From a virus, in IMG/VR virus record IMGVR_UViG_3300020057_000095, positions 1 through 36,277 of that record: DNA of 36,277 bases; one strand, 5' to 3'. Below are positions 1 through 36,277 of this stretch, piece by piece. The position numbers and the translations under genes are program-made. How positions within the stretch are numbered: the first letter of the stretch is position 1; each line of letters opens with the position of its first letter. The notes beneath the pieces are model-generated. The model saw only the letters and a program-made list of their open reading frames with translations, was not told where the DNA came from and did not search any database.

Positions 1-107
1 GCGTCGGTGTGGGCGTAGGCGTGGGCGTAGGTGTGGGCGTCGGCGTAGGTGTAGACGTAGGCGTAGGTGTCGGTGTCGGCGTCGGCGTAGGTGTAGACGT
101 AGGCGGC
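1..107. repeat. 6-bp degenerate tandem repeat, left end
   Basis: The plus strand is a run of GGYGTN units (for example GGCGTA, GGTGTG, GGCGTC), read on the minus strand as RYC-NAC codons. Units differ only at fixed positions and the frame is never broken. The same repeat occupies 36170-36277 in the same orientation, which is why the window ends here: an assembler could not pass it. Confidence 0.9.
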
Positions 108-539
108 TTTTATCTTTTCTTTGTTCTCTCTCAGACATAGTTCCGCTGTCTTCATATCCTGCACAGTGTTTTTTAGACTACGCAGTTCTGCAGCGAGATC
201 AGGCAAGCCCCACATGTCTAAAATGACAGGGTAAAGCGCGGTCACACTGCGCCACATCATTAACCGCTTACGTGCAATCTGTGTCGCGTTGTCTACCCTT
301 GTGCCGACAAGCAGGGGGATAAACGGTTTTAGCAATTGCCTGTGGTCGTCGTTGAACGCGTCATTGAGCGCGATTGCGTATCTGGTCAGGACAGGACATG
401 CGCACTCGGGATGGTCAGACCACGGCTCATTTGCGATGTAGCTGACCATCTGCATAACGCAAGCCGAGCCGGGTGCTTTCCCATTGCCTCGTATCAACCT
501 CTTCGATTCAAGTTCTTTAAGCCGTGCCTGATTAATCAT
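1..539 (-). CDS. N-terminal part of an unknown protein with an Ala/Tyr/His/Asp repeat tract (cut by window edge)
   Basis: Reading from ATG at 539 gives 179 codons and runs off the window at base 1. A GGAAAGGAAGAGGAG Shine-Dalgarno lies just upstream, inside the preceding small ORF. The first ~143 residues are ordinary protein (MINQARLKELESKRL..., then a Cys/His/Trp-containing WSDHPECACPVL segment and a helical, charged region ending KEKIKAA). From base 107 down to 1 the protein becomes alternating small and aromatic/polar residues, mostly Ala/Thr/Val then Tyr/Asp/His, with every codon ending in C. The gene must continue at the right end of the window (36277 to 36104), where the same repeat leads into a helical C-terminus. 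The two ends joined as given are out of frame by one base, so some repeat sequence is missing. Function not recognised. Confidence 0.75.
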   Translation of the reverse strand, partial: MINQARLKELESKRLIRGNGKAPGSACVMQMVSYIANEPWSDHPECACPVLTRYAIALNDAFNDDHRQLLKPFIPLLVGTRVDNATQIARKRLMMWRSVTALYPVILDMWGLPDLAAELRSLKNTVQDMKTAELCLRENKEKIKAAYVYTYADADTDTYAYVYTYADAHTYAHAYAHTD

Positions 540-594
540 TTTTCTCCTCTTCCTTTCCTTTTATCGCATCAAGATCGTTGAGTGCGTCGCTCAT
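532..594 (-). CDS. Small acidic 20-residue ORF linking two genes
   Basis: ATG at 594 overlaps the TGA of the methyltransferase gene (ATGA) and the frame ends at TAA 534-532, inside the start of the next gene. The product would be MSDALNDLDAIKGKEEEKND. Its last codons contain the Shine-Dalgarno of the following gene. It may be a real micro-protein or mainly a translational bridge that carries ribosomes to the next start. Only the coupling geometry supports it. Confidence 0.4.
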   Translation of the reverse strand: MSDALNDLDAIKGKEEEKND

Positions 595-2201
595 TTGCAG
601 AACATTAAAAGAGTTTGATCGCGCTTTGATAGCATAGAGTATTTATCCTTTTCTTGCCCCGTGACTCCGGTTGAAACTAGATTAAAACCAATCGACTCAA
701 TAACTGACATCCATTTTTTTTTGGCTCCATTATTTTTTTCGCTCTGAATTGCGAGCGTTCCACCTGGGATCAGATACTGGTAAACATTTTTAAAAACGGG
801 CACTGTTATTTTATCGTGGTAGTCGTCATACGTTTCGCACCCCGAAAAATGCCCGGTATTTCCGCCGTACTCCTCAAAATTAAAATATGGCGGGCTTGTA
901 TAACAAAGGTCAAATTTTCCGACTAGACTGCTGTCGAAAACCGTAGAGTCAGCACGGCGGATTTCAACGCTGGCACCTGGTGCGCACTGGCATTCTTCGT
1001 TTACAATATTCAGATACTCTTTGAATGCGCGAGCGTTTGTATCTAGTCCTAGATATCGAACCCCATTACGCTTTGCATATAGAGGGCTTTTCCCGTGACC
1101 AGAAAACGGATCAAACCAGCCTAGCTTTGCCAATTTGACAACCTCGCTATCTATTTTCCAGTGCCCGGCAAGAGCAAAAATGTTTTTACGAAATACCGGC
1201 GGGTAAACTAAATTAGATGGGCGCGTAATAGCGGTTTTGCATCCATCCCAAGAATTGCCGTCAAACCCGGTTGATCCGGCGGCGCTTGCGTTGCTTGCGG
1301 CGCTTGCGCGGCTTGCGTAGCTTGCGTCACTTGCGCTGCTTGCGTCACTTGCGCGGCTTGCGTGGCTTGCGCGGCTTGCGTGGCTTGCGGCGCTTGCGCG
1401 GCTTGCGGCGCTTGCGCGGCTTGCGTTGCTTGCCGAAGTTCCAAATCCATACAACCGTTCATTAACACCGCGCGCCGTTCCAGCTTTTACCAGTGCCTCT
1501 TCATGGTTTTTGTACGGATCTGTTCTGACATGTTTGATTGCGTCAAACAGCCATGCTCGCGATGCCGGAACAATAATACCCAATTTTTCAACCCACTCCG
1601 AAACTGACCATTGCTCGTTTTTTTGGGAAAATATCTCTGACTTGACTAGGCTTTTACCATCCTCGTAAAACTCCGCTATGCGGAGGTCCTCGCATTCGCC
1701 CAAATTAATTGAACGAATGATATCGTCAGCACCGTTAACCCTGCATTTGCCGTCAAAATCGATATAACCGTTTTGATAGACGTATTTTGCCGCATACGTT
1801 GCGCGCGATGTGCAGTCAACCCACGTCATCGAGCCGTCTGCTCTGTGAAAATACTGTGATGTATTAGCCCTGGATAACATTGAAAATGCTCCAAGTTGTT
1901 CAAGGCTCGTTATTTCGCCGCCGATATACCCTCTCAGTTCATCTCTAAATTTCTGTTCGTTCCGGATTTTAAGCCTCCGAATACGATAAAATTCCTTAAG
2001 TTGGGTTGCGATTAGTTTTTGGGTTTCGGTAAATTCAGCGGATACCCTTTTATTTTTTCTATAACCGAGCAACACATTCGATGTGTTCCACCAGTTCATA
2101 TTGATAATGTCTCGTACGATGTATCCCAGGCTGTCTTGGTCTACTAAAAACTGTTCGTTTTCAAATAATTCGTTGAGAAATCTTTTGCGGTTATTGGTCA
2201 C
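591..2201 (-). CDS. DNA methyltransferase (SPPY type) with an internal Ala-Ser-X repeat linker
   Basis: A 536-residue protein with GTG start (GTGA overlap with the gene before). The C-terminal third carries the AdoMet-binding motif I, DPFSGHGKSPLY at residues 364-375, and catalytic motif IV, TSPPYF at 435-440, in the order motif I then IV. This is the signature of amino-methyltransferases (N4-cytosine or N6-adenine). The N-terminal ~250 residues are not recognised and may hold target recognition. Residues 257-307 are seventeen consecutive Ala-Ser-X triplets (X = N, R, A, H, D, S, Y), which look like a flexible low-complexity linker between the domains. Likely role: protecting phage DNA from host restriction. 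The base modified cannot be told from sequence. No restriction partner lies nearby. Confidence 0.8.
   Translation of the reverse strand: MTNNRKRFLNELFENEQFLVDQDSLGYIVRDIINMNWWNTSNVLLGYRKNKRVSAEFTETQKLIATQLKEFYRIRRLKIRNEQKFRDELRGYIGGEITSLEQLGAFSMLSRANTSQYFHRADGSMTWVDCTSRATYAAKYVYQNGYIDFDGKCRVNGADDIIRSINLGECEDLRIAEFYEDGKSLVKSEIFSQKNEQWSVSEWVEKLGIIVPASRAWLFDAIKHVRTDPYKNHEEALVKAGTARGVNERLYGFGTSASNASRASAASRASAASHASRASHASRASDASSASDASYASRASAASNASAAGSTGFDGNSWDGCKTAITRPSNLVYPPVFRKNIFALAGHWKIDSEVVKLAKLGWFDPFSGHGKSPLYAKRNGVRYLGLDTNARAFKEYLNIVNEECQCAPGASVEIRRADSTVFDSSLVGKFDLCYTSPPYFNFEEYGGNTGHFSGCETYDDYHDKITVPVFKNVYQYLIPGGTLAIQSEKNNGAKKKWMSVIESIGFNLVSTGVTGQEKDKYSMLSKRDQTLLMFCK
1281..1433 (-). repeat. Seventeen 9-bp repeats (GCA-AGY-NNC) inside the methyltransferase gene
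   Basis: Exactly 17 units encode Ala-Ser-X. The first two codons are almost invariant: GCA, then AGC, or AGT only before GAC. The third codon is always NNC: AAC, CGC, GCC, CAC, GAC, AGC or TAC, never with T in the middle. Unit length is a multiple of three, so gain or loss of units keeps the gene in frame. Confidence 0.93.
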
Positions 2202-2623
2202 GTCTTCCCCTCAATCCCGGCCTCTTCAAACCCCATCGTTTCGTTTCTCGCGCTGCCACGTCTTCCGCACCAATTTTTGAGCAGATCCACCAGCAGCCAT
2301 TTAAAATTCACTTTGTTTCCCTGCGCTGTTTCAATGACGGCGTGGCTCGCAAGTTCGTCTGCAATCCAGCCGTGTCCGTGGCGGTGCGCAAACCTGATCG
2401 CAGAGCCGCGAAGTTTTTTGACTTGCTCGGGCGTGAGGTCAACCCACTCTGATCGCCACCCCTTCCACTTGTGACGGCCTTTTTGTGTCGCCTGCTGCCG
2501 CTGCATCTGCGCTTGGCTGCGACAACGCTGGCACCAACTGTCGCGGCTAGGGCGGTTAGTGCGCTTTTGAAAAAGTTCAATGGGCCGATCATCTTTGCAA
2601 CGCGTACAAATTTTATTTTGCAC
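2198..2623 (-). CDS. Zinc-finger protein with a sigma-factor-like helical region
   Basis: 141 residues from a GTG at 2623 that overlaps the stop of the small lipoprotein gene. The N-terminus has two Cys pairs (CTRCKDD and, ~27 residues on, WCQRC), a probable zinc knuckle. Residues ~70-120 (RGSAIRFAHRHGHGWIADEL... and VNFKWLLVDLLKNWCGRRG) resemble the helices of sigma-70 region 2, in which DNA/RNA-polymerase contact helices are followed by a W/L-rich helix. That resemblance is by eye only. It could be a phage sigma-like or transcription-modifying factor, or simply a DNA-binding protein. It is cotranslated with the methyltransferase (stop at 2198 overlaps its GTG). Confidence 0.6.
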   Translation of the reverse strand: MQNKICTRCKDDRPIELFQKRTNRPSRDSWCQRCRSQAQMQRQQATQKGRHKWKGWRSEWVDLTPEQVKKLRGSAIRFAHRHGHGWIADELASHAVIETAQGNKVNFKWLLVDLLKNWCGRRGSARNETMGFEEAGIEGKT

Positions 2624-2771
2624 ATCGCGGGTCTTTCTTGCACGCTATCGCGCCGGGATTTGCGCGGGGGGACTGCGGGCCGGCGTATGGCCCCGTCTTT
2701 TTGGTGCAGCCGTTCATCAGCGCGATGACCGCAAGCGTGAAGGCCAGGGAGCAGAATAGGAGTTTGGTCAT
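2613..2771 (-). CDS. Small lipoprotein, 52 residues
   Basis: ATG at 2771 overlaps the TGA of the C5 methyltransferase gene (ATGA). The product starts MTKLLFCSLAFTLAVIALMNGC, a basic-hydrophobic signal with a lipobox-like MNGC. It continues with a short Pro/Gly/Cys-containing tail (TKKTGPYAGPQSPR...), so a mature peptide of about 31 residues would be lipid-anchored, probably in the outer membrane. Size and composition resemble an o-spanin (Rz1-like) or a superinfection-exclusion lipoprotein. However, it sits among methyltransferase genes rather than the lysis genes, so exclusion is at least as likely. Function not established. Confidence 0.6.
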   Translation of the reverse strand: MTKLLFCSLAFTLAVIALMNGCTKKTGPYAGPQSPRANPGAIACKKDPRCAK

Positions 2772-4018
2772 GGGTTTGCCTTTTGGATAATTGCGTCAAC
2801 AAAATCAATCCTTGACCCGATCCACTCAAGCACCGGAACGGCTATAGAGTTTCCAATGAGGTCATACCTTGGCCCGTCTTTCATTGGTTTGCCGCGGAAC
2901 GGGACAAGCGTGTAGCCATCTGGAATGCCCATTAGGCGCTCCCACTCCAGCGGCGTAAGTTTTCGCACACCTAGGTTTGTCTGGGCGGCCTGATAACCTT
3001 GCCCGGCCTTCCCGACAAGCCCCCCAAGGCAAGGCGTAACGTCGCTAGTCCTGACCTCGCCTCGCTGGTTTTCGGCAATAGCCAATGGGGCAATTATATA
3101 TGCTTTGTCGCCGCCACCCCGGCTTGCACGCAAGCAAAACGAAATCTCCTCGGTTCCGACTTCCGCCATGGCACCGCCATCGCGCCCACGAAAAGCAAGC
3201 GGGACAATCGGAAAACCCCCAGACCCGGTCGGGCTGGCGTCGTGGGCAGCGGTGAGGGTCCCAACAATATCATTCGAGTCAACAACGAAAGTTTCTATTT
3301 CCGCGTCGTGCCGCGCGTTCCGCGAAGTTAGGCAACGGCTCAATTCTTCTGTCAATACGCCATTTACTAATCCTGGGTTATTTCCCGCGGTAGCTCCGCC
3401 GCTTCTTGCAATGCCCGTTGTAAGTGTATTGGCAACGGTCGACCCCTCGCCGCGGATCGGCGCAGGATGCCCTGACAGGCTTTCGGGCTCAAAGAGTACC
3501 GCCGCAGGTGCTTGCCATCCTCTAGAATGTGCGACAACGAAGACACGCTCGCGTCGCTGGGCCAAGCCGAAATATTGAGCGTCCAGGCTTCGGTATGCGA
3601 ACCCATACCCGAGTTCAACCAGCGCCCCAAGGAAGGCACCAAAGTCTTTTCCTTTGTTTGATGACAAGACGCCAGGTACGTTCTCCCAAACCACCCACTC
3701 GGGCCGTAGTCGGTCAACAATCGAAAGAAAGACAAGCGCCAGGTTGCCGCGAGGGTCATCCAATCCTTTCCGCAGGCCCGCAACGCTAAATGACTGGCAT
3801 GGCGTTCCGCCGAGAATAAGTCTGACTGTTTCATTTTTGGCTACCTCGCTGTTAACGACATTTTTCATGTCTCCCAGGTTTGGGGTTTCGGGGTAATGGT
3901 GTTTGATCAGCGCACACGCCGATTTCTTGATTTCAGAAAACCAGGCGGCTTTCCATCCAAGCGATTTCCATGCAAGCGTTGGCGCTTCGGCCCCTGAACA
4001 TACGGTTGCGTACTTCAC
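2768..4018 (-). CDS. DNA (cytosine-C5) methyltransferase
   Basis: 416 residues from the GTG at 4018, which has an AGGGGAGGG ribosome site just upstream. The frame is open to a further GTG at 4117, but that would add 33 residues absent from the family's usual start immediately before motif I. Motifs in order: I (TVCSGAEAPTLAW), IV with catalytic Cys (GGTPCQSFS, ~residues 70-78), VI (ENVPG, ~112), VIII (QRRERVF, ~154), a long variable target-recognition region, IX-like (RKLTPLEWERLMG) and X (GNSIAVPVLEWIG) at the C-terminus. It should methylate C5 of cytosine in a short recognition site and shield the phage genome from host restriction. It is first of three cotranslated genes including the second methyltransferase. 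Confidence 0.93.
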   Translation of the reverse strand: MKYATVCSGAEAPTLAWKSLGWKAAWFSEIKKSACALIKHHYPETPNLGDMKNVVNSEVAKNETVRLILGGTPCQSFSVAGLRKGLDDPRGNLALVFLSIVDRLRPEWVVWENVPGVLSSNKGKDFGAFLGALVELGYGFAYRSLDAQYFGLAQRRERVFVVAHSRGWQAPAAVLFEPESLSGHPAPIRGEGSTVANTLTTGIARSGGATAGNNPGLVNGVLTEELSRCLTSRNARHDAEIETFVVDSNDIVGTLTAAHDASPTGSGGFPIVPLAFRGRDGGAMAEVGTEEISFCLRASRGGGDKAYIIAPLAIAENQRGEVRTSDVTPCLGGLVGKAGQGYQAAQTNLGVRKLTPLEWERLMGIPDGYTLVPFRGKPMKDGPRYDLIGNSIAVPVLEWIGSRIDFVDAIIQKANP

Positions 4019-4156
4019 GCCACCCTCCCCTAACTTTAAAACTTCACGGGCGGCTCTCCCCAGAGCGCCCGCGTCGTGTCTCACGCACGAAACTAATTCA
4101 TTCTGCCTCTGTCTCACCGCATGAAGGCAAAATGCCTTCCCCGTGCGGGCGGGAAA

Positions 4157-4954
4157 TTAAGACCTTGTTTTCTTACTTTTACATTTCGTGCAATACCACG
4201 GTGGAACCGGCCCGGTTTCCTTGTCTGCGTACTTGGAAACCATCATGTCTTTTCCGCAGCACTGCGGGGCGGTTTCGGCTTCAAGCGCGGGCGCCGTGTT
4301 TGGTTCGGTGCTCGTCGCGTTGCCGGTTGGTAGTCCCGTTGCTGGCGGCGTTACGCCTGGCGCGTCGTCTGGATCAATCATATCCTGCGTGAAATACTCA
4401 CTTGCGCCGGTCGCTAGAATTGTTGCGCCGATCATCGCGCGTTTCTGCGCCATTTTTTGCAATGTGTTCATTACGTCAAATATCGGCGTTTCTTCTTTGC
4501 TTGAAACGCTCACGCCATTTTCGTTTTTCCGCCAGACCGTGCGCTCTTTGTATTTTATTTCCTGCGAGTTAGTTGAGGCATCACACTCGGCAATCACGGT
4601 GCCGGTCGCCAAGGAATAGATTTCGGACTTATAGGTGAACATTGCGAAGTTTGCGGCCTTGTCGATTTCCTTGTCTACAAGCTTGAACCGGCAACCGAGC
4701 TGAAAAATCTTTTGCATTTTCTCAGCGCCCGACTTGAGCAGGCAACGCTTTTTGGTGCCTGGAATAATGCCATAGTCACCCTCCCCAAAGTTCGCGCTCT
4801 TTGCGTCGTCAAAATTAGCCTCTACAAGCTGGGATTTAACGAAGTCTGCCAACAGGGCGCGCTGCTGCTTCATGGCCTCAACTGCGTGCTGGGTTACTGG
4901 AGCGAGCGCCGATTGCGTTGTTTGTGGAACAATTACCACGTCTTGCTTATTCAT
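4157..4954 (-). CDS. Probable single-strand annealing protein with C-terminal zinc ribbon
   Basis: 265 residues; ATG overlaps the stop of the exonuclease gene. The core has GDYGIIPGTKKRCLLKSGAEKMQ, then a beta-rich segment and KMAQKRAMIGATILATGASEYFTQ. This pattern is found in phage proteins encoded beside YqaJ/lambda-exonuclease genes and thought to act as RecT/Rad52-like annealers. A Pro/Thr/Ala linker (~195-230) leads to a Cys4 zinc ribbon (QCCGKDMM ... WYCTKCK, ~232-259). The pairing suggests a two-component recombination system: the nuclease resects ends and this protein coats and anneals the strands. The annealing activity is inferred from neighbour and motif, not from a domain I can prove. 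Confidence 0.65.
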   Translation of the reverse strand: MNKQDVVIVPQTTQSALAPVTQHAVEAMKQQRALLADFVKSQLVEANFDDAKSANFGEGDYGIIPGTKKRCLLKSGAEKMQKIFQLGCRFKLVDKEIDKAANFAMFTYKSEIYSLATGTVIAECDASTNSQEIKYKERTVWRKNENGVSVSSKEETPIFDVMNTLQKMAQKRAMIGATILATGASEYFTQDMIDPDDAPGVTPPATGLPTGNATSTEPNTAPALEAETAPQCCGKDMMVSKYADKETGPVPPWYCTKCKSKKTRS

Positions 4955-5874
4955 GATTTTACCGCCTTCACTTTATCCATTTTGAGCGTCCACGCCTGGG
5001 ACGGCTTTTTGCGAAACTTTTCGATGTATGCTTTTTCAAGACGTGCCTTAACCGCTTCAATTTCCGCCTCGGCTGCCGCTACCTCAGGGATATCGGCCCA
5101 CGACACGCTGCCGGTCTTGGTCACCAGGTAAAACTTCACTCCGGCCCCGGCAACCTTTGGGTGCCCGTAGTGGGCCGCGGCCTTGGCTTTTAGCTGCTCT
5201 AGGTATGCGTCCGCGTTTTCGGCCTGCACCTTTGCTTCGCGAAGTTCCTCAAGCATGGCCACGTCTTCTGGAATGAGATAATCACGCGAGGATAGCGGCG
5301 GCGGCATCCTGTTAACGACGCACTCCCAAAACCGCGCCTCAACGTCCATTAGGCCGGCGACATAGTTCTTGTCCAGGCGAACCTCTACCAGCGCCCCGTT
5401 GGCCTTGCCGTCATGACCGAACCACTGCCCAATGTCTGCGCCAGTAACGGCGAGCTGGTGCTGAACCTGCGCCATGTGGTTGTGTGGAATGATGCCCTCG
5501 CGCGCGGCGGCGAGCACGTCTTGCCCAACAAGTTTTGCTTCAAGGACGCCAAGGCGCGGGTCAAACCCGTCAAGCGACGCGCCCATATAAAAAATAGTGT
5601 CGTGCATGACGCACATTGGTTTCATTTCCACGCCTGTCAGCTCCGCAAATTCTTTTCTAATCAGCCCCTCGGTTTTGTGGCCCTTGGCAAAAATAAACTC
5701 ATTGCCGCCGTCGTCGTCGAGCGCCGATGGTTCGCTAACCTTTTCGAGATAAACTTCGCGCGGCGTGCGGTAAGGGCATATTCCCAAAACAGCCGGGGCG
5801 TCTGAGCCCCCCTCAATGCTGCGGCGCCATGCGTGCCATTCGTCTGAGCCCTGAATTAGTTCTAAAGCTTTCAT
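4951..5874 (-). CDS. YqaJ/lambda-exonuclease family recombination nuclease
   Basis: About 307 residues. The second ATG (5874) is chosen because AGGAG is nine bases away; from the first ATG (5880) it is only three. Family motifs are clear: GSDEWHAWRR with GGSDAPAVLG at the N-terminus, KGHKTEGLIR, the catalytic core GASLDGFD...LEAKL (metal-binding Asp and Glu-x-Lys) and HMAQVQHQL. These belong to the PD-(D/E)XK alkaline exonucleases that degrade one strand of a duplex end. With the annealing-type gene next to it, it probably serves phage recombination and concatemer formation. The C-terminal ~90 residues form a helical extension. Confidence 0.9.
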   Translation of the reverse strand: MKALELIQGSDEWHAWRRSIEGGSDAPAVLGICPYRTPREVYLEKVSEPSALDDDGGNEFIFAKGHKTEGLIRKEFAELTGVEMKPMCVMHDTIFYMGASLDGFDPRLGVLEAKLVGQDVLAAAREGIIPHNHMAQVQHQLAVTGADIGQWFGHDGKANGALVEVRLDKNYVAGLMDVEARFWECVVNRMPPPLSSRDYLIPEDVAMLEELREAKVQAENADAYLEQLKAKAAAHYGHPKVAGAGVKFYLVTKTGSVSWADIPEVAAAEAEIEAVKARLEKAYIEKFRKKPSQAWTLKMDKVKAVKS

Positions 5875-5900
5875 AAACATTTTCTCCTAAAAATTCTAGG

Positions 5901-6107
5901 TTACCGGTCTTGTAAACTATCCGCCAAGTGTCCGGCTTCATCGGCCATGTATTCTGTCATGTCCGTTCCGCAATCCAAGCACACGCGCTCGTCGGCGCAA
6001 ATGTCGCCGTGCGAGCAAAGGCACAGAACGCATTTTTGTTTGCTCGGTAGACGGTGCGGCACGGCATCGCGCCCGCAATCCCAACACGGTGTTTTTGTCT
6101 GGTTCAC
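5901..6107 (-). CDS. Small Cys-rich probable zinc-binding protein
   Basis: 68 residues, GTG start overlapping the previous stop (GTGA). It has three Cys clusters: CWDCG, KCVLCLC and VCLDCG. Spacing suggests one or two zinc-ribbon or treble-clef sites. The acidic C-terminus (MADEAGHLADSLQDR) is helical. It lies between a nuclease-like gene and the recombination pair. Role unknown; zinc binding is inferred from Cys spacing. Confidence 0.6.
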   Translation of the reverse strand: MNQTKTPCWDCGRDAVPHRLPSKQKCVLCLCSHGDICADERVCLDCGTDMTEYMADEAGHLADSLQDR

Positions 6108-6295
6108 GCAGCACTCTCGCAGTCGTCACAGGCCGGACAAATCAGTACGTACTTCATCGTGTCCCCAATCCTTTTTTTCACAAATTCGCTTTCTTGATCT
6201 AGGCAAAACGACACAGAACAAAAACCGCATGAGCCGGAGCAAAAATCATCGCAGGCATGGCGGTCCTGAGCAACGGAGGACAGGTTCATTTTCAC
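6104..6295 (-). CDS. Small Cys-rich protein
   Basis: 63 residues from a GTG at 6295 overlapping the endonuclease gene's TGA; an ATG two codons later is also possible. Cysteines are clustered in HACDDFCSGSCGFCSVSFC and again in CPACDDC near the end, so metal binding or disulfides are possible. It is coupled to the next Cys-rich gene by a GTGA overlap. A shorter 17-residue product from an internal ATG (MKYVLICPACDDCESAA) cannot be excluded. Function not recognised. Confidence 0.45.
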   Translation of the reverse strand: MKMNLSSVAQDRHACDDFCSGSCGFCSVSFCLDQESEFVKKRIGDTMKYVLICPACDDCESAA

Positions 6296-6780
6296 TGGCG
6301 TGCCTCTCTTAAAAGAACGCCGTTCCTGCGAATCAGTGTCTTCCTAGCGGCAGCCAGCCGCCTCTTTGCCAGCCAGACGATGCCCGCGCGGTGGCGCTCA
6401 ACTAGTTCGCACAGACCCGCAAATCCCTCGGCGTCGTAAGCCGTCAGTCGAAACAGTTCGTAGCCTCGTTTTGCGTAGTAGCGGTCCTTGAAGGTGTCGC
6501 GCGCAACAACGCTCTTTTTTTTGTGAACTGAGCCGTCAATTTCGATGACGTATTTAAACTTGTGATTAATGCAGTCTGGGATCGTTCGGCCAAACACAAT
6601 GTTGAACTCGTCGTGCTCGTCCTTTAGCGGCATCCAAAGAGACTGAAACCACTGCTCCGACTTGGGAGTCTCGGCTCGGAGTTTCTCGGCAAAAACCTGG
6701 GTTCTGGTAACGCCACGAATTTTGGCAAGGGCGGATACTTTTTTCAGGAAGGCTTTCTTCTTCTGTTTTTTTGCACTCAT
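6292..6780 (-). CDS. DUF559/Vsr-like endonuclease-fold protein
   Basis: 162 residues from ATG 6780 (MSAKKQKKKAFLKK...). The frame extends further upstream, but that part looks noncoding. The C-terminal half has the DUF559 pattern: VIEIDGSVHKKKSVVARD, then KDRYYAKRGYELFRLTAYDAE. This is a PD-(D/E)XK-related fold shared with very-short-patch-repair endonucleases: a central Glu-x-Asp-Gly strand, a D-x(2)-R-x(2)-Y helix and a Y-x(3)-R strand. The N-terminus is very basic, as expected for nucleic-acid binding. Possible roles are repair, a homing-like nuclease or attack on host DNA. A GTGA overlap couples it to the Cys-rich genes. Confidence 0.72.
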   Translation of the reverse strand: MSAKKQKKKAFLKKVSALAKIRGVTRTQVFAEKLRAETPKSEQWFQSLWMPLKDEHDEFNIVFGRTIPDCINHKFKYVIEIDGSVHKKKSVVARDTFKDRYYAKRGYELFRLTAYDAEGFAGLCELVERHRAGIVWLAKRRLAAARKTLIRRNGVLLREARQ

Positions 6781-6871
6781 GATTCCAAACCCTTTGTTTT
6801 GCGTCCCGGCTGTTCCTGTGGTGGTGCCGGAGCGAGGAAAAGGGTTTCCCCCTATATCCCCCAGTATGAAC

Positions 6872-7213
6872 CTATGCGTTAGGAGGTGGCCCCTGTACTG
6901 ACTTGAACCCGGCGAGCAAAGGAGCCAACCTTCCTCGTGCCTTGCTGAGCCTAGACTCACTGCAAGGGTCTCCACCGTTTTTGCTCTGCCTGTTCCTTAT
7001 GGAGCCAGCCATCGCGTCGAACCGATCCCAGAGCAGAGTTCTGCGCTCTCCGGGTGTGATCCCCCGGGCTTTCGCCCGGTCAGCCAGCTCTTGCCAGCCA
7101 GCGACGGTTAAGGCCCACAAACAGCCACCGATCGCCTTGCCCGCTCGGTTGCAGGCTTTCCCCCTAATTTTCAAAAAACACCGCCTAACTTTTAACGACA
7201 TTAAGGCGCGCAT
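6872..7213 (-). CDS. Unknown basic protein, 113 residues
   Basis: Open from ATG 7213, with a second ATG at 7201 in the same frame. The product is strongly basic with a helical middle (WALTVAGWQELADRAKARG...GERRTLLWDRFDAMAGS) and a Gly/Pro-containing tail. Composition fits a nucleic-acid-binding protein, but no family is recognised. No strong ribosome site is visible at either ATG. About 90 bases with no feature I can name separate it from the endonuclease gene. Confidence 0.5.
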   Translation of the reverse strand: MRALMSLKVRRCFLKIRGKACNRAGKAIGGCLWALTVAGWQELADRAKARGITPGERRTLLWDRFDAMAGSIRNRQSKNGGDPCSESRLSKARGRLAPLLAGFKSVQGPPPNA

Positions 7214-7297
7214 GGTCGTCTCTGGGCAAGCCGGTGCCGTTCACACAACCATTGATGTTGTGCGTTGACCGGACTACCACTGAGCTTTAGTAACCCT

Positions 7298-7501
7298 TTA
7301 CCCAGCTAAGACGCGCTCCAGCCGTGGCCGTCCACCCGAAACAAGCTTTCGGATGAGGTCGTAGTAGTAGGCGTCCATTTTCGGGTCATCGTTCAACACT
7401 TTGGTGAAAGTCGCGATGCTGAACCCCAGCCAGGCGCAAACCTCTTCGCGAGTTGCGTTGTTAACCGCCATCCAGCGGGCTAATTTCATACCGTCATTCA
7501 T
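7298..7501 (-). CDS. Small helix-turn-helix regulator
   Basis: 67 residues from ATG 7501 (MNDGMKLARWMAVNN...). A TTG 12 codons upstream is open, but that part is low-quality protein. ATREEVCAWLGFSIATFTKVLND has the spacing of a helix-turn-helix: first helix, turn at the Gly, recognition helix with S/T residues. It is transcribed away from a second HTH gene at 7565 on the plus strand, sharing an AT-rich intergenic region. This is the geometry of a CI/Cro-type switch, although no integrase is present. Confidence 0.6.
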   Translation of the reverse strand: MNDGMKLARWMAVNNATREEVCAWLGFSIATFTKVLNDDPKMDAYYYDLIRKLVSGGRPRLERVLAG

Positions 7502-7564
7502 AGTAGATCCACTAGCAAACGTGGTTATTTTGGTCAATATTAAAATTGATTATATTTGGTGCTT
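7502..7564. promoter_or_regulatory. AT-rich divergent promoter/operator region between two HTH genes
   Basis: Sixty-three bases, much more AT-rich than their surroundings, separate the divergent starts. A TATAAT-like box is present on the minus strand (in AAATATAATC), and a plausible TTTGGT / TATATT pair with 16-base spacing on the plus strand. Two similar direct elements, ACCAAATATAA and ACCAAAATAAC, are visible on the minus strand and could be operator half-sites. Assignment rests on position and composition. Confidence 0.4.
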
Positions 7565-7705
7565 ATGACTAAGGCTGCGGATTCACTGTTAAAAAATATG
7601 CGGGCCCGCCTCTCGGCGCTCAGGATTTCTCAAAAAGACCTCGCAGAACGCGCGAAGGTCCACCCCGTGGCCATAAAGAGAACGGGTTGCCGATATGGAG
7701 GCTGA
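7565..7705 (+). CDS. Short XRE-type HTH protein, probably truncated
   Basis: One of the few plus-strand genes. It encodes 46 residues: MTKAADSLLKNMRARL, then LRISQKDLAERAKVHPVAIKR, a good Cro/CI helix-turn-helix (helix 2 SQKDLAERA, turn, recognition helix VHPVAIKR). Normal XRE domains continue with an I-E-x-G loop and two more helices. Here the frame goes to TGCRYGG and stops. A different frame just after the break reads AAC GGG TTG CCG (NGLP), as if bases encoding the usual Ile-Glu were lost. It may be a frameshift remnant or a genuinely short DNA-binding protein. Nothing identifiable follows between 7706 and 7758. Confidence 0.45.
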   Translation: MTKAADSLLKNMRARLSALRISQKDLAERAKVHPVAIKRTGCRYGG

Positions 7706-7758
7706 CGCCAAAAAAAAGTGCTGAGCGCCAAATCACCCGCCCAGTTTATTTTCTAGTG

Positions 7759-9711
7759 TTACCCGCCCCTTGACGACGAAAGAAGTTTTTCCATGTTTGA
7801 GCCGGTGTCGGCCGGCGCAAGTGATCCTCCCATTGGCGCGGGTTTGGGCCCGCCTAGTTTCATCTCACCTCCCGGCCCGCCTGGCCCTTCTGCCCCTGGC
7901 GGCGGTTGCATTGCCGCAGACCGGCGAGTTTTGTGCTGTTCGGCGTGGTCAATGAAAGCTTCTTGCGCCCGCTTGTCGCGCTTTCTAAATTCAAAGCTGG
8001 CAATGACCTTGGTGATTTCATCCAAATGCACCTCGTCGTCGTCTTCGGTTCCGATTGGAACGGTCTGCCCCTTGCTGAGCAGGTCGTTTTCTTTTTGCTG
8101 GCACTGCGTGTTGATTTTCACCGACTCATAAGCCGGATCTGGGCTTGAGAGCTTGAGCATTTCGAGTGCCTGATTACGGTCTTTAATCAGCCCCTTTTCG
8201 ATTAGGCTGCCAACTTGCTCAATCCTACCCGCTGCTGTCCACCCGAGCGGGTTCGTGTCTTCTAGCCAAACGTCGAGAGGATTTGGAACCATCCCGCCGT
8301 GGAAGGTGAACGAGGAACTGAATGGCCCTTCGATTTTCACAACGCGAGGATCTTCCTCGGTAAAATGCTGCGCCGCGAGACCGAATATTCCCATGTAGGT
8401 ATCTTGCAGCCCCTGGTTAATGGCTTTGATGAAAGGCGCGTACTGCGACCGATCTTGTTCAAGCACTAGCTGCAAGGCCAGTGCGGTTTTAGTTGCCTGC
8501 GGAATTTCACCGCGTGATGCGCCAGACATTCCCATGACGCTAGACAATGCGTTTCTCAGGTCGGCCTTGTGCGCGGCCATCTCAGCAAAGTTAAAGTTCG
8601 GCACTTCAAACTTCGGCGCGCCGCCGGCCATCGCATAGCGGATAATGTCACCAGGTCGGTCGGTAATCATCTGACTTGGAACTTTTGCCTCGTTTGAAAT
8701 CATCACACGCGGTCGCGCAACTAGGTTTCTGGCCTCCACGATGTAGCCCGTGGCGTGGTTAAGCTGCTCTTGCAGGTCCATTACCTGCTCAATGCTCGAT
8801 ACGCCGTAAAACCCAAGCGGCGGCTTATCAAACGGTAAGTGATGAACGGGTAAAAGCCCGTCGTTGTGCGGAAAGGTTACGGCCTTACAGAGTGTTTTCC
8901 CTGCCCAGCAGGCATACATGCCCTTATCAAACCAGTTGGTTGGCTTGTGGTAATAGTGGTGCAGCATGACAAGATCGTTATCTTTGCGAATCTCGCCCGT
9001 ATAGGCGTTTAAGCCCTTAGCACCCTCGGCCTCAACGTCGCCGTATGTTGCCTCCAAACCAAACCTAGAAACGGGCTCTTCGTGGAAAAAATCATACATG
9101 TCGTCGATTTCTTCAATGCCAGGGCGGAACACAAGCTTAAACGGATCGGCAACGGTTAGCTTAATGTCACCACGGTAAGAATGAATTTCCGGGTCGCCTG
9201 ATTTCGTTTCAGACGCCTGTAGCTCCATTTTGCCTCCAGCGTCCGGGTCATAGCTGCGAACCAAAAACCCGTTACCGAAAATAAGGCCGTACTTGATATT
9301 TTTTAGATAAACCTGCTCAATCTTTTTGGTGCGATGAAAGTATTTCCCGTATTTCTCGGTTTTCTCAGCAGCCTCAACGTCATCGTGTGAATCAGACGCC
9401 GGAAACACGCGCACAATCGGAAGGTTCTGAGAAACGATTGAAAGCATTCGGCTCGTTACGTTGTTGATATGGTTTTCACGAAGCCGAACCCGGTGTGCGC
9501 CGCCAGACGCGCCAGTGTCTCGCACGTAGTGGTTGCCAGTGTAGAAAGCAACCTCATCGCGCCAATTTCTATCTTGAGTCATTTTGCGTTCGTTGTGCCA
9601 GGAATCGCGCTGCTTATTGAGTGCTGAAAGCAGGTTGCCTTTTTCGGCGTCCGGGTTTTTTACATACCGTTCGAAAATATCCCTGATCGAGTTCTTTTTT
9701 TCTTCGCTCAT
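7759..9711 (-). CDS. Portal protein
   Basis: 650 residues, the size of P22-type and other podoviral portals. The N-terminus (KQRDSWHNERKMTQDRNWRDEV AFYTGNHYV, then ENHINNVTSRMLSIVSQNLPIVRVFPAS) and the following helical wing/stem pattern (MDLQEQLNHATGYIVEARNLVARPR, GMSGASRGEIPQATKTALALQ) are typical. The C-terminus is Gly/Pro-rich and disordered. It forms the dodecameric ring at the capsid vertex through which DNA is packaged. It lies at the very end of the morphogenesis block, ~16 kb from the terminase genes instead of next to them. Confidence 0.88.
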   Translation of the reverse strand: MSEEKKNSIRDIFERYVKNPDAEKGNLLSALNKQRDSWHNERKMTQDRNWRDEVAFYTGNHYVRDTGASGGAHRVRLRENHINNVTSRMLSIVSQNLPIVRVFPASDSHDDVEAAEKTEKYGKYFHRTKKIEQVYLKNIKYGLIFGNGFLVRSYDPDAGGKMELQASETKSGDPEIHSYRGDIKLTVADPFKLVFRPGIEEIDDMYDFFHEEPVSRFGLEATYGDVEAEGAKGLNAYTGEIRKDNDLVMLHHYYHKPTNWFDKGMYACWAGKTLCKAVTFPHNDGLLPVHHLPFDKPPLGFYGVSSIEQVMDLQEQLNHATGYIVEARNLVARPRVMISNEAKVPSQMITDRPGDIIRYAMAGGAPKFEVPNFNFAEMAAHKADLRNALSSVMGMSGASRGEIPQATKTALALQLVLEQDRSQYAPFIKAINQGLQDTYMGIFGLAAQHFTEEDPRVVKIEGPFSSSFTFHGGMVPNPLDVWLEDTNPLGWTAAGRIEQVGSLIEKGLIKDRNQALEMLKLSSPDPAYESVKINTQCQQKENDLLSKGQTVPIGTEDDDEVHLDEITKVIASFEFRKRDKRAQEAFIDHAEQHKTRRSAAMQPPPGAEGPGGPGGEMKLGGPKPAPMGGSLAPADTGSNMEKLLSSSRGG

Positions 9712-10055
9712 AGACCTTCCACGTGGTCAAAAGATTGCGCCGCCTGCCTCTTGTAAGCGGTCACCAGGGCAAATTCGCCCTTGAGATAAGCCAAATCCTG
9801 CTCTGCTTTTTGCGCGAACTCGGCAGACTTTTCGCCGCCCTCTTTCAGCTGGCCCATGCCCTCGAACACCGTGCCCAGTTTCTCAGCAAAAGACGAAATG
9901 GCCGCAGCGGCCCGCGCCTGCTCTGTTCTGATTTGAGAAAGCCCACTTTCAATGCCAGCCTGGCGCACGCTTGAAACGTACTCACGCCACACGGCAAGGC
10001 CAAAGAGCAAGATCAGGGCTAAAAACATGATGATTAGAGCAAGGTAGGTTTCCAT
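9708..10055 (-). CDS. Membrane-anchored coiled-coil protein
   Basis: 115 residues, starting METYLALIIMFLALILLFGLAVW, a single N-terminal transmembrane helix. It is followed by ~85 mostly helical residues rich in Ala, Glu, Gln and Lys (RTEQARAAAAISSFAEKLG...) that should form a coiled coil. It overlaps the portal gene start by four bases. A membrane-bound virion or ejection-channel component is possible from position; a holin-like role is less likely given the long soluble helix. No family recognised. Confidence 0.65.
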   Translation of the reverse strand: METYLALIIMFLALILLFGLAVWREYVSSVRQAGIESGLSQIRTEQARAAAAISSFAEKLGTVFEGMGQLKEGGEKSAEFAQKAEQDLAYLKGEFALVTAYKRQAAQSFDHVEGL

Positions 10056-12089
10056 TTAATCCTCAAGGGCTTTTAAACGTGCCCTTTTTCGTTCTGCCGC
10101 AGCCTTGTCGCTATCGATAATCATATCAGGAAATGCGACGGACATGCCTTGCAGTGCCTTTAACCGGCGAGACATAGGGTCTGTGCGGTATCCGGCCATG
10201 CGTGCCGCGTATTCCCCGTCTATTGCCCCCGTTTGACCGCCTGGATTTGGTTTTAGTGATTTTGGTGTGCTGGATGATTTGGGCACACCCGGCGCAGTGC
10301 GCGCCGTCTTTTTTAGTTTTTCAACTATTCCGCGATTTATCAAGCCCTCAGAAATACCGCGCTTCATGTCTTTAAAAAGGCTGCTCGCTCCCGTTCCAGA
10401 AGACGAAAGAATGGGTGAACCGTAGTCTCGCCCAAGGCGAAGAACCTCCGCCACGTCAACCAACTCCTGCGGCGTGAAAACAGACTTCATAACCGGCGAG
10501 TTTGCCTTGAAGTTTTTCAGAGTCGAATCAAAGAGAATGTTTCCGGCGCCGTCCGTCTTAAGCAGCGTGCGCATATAAGAGCCCTTGAGTGCCTGGAAAT
10601 CTTCTGGTGACAGGATTTTTTTAAGCTTACCCACCTGCAGGGTGTTAGAGAACAGCCTGGTAAATACCCTTTCGTCTGGAACATTGCCGCCCAAAACGTC
10701 TTTTACAAGATGCGAGTTGTCGTTAATGAATCCGGTCATTTTTTTGTTGTTTGCTAGAATCTCATCGGCAAAGGCGGGGTTGACGTGCTTCCTTACGGTC
10801 TTTTCAAGAGCGTCGTTAATCGTGCCGTAAAGATCGCGCATCTTTGAAACGTCCGGCGGTATTGCCCCGAGCGGGGTTTTGTCTGAGAAAGCATATTTGC
10901 CAATCCATTGACGCTGCTCGTTTAGTTGTTTGAAACTGCCATTAGAATTTTTCAGCGCCTCGGTTGTTCTGAGCAAGTGCCTGCCCTGAGCTCGTTCGGC
11001 ATCGGTTCCGCGCTTAACCAAGCCCTTTGCGTATTTTTCAATTCCGCTTAGCTTTGATTCAAGCGTTGCCATGGCTCCGCGATCAACGAGCCCGCCCGGG
11101 AAATACTTTTGAACCGAATCATAGGTAAGATCTATATCCTTGAAAAACTTACCAACCGCAGTATTGTGGGCCTCGCGAATAAGCTGCCCGGCTTCGGCGG
11201 TATCCGCTGGTATTTTACCGCCGCCGATCTTCTCGACCTGGCGCCCAGCCGCTTCGTTGATTTGCCCTAGTCCCTTGGCGTGTCTTTCGAGTTCCTTTGC
11301 GCCTGCCGGACCCTCGGCAACGTTTCTTGTCGTTCTGGAAATTGTCGAACCTGGGCCGAACTCAATGGCCTCAGATAAAAGGGCAGGGTCAATGCCGTTT
11401 TTCTTGGCAATGGCAGCTCGTTGAGCCCAATCAGCGGCTTGCCTTGGTTTAGTCACCGACGAAACCGAGTCCATCACCGCGTTACCGGCGCTTTTCGTGA
11501 TACCAAGCGCATGGCTGGTGCCCCTGGTGCCTGTCGCTACGTCAACAGCCTTAGCAGCAAGCGTAGCGCCCACATCAGCGGTCTTTGTGCCAACTTTAAC
11601 GCCGAGCTTGGCGAGCGCAACAGGTGGAATGAAATTGGTCCAATCCATAGAGAAGTCAGCACCAAGCCCGACTGCTCCGCTCGCCGTTGGATCAAGTATA
11701 CCGCCCTTTTGAAGCCGCCAACCTTCCCCACTTTGATTGTAAATACCAGGAAACGCATCGCTCAAGGCACTATCACCAACTCCGGCCTTTTGAACTATTT
11801 CTTTACCAGTTGGCGCACTGTCAGGGTCTTCGGCGAACTGCCTGGTAAACGCCGAAATAGGGTTCTGGCCCTTTTGCGCAGCTGAGACAGCCGCGCGCGT
11901 CGGTGCGCCGGTAACACTGTCAGCAGCGCGGCCAATAGGAACCAAAACGTTCTCAACTGCGCCCATTCCTAATTCCTTGATGCGTTTGAGAAGCGTCTTT
12001 TTCTCTAGTTGATCCATTTGGTCGTCTGTTAGGCCGTTCTCGTTGGCCTCAAGAGCCGACATTTCCGCGTCTGTTAGTGGTTTTGACAT
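10056..12089 (-). CDS. Large internal virion/ejection-type protein
   Basis: 677 residues from ATG 12089 (MSKPLTDAEMSALEANENG), which overlaps the previous stop as TAATG and has GAGGTG upstream. It is Ala-rich and helical, with a hydrophobic Gly/Ala stretch (~100-180: GAVGLGADFSMDWTNFIPPVALAKLG...) and long charged helices after it. No enzyme motif was found. Size, composition and position (between two other Ala/Gln-rich proteins and the portal) fit podoviral internal core or ejection proteins, which form a channel for DNA across the envelope. This is an inference from context. Confidence 0.6.
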   Translation of the reverse strand: MSKPLTDAEMSALEANENGLTDDQMDQLEKKTLLKRIKELGMGAVENVLVPIGRAADSVTGAPTRAAVSAAQKGQNPISAFTRQFAEDPDSAPTGKEIVQKAGVGDSALSDAFPGIYNQSGEGWRLQKGGILDPTASGAVGLGADFSMDWTNFIPPVALAKLGVKVGTKTADVGATLAAKAVDVATGTRGTSHALGITKSAGNAVMDSVSSVTKPRQAADWAQRAAIAKKNGIDPALLSEAIEFGPGSTISRTTRNVAEGPAGAKELERHAKGLGQINEAAGRQVEKIGGGKIPADTAEAGQLIREAHNTAVGKFFKDIDLTYDSVQKYFPGGLVDRGAMATLESKLSGIEKYAKGLVKRGTDAERAQGRHLLRTTEALKNSNGSFKQLNEQRQWIGKYAFSDKTPLGAIPPDVSKMRDLYGTINDALEKTVRKHVNPAFADEILANNKKMTGFINDNSHLVKDVLGGNVPDERVFTRLFSNTLQVGKLKKILSPEDFQALKGSYMRTLLKTDGAGNILFDSTLKNFKANSPVMKSVFTPQELVDVAEVLRLGRDYGSPILSSSGTGASSLFKDMKRGISEGLINRGIVEKLKKTARTAPGVPKSSSTPKSLKPNPGGQTGAIDGEYAARMAGYRTDPMSRRLKALQGMSVAFPDMIIDSDKAAAERKRARLKALED

Positions 12090-13102
12090 TATTTCACCTC
12101 GTACCATTTGCCGTCGGTCGGGTTCTTCTCATATGTCACGCCGTCAACTCGTTTTTGTGCATGCGGTGCGTGCCCGCCCGCGCCCGCGCCCGCGCCCGAC
12201 CTTCTAAACCCGTAGGCCCTAACGGTCGCATCGTGCCGCACCTCGGAGTCTTTGCGGGCAGATTCGAGCACTTTTAGATAACCGGCATTGCCAAGATATG
12301 CCGTGCCGGCACTTGTCGGGTCGCCTATGGCGGCTAAAATCAAGTCCATGTCTGGCCCGGCAAGCGCCCCAAGGTTCGCAGCCTCTTTACCCTCGATGAC
12401 CACGTTACTTGCTGCTTTTTCAATCTGCTTTCGGCCCTCCGAATAAGGCGTCGAACGCACGCCGTGTGTTTTAATAACATCCCGAAGCGAGTTCATTGCA
12501 ATGTCAAATTTAGAATATGCTGCGCTTGATGATTTAACTTTTTTCAAATCGTCGTCGGTTGGCATGGCGCCATCTAAGAGTTCGTAGCCGTATACGCTGA
12601 CAGGACCGGACTTACCTTTGGCTGCCTTTACGGCCTTGTCGTAATTTAAGTCCTGCCCGCGCCTGGTCGTTGAGTCGGATCGGGTTCTCTGCGAATCTTC
12701 GAACGCTTGGCGCATACGCAACAAATTTTCTTGGTTGCCACCTGCTGCCTGCGCAAGCGCCATTTGATTTTCAAGCTGAAGCCGCATTTTTTGAGGAAGC
12801 AACTCGCGCTCTTGTTTCATCTTGGCAAGCGAGGCGATCGCGCTGAGTTCGCCCTTGTCGTCGAGAGCGGCAAGCCGACTTTTCATGTTCGCATCACGCG
12901 CGGCCATGTGTTTCCGGTATTCGTCGGCACCATTTCCGCCGCTGATACCCGCAGACCAGCCGGTTGCAAGCGCGGTCAGCGCCTTTCCGATGGGCGATAG
13001 GTCGTTGCTTTGAACCTGCTCCGCGCGTTCTTTTATGCGCCTGCGATGTTCGGCAATCGCAGTTTCAAGGTCAAGATCAGAGTTGTCGGTTTCATCGTAC
13101 AT
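12089..13102 (-). CDS. Probable internal virion protein
   Basis: 337 residues from ATG 13102, which has AGGAG eight bases upstream; the frame is open 13 codons further. It is mostly helical, with Lys/Glu/Gln-rich heptad-like segments (LAKMKQERELLPQKMRLQLENQMALAQAAGG) and a Gly/Ala-rich C-terminus SGAGAGAGGHAPH encoded by a short GC-only repeat near 12172-12200. The middle part (AIGDPTSAGTAYLGNAGYLKVLESARKDSE) looks globular. It probably acts with the adjacent large protein in the virion. No homologous family recognised. Confidence 0.6.
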   Translation of the reverse strand: MYDETDNSDLDLETAIAEHRRRIKERAEQVQSNDLSPIGKALTALATGWSAGISGGNGADEYRKHMAARDANMKSRLAALDDKGELSAIASLAKMKQERELLPQKMRLQLENQMALAQAAGGNQENLLRMRQAFEDSQRTRSDSTTRRGQDLNYDKAVKAAKGKSGPVSVYGYELLDGAMPTDDDLKKVKSSSAAYSKFDIAMNSLRDVIKTHGVRSTPYSEGRKQIEKAASNVVIEGKEAANLGALAGPDMDLILAAIGDPTSAGTAYLGNAGYLKVLESARKDSEVRHDATVRAYGFRRSGAGAGAGGHAPHAQKRVDGVTYEKNPTDGKWYEVK

Positions 13103-13112
13103 TCGAGGTCTC

Positions 13113-13913
13113 CTAGAGCCGGTATTTGCGCTGGCTTGCATATGGTTGGCTCATGCCAAAGTCTTCGCTTGATGGAATATGGCCGAAACCATGATCCACC
13201 TGAGCCCCCGAGGACGTTGGAATAGACCCACTAGAACTAGATTTCGCTGCGCCCGCACTAGACATGCCTCCGGTTGCGGCTGCAACGCCCGTATTTATAA
13301 GCTGCGCCCCAAGTTGCCTTTGATATGCCGCAATCTTTTCTTTTGCATCAAATGCCTGCGCAAGTGCCGCCTGAGACGCCGCCGCATCGCCTGATTCAAT
13401 GGCCATCTGTGCGCGAATGAATGCGGATTCTTGAGCGCGCCGTAAATCAGCCATATGTTGACGGGATTCGGCAACGCGGTCAGCCTTCTGTGATTTTAGG
13501 TTGGCAGAATCTTGAGCAAGACCCGCCAAGCGCCCGCTTAATCGGTCATAAACATCTTGGATTGAGCCTTGATTGGAAAACCCGCCAGACGTGCCGTATG
13601 CGCCCTGATGGTTCTGAACGCCTGACAACGCCTGTTGACCGCCTTGCACGGCTATCGCGCGCTGGCCCTGAAAGTATGGGTCTTGAGACAGTTCGCCGGG
13701 CGCTGATTCGTCTTGCAGCGCCCTAAGCCTTGTTTCCATTTCAGGAGAAAAGCCGGGCATAGTCGAACTGCGCAGCGTGCGGTTTAATTCATGTTGCTTT
13801 TCTTTGGCTTTCTTGCGGTCTTCCCCTGCGTCCCACTGATACTTTTCCGAGCGTTTTCTGCCTTGATTTGGAACCCCTAAGTAATCGCCCAAGTCTTCAT
13901 CAAAAAAGCCCAT
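13113..13913 (-). CDS. Probable virion-associated protein, Gln/Ala-rich
   Basis: 266 residues beginning MGFFDEDLGDYLGVPNQGRKR. A long middle section resembles phage internal proteins that assemble on the portal: GQQALSGVQNHQGAYGTSGGFSNQGSIQDVYDRLSGRLAGLA, then helices with Q/A/R heptads. The C-terminus is Ser/Gly-rich (AKSSSSGSIPTSSGAQ). The ribosome site GGGGAAAA lies just before ATG. It is the first of three likely core or ejection genes in a row. Function is inferred from place and composition only. Confidence 0.6.
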   Translation of the reverse strand: MGFFDEDLGDYLGVPNQGRKRSEKYQWDAGEDRKKAKEKQHELNRTLRSSTMPGFSPEMETRLRALQDESAPGELSQDPYFQGQRAIAVQGGQQALSGVQNHQGAYGTSGGFSNQGSIQDVYDRLSGRLAGLAQDSANLKSQKADRVAESRQHMADLRRAQESAFIRAQMAIESGDAAASQAALAQAFDAKEKIAAYQRQLGAQLINTGVAAATGGMSSAGAAKSSSSGSIPTSSGAQVDHGFGHIPSSEDFGMSQPYASQRKYRL

Positions 13914-13922
13914 GGTTTTCCC

Positions 13923-14219
13923 CTAAATAAGTATGAGCGTGCAAACGCCCGCAGTTGACCGCTTCAAAAACAGGCGGTTTAAGTCAGATGGTTTTGTAAA
14001 ATTTATTTCCGCCGTCCCGTTGGGATAGGATGCTACGGGTATGACGTAGCGTGGAACTCTGCCGAGTGAATGGCCGACCTCAGTCTCTGCAACTCCAATG
14101 TTAACAGTAAGGATTTGACAGTCAATGTTGTCGTCAAACGTGATTTTCTTTCTGCTCCACTGCAAAACCTGCTGAAACCAAGAGCGCGGCGCATTTTCAC
14201 CGAAATCAACGAGGTTCAT
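13923..14219 (-). CDS. Small structural protein following the nozzle gene
   Basis: 98 residues, ATGA overlap with the nozzle gene. The sequence is beta-rich: DNIDCQILTVNIGVAETEVGHSLGRVPRYVIPVASYPNGTAEINFTKPSDLNRLFLKRSTAGVCTLILI. A strand-rich protein with a 'HSLGRVPRYVIPV' core like this is often encoded near tail-tip genes in podoviruses, possibly a small tail or needle component. No catalytic motif. Family not identified with certainty. Confidence 0.6.
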   Translation of the reverse strand: MNLVDFGENAPRSWFQQVLQWSRKKITFDDNIDCQILTVNIGVAETEVGHSLGRVPRYVIPVASYPNGTAEINFTKPSDLNRLFLKRSTAGVCTLILI

Positions 14220-16321
14220 GCGTAATTTCCTCGGTTTCTCAGGATTACGGCGTCTTGCTCAAGCCCCTGAATGCTAACATCCTGCTGCAGCACGGCGTTT
14301 GCGAACTTGTAGCTCACCGAGCGGCATTTTCTGCGAGATATCGACACGTTTCTAGCCGTAACGCCAGCCGCTGCGGTCGTAATCGATATAGATTTTGAAT
14401 CACTATAAGAATTGACCCAATCATAGGCTGAGGTCATTGTTGTTGAGACCGCGCCGCTCGATGCGTCCACATTCAAAAGAATGGAAGGCTTCATGAGTTT
14501 CTTAACGCGCGCAGGAGATCCGAAGTTAAACCAATTCGTTATGTAAAATGCGTTGATCGGAACATAGGTCAGCAACGAAATTGTTCCGGTTCCCTGAGTA
14601 GTCAAGTCAATGGCCGCGCCGCCAGCAGTCGCCGCAACTTTAATGCTCGTTGCGCTAATTCTGATCGCAAAATACGGGATATTGTCGATGAGGCCAGTCG
14701 GTACGGCGCCCGTACTTCTAAAAGTGATTATGTCGTTGGTCTGGTAGCTGTTTACGACCGTAATAATATCGGTCCCGGTAGTCACCGAAGCTGGCGCCAC
14801 ATACTCAACTTGAATATCTTGGAAGTTTACATTGGTGCCAAGCCCGGTTGCCGCCCTCTCAGACGCGCAAAACCCAGTGTAAGAGCCCCACAAGAAGCGG
14901 TCGCCGTCCCATGCCACGCATTTAGCATTTAGGGCCTTGCGCTGAAACCATCCGACAAGCGTGCCCTGGTCTTCTCGAATATCTAGAACCCATGCGATGC
15001 GCGCGGTTGGCCCCCCGGTGAAACAGTAGTATAGCCCAAGCTTTTTATGATGAAACGCAACCGAAGTTAATTGCAGTGCGACAGATTCGGAGTTGACAGC
15101 GCTTTCAATTTTCTCACCAATACGCACGGGTTTGTCGCCGTTGGTCGCATAGAACCCGGACTGCGAGCGGTATACCAGATAGTTTTTGGTTTCGTCGCCA
15201 ACAACTATAGCAGACTTCGGAGCAGAGCACCCGTTGCCGTTGGTTTCCACTCGACGAAATGAGTAAGCATTGTTTCCCGTGTCGTCTGGGCCGATGCCGC
15301 CAAAAACAGCAAGCTTAGTTTTCTTGAACACAAAAAGAGATTCAAGGTAGCTCGCACAAACCTGAACGCCTTCACCGTCGCCAACCCCGAACCCGTAAAC
15401 GAATGCCTCTTTTTGCGCCTGGTCGGACGGCCAAGAGTGCGGGTTAGTGCTCTTTGAGTTGTAAACCCGGTCACCCTTCCACGCCACAAGCCGCCCGTAG
15501 TGCTCAATTAGCCCAACAAATGCCGTTGGCGCGGTAACGTTGAGCGCAAGACCCAACTCCGAATATAGTTGACTCTGAGTGTCCGAAATCGCAACCGTCA
15601 CAACATCAGAGAACCCAGCAGTTACGTCTGCGGCAAGCCATGTGTAAGTCTTTACTAACTTTGACGCTGCGGCAATCGTGTCAGCCCTCGAATAGATCCG
15701 CACCACGTCGCCGGCAATAAGCGTCTGAGGTCCGGTGTTTCCGGTCACTCGAATGGTTGCAGCTGAAACGATAGACGGCAAAAGAGTTGCGACAGCCGGG
15801 CTTTCCCCTCGCCCATTATCGACCGTGTAAATGTAGGTGAACGCGCCAGCGCCGCTTGCCGAAGTCAGAGCAACTGTTGGCCGCGCGTAAATCGCGCTTG
15901 CAACAATATTTGTTCCGTCGAAATATCTGAGCACGTTTGTACCATCGACAAAAAACAGCTTGCTATCTAGCACCGCAAACCAAATCAAATTGATTGTAGA
16001 GATTGCAGGGCTTGGGGTTATGACCGTAACCACGTCAACAAGTGATGTTGCGTAGCTGAATACGCCATTAGAGAACTTGAAATAATACTTCGTGCTGCCA
16101 AGTGTAGCCGATCCGATTTCATCAATCGTAATAGATGCAGTTTCGTCGGCACTAAACATAGATTCGCTGCCGGCAAACTTTGAAATTGTGCCATTGCCGT
16201 TTTGAAAGCAATTTTCCGCGCCGATCGAAACTCCGTCTCTCACGTCGGAAAGATTGGTCTTTAGATCAAGACCGAAAAAGCGCGGTATTCTAAGACGCGA
16301 ATTACCTGCCATAGCGGTCAT
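14216..16321 (-). CDS. Tail nozzle (beta-propeller) protein
   Basis: 701 residues; ATG overlaps the adaptor gene's end. A second ATG three codons in (MAGNSRLRIPRFFG) may be the true start. Repeated blade-like strands are seen (KYYFKFSNGVFSY, KLFFVDGTNVLRYFDG, RLVAWKGDRVYNSK, LFVFKKTKLAVFGG, CSAPKSAIVVGDETKNYLVYRSQSGFYATNGDKPVRIG). These match the beta-propeller platform of podoviral nozzle proteins (T7 gp12-like), which form the lower tail through which DNA leaves. Residues ~510-583 form a separate inserted domain that also occurs in the adaptor gene next door. Confidence 0.78.
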   Translation of the reverse strand: MTAMAGNSRLRIPRFFGLDLKTNLSDVRDGVSIGAENCFQNGNGTISKFAGSESMFSADETASITIDEIGSATLGSTKYYFKFSNGVFSYATSLVDVVTVITPSPAISTINLIWFAVLDSKLFFVDGTNVLRYFDGTNIVASAIYARPTVALTSASGAGAFTYIYTVDNGRGESPAVATLLPSIVSAATIRVTGNTGPQTLIAGDVVRIYSRADTIAAASKLVKTYTWLAADVTAGFSDVVTVAISDTQSQLYSELGLALNVTAPTAFVGLIEHYGRLVAWKGDRVYNSKSTNPHSWPSDQAQKEAFVYGFGVGDGEGVQVCASYLESLFVFKKTKLAVFGGIGPDDTGNNAYSFRRVETNGNGCSAPKSAIVVGDETKNYLVYRSQSGFYATNGDKPVRIGEKIESAVNSESVALQLTSVAFHHKKLGLYYCFTGGPTARIAWVLDIREDQGTLVGWFQRKALNAKCVAWDGDRFLWGSYTGFCASERAATGLGTNVNFQDIQVEYVAPASVTTGTDIITVVNSYQTNDIITFRSTGAVPTGLIDNIPYFAIRISATSIKVAATAGGAAIDLTTQGTGTISLLTYVPINAFYITNWFNFGSPARVKKLMKPSILLNVDASSGAVSTTMTSAYDWVNSYSDSKSISITTAAAGVTARNVSISRRKCRSVSYKFANAVLQQDVSIQGLEQDAVILRNRGNYA

Positions 16322-17246
16322 TGCCCCCGGTGTCAGTAATTACCATCTGGTCGGGTTGCTGATCGCGGTTGACCGAGGTTTCGTTGAGAAGACCGTTTTC
16401 AACTTCAAACAGTTTCATGCGCTCGCCGAATATAGGTTCTCCAGACGTTCCGAGAAGGTCAATGGCGGCTAGTTCACACGCCAGCTCGCAATAATCCTCA
16501 TCGAAACCAGGAACGTCGGTTGTGCCAACAAGTTTTTTAAAGAGAGGCACGTCCCAAATGCGAACGGCATAGGCTTGTGATGGCACCGGCTTAAAGATGA
16601 CTTGGTTTCCAACCATCGCATAACCAAACTCAGGCAAATACCCCTCACGCAGCGGGTAATAATTGCTGCCGTCATCGCTTGAAATGTTTAAATGCGGCAC
16701 CTTGCGCCAATCGTTGTCAGACGTGGAACCAGATTGACGGTATTCAATCCTGACTAATTTCATCATTTCAGGCGGCAGGTCATAGGCTTGCGTGCTTGCC
16801 ACCGTGCTGAACCGTCCGCGCGAAATGGAGTGAGTGCCTGCGCCGGCTGATGTTATGTCAATGGCGGTACCGGAAAGCGATAATTCAAGGGTCGCTGCAA
16901 GCTTAATTGTCGTTGCCGTTACACGAATGGCGTAATACGTGGAAAGAGAAGTTAGGCCAGCCGCAACCGTAGTGCCAGCCGTGTAAACAACCGGGTCGCC
17001 AGATGCGTAGCTCCGCGCCACGGTGATAACGTCGGTCGCGGTATTGATTGACGCGGCTGCGATATCCTCGGTGAACCCGATCTTGATGAATAGGTTTTCA
17101 AACTTCTGAGAAAGACGCCGATAGACGAACCGACACCCCTTATTGATCGATAGATCAAGCTGGGCATCGGTAACAAAACCAGCGGCCGAAGACTCATCGG
17201 CCTTAAATCTGGTGCGTGTTCTCAGGTCTGAAAGCGACAGGCTCAC
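16302..17246 (-). CDS. Head-to-tail adaptor protein
   Basis: 314 residues. The N-terminus LSDLRTRTRFKADESSAAGFVTDAQLDLSINKGCRFVYRRLS is the helical adaptor fold (gp4/tail-tube-A type) that docks under the portal ring. After residue ~150 strands and helices resume (DLPPEMMKLVRIEYRQSG..., FDEDYCELACELAAIDLLG). Residues ~64-143 are a beta-rich insertion (TDVITVARSYASGDPVVYTAG...STYYAIRVTATTIKLAAT...GTAIDITSAGAGTHSI) shared with the nozzle. It lies directly upstream of the nozzle, the usual order. Confidence 0.75.
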   Translation of the reverse strand: MSLSLSDLRTRTRFKADESSAAGFVTDAQLDLSINKGCRFVYRRLSQKFENLFIKIGFTEDIAAASINTATDVITVARSYASGDPVVYTAGTTVAAGLTSLSTYYAIRVTATTIKLAATLELSLSGTAIDITSAGAGTHSISRGRFSTVASTQAYDLPPEMMKLVRIEYRQSGSTSDNDWRKVPHLNISSDDGSNYYPLREGYLPEFGYAMVGNQVIFKPVPSQAYAVRIWDVPLFKKLVGTTDVPGFDEDYCELACELAAIDLLGTSGEPIFGERMKLFEVENGLLNETSVNRDQQPDQMVITDTGGNDRYGR

Positions 17247-17518
17247 ATTTCATCCGATTCGGCTGGTGCAGGGCCGGCGCCAGACATCAACCCTTTGCGC
17301 ATGTTTAAGATCAGCTCTTTTTCTTGCGGGCTAACCATGAACTGCTCGTAACCCTCTTGTGGGTCGCCTTCCTCTTGTTCTGATTCGCCGCCGTCCTGCA
17401 TTTCCTCTTGTGGCGCGCCCTCTTGCATCATGGGTTTACGTGGCTTAATGCTCATTGGCTTAGATTCTTTTACCAGCTGGTCAACGGCCTTTTTTCTCAT
17501 CATAAATTTAGGGTTCAT
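17243..17518 (-). CDS. Small acidic/Met-rich protein
   Basis: 91 residues with AAAGGA before the ATG and a four-base overlap with the adaptor start. The N-terminus is basic (MNPKFMMRKKAVDQLVKESK), the centre a low-complexity Gln/Glu/Gly/Pro stretch (QEGAPQEEMQDGGESEQEE), and the end helical. It is probably disordered; a chaperone or assembly helper is possible. No family recognised. Confidence 0.6.
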   Translation of the reverse strand: MNPKFMMRKKAVDQLVKESKPMSIKPRKPMMQEGAPQEEMQDGGESEQEEGDPQEGYEQFMVSPQEKELILNMRKGLMSGAGPAPAESDEM

Positions 17519-17527
17519 ACGGTCCTT

Positions 17528-17992
17528 TCAGGTAATTTTTCTGAGGTTGTTTAAACTTTTGTGGACTTTATCGACGTAGGTCTGATTTTCGTACATGCCG
17601 CCCGGTGTTTTTCTCGCGCTGCCTTGGTTGTATGCGGAAATAACTTCTGATTCGTCGTTGTACTTTTCAAAAAGCTTTTTTAGTTTCGATACACCGTAGC
17701 GAATGCCTAGTTCTGAGTTGGTCAGGCGTGGAAGTTCGGCATCAAAACCCAACTCCCGAGCAACGGACCCCATGACCTGCATAGGACCCCACGAGCAGGC
17801 TTGCAGCATTTGTTCTGTCTCAACCGTAATCATGAGTTTGTCCGCGTACTCTCTAACAAAGTAAAAGTAGCGCCATTTAGGTTCATAGCGCACGGCCCAA
17901 GGGTTCCATGAACTTTCAACCGCAGCAATCGCACGAGATAGGTCTGGATCAATGCCGACCGCTTTTGAAAGGCGAACTAGAATTTCATCCAT
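17528..17992 (-). CDS. Lytic transglycosylase (SLT family), endolysin
   Basis: 154 residues. The SLT fold is visible: catalytic Glu26 in AIAAVESSWNPWAVRYE, the CSWGPMQVMG motif, YGVSKLKKLFEKYND and SAYNQGSAR near the end. It cleaves the MurNAc-GlcNAc bond of peptidoglycan. No signal peptide is present, so it would need a holin to reach the wall, consistent with the lysis cluster just upstream (18.0-18.8 kb). It could instead be a virion-associated wall-degrading enzyme, given its adjacency to adaptor genes. The single-domain size is normal. Confidence 0.88.
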   Translation of the reverse strand: MDEILVRLSKAVGIDPDLSRAIAAVESSWNPWAVRYEPKWRYFYFVREYADKLMITVETEQMLQACSWGPMQVMGSVARELGFDAELPRLTNSELGIRYGVSKLKKLFEKYNDESEVISAYNQGSARKTPGGMYENQTYVDKVHKSLNNLRKIT

Positions 17993-18258
17993 CAGTCGCC
18001 CTTTCTTCGGTCATCAAGACCCCACTTAATCAGACGCTCGTAATCAATCGACGGATGGCAGACCAGGTCGCCAATTTTTGGGTCTTTAAACTCAATGAAA
18101 TAAAACGTTTCACCGTCGGCAGCCAAACACACGGCATGTTTGGTTTCGGCTACCGGCTGGCACCGTGCAAGATTAGGTATCGTGCGCTTTGGCCCATACG
18201 CATGGGCGCAGCCGCTAACGAGAGTGCCAAAGCTTAAGAGCATCAATAGCTTGCTCAT
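17992..18258 (-). CDS. Lipoprotein in the lysis cluster
   Basis: 88 residues starting MSKLLMLLSFGTLVSGC, a lipoprotein signal with lipobox VSGC; lipidation is expected on Cys17. The mature part (AHAYGPKRTIPNLARCQPVAETKHAVCLAADGETFYFIEFKDPKIG...) has three further cysteines and strands. The gene overlaps the upstream ORF (18215-18427) by 44 bases, which resembles nested i-spanin/o-spanin pairs. However, the mature region is globular rather than Pro-rich, so spanin identity is only a possibility. Confidence 0.68.
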   Translation of the reverse strand: MSKLLMLLSFGTLVSGCAHAYGPKRTIPNLARCQPVAETKHAVCLAADGETFYFIEFKDPKIGDLVCHPSIDYERLIKWGLDDRRKGD

Positions 18259-18427
18259 CAGTCAGCGCCTTTCTGTGCGCGTCAACCGCGCCTTCGGTTT
18301 TTTCATTCTGCTCGCGGTAATGCTTCTCAGCCAACGCCGCTGCAATGGTCTTAATCCAACCCTCGACCATGGCGCCGATCCTTGGAACAGCGATTACAGC
18401 TTGCAGTATGGCCAAAAAATATTGCAT
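18215..18427 (-). CDS. Small helical protein of the lysis cluster
   Basis: 70 residues: MQYFLAILQAVIAVPRIGAMVEGW (hydrophobic, possibly membrane-inserted), then charged helix IKTIAAALAEKHYREQNEKTEGAVDAHRKALTDEQAIDALKLWHSR. ATG overlaps the stop of the preceding holin-like gene (TAATG). An N-terminal membrane segment plus a soluble helix could be an inner-membrane spanin partner for the overlapping lipoprotein or a holin accessory. Function not proven. Confidence 0.6.
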   Translation of the reverse strand: MQYFLAILQAVIAVPRIGAMVEGWIKTIAAALAEKHYREQNEKTEGAVDAHRKALTDEQAIDALKLWHSR

Positions 18428-18594
18428 TACTTGAGGCTTAACTTTTTCAAGAAATCAACTGCGCCCTGCAATAACTTGTCTGGCTGTTCGCCAGGGATGA
18501 GCAGCGCAATCACCAATACCGCGCTTAGAAGACCAACGATTGACGAAATAATAATTGCGTAGTTTGCTATTACGTATGCGATAAATGCCGCCAT
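18427..18594 (-). CDS. Putative holin, single-span membrane protein
   Basis: 55 residues: MAAFIAYVIANYAIIISSIVGLLSAVLVIALLIPGEQP, then a basic amphipathic tail DKLLQGAVDFLKKLSLK. The N-terminal ~33 residues form one long or two short hydrophobic helices and the C-terminus is positively charged, the pattern of small class II/III holins. It sits among a transglycosylase, a lipoprotein and an XhlA-like gene. No motif proves holin function; position and topology do. Confidence 0.6.
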   Translation of the reverse strand: MAAFIAYVIANYAIIISSIVGLLSAVLVIALLIPGEQPDKLLQGAVDFLKKLSLK

Positions 18595-18603
18595 TTTATT
18601 CTC

Positions 18604-18792
18604 CTATGTACTTTTTAAAATTACTTCTACAACCAACCCTGCCGCCCCGCCCGCTACCAATGCCATTCCAAGTAACTTATTTTTGAATGCCTGAATGTCT
18701 TGCAGCTCAAGGCGAAGCACTTTTATATCTTCACGGATGCGCGTTTCCATATCGCTTATGTAGCCCATAAGAAAACGCGTGTTCTCATCCAT
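18604..18792 (-). CDS. XhlA-like membrane protein
   Basis: 62 residues. An N-terminal coiled coil (MDENTRFLMGYISDMETRIREDIKVLRLELQDIQAFKNK) is followed by one C-terminal transmembrane helix (LLGMALVAGGAAGLVVEVIL). This arrangement is typical of XhlA/hemolysin-accessory proteins that cooperate with holins in membrane disruption. AAAGGGG lies before the ATG. Next to the holin candidate. Confidence 0.65.
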   Translation of the reverse strand: MDENTRFLMGYISDMETRIREDIKVLRLELQDIQAFKNKLLGMALVAGGAAGLVVEVILKST

Positions 18793-18807
18793 GGTCGCAC
18801 CCCTTTG

Positions 18808-19038
18808 TTATTTAGCAGCGCACTCCGCGATAACTTCCGCGTCGTTCTTCTGAGCGCCGCCGCTGTCATCCATGCACTTCTTGCCCTCTTTGGTGCCCGG
18901 CCCGTAGCATTTCAATACGCGCACCTTGTCCGAAGACTTCTTAGTGTCGTGGCAGGACACCATACTTTTATGACAAAGCTGAGTATCGACGGACCCGACA
19001 CACAAAGTGATAATTAGATTCAAAATTTCCAAGCTCAT
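18808..19038 (-). CDS. Small secreted-type Cys-rich protein
   Basis: 76 residues. GAGGAG is seven bases from ATG 19038. The N-terminus is hydrophobic (MSLEILNLIITLCVGSVD) and six cysteines in all are spread over the chain (CVGS, LCHKSMVSCHD, LKCYGPG, KKCMDD, ECAAK). Disulfide-bonded periplasmic location is plausible. It lies between lysis genes and signal-peptide-bearing tail-fibre-like genes. Not recognised. Confidence 0.55.
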   Translation of the reverse strand: MSLEILNLIITLCVGSVDTQLCHKSMVSCHDTKKSSDKVRVLKCYGPGTKEGKKCMDDSGGAQKNDAEVIAECAAK

Positions 19039-19048
19039 ATAATTCTCC

Positions 19049-19660
19049 TCAAGGTGAAGCGGTTACTTCGTAGATATCCGCACAGTATTCGTAAATCTGT
19101 CCGGCAGTTCCAGTCTGAATCCATGGGAAGCTGCCGGCAGGAAATTGCTTCTTGTACGGCACATATACGCGCTGGCTGGCTGATCCAGTGTTAAAAGTCT
19201 GGTAGAGGTTCGCTGCTCCAGAGAAATACACGGGTCCTGTCGGCACCGTAGCAGTGTTTAAACTCGCAGGCACGGTGGTCGAATACCCGAAAGACACGGT
19301 ATGCGTATTGGCCGCGCCTCCTGAAAGGGAGTAGTAGCCGCACATGAATGCGACTTTGCCCGATGAAACTTGGTAGAAGGAACCGCTCGTTCCCTGGCCT
19401 ATCGAGTTAGCACCCTGCGGACCTTGAACCACACCGCTTAAGTAGTTGTTAGCGGTAGCGCCCCCTGTACCTGTCGAGAAACATACCGTCGCCGTGTGCG
19501 TCGTGAACGGGATGTTGCACTGAAGACCTTTTACTCCAGCTAAACCGCCGTCAAGATTTGAGTTACCGCCCATCCCGACGGTGTTTGCCGCCTGCGGAAC
19601 ATTGGACGCATGGGCGAATGTGCAAAGCAGTAATACTAAGAACGCAGTTTTATAGAACAT
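19049..19660 (-). CDS. Exported beta-rich protein with signal peptide
   Basis: 203 residues starting MFYKTAFLVLLLCTFAHASNVPQA, a classical signal peptide with a likely cut after AHA. The mature part is Gly/Ser/Thr-rich with many short strands (GTGGATANNYLSGVVQGPQGANSIGQG, KVAFMCGYYSLSGGAANTHTVSFGYST), like phage tail-fibre or receptor-binding domains. It overlaps the next fibre-like gene by 11 bases. A cleavable signal on a virion-like protein is unusual. It might instead be displayed on or secreted from the host. Confidence 0.62.
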   Translation of the reverse strand: MFYKTAFLVLLLCTFAHASNVPQAANTVGMGGNSNLDGGLAGVKGLQCNIPFTTHTATVCFSTGTGGATANNYLSGVVQGPQGANSIGQGTSGSFYQVSSGKVAFMCGYYSLSGGAANTHTVSFGYSTTVPASLNTATVPTGPVYFSGAANLYQTFNTGSASQRVYVPYKKQFPAGSFPWIQTGTAGQIYEYCADIYEVTASP

Positions 19661-20264
19661 GCCAATTACTCCCGTCTGAAACGATTGTGATGGACACCAG
19701 AGGGTCCGTTATGTCTAGGGTAAGGTCGCCGTCTATGGTCTGTGATCCGTTGGCGTCGACCGTTACGATGTTTGTGGTGGTGTCTGACTTCTTTAGATGA
19801 TGAACGACACCAGAATTTCCTACTGCGGTTTCCAGAGTAACCGTGAACCCGCCCGCTACTGCGTTGCAGATAATGGCGTTGTTGGTGTTTACTAGTGTGG
19901 TATTGGCGGTTATTGTCGTTACCGAAAGCGAGCTGCCGGACGCTGGTGCCGTACTCTGCCAGGTCGTGCCGTTACTAGTCAGAATATTGCCGCTGGTGCT
20001 TGGAGCAACGAAAAGAGGCGTGCTAGTCCCGTTTCCAAGAACTACGCTGTTTAGAGTGAGCGTTCCCAGTCCAGTGCCGCCGCCAGCAACGGAATTTACT
20101 CCTAGTGAAATTAGAGTTCCGGTTCTGGTCCCCGCGAAGTTCGGAAACCGAAACTTGAATGTTGTTGAGTCTGCGACCTCGCCGCTGATGCGCGATACTG
20201 TTGGTGGTAGGCCAGCCAAAGAAACCTGAGAAATCAACAGCAGTCCGACTACCAACCATCTCAT
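19650..20264 (-). CDS. Tail-fibre-repeat protein with signal peptide
   Basis: 204 residues from ATG 20264 (ATGA overlap with the previous gene). MRWLVVGLLLISQVSLAG is a signal peptide. The body contains the common phage fibre module GGGTGLGTLTLNSVVLGNG...VAPSTSGNILTSNGTTWQS and ends in a beta-rich domain (VTVDANGSQTIDGDLTLDITDPLVSITIVSDGSNWHV). That C-terminal module is common in tail fibres and spike proteins. Like its neighbour it combines fibre repeats with an export signal. Confidence 0.65.
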   Translation of the reverse strand: MRWLVVGLLLISQVSLAGLPPTVSRISGEVADSTTFKFRFPNFAGTRTGTLISLGVNSVAGGGTGLGTLTLNSVVLGNGTSTPLFVAPSTSGNILTSNGTTWQSTAPASGSSLSVTTITANTTLVNTNNAIICNAVAGGFTVTLETAVGNSGVVHHLKKSDTTTNIVTVDANGSQTIDGDLTLDITDPLVSITIVSDGSNWHVL

Positions 20265-21175
20265 TGCAGCACCCAATTGATGTGTACTGTCTGAGTGCCG
20301 CTTACTGAAATCACGCGGACGTTTGCGGCGCACGGGAAATATCCAGTGTCTTGTCCTGGTGCCAGCCCCTGCCCGGCTGAAGCGGTTGGGTCAACGCCTT
20401 GACGCCATCGAACGTTAGCCGTGTTGACATCGTCGGCTTGGAGTGAAAAACCAACCGCGTTTGCAGGCGCGGTTAGTGTGATCACTGCACCAGCGCCTAC
20501 GGCGGCATTTGTGGCCGCGTCACCAGTCGTATTGATGGGCGTCTTTGCCTGCAGCGCGGCGGTGGCGGCCCCCGATGGCAAGGGTAACGATGCCGCCGAA
20601 ACTGGCACCGCGCTAGCCCTAAGCTGCACGTCTGTTACCGGCCCTGAAACGGGAATAGCGCTTTGATCGCTAGCAATGACTACTGGCAAGCTATTAGCCA
20701 TCGTCTTTTGACCAAGCGTTGCCGGAAGTTTCGCACTTGCGGCTGCTAGCGTGGTTTCAGTTGCCGCACCAGTTGGGAGCGCTGAACTAAGCACGTCAAT
20801 TTGAAGCTCACCGTTGGTGTCGGTGCGCAGTGCTTGGGTATTGCCTACACCGTCAACGCCGCCGGCAACTTTCACTAACGCAGGCGCAGCGGCCCCATCA
20901 GCAGCAACGGCACTTTCAGTAAGTGAAGCCGCAACGCGAAGGTTACCAGACGCATCAGTTGAAAGAGGAATATAGTCGCCATCGCCGGCCAAGGCTGCGC
21001 CCGCGTCATTCCGTACCGCTAGCGCCATCTGGCCCTGATCGCCTGAAACGTGCAGCGCGTCTTCGGTTTGTGTTCCGCCGCCGCCGCCAGCAACGAAAAC
21101 GTCAAGCGCCTGCTTTGTTCCTACCGTTGTTCCGGTTACCGCTTTTTTTATACTGTTTAACCAAAGCATGTTCAT
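20261..21175 (-). CDS. Tail/appendage structural protein, Ala/Thr-rich
   Basis: 304 residues starting MNMLWLNSIKKAVTGTT. Repeated short patterns include GNLRVAASL, GELQIDVLSS, LPVVIASDQSAIPVSG and AALQAKTPINTTGDAATNAA, seen in tail appendage proteins of many environmental phages. The C-terminus is a beta-rich domain (VITLTAPANAVGFSLQADDVNTANVRW...RVISVSGTQTVHINWVLQ). Probably part of the tail or receptor-binding apparatus together with the next two genes. No enzyme motif. Confidence 0.62.
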   Translation of the reverse strand: MNMLWLNSIKKAVTGTTVGTKQALDVFVAGGGGGTQTEDALHVSGDQGQMALAVRNDAGAALAGDGDYIPLSTDASGNLRVAASLTESAVAADGAAAPALVKVAGGVDGVGNTQALRTDTNGELQIDVLSSALPTGAATETTLAAASAKLPATLGQKTMANSLPVVIASDQSAIPVSGPVTDVQLRASAVPVSAASLPLPSGAATAALQAKTPINTTGDAATNAAVGAGAVITLTAPANAVGFSLQADDVNTANVRWRQGVDPTASAGQGLAPGQDTGYFPCAANVRVISVSGTQTVHINWVLQ

Positions 21176-21245
21176 GTGAGTTGTCCGGTTTTATTTGATG
21201 AATTAATTTTGTGTCTCATGGTTTTTTGGCCTCAAAATTTTGAAA

Positions 21246-21452
21246 TTATTCTTCAGTTAAAATTATCCGATACGTTTGAATGGCAAACCCAGCGGGAAGG
21301 GCCTCGTCGTTCTTTTCAAAATTCAACCACTGACTTGTTCCTCTTAGCGTGTACGGTTTGAAAGTGTTTCCGCCGTAGTCCTCGCCATGACCACGGACCA
21401 TGTCCACGCAGCCGTTTTCAACGGTGGTTCCAGCGGTGATCCCGTAGAACAT
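21246..21452 (-). CDS. Small structural-type protein; start uncertain
   Basis: 68 residues from ATG 21452 (MFYGITAGTTVENGCVDMVRGHGEDYGG...). Upstream in the same frame the translation stays open and protein-like (REVLSAAGTLVGALQSRW) back past the stop of the preceding gene, but contains no ATG, GTG or TTG. The real start may be an unusual codon, or the protein may be reached by a -1 shift near GGGTTTTTG at the end of the preceding gene. The 70 bases between it and the next gene (21176-21245) show nothing I can name. Confidence 0.5.
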   Translation of the reverse strand: MFYGITAGTTVENGCVDMVRGHGEDYGGNTFKPYTLRGTSQWLNFEKNDEALPAGFAIQTYRIILTEE

Positions 21453-21493
21453 CCATCTGGATTGAAGCGCCCCGACAAGGGTCCCCGCCGCAC

Positions 21494-21871
21494 TTAGAAC
21501 CTCCCGATCAAAAACCCAACCAGCGACGACGCTGCGCCAATGGCCAACTCAATTTTGATGTGTCGGACGTTAACCAGTCTCTCAACTTCGACTTCTTTGA
21601 CCTTCTCAACCTCAACAGTTCTGGGCGCCAGCTGGTGCTTTCTCAGTTCCGCATTTTCCCGATACTGCTCGTTCAAACGTTTAAGTAATTCCGGGTCATC
21701 AACTTTTACCTCGACAAACTTCTCAATAATCTTTTCCACTACTCGGGCAGGCTTTGATTTCTCAACGGCAAGTTCGGCAACGAGCAAATCAATCTTTCGA
21801 TGGCTTTCCGGGCTATCGACGTAAATGATTTTTTCACCGATGATTTGCCCGGTTGGAACGAGCAGCTTCAT
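21494..21871 (-). CDS. Coiled-coil protein with C-terminal hydrophobic helix
   Basis: 125 residues. The centre is strongly charged and helical (VVEKIIEKFVEVKVDDPELLKRLNEQYRENAELRK, then VEVEKVKEVEVERLVNVRHIK) and the end hydrophobic (IELAIGAASSLVGFLIGRF), probably membrane-inserted. ATG overlaps the previous stop. Possible stalk or spanin-like role, though far from the lysis genes. Not recognised. Confidence 0.6.
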   Translation of the reverse strand: MKLLVPTGQIIGEKIIYVDSPESHRKIDLLVAELAVEKSKPARVVEKIIEKFVEVKVDDPELLKRLNEQYRENAELRKHQLAPRTVEVEKVKEVEVERLVNVRHIKIELAIGAASSLVGFLIGRF

Positions 21872-22158
21872 TTAAACTCCGCAAAGCCAACGGCCTGGTC
21901 TACGCCGCTTGCAAGTTTGCCGAATATTTGACCCTGAAATAGCGTTCCGTCATTTTCACCGAACTGAACGGTTACGCTTGGCGGAACAAAAAAACCCGTC
22001 CCGACTACCGCAGCCGTCCCGAAACCAAGCCAAAGCCCAACGGTGGCGTGCCCGCCAATGGCGATAGCCTTGCGGCTGGCATTGGCGGTCACGATTGATG
22101 TTGAGCCTGCAGACGACATAAGTGCTGTGCCGTGACCGACAAGCTTAATGACGCGCAT
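21868..22158 (-). CDS. Small beta-rich minor structural protein
   Basis: 96 residues, Gly/Ala/Val-rich (GTALMSSAGSTSIVTANASRKAIAIGGHATVGLWLGFGTAAVVG...), probably a compact beta sandwich. It overlaps both neighbours by 1-4 bases. The place between two capsid-associated genes and the tail-appendage genes suggests a minor head or tail component. Family not recognised. Confidence 0.58.
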   Translation of the reverse strand: MRVIKLVGHGTALMSSAGSTSIVTANASRKAIAIGGHATVGLWLGFGTAAVVGTGFFVPPSVTVQFGENDGTLFQGQIFGKLASGVDQAVGFAEFK

Positions 22159-22643
22159 TAGTTGCTTACGTCTTTCACGGTGATTTCAAAGTAGAAACCA
22201 ACGTTATCAGCTAAGATGCCGTCCTGAAGGTCAAGCGCGGTCAGGATTTTTGCAGTGATCGCGGTCATTGCGTCGTCAATAGCGGCCTTTACAGCCGCAT
22301 CGGTGTAGGTGTTGGCAGTTGAAAGGGTTGCAGCCGTTGCAGAAAGAGTAGCAGCCGCGCCGCCTACCTTGTAAACATTGAACACAACGCTTGATGCTTC
22401 AGTAACGGCGTCTACTTTAACTAGGTGACCCGTGGCATCAGTGGTCTGAAGTGGAGTTGCAACTGCGCAAAGAATCGAACGACCTGGCTTTGTGAGTGTA
22501 ACGGTCACCTGCCCTGGGGCAGTGTCAGCGATGGTAAAACCTGCACCAGCGCCGATGCTTGGTGTTCCGCCCGATACGTCAACGCGGCCCAAAATCTTGC
22601 GAACTCTGCGCTGTTTTTCAGCTTTGATTAATCCGGTAGGCAT
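22158..22643 (-). CDS. Probable capsid-associated (decoration-like) protein
   Basis: 161 residues. KILGRVDVSGGTPSIGAGAGFTIADTAPGQVTVTLTKPGRSILCAVATPLQT parallels VTWAAGTPSVSWNPENEGIVLTDEGAGDLTLTF in the next gene upstream (22762-23130), so the two seem to be diverged copies of one beta fold. Here a helical C-terminus is added (AAVKAAIDDAMTAITAKILTALDLQ). Position directly after the capsid gene favours capsid decoration. Confidence 0.55.
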   Translation of the reverse strand: MPTGLIKAEKQRRVRKILGRVDVSGGTPSIGAGAGFTIADTAPGQVTVTLTKPGRSILCAVATPLQTTDATGHLVKVDAVTEASSVVFNVYKVGGAAATLSATAATLSTANTYTDAAVKAAIDDAMTAITAKILTALDLQDGILADNVGFYFEITVKDVSN

Positions 22644-22693
22644 GTATCCCTATCTTTCTTGATATGGGTGACCGATCTCGGCCACATGTGGTT

Positions 22694-22743
22694 AAAAAAG
22701 ACGGCGCGCATGGAAAAACGGAGGTAAACCCACACGCGCCGTC
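22694..22743 (-). terminator. Rho-independent terminator after 22762-23130
   Basis: On the minus strand GACGGCGCG (22743-22735) pairs perfectly with CGCGCCGTC (22708-22700) and is followed by six T (22699-22694). The long 26-base loop could hold extra pairing. It probably lowers transcription into the minor structural genes. Confidence 0.75.
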
Positions 22744-22761
22744 GCGCTATCGCTCAATCCC

Positions 22762-23130
22762 TTAAGCGATTACGTATTTTGCAATGAGCAGGTTCACAGA
22801 AACCGGGTCGGTTTCCGTTGCGCCGTCGGCACCGCTGTTGAATACGATCTTTAGAACTGTCGTGGTAGCCGTGCCGTCGATATTGCACTCCAAAGAAAGA
22901 GTGTTTGCGTCGGCAACCGCGATCATGTGACCCAACACTTTCAACGGAACAAGCGATGCAGTATCGAAAGTCAGAGTCAAATCACCAGCGCCCTCATCGG
23001 TTAAAACGATACCTTCGTTTTCTGGGTTCCAACTTACTGATGGTGTACCAGCAGCCCACGTAACCGTGATCGGGATCAGTTTCAAAACTTTGTTTGAGTA
23101 GCCTTCGGCCTGAATTGAATTATTTGGCAT
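22762..23130 (-). CDS. Probable capsid decoration/minor capsid protein
   Basis: 122 residues, beta-rich (VLKLIPITVTWAAGTPSVSWNPENEGIVLTDEGAGDLTLTFD..., ATTTVLKIVFNSGADG). It lies immediately downstream of the major capsid gene and is bracketed by terminators on both sides, as expected for a gene expressed at its own high level. It appears to be a paralogue of 22158-22643. No name assigned. Confidence 0.6.
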   Translation of the reverse strand: MPNNSIQAEGYSNKVLKLIPITVTWAAGTPSVSWNPENEGIVLTDEGAGDLTLTFDTASLVPLKVLGHMIAVADANTLSLECNIDGTATTTVLKIVFNSGADGATETDPVSVNLLIAKYVIA

Positions 23131-23147
23131 GTGATTTTTTCCTTAGT

Positions 23148-23181
23148 AAAAAGAGTGCGGCGGGCAGACTTCACCCGCCGC
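23148..23181 (-). terminator. Rho-independent terminator after the major capsid gene
   Basis: Minus-strand hairpin: GCGGCGGG (23181-23174), nine-base loop, CCCGCCGC (23164-23157), then four bases and TTTTT (23152-23148). It begins eight bases after the capsid stop codon. Partial termination here would set capsid mRNA above downstream genes. Confidence 0.8.
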
Positions 23182-23188
23182 TAATGAT

Positions 23189-24439
23189 TCAGACCGTGAA
23201 GCCGCTCAGGCGGCCAACAGAGTTTGGTTTCGAGCAGAACAGTTCGAAGTAACCGCCGTAACGGGCGCCGTAAACGTCCTTATTCTGATCGCGCAGCATG
23301 AAAATGCCGTCATCTTCAAACCAGCCAAAATCTTCGCGCATCACAAGCTGCAGATACTTCGTGTTGACGAAATAAATCTCGTCATCAGGTATCATCTGGC
23401 TTGAAATCATCGGGAAGGCGCCCTCATCAGACATCAGTTCGATGCCCTTGAATCCAACCTTCACGTTGCCGGTCTTGATTTCTGACACGCTGTATCTCTT
23501 GGCGTCTTCAGCCTGGTTTTTAAACAGGGACTTAGCCGAGTGCGAGCAGATAGCAAGGTCAGGGCTTCCGATTTCTTCCTCAAGATCCGAAACCAAATCA
23601 TTTAGGTCGTCAAAAGCAATCGTGCCGGTGATCGAAGTACGAGTGCCGCGCATCTGAGGGAAAGTAGTCTGAGACAGACCATACAGCGTGCCTGCCGAAG
23701 CCGGGGCAAGTTGGGCCAGACCAACACATTCGCCGTCTTTGTTGCCTTCCCAGTAAATCACGTCGGCGGCAACCGGGGTTGCAACGTTACCAGTGGCGAG
23801 GGTCGTGCAAGTCAGGGTCGTTGAACTTGCCGACACAACAGCAACCGTCATCTGATAGACGCCGGCAGTCGTGAACAGTTCAAGCCGCGCGCCAGCAGGG
23901 TAGTTGCGTTTCTTGTGCTTAGGGCCGTTGGTGCCAGTCGTTGCACCAGTGATAACCCAAGGCGACGCAGTCGTTCCGGCGCCCGACACGGTAGAAACTT
24001 CACCGATCTTACCAGTGCTGTCAGAGAACAAAGCCCGCTCAATCATGTGCAGCATAAAGCCTTCTTCAACTGCCTCAACGTCGGCAACAGTCACCTTAGC
24101 AAAGGCGCCCTTGTCGTTTCGTGACGCCTTGATTGCTTCGCGGTCAAACTCAGCCGAGCCATAGGCGCGCTTGGCCTGAAATATCGCCTTGCCACGGGGT
24201 GCGGCAACCGGGGTTGGCAGGTTCTGGCCTACCGAACGGTAGCCCAGACCAACAGCCGAACCGAAACGAACGGGAGCAACGAACTGGTCACCCACGAAGT
24301 CGGCCTTCTTATTTTTCATGATGATTGATGCGAGCGGGCTTTTAACATTGAGCAGCGCGTTGTCTTCGCTCGAACCGTACATTTCTTTAAAGAGCGAGTT
24401 CTCTGAGTGCGTAGCGCTGAGTGCGGTATTTCTTGCCAT
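23189..24439 (-). CDS. Major capsid protein (HK97-like)
   Basis: 416 residues. The sequence has an N-terminal arm, a long spine helix region (FDREAIKASRNDKGAFAKVTVADVEAVEEGFMLHMIERALF), a beta-rich insertion (~150-235, AGTTASPWVITGATTGTNGP...TTLTCTTLATGNVATPVAADVIYWEGN) and an A-domain-like end with strands (IYFVNTKYLQLVMREDFGWFEDDGIFML). Size, scaffold gene upstream and strong terminator downstream support the assignment. The insertion is probably an extra surface domain. AAGGGAT precedes the ATG. Confidence 0.85.
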   Translation of the reverse strand: MARNTALSATHSENSLFKEMYGSSEDNALLNVKSPLASIIMKNKKADFVGDQFVAPVRFGSAVGLGYRSVGQNLPTPVAAPRGKAIFQAKRAYGSAEFDREAIKASRNDKGAFAKVTVADVEAVEEGFMLHMIERALFSDSTGKIGEVSTVSGAGTTASPWVITGATTGTNGPKHKKRNYPAGARLELFTTAGVYQMTVAVVSASSTTLTCTTLATGNVATPVAADVIYWEGNKDGECVGLAQLAPASAGTLYGLSQTTFPQMRGTRTSITGTIAFDDLNDLVSDLEEEIGSPDLAICSHSAKSLFKNQAEDAKRYSVSEIKTGNVKVGFKGIELMSDEGAFPMISSQMIPDDEIYFVNTKYLQLVMREDFGWFEDDGIFMLRDQNKDVYGARYGGYFELFCSKPNSVGRLSGFTV

Positions 24440-24473
24440 GGTTTATCCCTTCGTCGAGTTGACCCACCCGCGT

Positions 24474-25307
24474 TTATGCAGGGGGTAGCCCGGCGAGCTT
24501 TCTGACATCATCGCGGCTCATGCCCTTTGACTGGCCTGATCCGCCGGATGGCAGCCCGCTAACCGTAGCGTTTTGTTTTGTTTGCGCATGGCGTTTGACG
24601 GCCTCTTGCGCCTGTTTGGTTTTTTTGTCTTTTTGGTTTTGCGCGAGGGTGAAAGCAACGTCATCGATGCTCACATTGAAAACGCCTGAATTGAGTAGCT
24701 TGCGGTATTCCATCTTCACCTTGTCGGTGAAGTATTCTGGGTCGTCTTTAAACTCAGGGTATGCACCGATTGCGGTTTTTAGTTCGCTTGCGATGGCGGC
24801 CTTTTCCTCGGCCACGCCCCTTTGTTCGTAACTGCCCTTTAAGCGCTCAACGTCGGCCTTAAGCTCTTTGATTACGGTGTCCCTTGGATCGCCGCTTGCG
24901 TCTTCGTCTTGATCGTCTTGCGACTGACCACGGCTTTGTTCGCCTGCGTAATCCGGGTTAAACATGCGAATCAATCCCTTTGGGTCTGACTTCGCGAGTT
25001 CAAGAATCTGCTGATATGTGGCGTTTGCTTTTTTCTCGATATCAACAGCGCGTTCCATAGCGGAATGGCCTGCTCTACCGAGAGAAGCGAACCGCTTCAT
25101 TTCTTCAAAAGTAAGCTCGACCTCTTGGCCGTTTACTCTCAGACGCTCTTTACCGTTTGCAAAATAACTTGGAGTTTTCTCTTGCCCTGCTTGTTGAGCC
25201 GCGTCGCTTTGTGAATCGTTCAGAGTCGAAGTTGTGTCCTGGCTTTTGCTTGAGGCTTCGGTATCTGCGGATTCAACGGACTTGGTATCAACGCCTTCTA
25301 TTTCCAT
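24474..25307 (-). CDS. Scaffolding protein
   Basis: 277 residues, acidic Ser/Thr/Asp-rich N-terminus (ESADTEASSKSQDTTSTLNDSQSDAAQQ), then NGQEVELTFEEMKRFASLGRAGHSAMERAVDIEKKA and long charged helices. It ends with a Gly/Ser linker and a short basic helix (GSGQSKGMSRDDVRKLAGLPPA), the usual capsid-binding tail of scaffolds. Immediately upstream of the capsid gene. No protease motif, so it is probably removed intact. Confidence 0.8.
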   Translation of the reverse strand: MEIEGVDTKSVESADTEASSKSQDTTSTLNDSQSDAAQQAGQEKTPSYFANGKERLRVNGQEVELTFEEMKRFASLGRAGHSAMERAVDIEKKANATYQQILELAKSDPKGLIRMFNPDYAGEQSRGQSQDDQDEDASGDPRDTVIKELKADVERLKGSYEQRGVAEEKAAIASELKTAIGAYPEFKDDPEYFTDKVKMEYRKLLNSGVFNVSIDDVAFTLAQNQKDKKTKQAQEAVKRHAQTKQNATVSGLPSGGSGQSKGMSRDDVRKLAGLPPA

Positions 25308-25363
25308 GATGACTCGCTTTCTGATGAGGTCAATATGTGGTGCTTGTTTTTATTGCGGACGTT

Positions 25364-27667
25364 TCAGTCGCCAAAACTTTGGCGATGAAAACCTTGATCG
25401 CTTTTGGTTGTGTAAAATCCTACGGCCGGTTCAGTCGGTAGTTCGGGGATGACTGCGTTATTATAAACATAATTCATTGCGTCAATTAAGTGATCATTGC
25501 CGTCTTGCTCCCACTCATAAGACGACATTTCTTCTAGTAGCTGCGTGCAGTTCTTGGCGATCTTAAGCCGTCCTGTGCGAAGAGCGTTCACCAGGCGCAA
25601 GATGCGCGCTTGCTTATCGGCTTTGGCGGCGGGTTCAAGGGTCAGCCCTACCTCGCCGTATTCAGCTATGAGCTGCGGGTCTATGTCAGAGAAGTTTGAA
25701 ATGGCAGGGTATGGCTCGCAGTTCTTAATTACGTCCGCGTGCTGTTTGATTAGCAACTCTGAGTGCTTGTACTCGTTATAAATGAGAAAGCATTTCTTTC
25801 GGCGGTTATACGCCATCCAAAGACACGCCGTTGGATCTGGCGAGTACCCGTGGTCAACGCCCTTCCAATGGTAGGCGTGGTCAAGATCGGCTGGGTCCCA
25901 GCGGTCACAAGTGTAGTCTTCGACCGCAAGAGCAAACGCCATGCCTTCAAACACAATGTATTCGGCAAGGATTTCTTGGCGGTAAAGAGGGTCAAGCGGG
26001 CCGTCGTACTCTGATATTAGCTTGTCTCTGCCCTCAGGGCTTATAAATGGGTTTTCAAATACCGTGCAGTGCGATGTGTAGAATTTAAGTTGATCGGCAA
26101 GCGCGCGCTTCTTTAACCGCCAAAAGTGATTTTTGCCCTTGGGGGTTGAACCGTAAATCAACTGCCCATTGAAGTCGGCAAGCTGCGGTACGAGCACGTC
26201 TTTGACAATTGTCGGGTCTCGAAAGAACGCGAACTCATCGGGCGCAATCAACCTCTTGGCGTTACCGCGAAGCTTATCTTTACCGAGGTCCGCACCTTTT
26301 AACGATATCACCGCGCCGCTTGGCGTATGCTTCCACTCTAGGCGTGATTCGTTTGACTTCCACTCACGCGCGCGGTCTTTCAACCGCTGATAGAACTTGT
26401 CCCACATAATTTCACGCGCCTGGCCCTGCGTTAGCGCGATATACATGCAGTCTCTGCCGTGGTCTTCGATATCCTCGATAAATGTTTCGGCGATAAATTC
26501 TGAATTATGGGTCACCAGGCCCGTTGCGGTCAGGTAAAGATGAGTGGGGCTGTCCACCTCTATGTCCCAGCATTTCTCAACTCGCTCATTCCTAAACGTA
26601 ACACCGACGTGGTCAACATTCCCGTTGTTGGCCTTAAGCCTGCCCCATTCGCGGCAATATTTTCTCTTTGGATTTACTAGATAGGGGTTCAATTCTTTAA
26701 GAATGACCCTATTAAACAGAATGTTCTTCACGCCGATCCGGTGAATCGGGCCGTTTTTGTATCTTGGCCTGTCGTCTATGTCGGCTGTCGCCCTGCACTG
26801 CCAAAGGGCAAGAAGCGCGTACTGAAGCGCCTCGATGCAGGACTTTGACTGCATCGCAAGCCTTAGATTGATTTCCTTGCCGTTGAAGGTGACGCTGCCG
26901 TCTGTGTCTATGAGGCCAGCGACAAACTCAAGGAGCGACCGGCGGTCCCACGTCTTGATCACTTCTAGATCACAGAACTTTTCATGAGCAAGCTTCCCCT
27001 TGCACCATTCCTCATAGTGATTACAGTGAATCGGCTTTGTATGCTTCCCGCTCCCGGCCTCCGTACCAAGAGAGTAGGTGTAATTTTTACCTCCGTTTTT
27101 GAATAGCTTCAGTCCAATTATCTTTGCAATCTTATGGGGCGTGTGCGGAGATTCAGAAGAAATATACCATTTATTGCCCGCGGCGGTGCTGCATCCGTTG
27201 CCGAGCATCGCTCCGAGCACATAGGCGTGCGGTTCGTGAACCTTTCCGAGCGGGGCTTTGACCCAAAGGCGTTCGATGGCCAGTGCTTTATACCATTCCT
27301 TCGGCGCCCTAAGCTTCTTGAATCCGTGCTCCCGGTGAATGGTCATCCAACGATGATCAATCGTAGCCGTCTCGTAAACGGTTCCGTTGTTACAGAGATC
27401 CACTACGCGCTTCTTGCCCTGGTATTTTACATGCTTGACGCGGATCGGTTCGCCACGTTCAGAATAGACAAGATCGCCTGGTTTCAGGTCTTCGATTCGC
27501 TTCGGTCCACATGGAGTTATTATCATGGAACCCTCTACCAGACACTTGCCGCTGCGCCTACCCCAATCAAGCACAACGTCTCGCCCAGACTTATAGGCAA
27601 GCCACGCGCGCTCTTGCTTGTCGTGAAAACGGTTAACGTAATATTCAAGCGGGCGCGTGAAGGGCAT
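25364..27667 (-). CDS. terL: Terminase large subunit with an in-frame intein
   Basis: 767 residues from ATG 27667 (MPFTRPLEYYVNRFHDKQERAW), overlapping a small ORF as TAATG; 43 codons upstream are open but not protein-like. The host protein is the DNA-packaging ATPase/nuclease: Walker A GRRSGK|S is split by the intein, Walker B-like KRLIAPDEFAFF follows, then IYGSTPKGKNHFW, and the nuclease part has KGVDHGYSPDPTACLW. Without the 347-residue intein the mature protein would be ~420 residues, a normal TerL size. Splicing must occur for activity because the ATP-binding loop is interrupted. Confidence 0.92.
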   Translation of the reverse strand: MPFTRPLEYYVNRFHDKQERAWLAYKSGRDVVLDWGRRSGKCLVEGSMIITPCGPKRIEDLKPGDLVYSERGEPIRVKHVKYQGKKRVVDLCNNGTVYETATIDHRWMTIHREHGFKKLRAPKEWYKALAIERLWVKAPLGKVHEPHAYVLGAMLGNGCSTAAGNKWYISSESPHTPHKIAKIIGLKLFKNGGKNYTYSLGTEAGSGKHTKPIHCNHYEEWCKGKLAHEKFCDLEVIKTWDRRSLLEFVAGLIDTDGSVTFNGKEINLRLAMQSKSCIEALQYALLALWQCRATADIDDRPRYKNGPIHRIGVKNILFNRVILKELNPYLVNPKRKYCREWGRLKANNGNVDHVGVTFRNERVEKCWDIEVDSPTHLYLTATGLVTHNSEFIAETFIEDIEDHGRDCMYIALTQGQAREIMWDKFYQRLKDRAREWKSNESRLEWKHTPSGAVISLKGADLGKDKLRGNAKRLIAPDEFAFFRDPTIVKDVLVPQLADFNGQLIYGSTPKGKNHFWRLKKRALADQLKFYTSHCTVFENPFISPEGRDKLISEYDGPLDPLYRQEILAEYIVFEGMAFALAVEDYTCDRWDPADLDHAYHWKGVDHGYSPDPTACLWMAYNRRKKCFLIYNEYKHSELLIKQHADVIKNCEPYPAISNFSDIDPQLIAEYGEVGLTLEPAAKADKQARILRLVNALRTGRLKIAKNCTQLLEEMSSYEWEQDGNDHLIDAMNYVYNNAVIPELPTEPAVGFYTTKSDQGFHRQSFGD
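26504..27544 (-). mobile_element. Intein with LAGLIDADG homing endonuclease in terL
   Basis: It begins with Cys right after the GRRSGK of Walker A (CLVEGSMIITPCGPKRIEDLKPGDLVYS: intein blocks A and the GD-V motif) and ends with the block F/G sequence CWDIEVDSPTHLYLTATGLVTHN followed by Ser. The TIDHRWMT segment has the block B His. A DOD endonuclease lies in the middle: YVLGAMLGNG and FVAGLIDTDGSVTF are the two LAGLIDADG helices. Cys1, penultimate His, terminal Asn and Ser+1 are all present, so both splicing and homing look intact. Confidence 0.92.
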
Positions 27668-27741
27668 TATCTGGGGCCGCGCCCTGCGCCAACAATAAAT
27701 AACAGAGCAAATAGAAACCCTGCGAGGCACGCGGTCATCAT
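27667..27741 (-). CDS. Tiny membrane peptide between two terminase-region genes
   Basis: 24 residues, MMTACLAGFLFALLFIVGAGRGPR: one hydrophobic helix and a basic tail. Its ATG overlaps the stop of the previous gene and its TAA overlaps the terL ATG (TAATG). Either a real micro-protein or a coupling ORF. terL itself has no strong ribosome site, which favours a coupling function. Confidence 0.35.
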   Translation of the reverse strand: MMTACLAGFLFALLFIVGAGRGPR

Positions 27742-28031
27742 TCCTTGTCTCGCTTTGCGGTCTGCTCTCGATATTGACGGTCGTAATCCAAAGCACTCAT
27801 AATCTCGAAATGGATCATCTCGTTACCGAGCCTAATGGTTACCTCGCCTTCTTTTTTCAGGTGATAAACTTGCTCGCCGGTTAGGCCTGGAACATCGCAC
27901 GCGGCCTTACCTGGCGGATCGGGATATCTGATTTGATCGCAGATGGGGGAGCCCACTTTAACGGGATTACCGTTTCCATCGATAAAGAACTTTTGCTTGA
28001 TGCGCGTGAGAACAGAACCAATATGCGTCAT
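27738..28031 (-). CDS. Unknown protein between TerS and TerL
   Basis: 97 residues: MTHIGSVLTRIKQKFFIDGNGNPVKVGSPICDQIRYPDPPGK... and a helical charged end (NEMIHFEIMSALDYDRQYREQTAKRDKE). ATGA overlap with the TerS gene. Position suggests a packaging or head-assembly accessory. No motif recognised. Confidence 0.65.
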   Translation of the reverse strand: MTHIGSVLTRIKQKFFIDGNGNPVKVGSPICDQIRYPDPPGKAACDVPGLTGEQVYHLKKEGEVTIRLGNEMIHFEIMSALDYDRQYREQTAKRDKE

Positions 28032-28573
28032 TTCTTTTCTTCCTTTTCTTTCAGAAGTTCAGCGGCTCGCTCTTTGGTCATGGCGGGGTAGACATCGGCC
28101 TTTGCTTCAGTGGCGGCTGGCGCGTCGTCTGGCTTGTCTCGGAACATGTTTAGGTGGCGACCTATGAGCTCCAGGGCTTTGATCTTGTCGTGGTGCTTGA
28201 TTGTGGTTCGTCCGCCCGCTTCTGTTACGGTTTCCGAAATTTCTTTGATAACTGCAGTTTTACCGCGGCTAAGAGCGTCGCTATCTTTGAGGTTGATCGT
28301 GTTGCCGTCCCAGCGCGCGAAATCGGCCATGTTTGAAAACGCGATTCGTTTTAGTTCCTGGATAACCCTGTCTTGAGTAACGTTTGCCTTGTTCGCGCGT
28401 CGCTCAAAATCTTTATAGATTACCGCTTTTATGGCGGGTTTAGTCAGGTTTTCACTGCCGATACTTCTCGCGCTGTCTTCGCTGTAACCGGCAAGTATCG
28501 CGGCCTTCTTTGCGTTCAAGCATTTGAGATATTCGCGAACGAATGACTCCTCTTTGCGTGTAAGTTTCCTCAG
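28028..28573 (-). CDS. terS: Terminase small subunit, apparently starting at CTG
   Basis: The conserved Terminase_2 N-terminus is read only if the frame begins before the first conventional start (TTG 28519): RKLTRKEESFVREYL and KCLNAKKAAILAGYS. The segment from the upstream TAG contains no ATG, GTG or TTG, but does contain a CTG at 28573-28571 eight bases after GGAG. From there the protein has 181 residues, with the DNA-binding HTH (AAILAGYSEDSARSIGSENL), a helical core (VTQDRVIQELKRIAFSNMADFARW) and a Lys/Glu-rich tail. It binds phage DNA and recruits the large subunit. The start is inferred from conservation and spacing. Confidence 0.82.
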   Translation of the reverse strand: MRKLTRKEESFVREYLKCLNAKKAAILAGYSEDSARSIGSENLTKPAIKAVIYKDFERRANKANVTQDRVIQELKRIAFSNMADFARWDGNTINLKDSDALSRGKTAVIKEISETVTEAGGRTTIKHHDKIKALELIGRHLNMFRDKPDDAPAATEAKADVYPAMTKERAAELLKEKEEKK

Positions 28574-28577
28574 ATGG

Positions 28578-28664
28578 TTAGCTCCAAACTAGGATTAATA
28601 GTAAAAAGACGGCGCAGGCAACGACCAGGTCAGCCACGGTCTGATAGGGCTTTTTTGCGATCAC
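28578..28664 (-). CDS. Small membrane peptide upstream of terS
   Basis: 28 residues from GTG: MIAKKPYQTVADLVVACAVFLLLILVWS, basic then one strongly hydrophobic helix. It lies inside the end of the zinc-binding gene's reading frame and ends four bases before the terS CTG. Its last codons contain the GGAG used for terS. Similar in type to the peptide before terL. Confidence 0.35.
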   Translation of the reverse strand: MIAKKPYQTVADLVVACAVFLLLILVWS

Positions 28665-28848
28665 CCTCGAGAAAGGGTGGCAGCGCGTAAATGTCGTTTC
28701 CTGTTCGCCATGCTTCGGATTTCTTGCATTCTTTGCAGGTTTTATTGAATTTGGATTTCGGAGCAAACGGCAATTCGCACATGCCGCAAGGGCGGGTTGG
28801 TAGTGTTTTGGATCGCTTACCAAATACGAAAGGTCTTACAGCGTTCAC
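28630..28848 (-). CDS. Small zinc-binding protein
   Basis: 72 residues from GTG 28848. The centre has a Cys4 site: PCGMCELPFAPKSKFNKTCKECKKSE, two CxxC pairs 13 residues apart, a short zinc ribbon. The rest is basic (GKRSKTLPTRP). It is the first minus-strand gene of the morphogenesis block, next to the divergent regulatory region. Possible DNA or HNH-accessory protein; the HNH catalytic histidines were not seen. Confidence 0.55.
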   Translation of the reverse strand: MNAVRPFVFGKRSKTLPTRPCGMCELPFAPKSKFNKTCKECKKSEAWRTGNDIYALPPFLEGDRKKALSDRG

Positions 28849-28903
28849 CAGACTAATTAAGCGGCAGTATGAAATGGATTTCTACACGATTTCCGTTTAC
28901 GAT

Positions 28904-28976
28904 TGTGAATCACATTAACTAATTGTTTTAAAATATTGATTGATAGTTGTCCGCCCGCCGTTCACAATAATTCACA
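28904..28976. promoter_or_regulatory. Operator-like TTCACA repeats in the divergent intergenic region
   Basis: TGTGA-A-TCACA (28904-28914) is a perfect inverted repeat. TTCACA recurs at 28961-28966 and 28971-28976, exactly 10 bp apart, right before the ribbon-helix-helix gene's ATG. An AT-rich stretch (28920-28945) lies between. Tandem half-sites one helical turn apart are how RHH dimers bind, so autorepression and control of the divergent morphogenesis genes is plausible. Confidence 0.5.
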
Positions 28977-28977
28977 G

Positions 28978-29196
28978 ATGGTTGCACAAATTCCCAAGAA
29001 AAAGGTTCTCTCAAAAGACAATGTGGCCTTTCGCCCCTACCGTGAGGACGCTGAAGAATTTGAGAAGCTTCTATCCGAGACAAACGGCGACCGTTCCGAA
29101 ATACTCCGCGAAGCGTTTCGCGAGCATATCCGAAAACTCCGCGCTTCGTTCAATCCGCAGGAAACCGCAGTCCTGGCACATTCCATCCTTGGCTAA
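28978..29196 (+). CDS. Ribbon-helix-helix DNA-binding regulator
   Basis: 72 residues from ATG 28978 (a TTG at 28936 is also open). The fold is clear by eye: strand NVAFRPYREDAEEF, helix A EKLLSETN, helix B DRSEILREAFREHIRKL, as in MetJ/Arc/CopG. The family binds DNA as a dimer of dimers through the paired strands. No ribosome site is visible at the ATG, so translation may be weak or near-leaderless, which would suit a repressor. TTCACA repeats overlap its promoter area. Confidence 0.7.
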   Translation: MVAQIPKKKVLSKDNVAFRPYREDAEEFEKLLSETNGDRSEILREAFREHIRKLRASFNPQETAVLAHSILG

Positions 29197-29258
29197 ATTA
29201 AGCCCCGGTGCGCGCCCTGGTGGTGCCGCCGGGGCACTTCGTCTGATAGGATTGAACT

Positions 29259-29492
29259 ATGTGTTTCCCAACCGAATCAGGGTTCATGCTGCAACTCGAA
29301 TACGTGTTTGCCGACGTGCTGGGATTAACGCGCGAGAACTGGTCAGACATTGAAAAGATCCGGGCCGAAATGCTGAGTGTAAGGCTGTTTGGCGGCGATG
29401 CGTTCAAATGTACGGTTGCGGCGTTCGTAATATACTTCGATCAGACGGGTTACCTAGAGGATGACCGGGTTTCAGACGCTGGGCTAAACTAG
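29259..29492 (+). CDS. Unknown protein, plus strand
   Basis: 77 residues; AGGA is seven bases before ATG. Sequence MCFPTESGFMLQLEYVFADVLGLTRENWSDIEKIRAEMLSVRLFGGDAF... is helical with a hydrophobic strand-like end (CTVAAFVIYFDQTGYLEDD). It is second in a two-gene plus-strand unit with the RHH regulator. A GC-rich inverted repeat (GCCCCGG 29202-29208 / CCGGGGC 29229-29235) lies between them and may attenuate transcription. Not recognised. Confidence 0.6.
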   Translation: MCFPTESGFMLQLEYVFADVLGLTRENWSDIEKIRAEMLSVRLFGGDAFKCTVAAFVIYFDQTGYLEDDRVSDAGLN

Positions 29493-29588
29493 CCGTCGTG
29501 CCTCACTCGCACCACATATCAACAGACGATCCGTGGTCTCCTTTCGGAAACTCAAGCAAGCGGTGTGCCCAGGGGTGTGAGACGGGGC

Positions 29589-29713
29589 GGTGCCACTGAT
29601 GATTTTGGCAGATCATCAGCGACACCTATTGCCCGCATTAAGCAATTCCCAGCTGCCCCAGTTGAACTGAATTGCTTACGCGGCAGTTTAAAAAAGGATT
29701 TAACAAACTGCCG
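29589..29713. other. Noncoding stretch with three consecutive hairpins
   Basis: Between convergent genes (29493-29728). Hairpin 1: CTGATGAT (29596-29603) with ATCATCAG (29612-29619), extended by GGTG/CACC outside. Hairpin 2: TAAGCAATTC (29639-29648) with GAATTGCTTA (29669-29678), ten perfect pairs, with a smaller CAGTT-G-AACTG palindrome in its 3' part. Hairpin 3: CGGCAGTTT (29681-29689) with AAACTGCCG (29705-29713). None is followed by a T-run. Candidates: bidirectional terminator, small RNA, replication or packaging site. Confidence 0.6.
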
Positions 29714-29728
29714 GGCGCGGCTAATCGC

Positions 29729-29995
29729 TTAAAAAAACTTGCTCTCAAAATCGTGGTAAAATGTGTTGCTATCAAGAGTACCGGCATCGCGCGCTGCGCG
29801 GTGCGATACGCATAACTTTCTAACAAATTCCGCTTCAGCGTCGGTGATGTGCAATTTGAGTCCGAATTCGGCATACTGAGACACACCATCTGCGTCTTTC
29901 ACAGTATCCTCAAAATATTCGTCGATAGCTGGGTCTATAATGCCTTCAAATACGCGACGCAAGTCACTCATTTTTGTTTGCTTTTTTGTTTTCAT
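29729..29995 (-). CDS. Unknown small acidic protein
   Basis: 88 residues from ATG 29995, chosen because AGGA lies seven bases upstream; the frame is open for 13 more codons. MKTKKQTKMSDLRRVFEGIIDPAIDEYFEDTVKDADG... then helix ITDAEAEFVRKLCVSHRAARDAG. Helical, acidic, no metal or catalytic motif. Last gene of the leftward early/replication unit. No family recognised. Confidence 0.6.
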   Translation of the reverse strand: MKTKKQTKMSDLRRVFEGIIDPAIDEYFEDTVKDADGVSQYAEFGLKLHITDAEAEFVRKLCVSHRAARDAGTLDSNTFYHDFESKFF

Positions 29996-30090
29996 TTTTG
30001 AATCCTTTGTTAAAGATGCGTTCAATTGCATCACGAGCGCCGCGAGCTATTAACTCGCAGCGCTTTGATAAAATCGACTAGCCGCTGGTA

Positions 30091-30390
30091 TCAGGGAGCA
30101 GCGCGCTTAAGAGCGCAGGTATCGCATAGGCACGCTCCCGAGCCATCGGCGTCATATGCTCCGACGCTAACGGGAGTTTTTGCAGTCCATCGGACATTTT
30201 CGAGCATCGTATCGTCTTGAACAGCGATGTCATTCACACTCCCGAGCGTGCCGCAATCCTCGCATCGGGCGCATGTCGCGAGATAAATGCGGAAGGTGGC
30301 GGCTTTTATCCACAGGAATTCTTCGCCGTCTTTAATGTCCCGGCCCGGAATTCTGTTATCAGGGGAAAGATCAATGGTTTTTGTAAGCAT
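30091..30390 (-). CDS. Small zinc-binding protein, promoter-proximal
   Basis: 99 residues: MLTKTIDLSPDNRIPGRDIKDGEEFLWIKAATFRIYLATCARCEDCG... CLCDTCALKRAAP. Two Cys pairs ~43 residues apart (CARCEDC and CLCDTC) could form one zinc site across a small beta domain. A near-consensus sigma-70 promoter lies ~70 bases upstream. Role unknown. Confidence 0.6.
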   Translation of the reverse strand: MLTKTIDLSPDNRIPGRDIKDGEEFLWIKAATFRIYLATCARCEDCGTLGSVNDIAVQDDTMLENVRWTAKTPVSVGAYDADGSGACLCDTCALKRAAP

Positions 30391-30456
30391 ATTGTAAATA
30401 CCTTTTATTTAGAAGTGGACGCATTGAAATGTTCAAATCTCGTTGCGTTGACACAG

Positions 30457-30486
30457 ATCATAGCACGCTGTGCCGCATCGCGTCAA
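30457..30486 (-). promoter_or_regulatory. Sigma-70-type promoter
   Basis: Minus strand: -35 TTGACG (30486-30481), 18-base spacer, -10 TATGAT (30462-30457). Each box matches consensus at five of six positions. It lies in a ~130-base gap without a convincing gene and points at 30390-30091. A short 18-residue frame overlapping it (MGRPKYSLTRCG...) is not considered a gene. Confidence 0.6.
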
Positions 30487-30524
30487 GCTGTATTTAGGCC
30501 GGCCCATGCTTTTGTGCGGTGTGC

Positions 30525-30677
30525 TTATAAGTACGCGCATTCATAAGGGGTTTCCCATGTCATGCGTTCGCCTGGGATGACGATAATCGTTGTGTGAGTC
30601 TCGCCGCATTGATCGCAGTGGTGCCCTAGGTGTTCGTTGTGAATTACCGTCCCATCGTCGCAGTGATTGCAGTCCAT
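30525..30677 (-). CDS. Small zinc-ribbon protein
   Basis: 50 residues from ATG 30677, directly after AGGGGAAAG; an upstream start 12 codons earlier lacks a ribosome site. MDCNHCDDGTVIHNEHLGHHCDQCGETHT... is a textbook Cys4 zinc ribbon (CxxC, 16 residues, CxxC) with strands on both sides. Small zinc ribbons of this kind are common phage accessory proteins; target unknown. Confidence 0.65.
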   Translation of the reverse strand: MDCNHCDDGTVIHNEHLGHHCDQCGETHTTIIVIPGERMTWETPYECAYL

Positions 30678-30757
30678 TCTTTCCCCTAAATATTTGTTGT
30701 TCGCTTTGCTCAAGCTCTCGATTATTTCTCGACGTTTTCTTGATGATAGTTGCGGCT

Positions 30758-31174
30758 TTATTTCAGACTGTCTAACTCAAGATCAATGGCGTCGAGCCAA
30801 TCCAAAAGAACTTGTTTGAACGGATCAACCGCGTTCACAACATCCGACCGGTAGCCCTTAGCGCGCGCGTCAACCTGGAACGCCTTTTGCTCAACGGATA
30901 CCACGCCGCCCTTGGTGCGCTTGAGTTCCACGAACCGCAGCCGCTCGCGATAGGCCAAGATGGTGTCAGGGAAACCCGGCAGGTACCAGCGACCATGAAT
31001 CCGAACGTGGAACGTGCGCCCTGCCTGTTTGCGGAGCGTTGAGCCATTAAAATACGGTATAACCATGCCCCACTTTCTGAACCGTGGCAGCGAGCCAAGC
31101 CAGCAATATAAGTGATTTTTAACTGTTTGTTCGTCGTATTCGGGCGTCTGGTCGGGCGTGAGTTTTAATGTCAT
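30758..31174 (-). CDS. VRR-NUC domain nuclease
   Basis: 138 residues, ATGA overlap with the gene before. The motif GFPDTILAYRERLRFVELKRTKG is the PD...ExK active site (Asp, then Glu-x-Lys). It is followed by VSVEQKAFQVDARAKGY, the conserved Q-helix, and DVVNAVDPF. VRR-NUC proteins cleave branched DNA or act as phage Holliday-junction nucleases, so it may resolve replication intermediates before packaging. Length is normal for stand-alone phage members. Confidence 0.85.
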   Translation of the reverse strand: MTLKLTPDQTPEYDEQTVKNHLYCWLGSLPRFRKWGMVIPYFNGSTLRKQAGRTFHVRIHGRWYLPGFPDTILAYRERLRFVELKRTKGGVVSVEQKAFQVDARAKGYRSDVVNAVDPFKQVLLDWLDAIDLELDSLK

Positions 31175-31326
31175 GGAATGCCCATCAGTTCGCGGATGGT
31201 TTCGTCTTGCTGCTTTACCTGAGCCGCGAGCAAAAACAGCTTGGCTTCAGACACCCTTAACGCGCGGTTTAATGTTTTGATCATATCTGCCAGATGCTCG
31301 GAGTGATTGTTTTTAATCGTGGTCAT
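31171..31326 (-). CDS. Small helical protein between helicase and nuclease genes
   Basis: 51 residues: MTTIKNNHSEHLADMIKTL, then NRALRVSEAKLFLLAAQVKQQDETIRELMGIP, essentially one long amphipathic/coiled-coil helix. ATG overlaps the helicase stop and its TGA overlaps the nuclease ATG (ATGA at both ends), so it is cotranslated with both. Could be a helicase or nuclease accessory. Not recognised. Confidence 0.6.
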   Translation of the reverse strand: MTTIKNNHSEHLADMIKTLNRALRVSEAKLFLLAAQVKQQDETIRELMGIP

Positions 31327-32273
31327 AGCATTTCTCTTTCGATGTAGCAGGTCCCGAAATTCTCAAACATGATCCGCCGCCCGACGTAGTTGCCTCGGCG
31401 CCTCAGCTTTGCAAACCTGAGTTCTCGAAAACGCTGCGAGGGGTACTGGGCCTGGTCCTCTTCTGCGGTGCGGTTAAACAGCAGCACGTTGTGTGCCTCT
31501 TGAACTGCGGTGCTAGAGCCTTTGATATCGAACTCTGATTCAACCCGCCCGTTTTCGGTCTTCTTTGGATGCATGACCATGATCAAGTGCATGTCGATGC
31601 GTTTGCAAAACATGATCAGCTCGTGGACCGTCTTATCCATTTCCACTACCGCATTGCGTTCGGCAGTTACCTCCATGAAAAAGTTCAGATTATCCAGCAT
31701 CGCAATCTGGCAGCCGTGCACATCGTGGGCTGATTGCAGTTCGGCGATAAGCTGCTGACAAGAAATCCGGTTATCAAACAGTGACAGCATCAGTGTGTCT
31801 GTGTGCAACAGGTGGTCGAATTCGTGCTTGATTTGCGCAATGCGCTCAAAACTCAGTGACTCGCCCGTGTTGATGTCTTCGCTGAGCATTGCTGACATAG
31901 TGCGCTTCACGAAATCGGTTGCGCCGGTTTCAACGCTTGCGACAAAGTGCTTTGTCTTCTGCATCAAGAGCTGAAAACTTAGGTTTGCTAAAAACGTGGT
32001 CTTGCCGGTTCCGGTCGCCCCACAGAGTATCGTAAATTCGCGCGCACGTAGGCCGCCAGTCGCTTTTGTGAAGTTCGGCCATAGTCTGACCGGGGTTGAT
32101 GGATAAGGGCTCAGCAGCTCGCTGTGGGCCTCAAATGCGATATCTCGAATTGGACGCATGTGTCCGTGAACGCTTTCTGCTGCTAAGGGTTCTGGCTCTG
32201 GTGGCTCTGACACGACGCATCCCTGGCCCGCGAGCGTGTTGAGCGCGAAGTCCTCAAATGTTTTTTGCGGCAT
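31323..32273 (-). CDS. Replicative helicase-type RecA-fold ATPase (DnaB/gp4-like)
   Basis: 316 residues. After a ~70-residue linker, RLWPNFTKATGGLRAREFTILCGATGTGKTTFLANLSF gives the typical entry and Walker A (GATGTGKT, residues 85-92). CQIAMLDNLNFF is Walker B and HLIMVMHPKKT the H2-like sensor. RELRFAKLRRRGNYVGRRIMF near the end carries the arginine-rich DnaB/twinkle signature. It lacks an N-terminal primase domain and is shorter than DnaB, like other phage helicases of this class. It unwinds DNA at the fork; the overlapping upstream gene is probably its loader/initiator. Confidence 0.85.
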   Translation of the reverse strand: MPQKTFEDFALNTLAGQGCVVSEPPEPEPLAAESVHGHMRPIRDIAFEAHSELLSPYPSTPVRLWPNFTKATGGLRAREFTILCGATGTGKTTFLANLSFQLLMQKTKHFVASVETGATDFVKRTMSAMLSEDINTGESLSFERIAQIKHEFDHLLHTDTLMLSLFDNRISCQQLIAELQSAHDVHGCQIAMLDNLNFFMEVTAERNAVVEMDKTVHELIMFCKRIDMHLIMVMHPKKTENGRVESEFDIKGSSTAVQEAHNVLLFNRTAEEDQAQYPSQRFRELRFAKLRRRGNYVGRRIMFENFGTCYIEREML

Positions 32274-32949
32274 TGATCATCTCGTCTCTTTTGCGGCGGA
32301 ACTCTTCGACGTGGGTTTGGTCTGCCTTGAACGCATCCAGTTCGGGCTGCGGCAGCCCTTCGTCTGCGTAGTCGGTCCATCGGCCCATGAAAGTTCCGAA
32401 TTGGAGCGTGTACTTTTTCTCGGTCTTATCTTTGCGACACATGGCGGCGTATTTGTCGACCGCTTTTGAAAGGCGATCGAAGTCGGCCTGCGAGAGGATT
32501 TGGTTTCCGCAGATTTTCATCCCCAGGGTCTTTCCCTCCTTGCGGGGGTATTTTTTGTAGAGAGTTTCAAAATCAAAATCATGTTCTGTCTGTCTGTCTG
32601 TCTGTCTGTCTGTAGCCGCGGATTCCAGGCAATGCCTGTCATTGCCTGGCAATTCCCGCGGATTCCAGGCAATCAGATTTGAGTTCGCCAACTCCGCTAT
32701 ATCTTTGTCGATTTTGTCAGCGCTCTTTTTACGCAGCAAGACAAGGTAATCTTGACGCAACGCAAACTCCCCGCCGCTGCATTTTGATGCCTCGCAAAGC
32801 AAAAACACGAACGTGAGTTGTGCTGATTCGCTCAACCCAAATACCGATTGATCGAAGAAAAAGCTGTTCTGAAAGCGAAACCAAACGAAATTACCGCGAT
32901 CAGCCCGCTCGTTATATTTATCCCAGTTAAGAACCTTAATCGTGTACAT
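32254..32949 (-). CDS. Replication initiator/helicase-loader-like protein
   Basis: 231 residues. The N-terminal ~90 residues (MYTIKVLNWDKYNERADRG...SAQLTFVFLLCEASKCSGGEFALRQDYLVLLRKKSADKIDKDIAELANSNLI) have the layout of a phage winged-helix initiator domain. The C-terminus (FETLYKKYPRKEGKT...YAAMCRKDK...QFGTFMGRWTDY) matches the end of many phage replication proteins. Between them residues ~92-121 are encoded by repeated DNA: two 18-bp repeats and (CTGT)7. The gene overlaps the helicase start. The arrangement recalls lambda O, whose gene contains the origin between its two domains. Confidence 0.72.
   Translation of the reverse strand: MYTIKVLNWDKYNERADRGNFVWFRFQNSFFFDQSVFGLSESAQLTFVFLLCEASKCSGGEFALRQDYLVLLRKKSADKIDKDIAELANSNLIAWNPRELPGNDRHCLESAATDRQTDRQTEHDFDFETLYKKYPRKEGKTLGMKICGNQILSQADFDRLSKAVDKYAAMCRKDKTEKKYTLQFGTFMGRWTDYADEGLPQPELDAFKADQTHVEEFRRKRDEMINAAKNI
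32586..32613. repeat. (CTGT)7 tetranucleotide repeat inside the initiator gene
   Basis: Seven perfect CTGT units on the plus strand, read in the gene as Thr-Asp-Arg-Gln repeats. Because the unit is four bases, a gain or loss of one unit shifts the frame, which is the classical basis of slippage-driven phase variation. Confidence 0.95.
32616..32673. repeat. Iteron-like 18-bp direct repeats with inverted copy
   Basis: CCGCGGATTCCAGGCAAT occurs at 32616-32633 and again at 32656-32673 (40-bp period). Between them ATTGCCTGGCAATTCCCGCGG is an imperfect inverted copy, so each half can fold. AT-rich DNA (32550-32583) lies next to it. This fits an origin with initiator-binding sites. Confidence 0.85.
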
Positions 32950-33054
32950 CCCCGCCCCCCCAAACTACGCGCATCCCCCGACACGCGGCAAAGCCAGACA
33001 AAACTACTTTTGTATCTGACCCAAAATCATCTCATTGCGCCATTTATTCCTGCG

Positions 33055-33342
33055 TCATTCTAAAACTCCGCTGCCGGAGCCGGAGCAGGAGCCGTAGCCG
33101 AATCCGTAGCCGATGCCACCGCCGATGCCTCCGCCGAATCCACCACCAAATCCGCCGCTGCCGCCGATGCCGCCTCCACCACCGAATCCATCACCATCGC
33201 CGCCTCCGGAGCCGACGCCATCACCATCACCAATTCTGCCTATGCCTCTGCCGTCGCCGCAACCAAAACCATTGCATGTGTTGAATCCGTCGCCGAATCC
33301 GCCGCCGAATCCGCTGCCGCCACCCTCTATTGCGCCGGTCAT
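33055..33342 (-). CDS. Glycine-rich repeat cassette protein, copy B
   Basis: 95 residues. MTGAIEGGG at the start and SGSGVLE at the end are shared with the other two copies. The body alternates Gly with Phe, Ser, Asp, Ile, Tyr and others, and is the most diverged of the three. ATG overlaps the stop of copy A (TTAGAATGA) and its own stop is again TTAGAATGA. No signal or enzyme motif. It may be a disordered structural or decoy peptide, or selected mainly as DNA. The 105 bases between it and the initiator gene hold only short open stretches and a G7 run beside the next ATG. Confidence 0.55.
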   Translation of the reverse strand: MTGAIEGGGSGFGGGFGDGFNTCNGFGCGDGRGIGRIGDGDGVGSGGGDGDGFGGGGGIGGSGGFGGGFGGGIGGGIGYGFGYGSCSGSGSGVLE

Positions 33343-33551
33343 TCTAAAACTCCGCTGCCGTAGCCGGAGCCGGAGCCGTAGCCGGCTCCGGAGCCGCTGC
33401 CGGAGCAGGAGCCGGAGCCGGAGCCGGAGCAGGAGCCGTAGCCGTAGCCGAATCCGCTGCCGGAGCCGGAGCAGGCGCCGGAGCCGGAGCAGGCTCCGGA
33501 GCCGCTGCCGGAGCAGGAGTAGATGCCGCCACCCTCTATTACGCCATTCAT
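33339..33551 (-). CDS. Glycine-rich repeat cassette protein, copy A
   Basis: 70 residues from the ATG at 33551 (MNGVIEGGGIYS...) overlapping the previous gene's TGA; a frame extension upstream is part of that other gene. The body is Gly/Cys alternating with Ser, Ala, Tyr, Phe from GGN-NNC units, ending SGYGSGVLE. A second frame in the same strand (Pro-Ala repeats) is also open, but the shared edges MNGVIEGGG and SGVLE fix this one. Confidence 0.6.
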   Translation of the reverse strand: MNGVIEGGGIYSCSGSGSGACSGSGACSGSGSGFGYGYGSCSGSGSGSCSGSGSGAGYGSGSGYGSGVLE

Positions 33552-33985
33552 TCTAGTTTCCGCCCAAGCGCGTCCGCCCATTGACCGCCACCTGCGTCTC
33601 TAAATTCGCGTATCGTCATCGTACAAGTATCATCAAGCCCACGCTCGTCTAACCACGTTTTTACGCCGCTACGACACGCCCGTGTTAGTCGTTTGAACAG
33701 ACTGACTGAAAACCGAAAATGTTCAGCCCGATATTCCAACTTTTCTTCGGCTGTTAGCGGCTGGGATTGCCCCAACTTTTCGCGGGCAGCATCGATAGCC
33801 TCGACCACGCTATCGCCGTGGGCACATGCTGGTACTCCGGGCAGCTCCACAAAGTAAGATTTTTTTCCTGCCGCATCATAGAGTATTTCGACAATCTCTC
33901 CGCCTGGTGCTGAGAAATTTTCGCCCTCGGTCCACGAATTTAAACCATCGCGATATGCGGGAATGCGATTTTTATTTGCGGTCAT
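33548..33985 (-). CDS. Unknown 145-residue accessory protein
   Basis: From ATG 33985 (MTANKNRIPAYRDGLN), ATGA overlap with the DUF6948-like gene. N-terminus beta-rich (SAPGGEIVEILYDAAGKKSYFVELPGVPACAHG), C-terminus helical with RAEHFRFSVSLFKRLTRACRSGVKTWLDERGLDD. Its stop (CTAGAATGA) resembles the 3' edge of the glycine-rich cassettes, and copy A starts inside it. Function not recognised. Confidence 0.62.
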   Translation of the reverse strand: MTANKNRIPAYRDGLNSWTEGENFSAPGGEIVEILYDAAGKKSYFVELPGVPACAHGDSVVEAIDAAREKLGQSQPLTAEEKLEYRAEHFRFSVSLFKRLTRACRSGVKTWLDERGLDDTCTMTIREFRDAGGGQWADALGRKLE

Positions 33986-34317
33986 TTTATAGGCCCGTAG
34001 TTCAGCACTGACTGCCACGCGCCATCCGTCATTTCAGCGATCTCTAGTCCGGGCGGGTTTACGATCGTGACAGCCGGCAACACAGCCCCGATGCTGTGTT
34101 CTGCGTCAGGTTTCAAACCGTTTGCCGCAACGTCGGAAATCGAACCAGTGCTGTCTCGAGTGTACACGCGCCACAGCCTGCGAGCTGACTTTAACTGGAT
34201 CGTGCTCGTCATAAAATCAACCGCGACAACAATCCCGGCGTGTACCCCGGCTACGTTTGCGCGAACAATTACAGATTTACCTACCATGCTGTCTTGCAGA
34301 CTATTTTTAGTTTCCAT
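33982..34317 (-). CDS. DUF6948-like accessory protein
   Basis: 111 residues; AAAGGAGG precedes ATG. Pattern MVGKSVIVRANVAGVHAGIVVAVDFMTSTIQLKSARRLWRVYTRD, then a Ser/Asp-rich strand and VNPPGLEIAEMTDGAWQSVLNYGPIK. This is the usual shape of DUF6948 proteins in phage accessory regions (small beta domain, 'SARRLWR' core). From memory, relatives may carry low-complexity Gly/Tyr tails, which would match the cassettes next door. Role unknown. Two very short frames chained by ATGA (MTQAHGPK, MNNKQKPSKEAVTNGN) lie just upstream and were not called. Confidence 0.65.
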   Translation of the reverse strand: METKNSLQDSMVGKSVIVRANVAGVHAGIVVAVDFMTSTIQLKSARRLWRVYTRDSTGSISDVAANGLKPDAEHSIGAVLPAVTIVNPPGLEIAEMTDGAWQSVLNYGPIK

Positions 34318-34376
34318 TAGTGACCGCCTCCTTTGACGGTTTTTGTTTGTTATTCATTTCGGTCCATGTGCCTGGG

Positions 34377-34559
34377 TCATTCTAAAACTCCGCTGCCGGA
34401 GCCGCTGCCGGCGCCGGAGCCAACGCCGACGCCTACGCCTACGCCTACGCCTACGCCGTAGCCGTCGCCGGAGCCGTAGCCGACGCCTACGCCTACGCCT
34501 ACGCCGTAGCCGAATCCGCTGCCGGAGTAGGTGCCGCCACCCTCTATTACGCCGGTCAT
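34377..34559 (-). CDS. Glycine-rich repeat cassette protein, copy C
   Basis: 60 residues: MTGVIEGGGTYSGSGFGYG, then Val-Gly runs and a SGSGVLE end. ATG overlaps the stop of 34556-34786 and its own stop continues as ATGACC. The Val-Gly part is encoded by GTAGGC, which is the reverse complement of the GCCTAC hexamer that encodes Ala-Tyr in the gene across the window ends. Confidence 0.58.
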   Translation of the reverse strand: MTGVIEGGGTYSGSGFGYGVGVGVGVGYGSGDGYGVGVGVGVGVGVGSGAGSGSGSGVLE

Positions 34560-34786
34560 TTACCGGCCATCTTTATCGCCGCGATAACGTGCGAAATCAC
34601 TTTGCTGTCCTGCACGAAACCCCGGTCTCTTTTCAGCGCCTTAACGGCTTTAATGTCCGCCCGCCGCTGCGCGCGCATGCCGGCTACATACGCATCGGGC
34701 CAAGAAATCTGCAGCGACCAGCCGTAGCGGTCGCCTTTCTTCCACCACGTCTCGAAGGCTTTTTCTGCGGCTTTTTTGTCGTTCAT
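34556..34786 (-). CDS. Unknown basic 76-residue protein
   Basis: MNDKKAAEKAFETWWKKGDRYGWSLQISWPDAYVAGMRAQRRADIKAVKALKRD... is helical with several Trp and basic residues. ATGA overlaps at both ends. Possible nucleic-acid-binding accessory protein. Not recognised. Confidence 0.62.
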   Translation of the reverse strand: MNDKKAAEKAFETWWKKGDRYGWSLQISWPDAYVAGMRAQRRADIKAVKALKRDRGFVQDSKVISHVIAAIKMAGK

Positions 34787-35271
34787 ATCTTCCCACTTTC
34801 ATAAGTGCCCAAAATATAATCCGGGCGGCGGTGATTTGGCTGCGGCAGGATAGCGAGCATGCGCCAGCCCTTGTTTAGCCAGTCGTCAACAGTCTCGGTG
34901 CATTCGTTTTCCAGTACTATAACCTGGCGCATGGCGATGAGGTTATCGCTTGGCAGATGAATGTGAACCGCTTCCCTTACGATTGCAGCGCTGTTCGGGT
35001 TTAGGTTTTTCAGAGCGGCGTGAGCCAGTCTCGGGAGAGTGAGCCGGGGCAGCGGCGTAAGCTCAATCGTACCTTGATGTAGGTCCAGCGCCATAACATC
35101 GTCGATGTGCGCGAGCTGCTGGCTGATTGTGTTGTATGAGGATTTACCGCCCTGCCAGTCAATTATTGTCGACAATTCTTCAGGAAACATCGTCTTCATC
35201 ATTATAATTGTGGCCTCGGGAACGTCTTCGGGCTTCATGCGATACAGATTAATAGTGGTTTTAAAGATCAT
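34783..35271 (-). CDS. Unknown 162-residue protein
   Basis: MIFKTTINLYRMKPEDVPEATIIMMKTMFPEELSTIIDWQGG... is an alpha/beta protein with a central ELTPLPRLTLPRLAHAALKNLN and VDDWLNKGWRMLAILP. No Cys cluster, signal or catalytic motif. It starts two bases after the previous stop. Conserved-looking but not recognised. Confidence 0.65.
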   Translation of the reverse strand: MIFKTTINLYRMKPEDVPEATIIMMKTMFPEELSTIIDWQGGKSSYNTISQQLAHIDDVMALDLHQGTIELTPLPRLTLPRLAHAALKNLNPNSAAIVREAVHIHLPSDNLIAMRQVIVLENECTETVDDWLNKGWRMLAILPQPNHRRPDYILGTYESGKI

Positions 35272-35272
35272 T

Positions 35273-35608
35273 TCATTCTCCTTCTAGGATTGTGAGTGCG
35301 TCGCGCAATTTGCCACGGTAGAATGTCGCGCCCTGACTGAGCCGGTCCCCCATGCTGTCCACATTTTTCGCCGCCTTAGCCACGTTTCTCAGCGCACTCA
35401 ACTCAGCGAGCAGGTCGGTTGACTCCTGCATCGATGCGCCTGCGGTGGATGAGATGGCCCTTGCTATCTTGCCAGTGATCCCGTTGAATCGCATAGTAAG
35501 CCTGCCGTCGCTTATATTGTCGTCGCCGCATAGATTGTCGGTGTTGTGGTCTAAGTATATCTGCACCTCTGCAAGCACCGCCCGTAAACAAGCCTCATTG
35601 GGTGTCAT
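35273..35608 (-). CDS. Unknown helical protein
   Basis: 111 residues, mostly helical: MTPNEACLRAVLAEVQIYLDHNTDNLCGDDNISDG... then SLLAELSALRNVAKAAKNV-type repeats of Ala/Leu (DLLAELSALRNVAKAAKNVD). ATGA overlap with the gene before. Not recognised. Confidence 0.62.
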   Translation of the reverse strand: MTPNEACLRAVLAEVQIYLDHNTDNLCGDDNISDGRLTMRFNGITGKIARAISSTAGASMQESTDLLAELSALRNVAKAAKNVDSMGDRLSQGATFYRGKLRDALTILEGE

Positions 35609-35829
35609 TCTACAATCTCGCGAGTCAAGTTTTGTAGGAAGTATTTCGCCGCATTATTTGCAATAACGTGGATGTGACTAGGTGTGCACGGGTGTCCACC
35701 TTTTTCAACTGTGCGCTGCCACACGTCTTTGAACGCCATGGCGATATTCGCTTCCCAAACCATCCAATACCCTGCGTCTTCTTTTAATGCCTTCTGTAAG
35801 ATCTTTACGGACTCGGCTAAATCTTTCAT
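35605..35829 (-). CDS. Unknown small protein
   Basis: 74 residues. AAAAAGGGGAGAT lies before ATG, and this 20-bp leader (35831-35850) is repeated exactly at 36077-36096 in front of another small ORF. MKDLAESVKILQKALKEDAGYWMVWEANIAMAFKDVWQRTVEKGG... is helical with a hydrophobic core. Not recognised. Confidence 0.62.
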   Translation of the reverse strand: MKDLAESVKILQKALKEDAGYWMVWEANIAMAFKDVWQRTVEKGGHPCTPSHIHVIANNAAKYFLQNLTREIVE

Positions 35830-35866
35830 ATCTCCCCTTTTTCTTTCTGTGGATCGTGGGTTTCAT

Positions 35867-36016
35867 TTACACATCCCATTGTTTTGTCTCCATGTGCCCG
35901 CATCGCTCGCATTCCCATCCTGCTATTTCGGTGTACGGAAGGCTGTCATCCAGTACGTGGTTGTGAAACAAGCGAATGCTCGGATGACCAAACATCCAGC
36001 AAAGTAATTTTTTCAC
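35867..36016 (-). CDS. Small zinc-ribbon protein (49 residues)
   Basis: GTG 36016 with GAGG upstream. MKKLLCWMFGHPSIRLFHNHVLDDSLPYTEIAGWECERCGHMETKQWDV: a hydrophobic start with CWMFGH and a closing CERCGH site, as in small phage zinc proteins. GTG overlaps the stop of the next-upstream short ORF (GTGA). Confidence 0.62.
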   Translation of the reverse strand: MKKLLCWMFGHPSIRLFHNHVLDDSLPYTEIAGWECERCGHMETKQWDV

Positions 36017-36075
36017 AGAGCCTCTTCCATCCCGCTGTAAACGTACGTTCGATAATATTTGTGAACGGCTTTCAT
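36013..36075 (-). CDS. Short 20-residue ORF with conserved leader
   Basis: MKAVHKYYRTYVYSGMEEAL, ATG four bases after AGGGG, leader identical over 20 bases to that of 35605-35829. Stop overlaps the GTG of the zinc-ribbon gene, so it may serve translation coupling. Real product uncertain. Confidence 0.35.
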   Translation of the reverse strand: MKAVHKYYRTYVYSGMEEAL

Positions 36076-36103
36076 CTCTCCCCTTTTTCTTTCTGTTTCA
36101 GTT

Positions 36104-36277
36104 TCATTCTTTGACCTCAATCGCCATGCGTAGTGTCTCTATGAGAACGTGTGCCAGCTTTTCCCGCAAGGCGTCGGCGTAGGTGTGGGCGTCGGCGTAG
36201 GCGTGGGCGTAGGTGTGGGCGTAGGTGTGGGCGTCGGTGTGGGCGTAGGCGTCGGCGTAGGCGTGGGCGTAGGTGTG
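36104..36277 (-). CDS. C-terminal part of the repeat-tract protein that starts at 539
   Basis: Fifty-seven codons plus TGA (36106-36104) are open to the window edge. The first 36 codons continue the alternating [Ala/Thr]-[Tyr/His/Asp] tract. They are followed by 21 residues, LREKLAHVLIETLRMAIEVKE, that look like an amphipathic helix. Codon use in the tract (GCC/ACC with TAC/CAC/GAC) matches the tract at bases 1-107, so both fragments are very probably one gene interrupted by the artificial linear ends. The stop overlaps an ATGA that could restart translation of the next short reading frame. No function is recognised; a repeat linker between two helical segments is all the sequence shows. Confidence 0.7.
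   Translation of the reverse strand, partial: HTYAHAYADAYAHTDAHTYAHTYAHAYADAHTYADALREKLAHVLIETLRMAIEVKE
36170..36277. repeat. 6-bp degenerate tandem repeat, right end
   Basis: Continuation of the repeat at 1-107, same orientation and units. A 24-base stretch at the extreme right end (36254-36277) is identical to bases 12-35. Because everything here is repetitive, that match does not prove a true terminal redundancy. True copy number is unknown. Confidence 0.9.

Follow-up and report, generated by a model that had tools for sequence, protein, structure and literature searches.

An Ala-Ser-X repeat tract with strict NNC codons in a phage DNA methyltransferase is probably an interdomain linker built by unit duplication

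A repeat in which only one codon per unit varies, and always as NNC, raises the question of whether a dedicated mutagenesis system acts on it or whether the pattern has another origin. Such a tract was noticed in a first-pass annotation of the uncultivated virus record IMGVR_UViG_3300020057_000095, which likened it to diversity-generating retroelements (DGRs) and named composition bias during repeat growth as the other possible cause. The record carries phage portal, capsid, and terminase genes and was analyzed over its whole length of 36,277 bp (here called the window). The tract lies in a gene whose product matches PF01555 (N6_N4_Mtase) over residues 431 to 513; the features of the locus are listed in Table 1.

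Table 1. Features of the methyltransferase locus (coordinates of the window)
Feature	Position	Strand	Evidence
Two-domain phage DNA methyltransferase ORF, 536 aa, GTG start	591..2201	-	ORF call; PF01555, E 6.4e-8; homologs
N-terminal domain, residues 1-240	1482..2201	-	AlphaFold2 mean pLDDT 83; conserved in 10 aligned sequences
Ala-Ser-X tract, 17 x 9 bp, residues 257-307	1281..1433	-	Codon reading; Tandem Repeats Finder; pLDDT 22-36; homologs
Catalytic domain: motif X-like segment, then motif I, motif IV	591..1190	-	Alignment; PDB profiles; Foldseek
Neighboring C5-cytosine DNA methyltransferase	2768..4117	-	PF00145, E 1.2e-48

Read on the minus strand from 1433 to 1281, the tract consists of in-frame GCA-AGY-NNC units, with GCA and a C-ending X codon in 17 of 17 and the serine codon being AGC in 15 and AGT in 2. 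The middle base of the X codon is limited to A (seven units), G (six), and C (four), as had been described, and Tandem Repeats Finder detected periods of 9, 18, and 27 bp. Given the encoded residues and the phage's own codon usage, 17 C-ending X codons are very improbable (log10 P = -6.2). However, the 17 units comprise only 7 distinct types, and when each X codon is counted once, log10 P falls to -2.3; the strict NNC thus largely reflects shared descent of copied units. Since AGT is always paired with GAC, the units appear to have been copied whole. Exact unit repeats at a lag of two, i.e., 18 bp (RARA, HRHR, and DSD), numbered 6, versus 2.1 in shuffled tracts (p = 0.005, uncorrected for the six lags and nine tracts analyzed), and this 18-bp periodicity was clear in the window tract only, the other tracts giving a weaker signal or none. 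Composition bias during repeat growth therefore survives in one form, as the copying of a few unit types (7 of 17).

A search of viral contigs gave nine loci, seven of which have a complete reading frame. These seven full-length homologs are 50 to 67% identical over the alignment, with none above 67% to the window protein, and all seven have an Ala-Ser-X tract at the same place, as does a truncated homolog (L130; 25 units) in a Clostridia metagenome-assembled genome (MAG) contig. The tracts have 14 (L003 and L004), 15 (L005), 18 (L007), 26 (L008), 32 (L006), and 38 (L002) units, lengths that, being taken from metagenome assemblies, could reflect assembly errors; the window itself ends in repeats, and one further viral fragment, L159, which was added by a wider alignment search, starts inside the linker region. 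The DNA dialect differs from tract to tract. GCA-AGC-NNC is used, with exceptions, in the window and in L002 to L004, GCC-AGC-NNY in L005, and GCA-AGT-NNT in L006 (27% GC), where X ends in T in 32 of 32 units; L007 has GCG-AGT-NNT and then GCT-TCG-NNN, L008 is mixed, and L130 has GCA-AGT with mixed X codons ending in A, T, or C. Since the X codon of relatives ends in T or in mixed bases, NNC is not a rule. The peptide Ala-Ser-X is constant although its codons differ, including a switch of the Ser codon from AGY to TCG with both found within one tract, which argues for selection on the protein. Judged by these alignments, NNC is a local dialect and not a signature of mutagenesis, and what is conserved is the protein pattern. 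A strict NNC in a repeat can thus be a spelling habit of copied units, and comparing the dialects of relatives is a test that separates inherited spelling from mutagenesis. The first-pass annotation had proposed to judge diversification by unit order and by the spread of variation over codon positions, and the outcome was mixed: the unit order is different in all relatives and the variation is unequal across codon positions, so that turnover is indeed rapid, although the DGR idea does not hold (see below).

Beyond this group, a Bacilli MAG contig (L131) encodes two tandem distant paralogs, the first detected being 28% identical, which by reading adjoin GroEL-like and SbcC-like genes. At the place of the tract they have Ser/Ala/Thr-rich linkers of about 110 and about 455 amino acids without a DNA tandem repeat. 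As far as these homologs go, a long low-complexity linker is the constant, and the Ala-Ser-X form is confined to the nearer group. Plasmids gave one weak match, to the catalytic domain only, and from two bacterial classes, with about 390 genomes searched in each, came just two weak matches, of which one looks by eye like a PAS/histidine kinase; in these searches, no close genomic relatives in which gain or loss of units could be watched were found. When viral contigs were searched for GCNAGYNNN arrays with the X codon left open, at least 150 were found, nearly all with uniform or nearly uniform X. Among the arrays listed, the clear exceptions with diverse X were the methyltransferase family and one contig (L111/G010). 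X diversity is therefore a property of the methyltransferase gene family.

The window methyltransferase has both a SAM motif I (FDPFSGHG, residues 363 to 370) and a catalytic motif IV (TSPPYF, residues 435 to 440), which are conserved in the homolog alignment, motif I with the variants CGWG and LGWG in L005 and L006. Beta-class N4/N6 methyltransferases have the motif order IV...TRD...X-I. The window enzyme departs from this order, with motif I upstream of motif IV: in profile matches to solved enzymes, the motif I segment aligns with DpnA/MboIIA-type enzymes in their C-terminal part, and the motif IV segment aligns with 2zie in its N-terminal part. Methyltransferase folds were among the Foldseek matches of the catalytic domain. 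From motifs and profiles, the catalytic part is circularly permuted and of the N4/N6 type. In L007 (2809-5421), FDPF and CGHG of the methyltransferase are separated by a large intein-like insert, which starts with CVDGETEYL; LAGLIDADG_3 was weakly matched in one family member. In L010/L160/L148 (G009), the methyltransferase gene lacks residues ~43 to 476; all that is left is its beginning and its end, which are in different frames.

The N-terminal domain was confidently modeled by AlphaFold2 to about residue 231, but Foldseek found no match for its fold in PDB or BFVD, and a search of 50,697 phage records gave no match either. Given the permuted order of the catalytic part and the lack of a recognition domain downstream of motif IV, target recognition would fall most naturally to the N-terminal domain; as its fold has no counterpart in the two structure databases, we infer, rather than assign, a role that is possibly target recognition or DNA binding. 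Between the two confident domains, residues 241 to 322 had pLDDT values of 22 to 36. This model rested on a shallow alignment of 8 rows, which makes the low pLDDT weak evidence for disorder of the linker. The tract was said to sit exactly between the N-terminal region and the catalytic domain, and indeed it starts and ends in the stretch between residue 231 and motif I.

Taken together, the tract of this two-domain phage methyltransferase is probably a hydrophilic interdomain linker, likely disordered, that was built by unit duplication. It would join the N-terminal domain without a known fold, a putative recognition domain, to the N4/N6-type catalytic domain, and its job would be tethering with reach and solubility. 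Through slippage or unequal recombination, units of 9 and 18 bp would be duplicated or lost, always in frame, so that the tract grows and shrinks. Selection at the protein level would keep Ala-Ser, whereas the third place would tolerate or favor a changing small or polar residue (R, N, D, H, S, or A), and the strict NNC of the window genome would be the third base inherited by the copied units. In the family described here, a permuted catalytic domain is combined with an N-terminal domain that has no known fold, and the two domains of these phage methyltransferases are connected by a hypervariable linker that every complete close relative retains.

Phages are known to have low-complexity regions, in which Ala is enriched and Arg and Asn are underrepresented (PMC6821194). 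The window tract is like such linkers and intragenic tandem repeats in being short-period and Ala-rich, in lying between folded domains of a phage protein, and in pointing to repeat copying. It differs from the surveyed regions in that one-third of its residues are hypervariable, in being rich in Arg and Asn, and in being retained at the same position by divergent homologs although their codons have changed. The His-Xaa-Ser repeat protein HxsA (NCBIfam) also has a three-residue repeat with one variable place, but the match of the window protein was weak (E 0.003; 18 versus 55 bits, far below the family cutoff), and the tract has no His at a fixed place; this match and that to Plasmodium_HRP were rejected as compositional, both being below the cutoffs. 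A literature search found no paper describing the Ala-Ser-X tract and none on Ala-Ser tandem repeats in phages.

A passive linker predicts neither faster change at X than at the fourfold-degenerate Ala site nor a near absence of Lys, Glu, and Gln. Among the 199 X residues of the nine tracts pooled, R (49), N (28), D (27), H (22), S (21), and A (20) dominate, and K (2), E (1), and Q (1) are rare. Compared with the rest of the same proteins, the preference for R over K (p = 7e-18) and for D over E (p = 4e-8) is strong, although the units are not independent. Because Arg is encoded by CGC or CGA depending on the tract and X in L130 ends in A, T, or C, it is the residue and not the NNC codon that is preferred. 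Counted on minimum spanning trees of the units in the nine tracts, position 7 had 40 events, position 8 had 22, and position 9 had 14. The first two positions of X thus account for 62 minimum events, versus 6 at the fourfold-degenerate Ala site, where a 2:1 ratio is expected (p ~2e-6). This excess is a hint that the X residues are under diversifying selection, e.g., for escape from a host or rival factor or for binding of changing partners. However, minimum-spanning-tree counts on repeated units are crude, homogenization by copying could mask synonymous change, and in the window tract alone the excess is not significant (p = 0.06). We consider diversifying selection at X unlikely, and slightly more so the fuller proposal that every third residue of the linker is diversified faster than neutral sites by repeat turnover plus diversifying selection, without a retroelement. 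If that were true, the linker would be a hypervariable interaction surface, e.g., for evading host or rival-phage factors or for choosing partners; if the excess at X is real, the family would be a naturally occurring case in which to study how variable protein surfaces arise from repeat turnover and selection with no dedicated machinery.

The tract could also be a minisatellite, selfish or neutral, that a permissive domain junction tolerates and that contributes nothing to function. The units duplicate, sequence and length drift freely, and there are other repeat tracts in the same genome, all of which would be expected of a minisatellite. However, the tract is found at one place in all eight close homologs that reach that far, despite the different DNA dialects, and neither the conservation of Ala-Ser across a switch of Ser codons nor the residue preference at X is readily reconciled with neutrality, which makes this explanation improbable.

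The idea that repeat number tunes the linker had been put forward as well. Its structural basis stands, i.e., the position between two domains and a length that differs among homologs (14 to 38 units in complete tracts); that unit number sets the spacing of the recognition and catalytic domains, and thus the methylated sequence, is doubtful. There is a precedent: in type IC HsdS, two versus three TAEL repeats shift the recognition gap from N6 to N7, a well-documented case of control of methylation specificity by repeat number (PMC3874165). As in EcoR124I/EcoR124II and EcoDXXI, there is a variable number of short in-frame repeats in a DNA methylation enzyme. However, the TAEL units are identical and helical, extend a rigid helix, and lie between the two recognition domains of a separate subunit (PMC3874165), whereas the window units differ, have no predicted helix or other ordered structure, and connect the catalytic domain with a putative recognition domain within a single polypeptide. 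With no ordered structure predicted, a gain or loss of 3 residues in ~50 to 110 should shift the geometry little. The accompanying suggestion, that the variable residues alter the choice of target, gained no support.

That a DGR or a remnant of one mutagenizes the X codons can practically be discarded. As in DGR variable repeats, variation is concentrated at chosen codon positions, here two positions of one codon. However, a DGR randomizes template adenines wherever they are present in the variable repeat, and 34 of 34 adenines in GCA-AGY are unchanged over the 17 units. In addition, the third base of the variable codon differs between lineages, X ending in T, A, or G in relatives. A search with PF00078, for which three named genomes served as positive controls, confirmed that the window has no reverse transcriptase, and the domain was also absent from ten other records, which may be fragments. 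In agreement with the first-pass annotation, there is no template repeat in the window: a six-frame search gave one Ala-Ser-X tract only and no second GCA-AGY-NNC tract. The DGR was thus rejected on anatomy, i.e., the invariant adenines and the missing reverse transcriptase.

Just as remote is the idea that the tract doubles as a guide-like repeat RNA in the manner of VIPR vrRNAs, which are noncoding 5-nt YNNGG repeats with a GGY core and share with the tract the logic of a fixed core alternating with hypervariable dinucleotides (PMC13142463), since the window units are coding, have a period of 9 and not 5 nt and the core GCAAGY instead of GGY, and lie in an open, protein-conserved frame whose third base varies in relatives, and since a search with the leading 10 NN pairs, made under the one-base-skip rule, produced a single match, in a 60.8% GC stretch, about what is estimated for chance, with the next 7 pairs all mismatching.

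With respect to the source genome, the C-terminal part of the window terminase had matches in only 2 of 10 other records, at 30% identity and with several records being fragments; on this comparison, the methyltransferase gene may move between phages. The terminase large subunit of the window (25364-27796, minus strand) is split by an intein with Hint and LAGLIDADG domains. The record ends, 1-105 and 36170-36277, carry the same kind of 6-bp (A/T/V)(Y/D/H) repeat, and an ORF at 3-539 (minus strand) may run on across them, so that a circular genome, opened within a repeat, may underlie the record. A TCTG tetranucleotide repeat (seven copies; 32585-32613) inside the ORF at 32254-32949 (minus strand) is a possible site of phase variation.

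Other small repeat ORFs were seen in the same material. Three in the window encode Gly-X repeats (33055-33342, 33339-33581, and 34380-34559; minus strand). They share the head M[TN]G[VA]IEGGG and the tail GSGVLE, and two of them are joined by an overlapping stop/start, ATGA. A DUF6948 gene (33982-34317, minus strand; E 8.6e-11) lies near them. Related multicopy Gly-X families are present in G001 (L135, at ~1.2 and 3.7-4.5 kb), with X codons mostly NNG and GVL[TA] tails, and in G006 (L140, ~7.0-8.4 kb), with NNC and GVLK/Q; at ~8.4 kb of L140, by reading, the end of a similar DUF6948-like gene precedes the first Gly-X ORF. The conservation of GVL with third-base changes suggests that the Gly-X ORFs are coding. 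The G010 contig, to which L111 belongs, has twelve small ORFs (L149 to L151) with hypervariable Ala-Ser-X repeats spelled GCC-AGC-NNC, e.g., at 357, 8524, 18588, 42876, 43676-44431, and 54854. They have a near-invariant head, M[MT]VA[TI]LA, and mostly an RLRGG-like tail, and a role as RNA is possible for them; the tail holds a Shine-Dalgarno-like AAGAGG for the next ORF.
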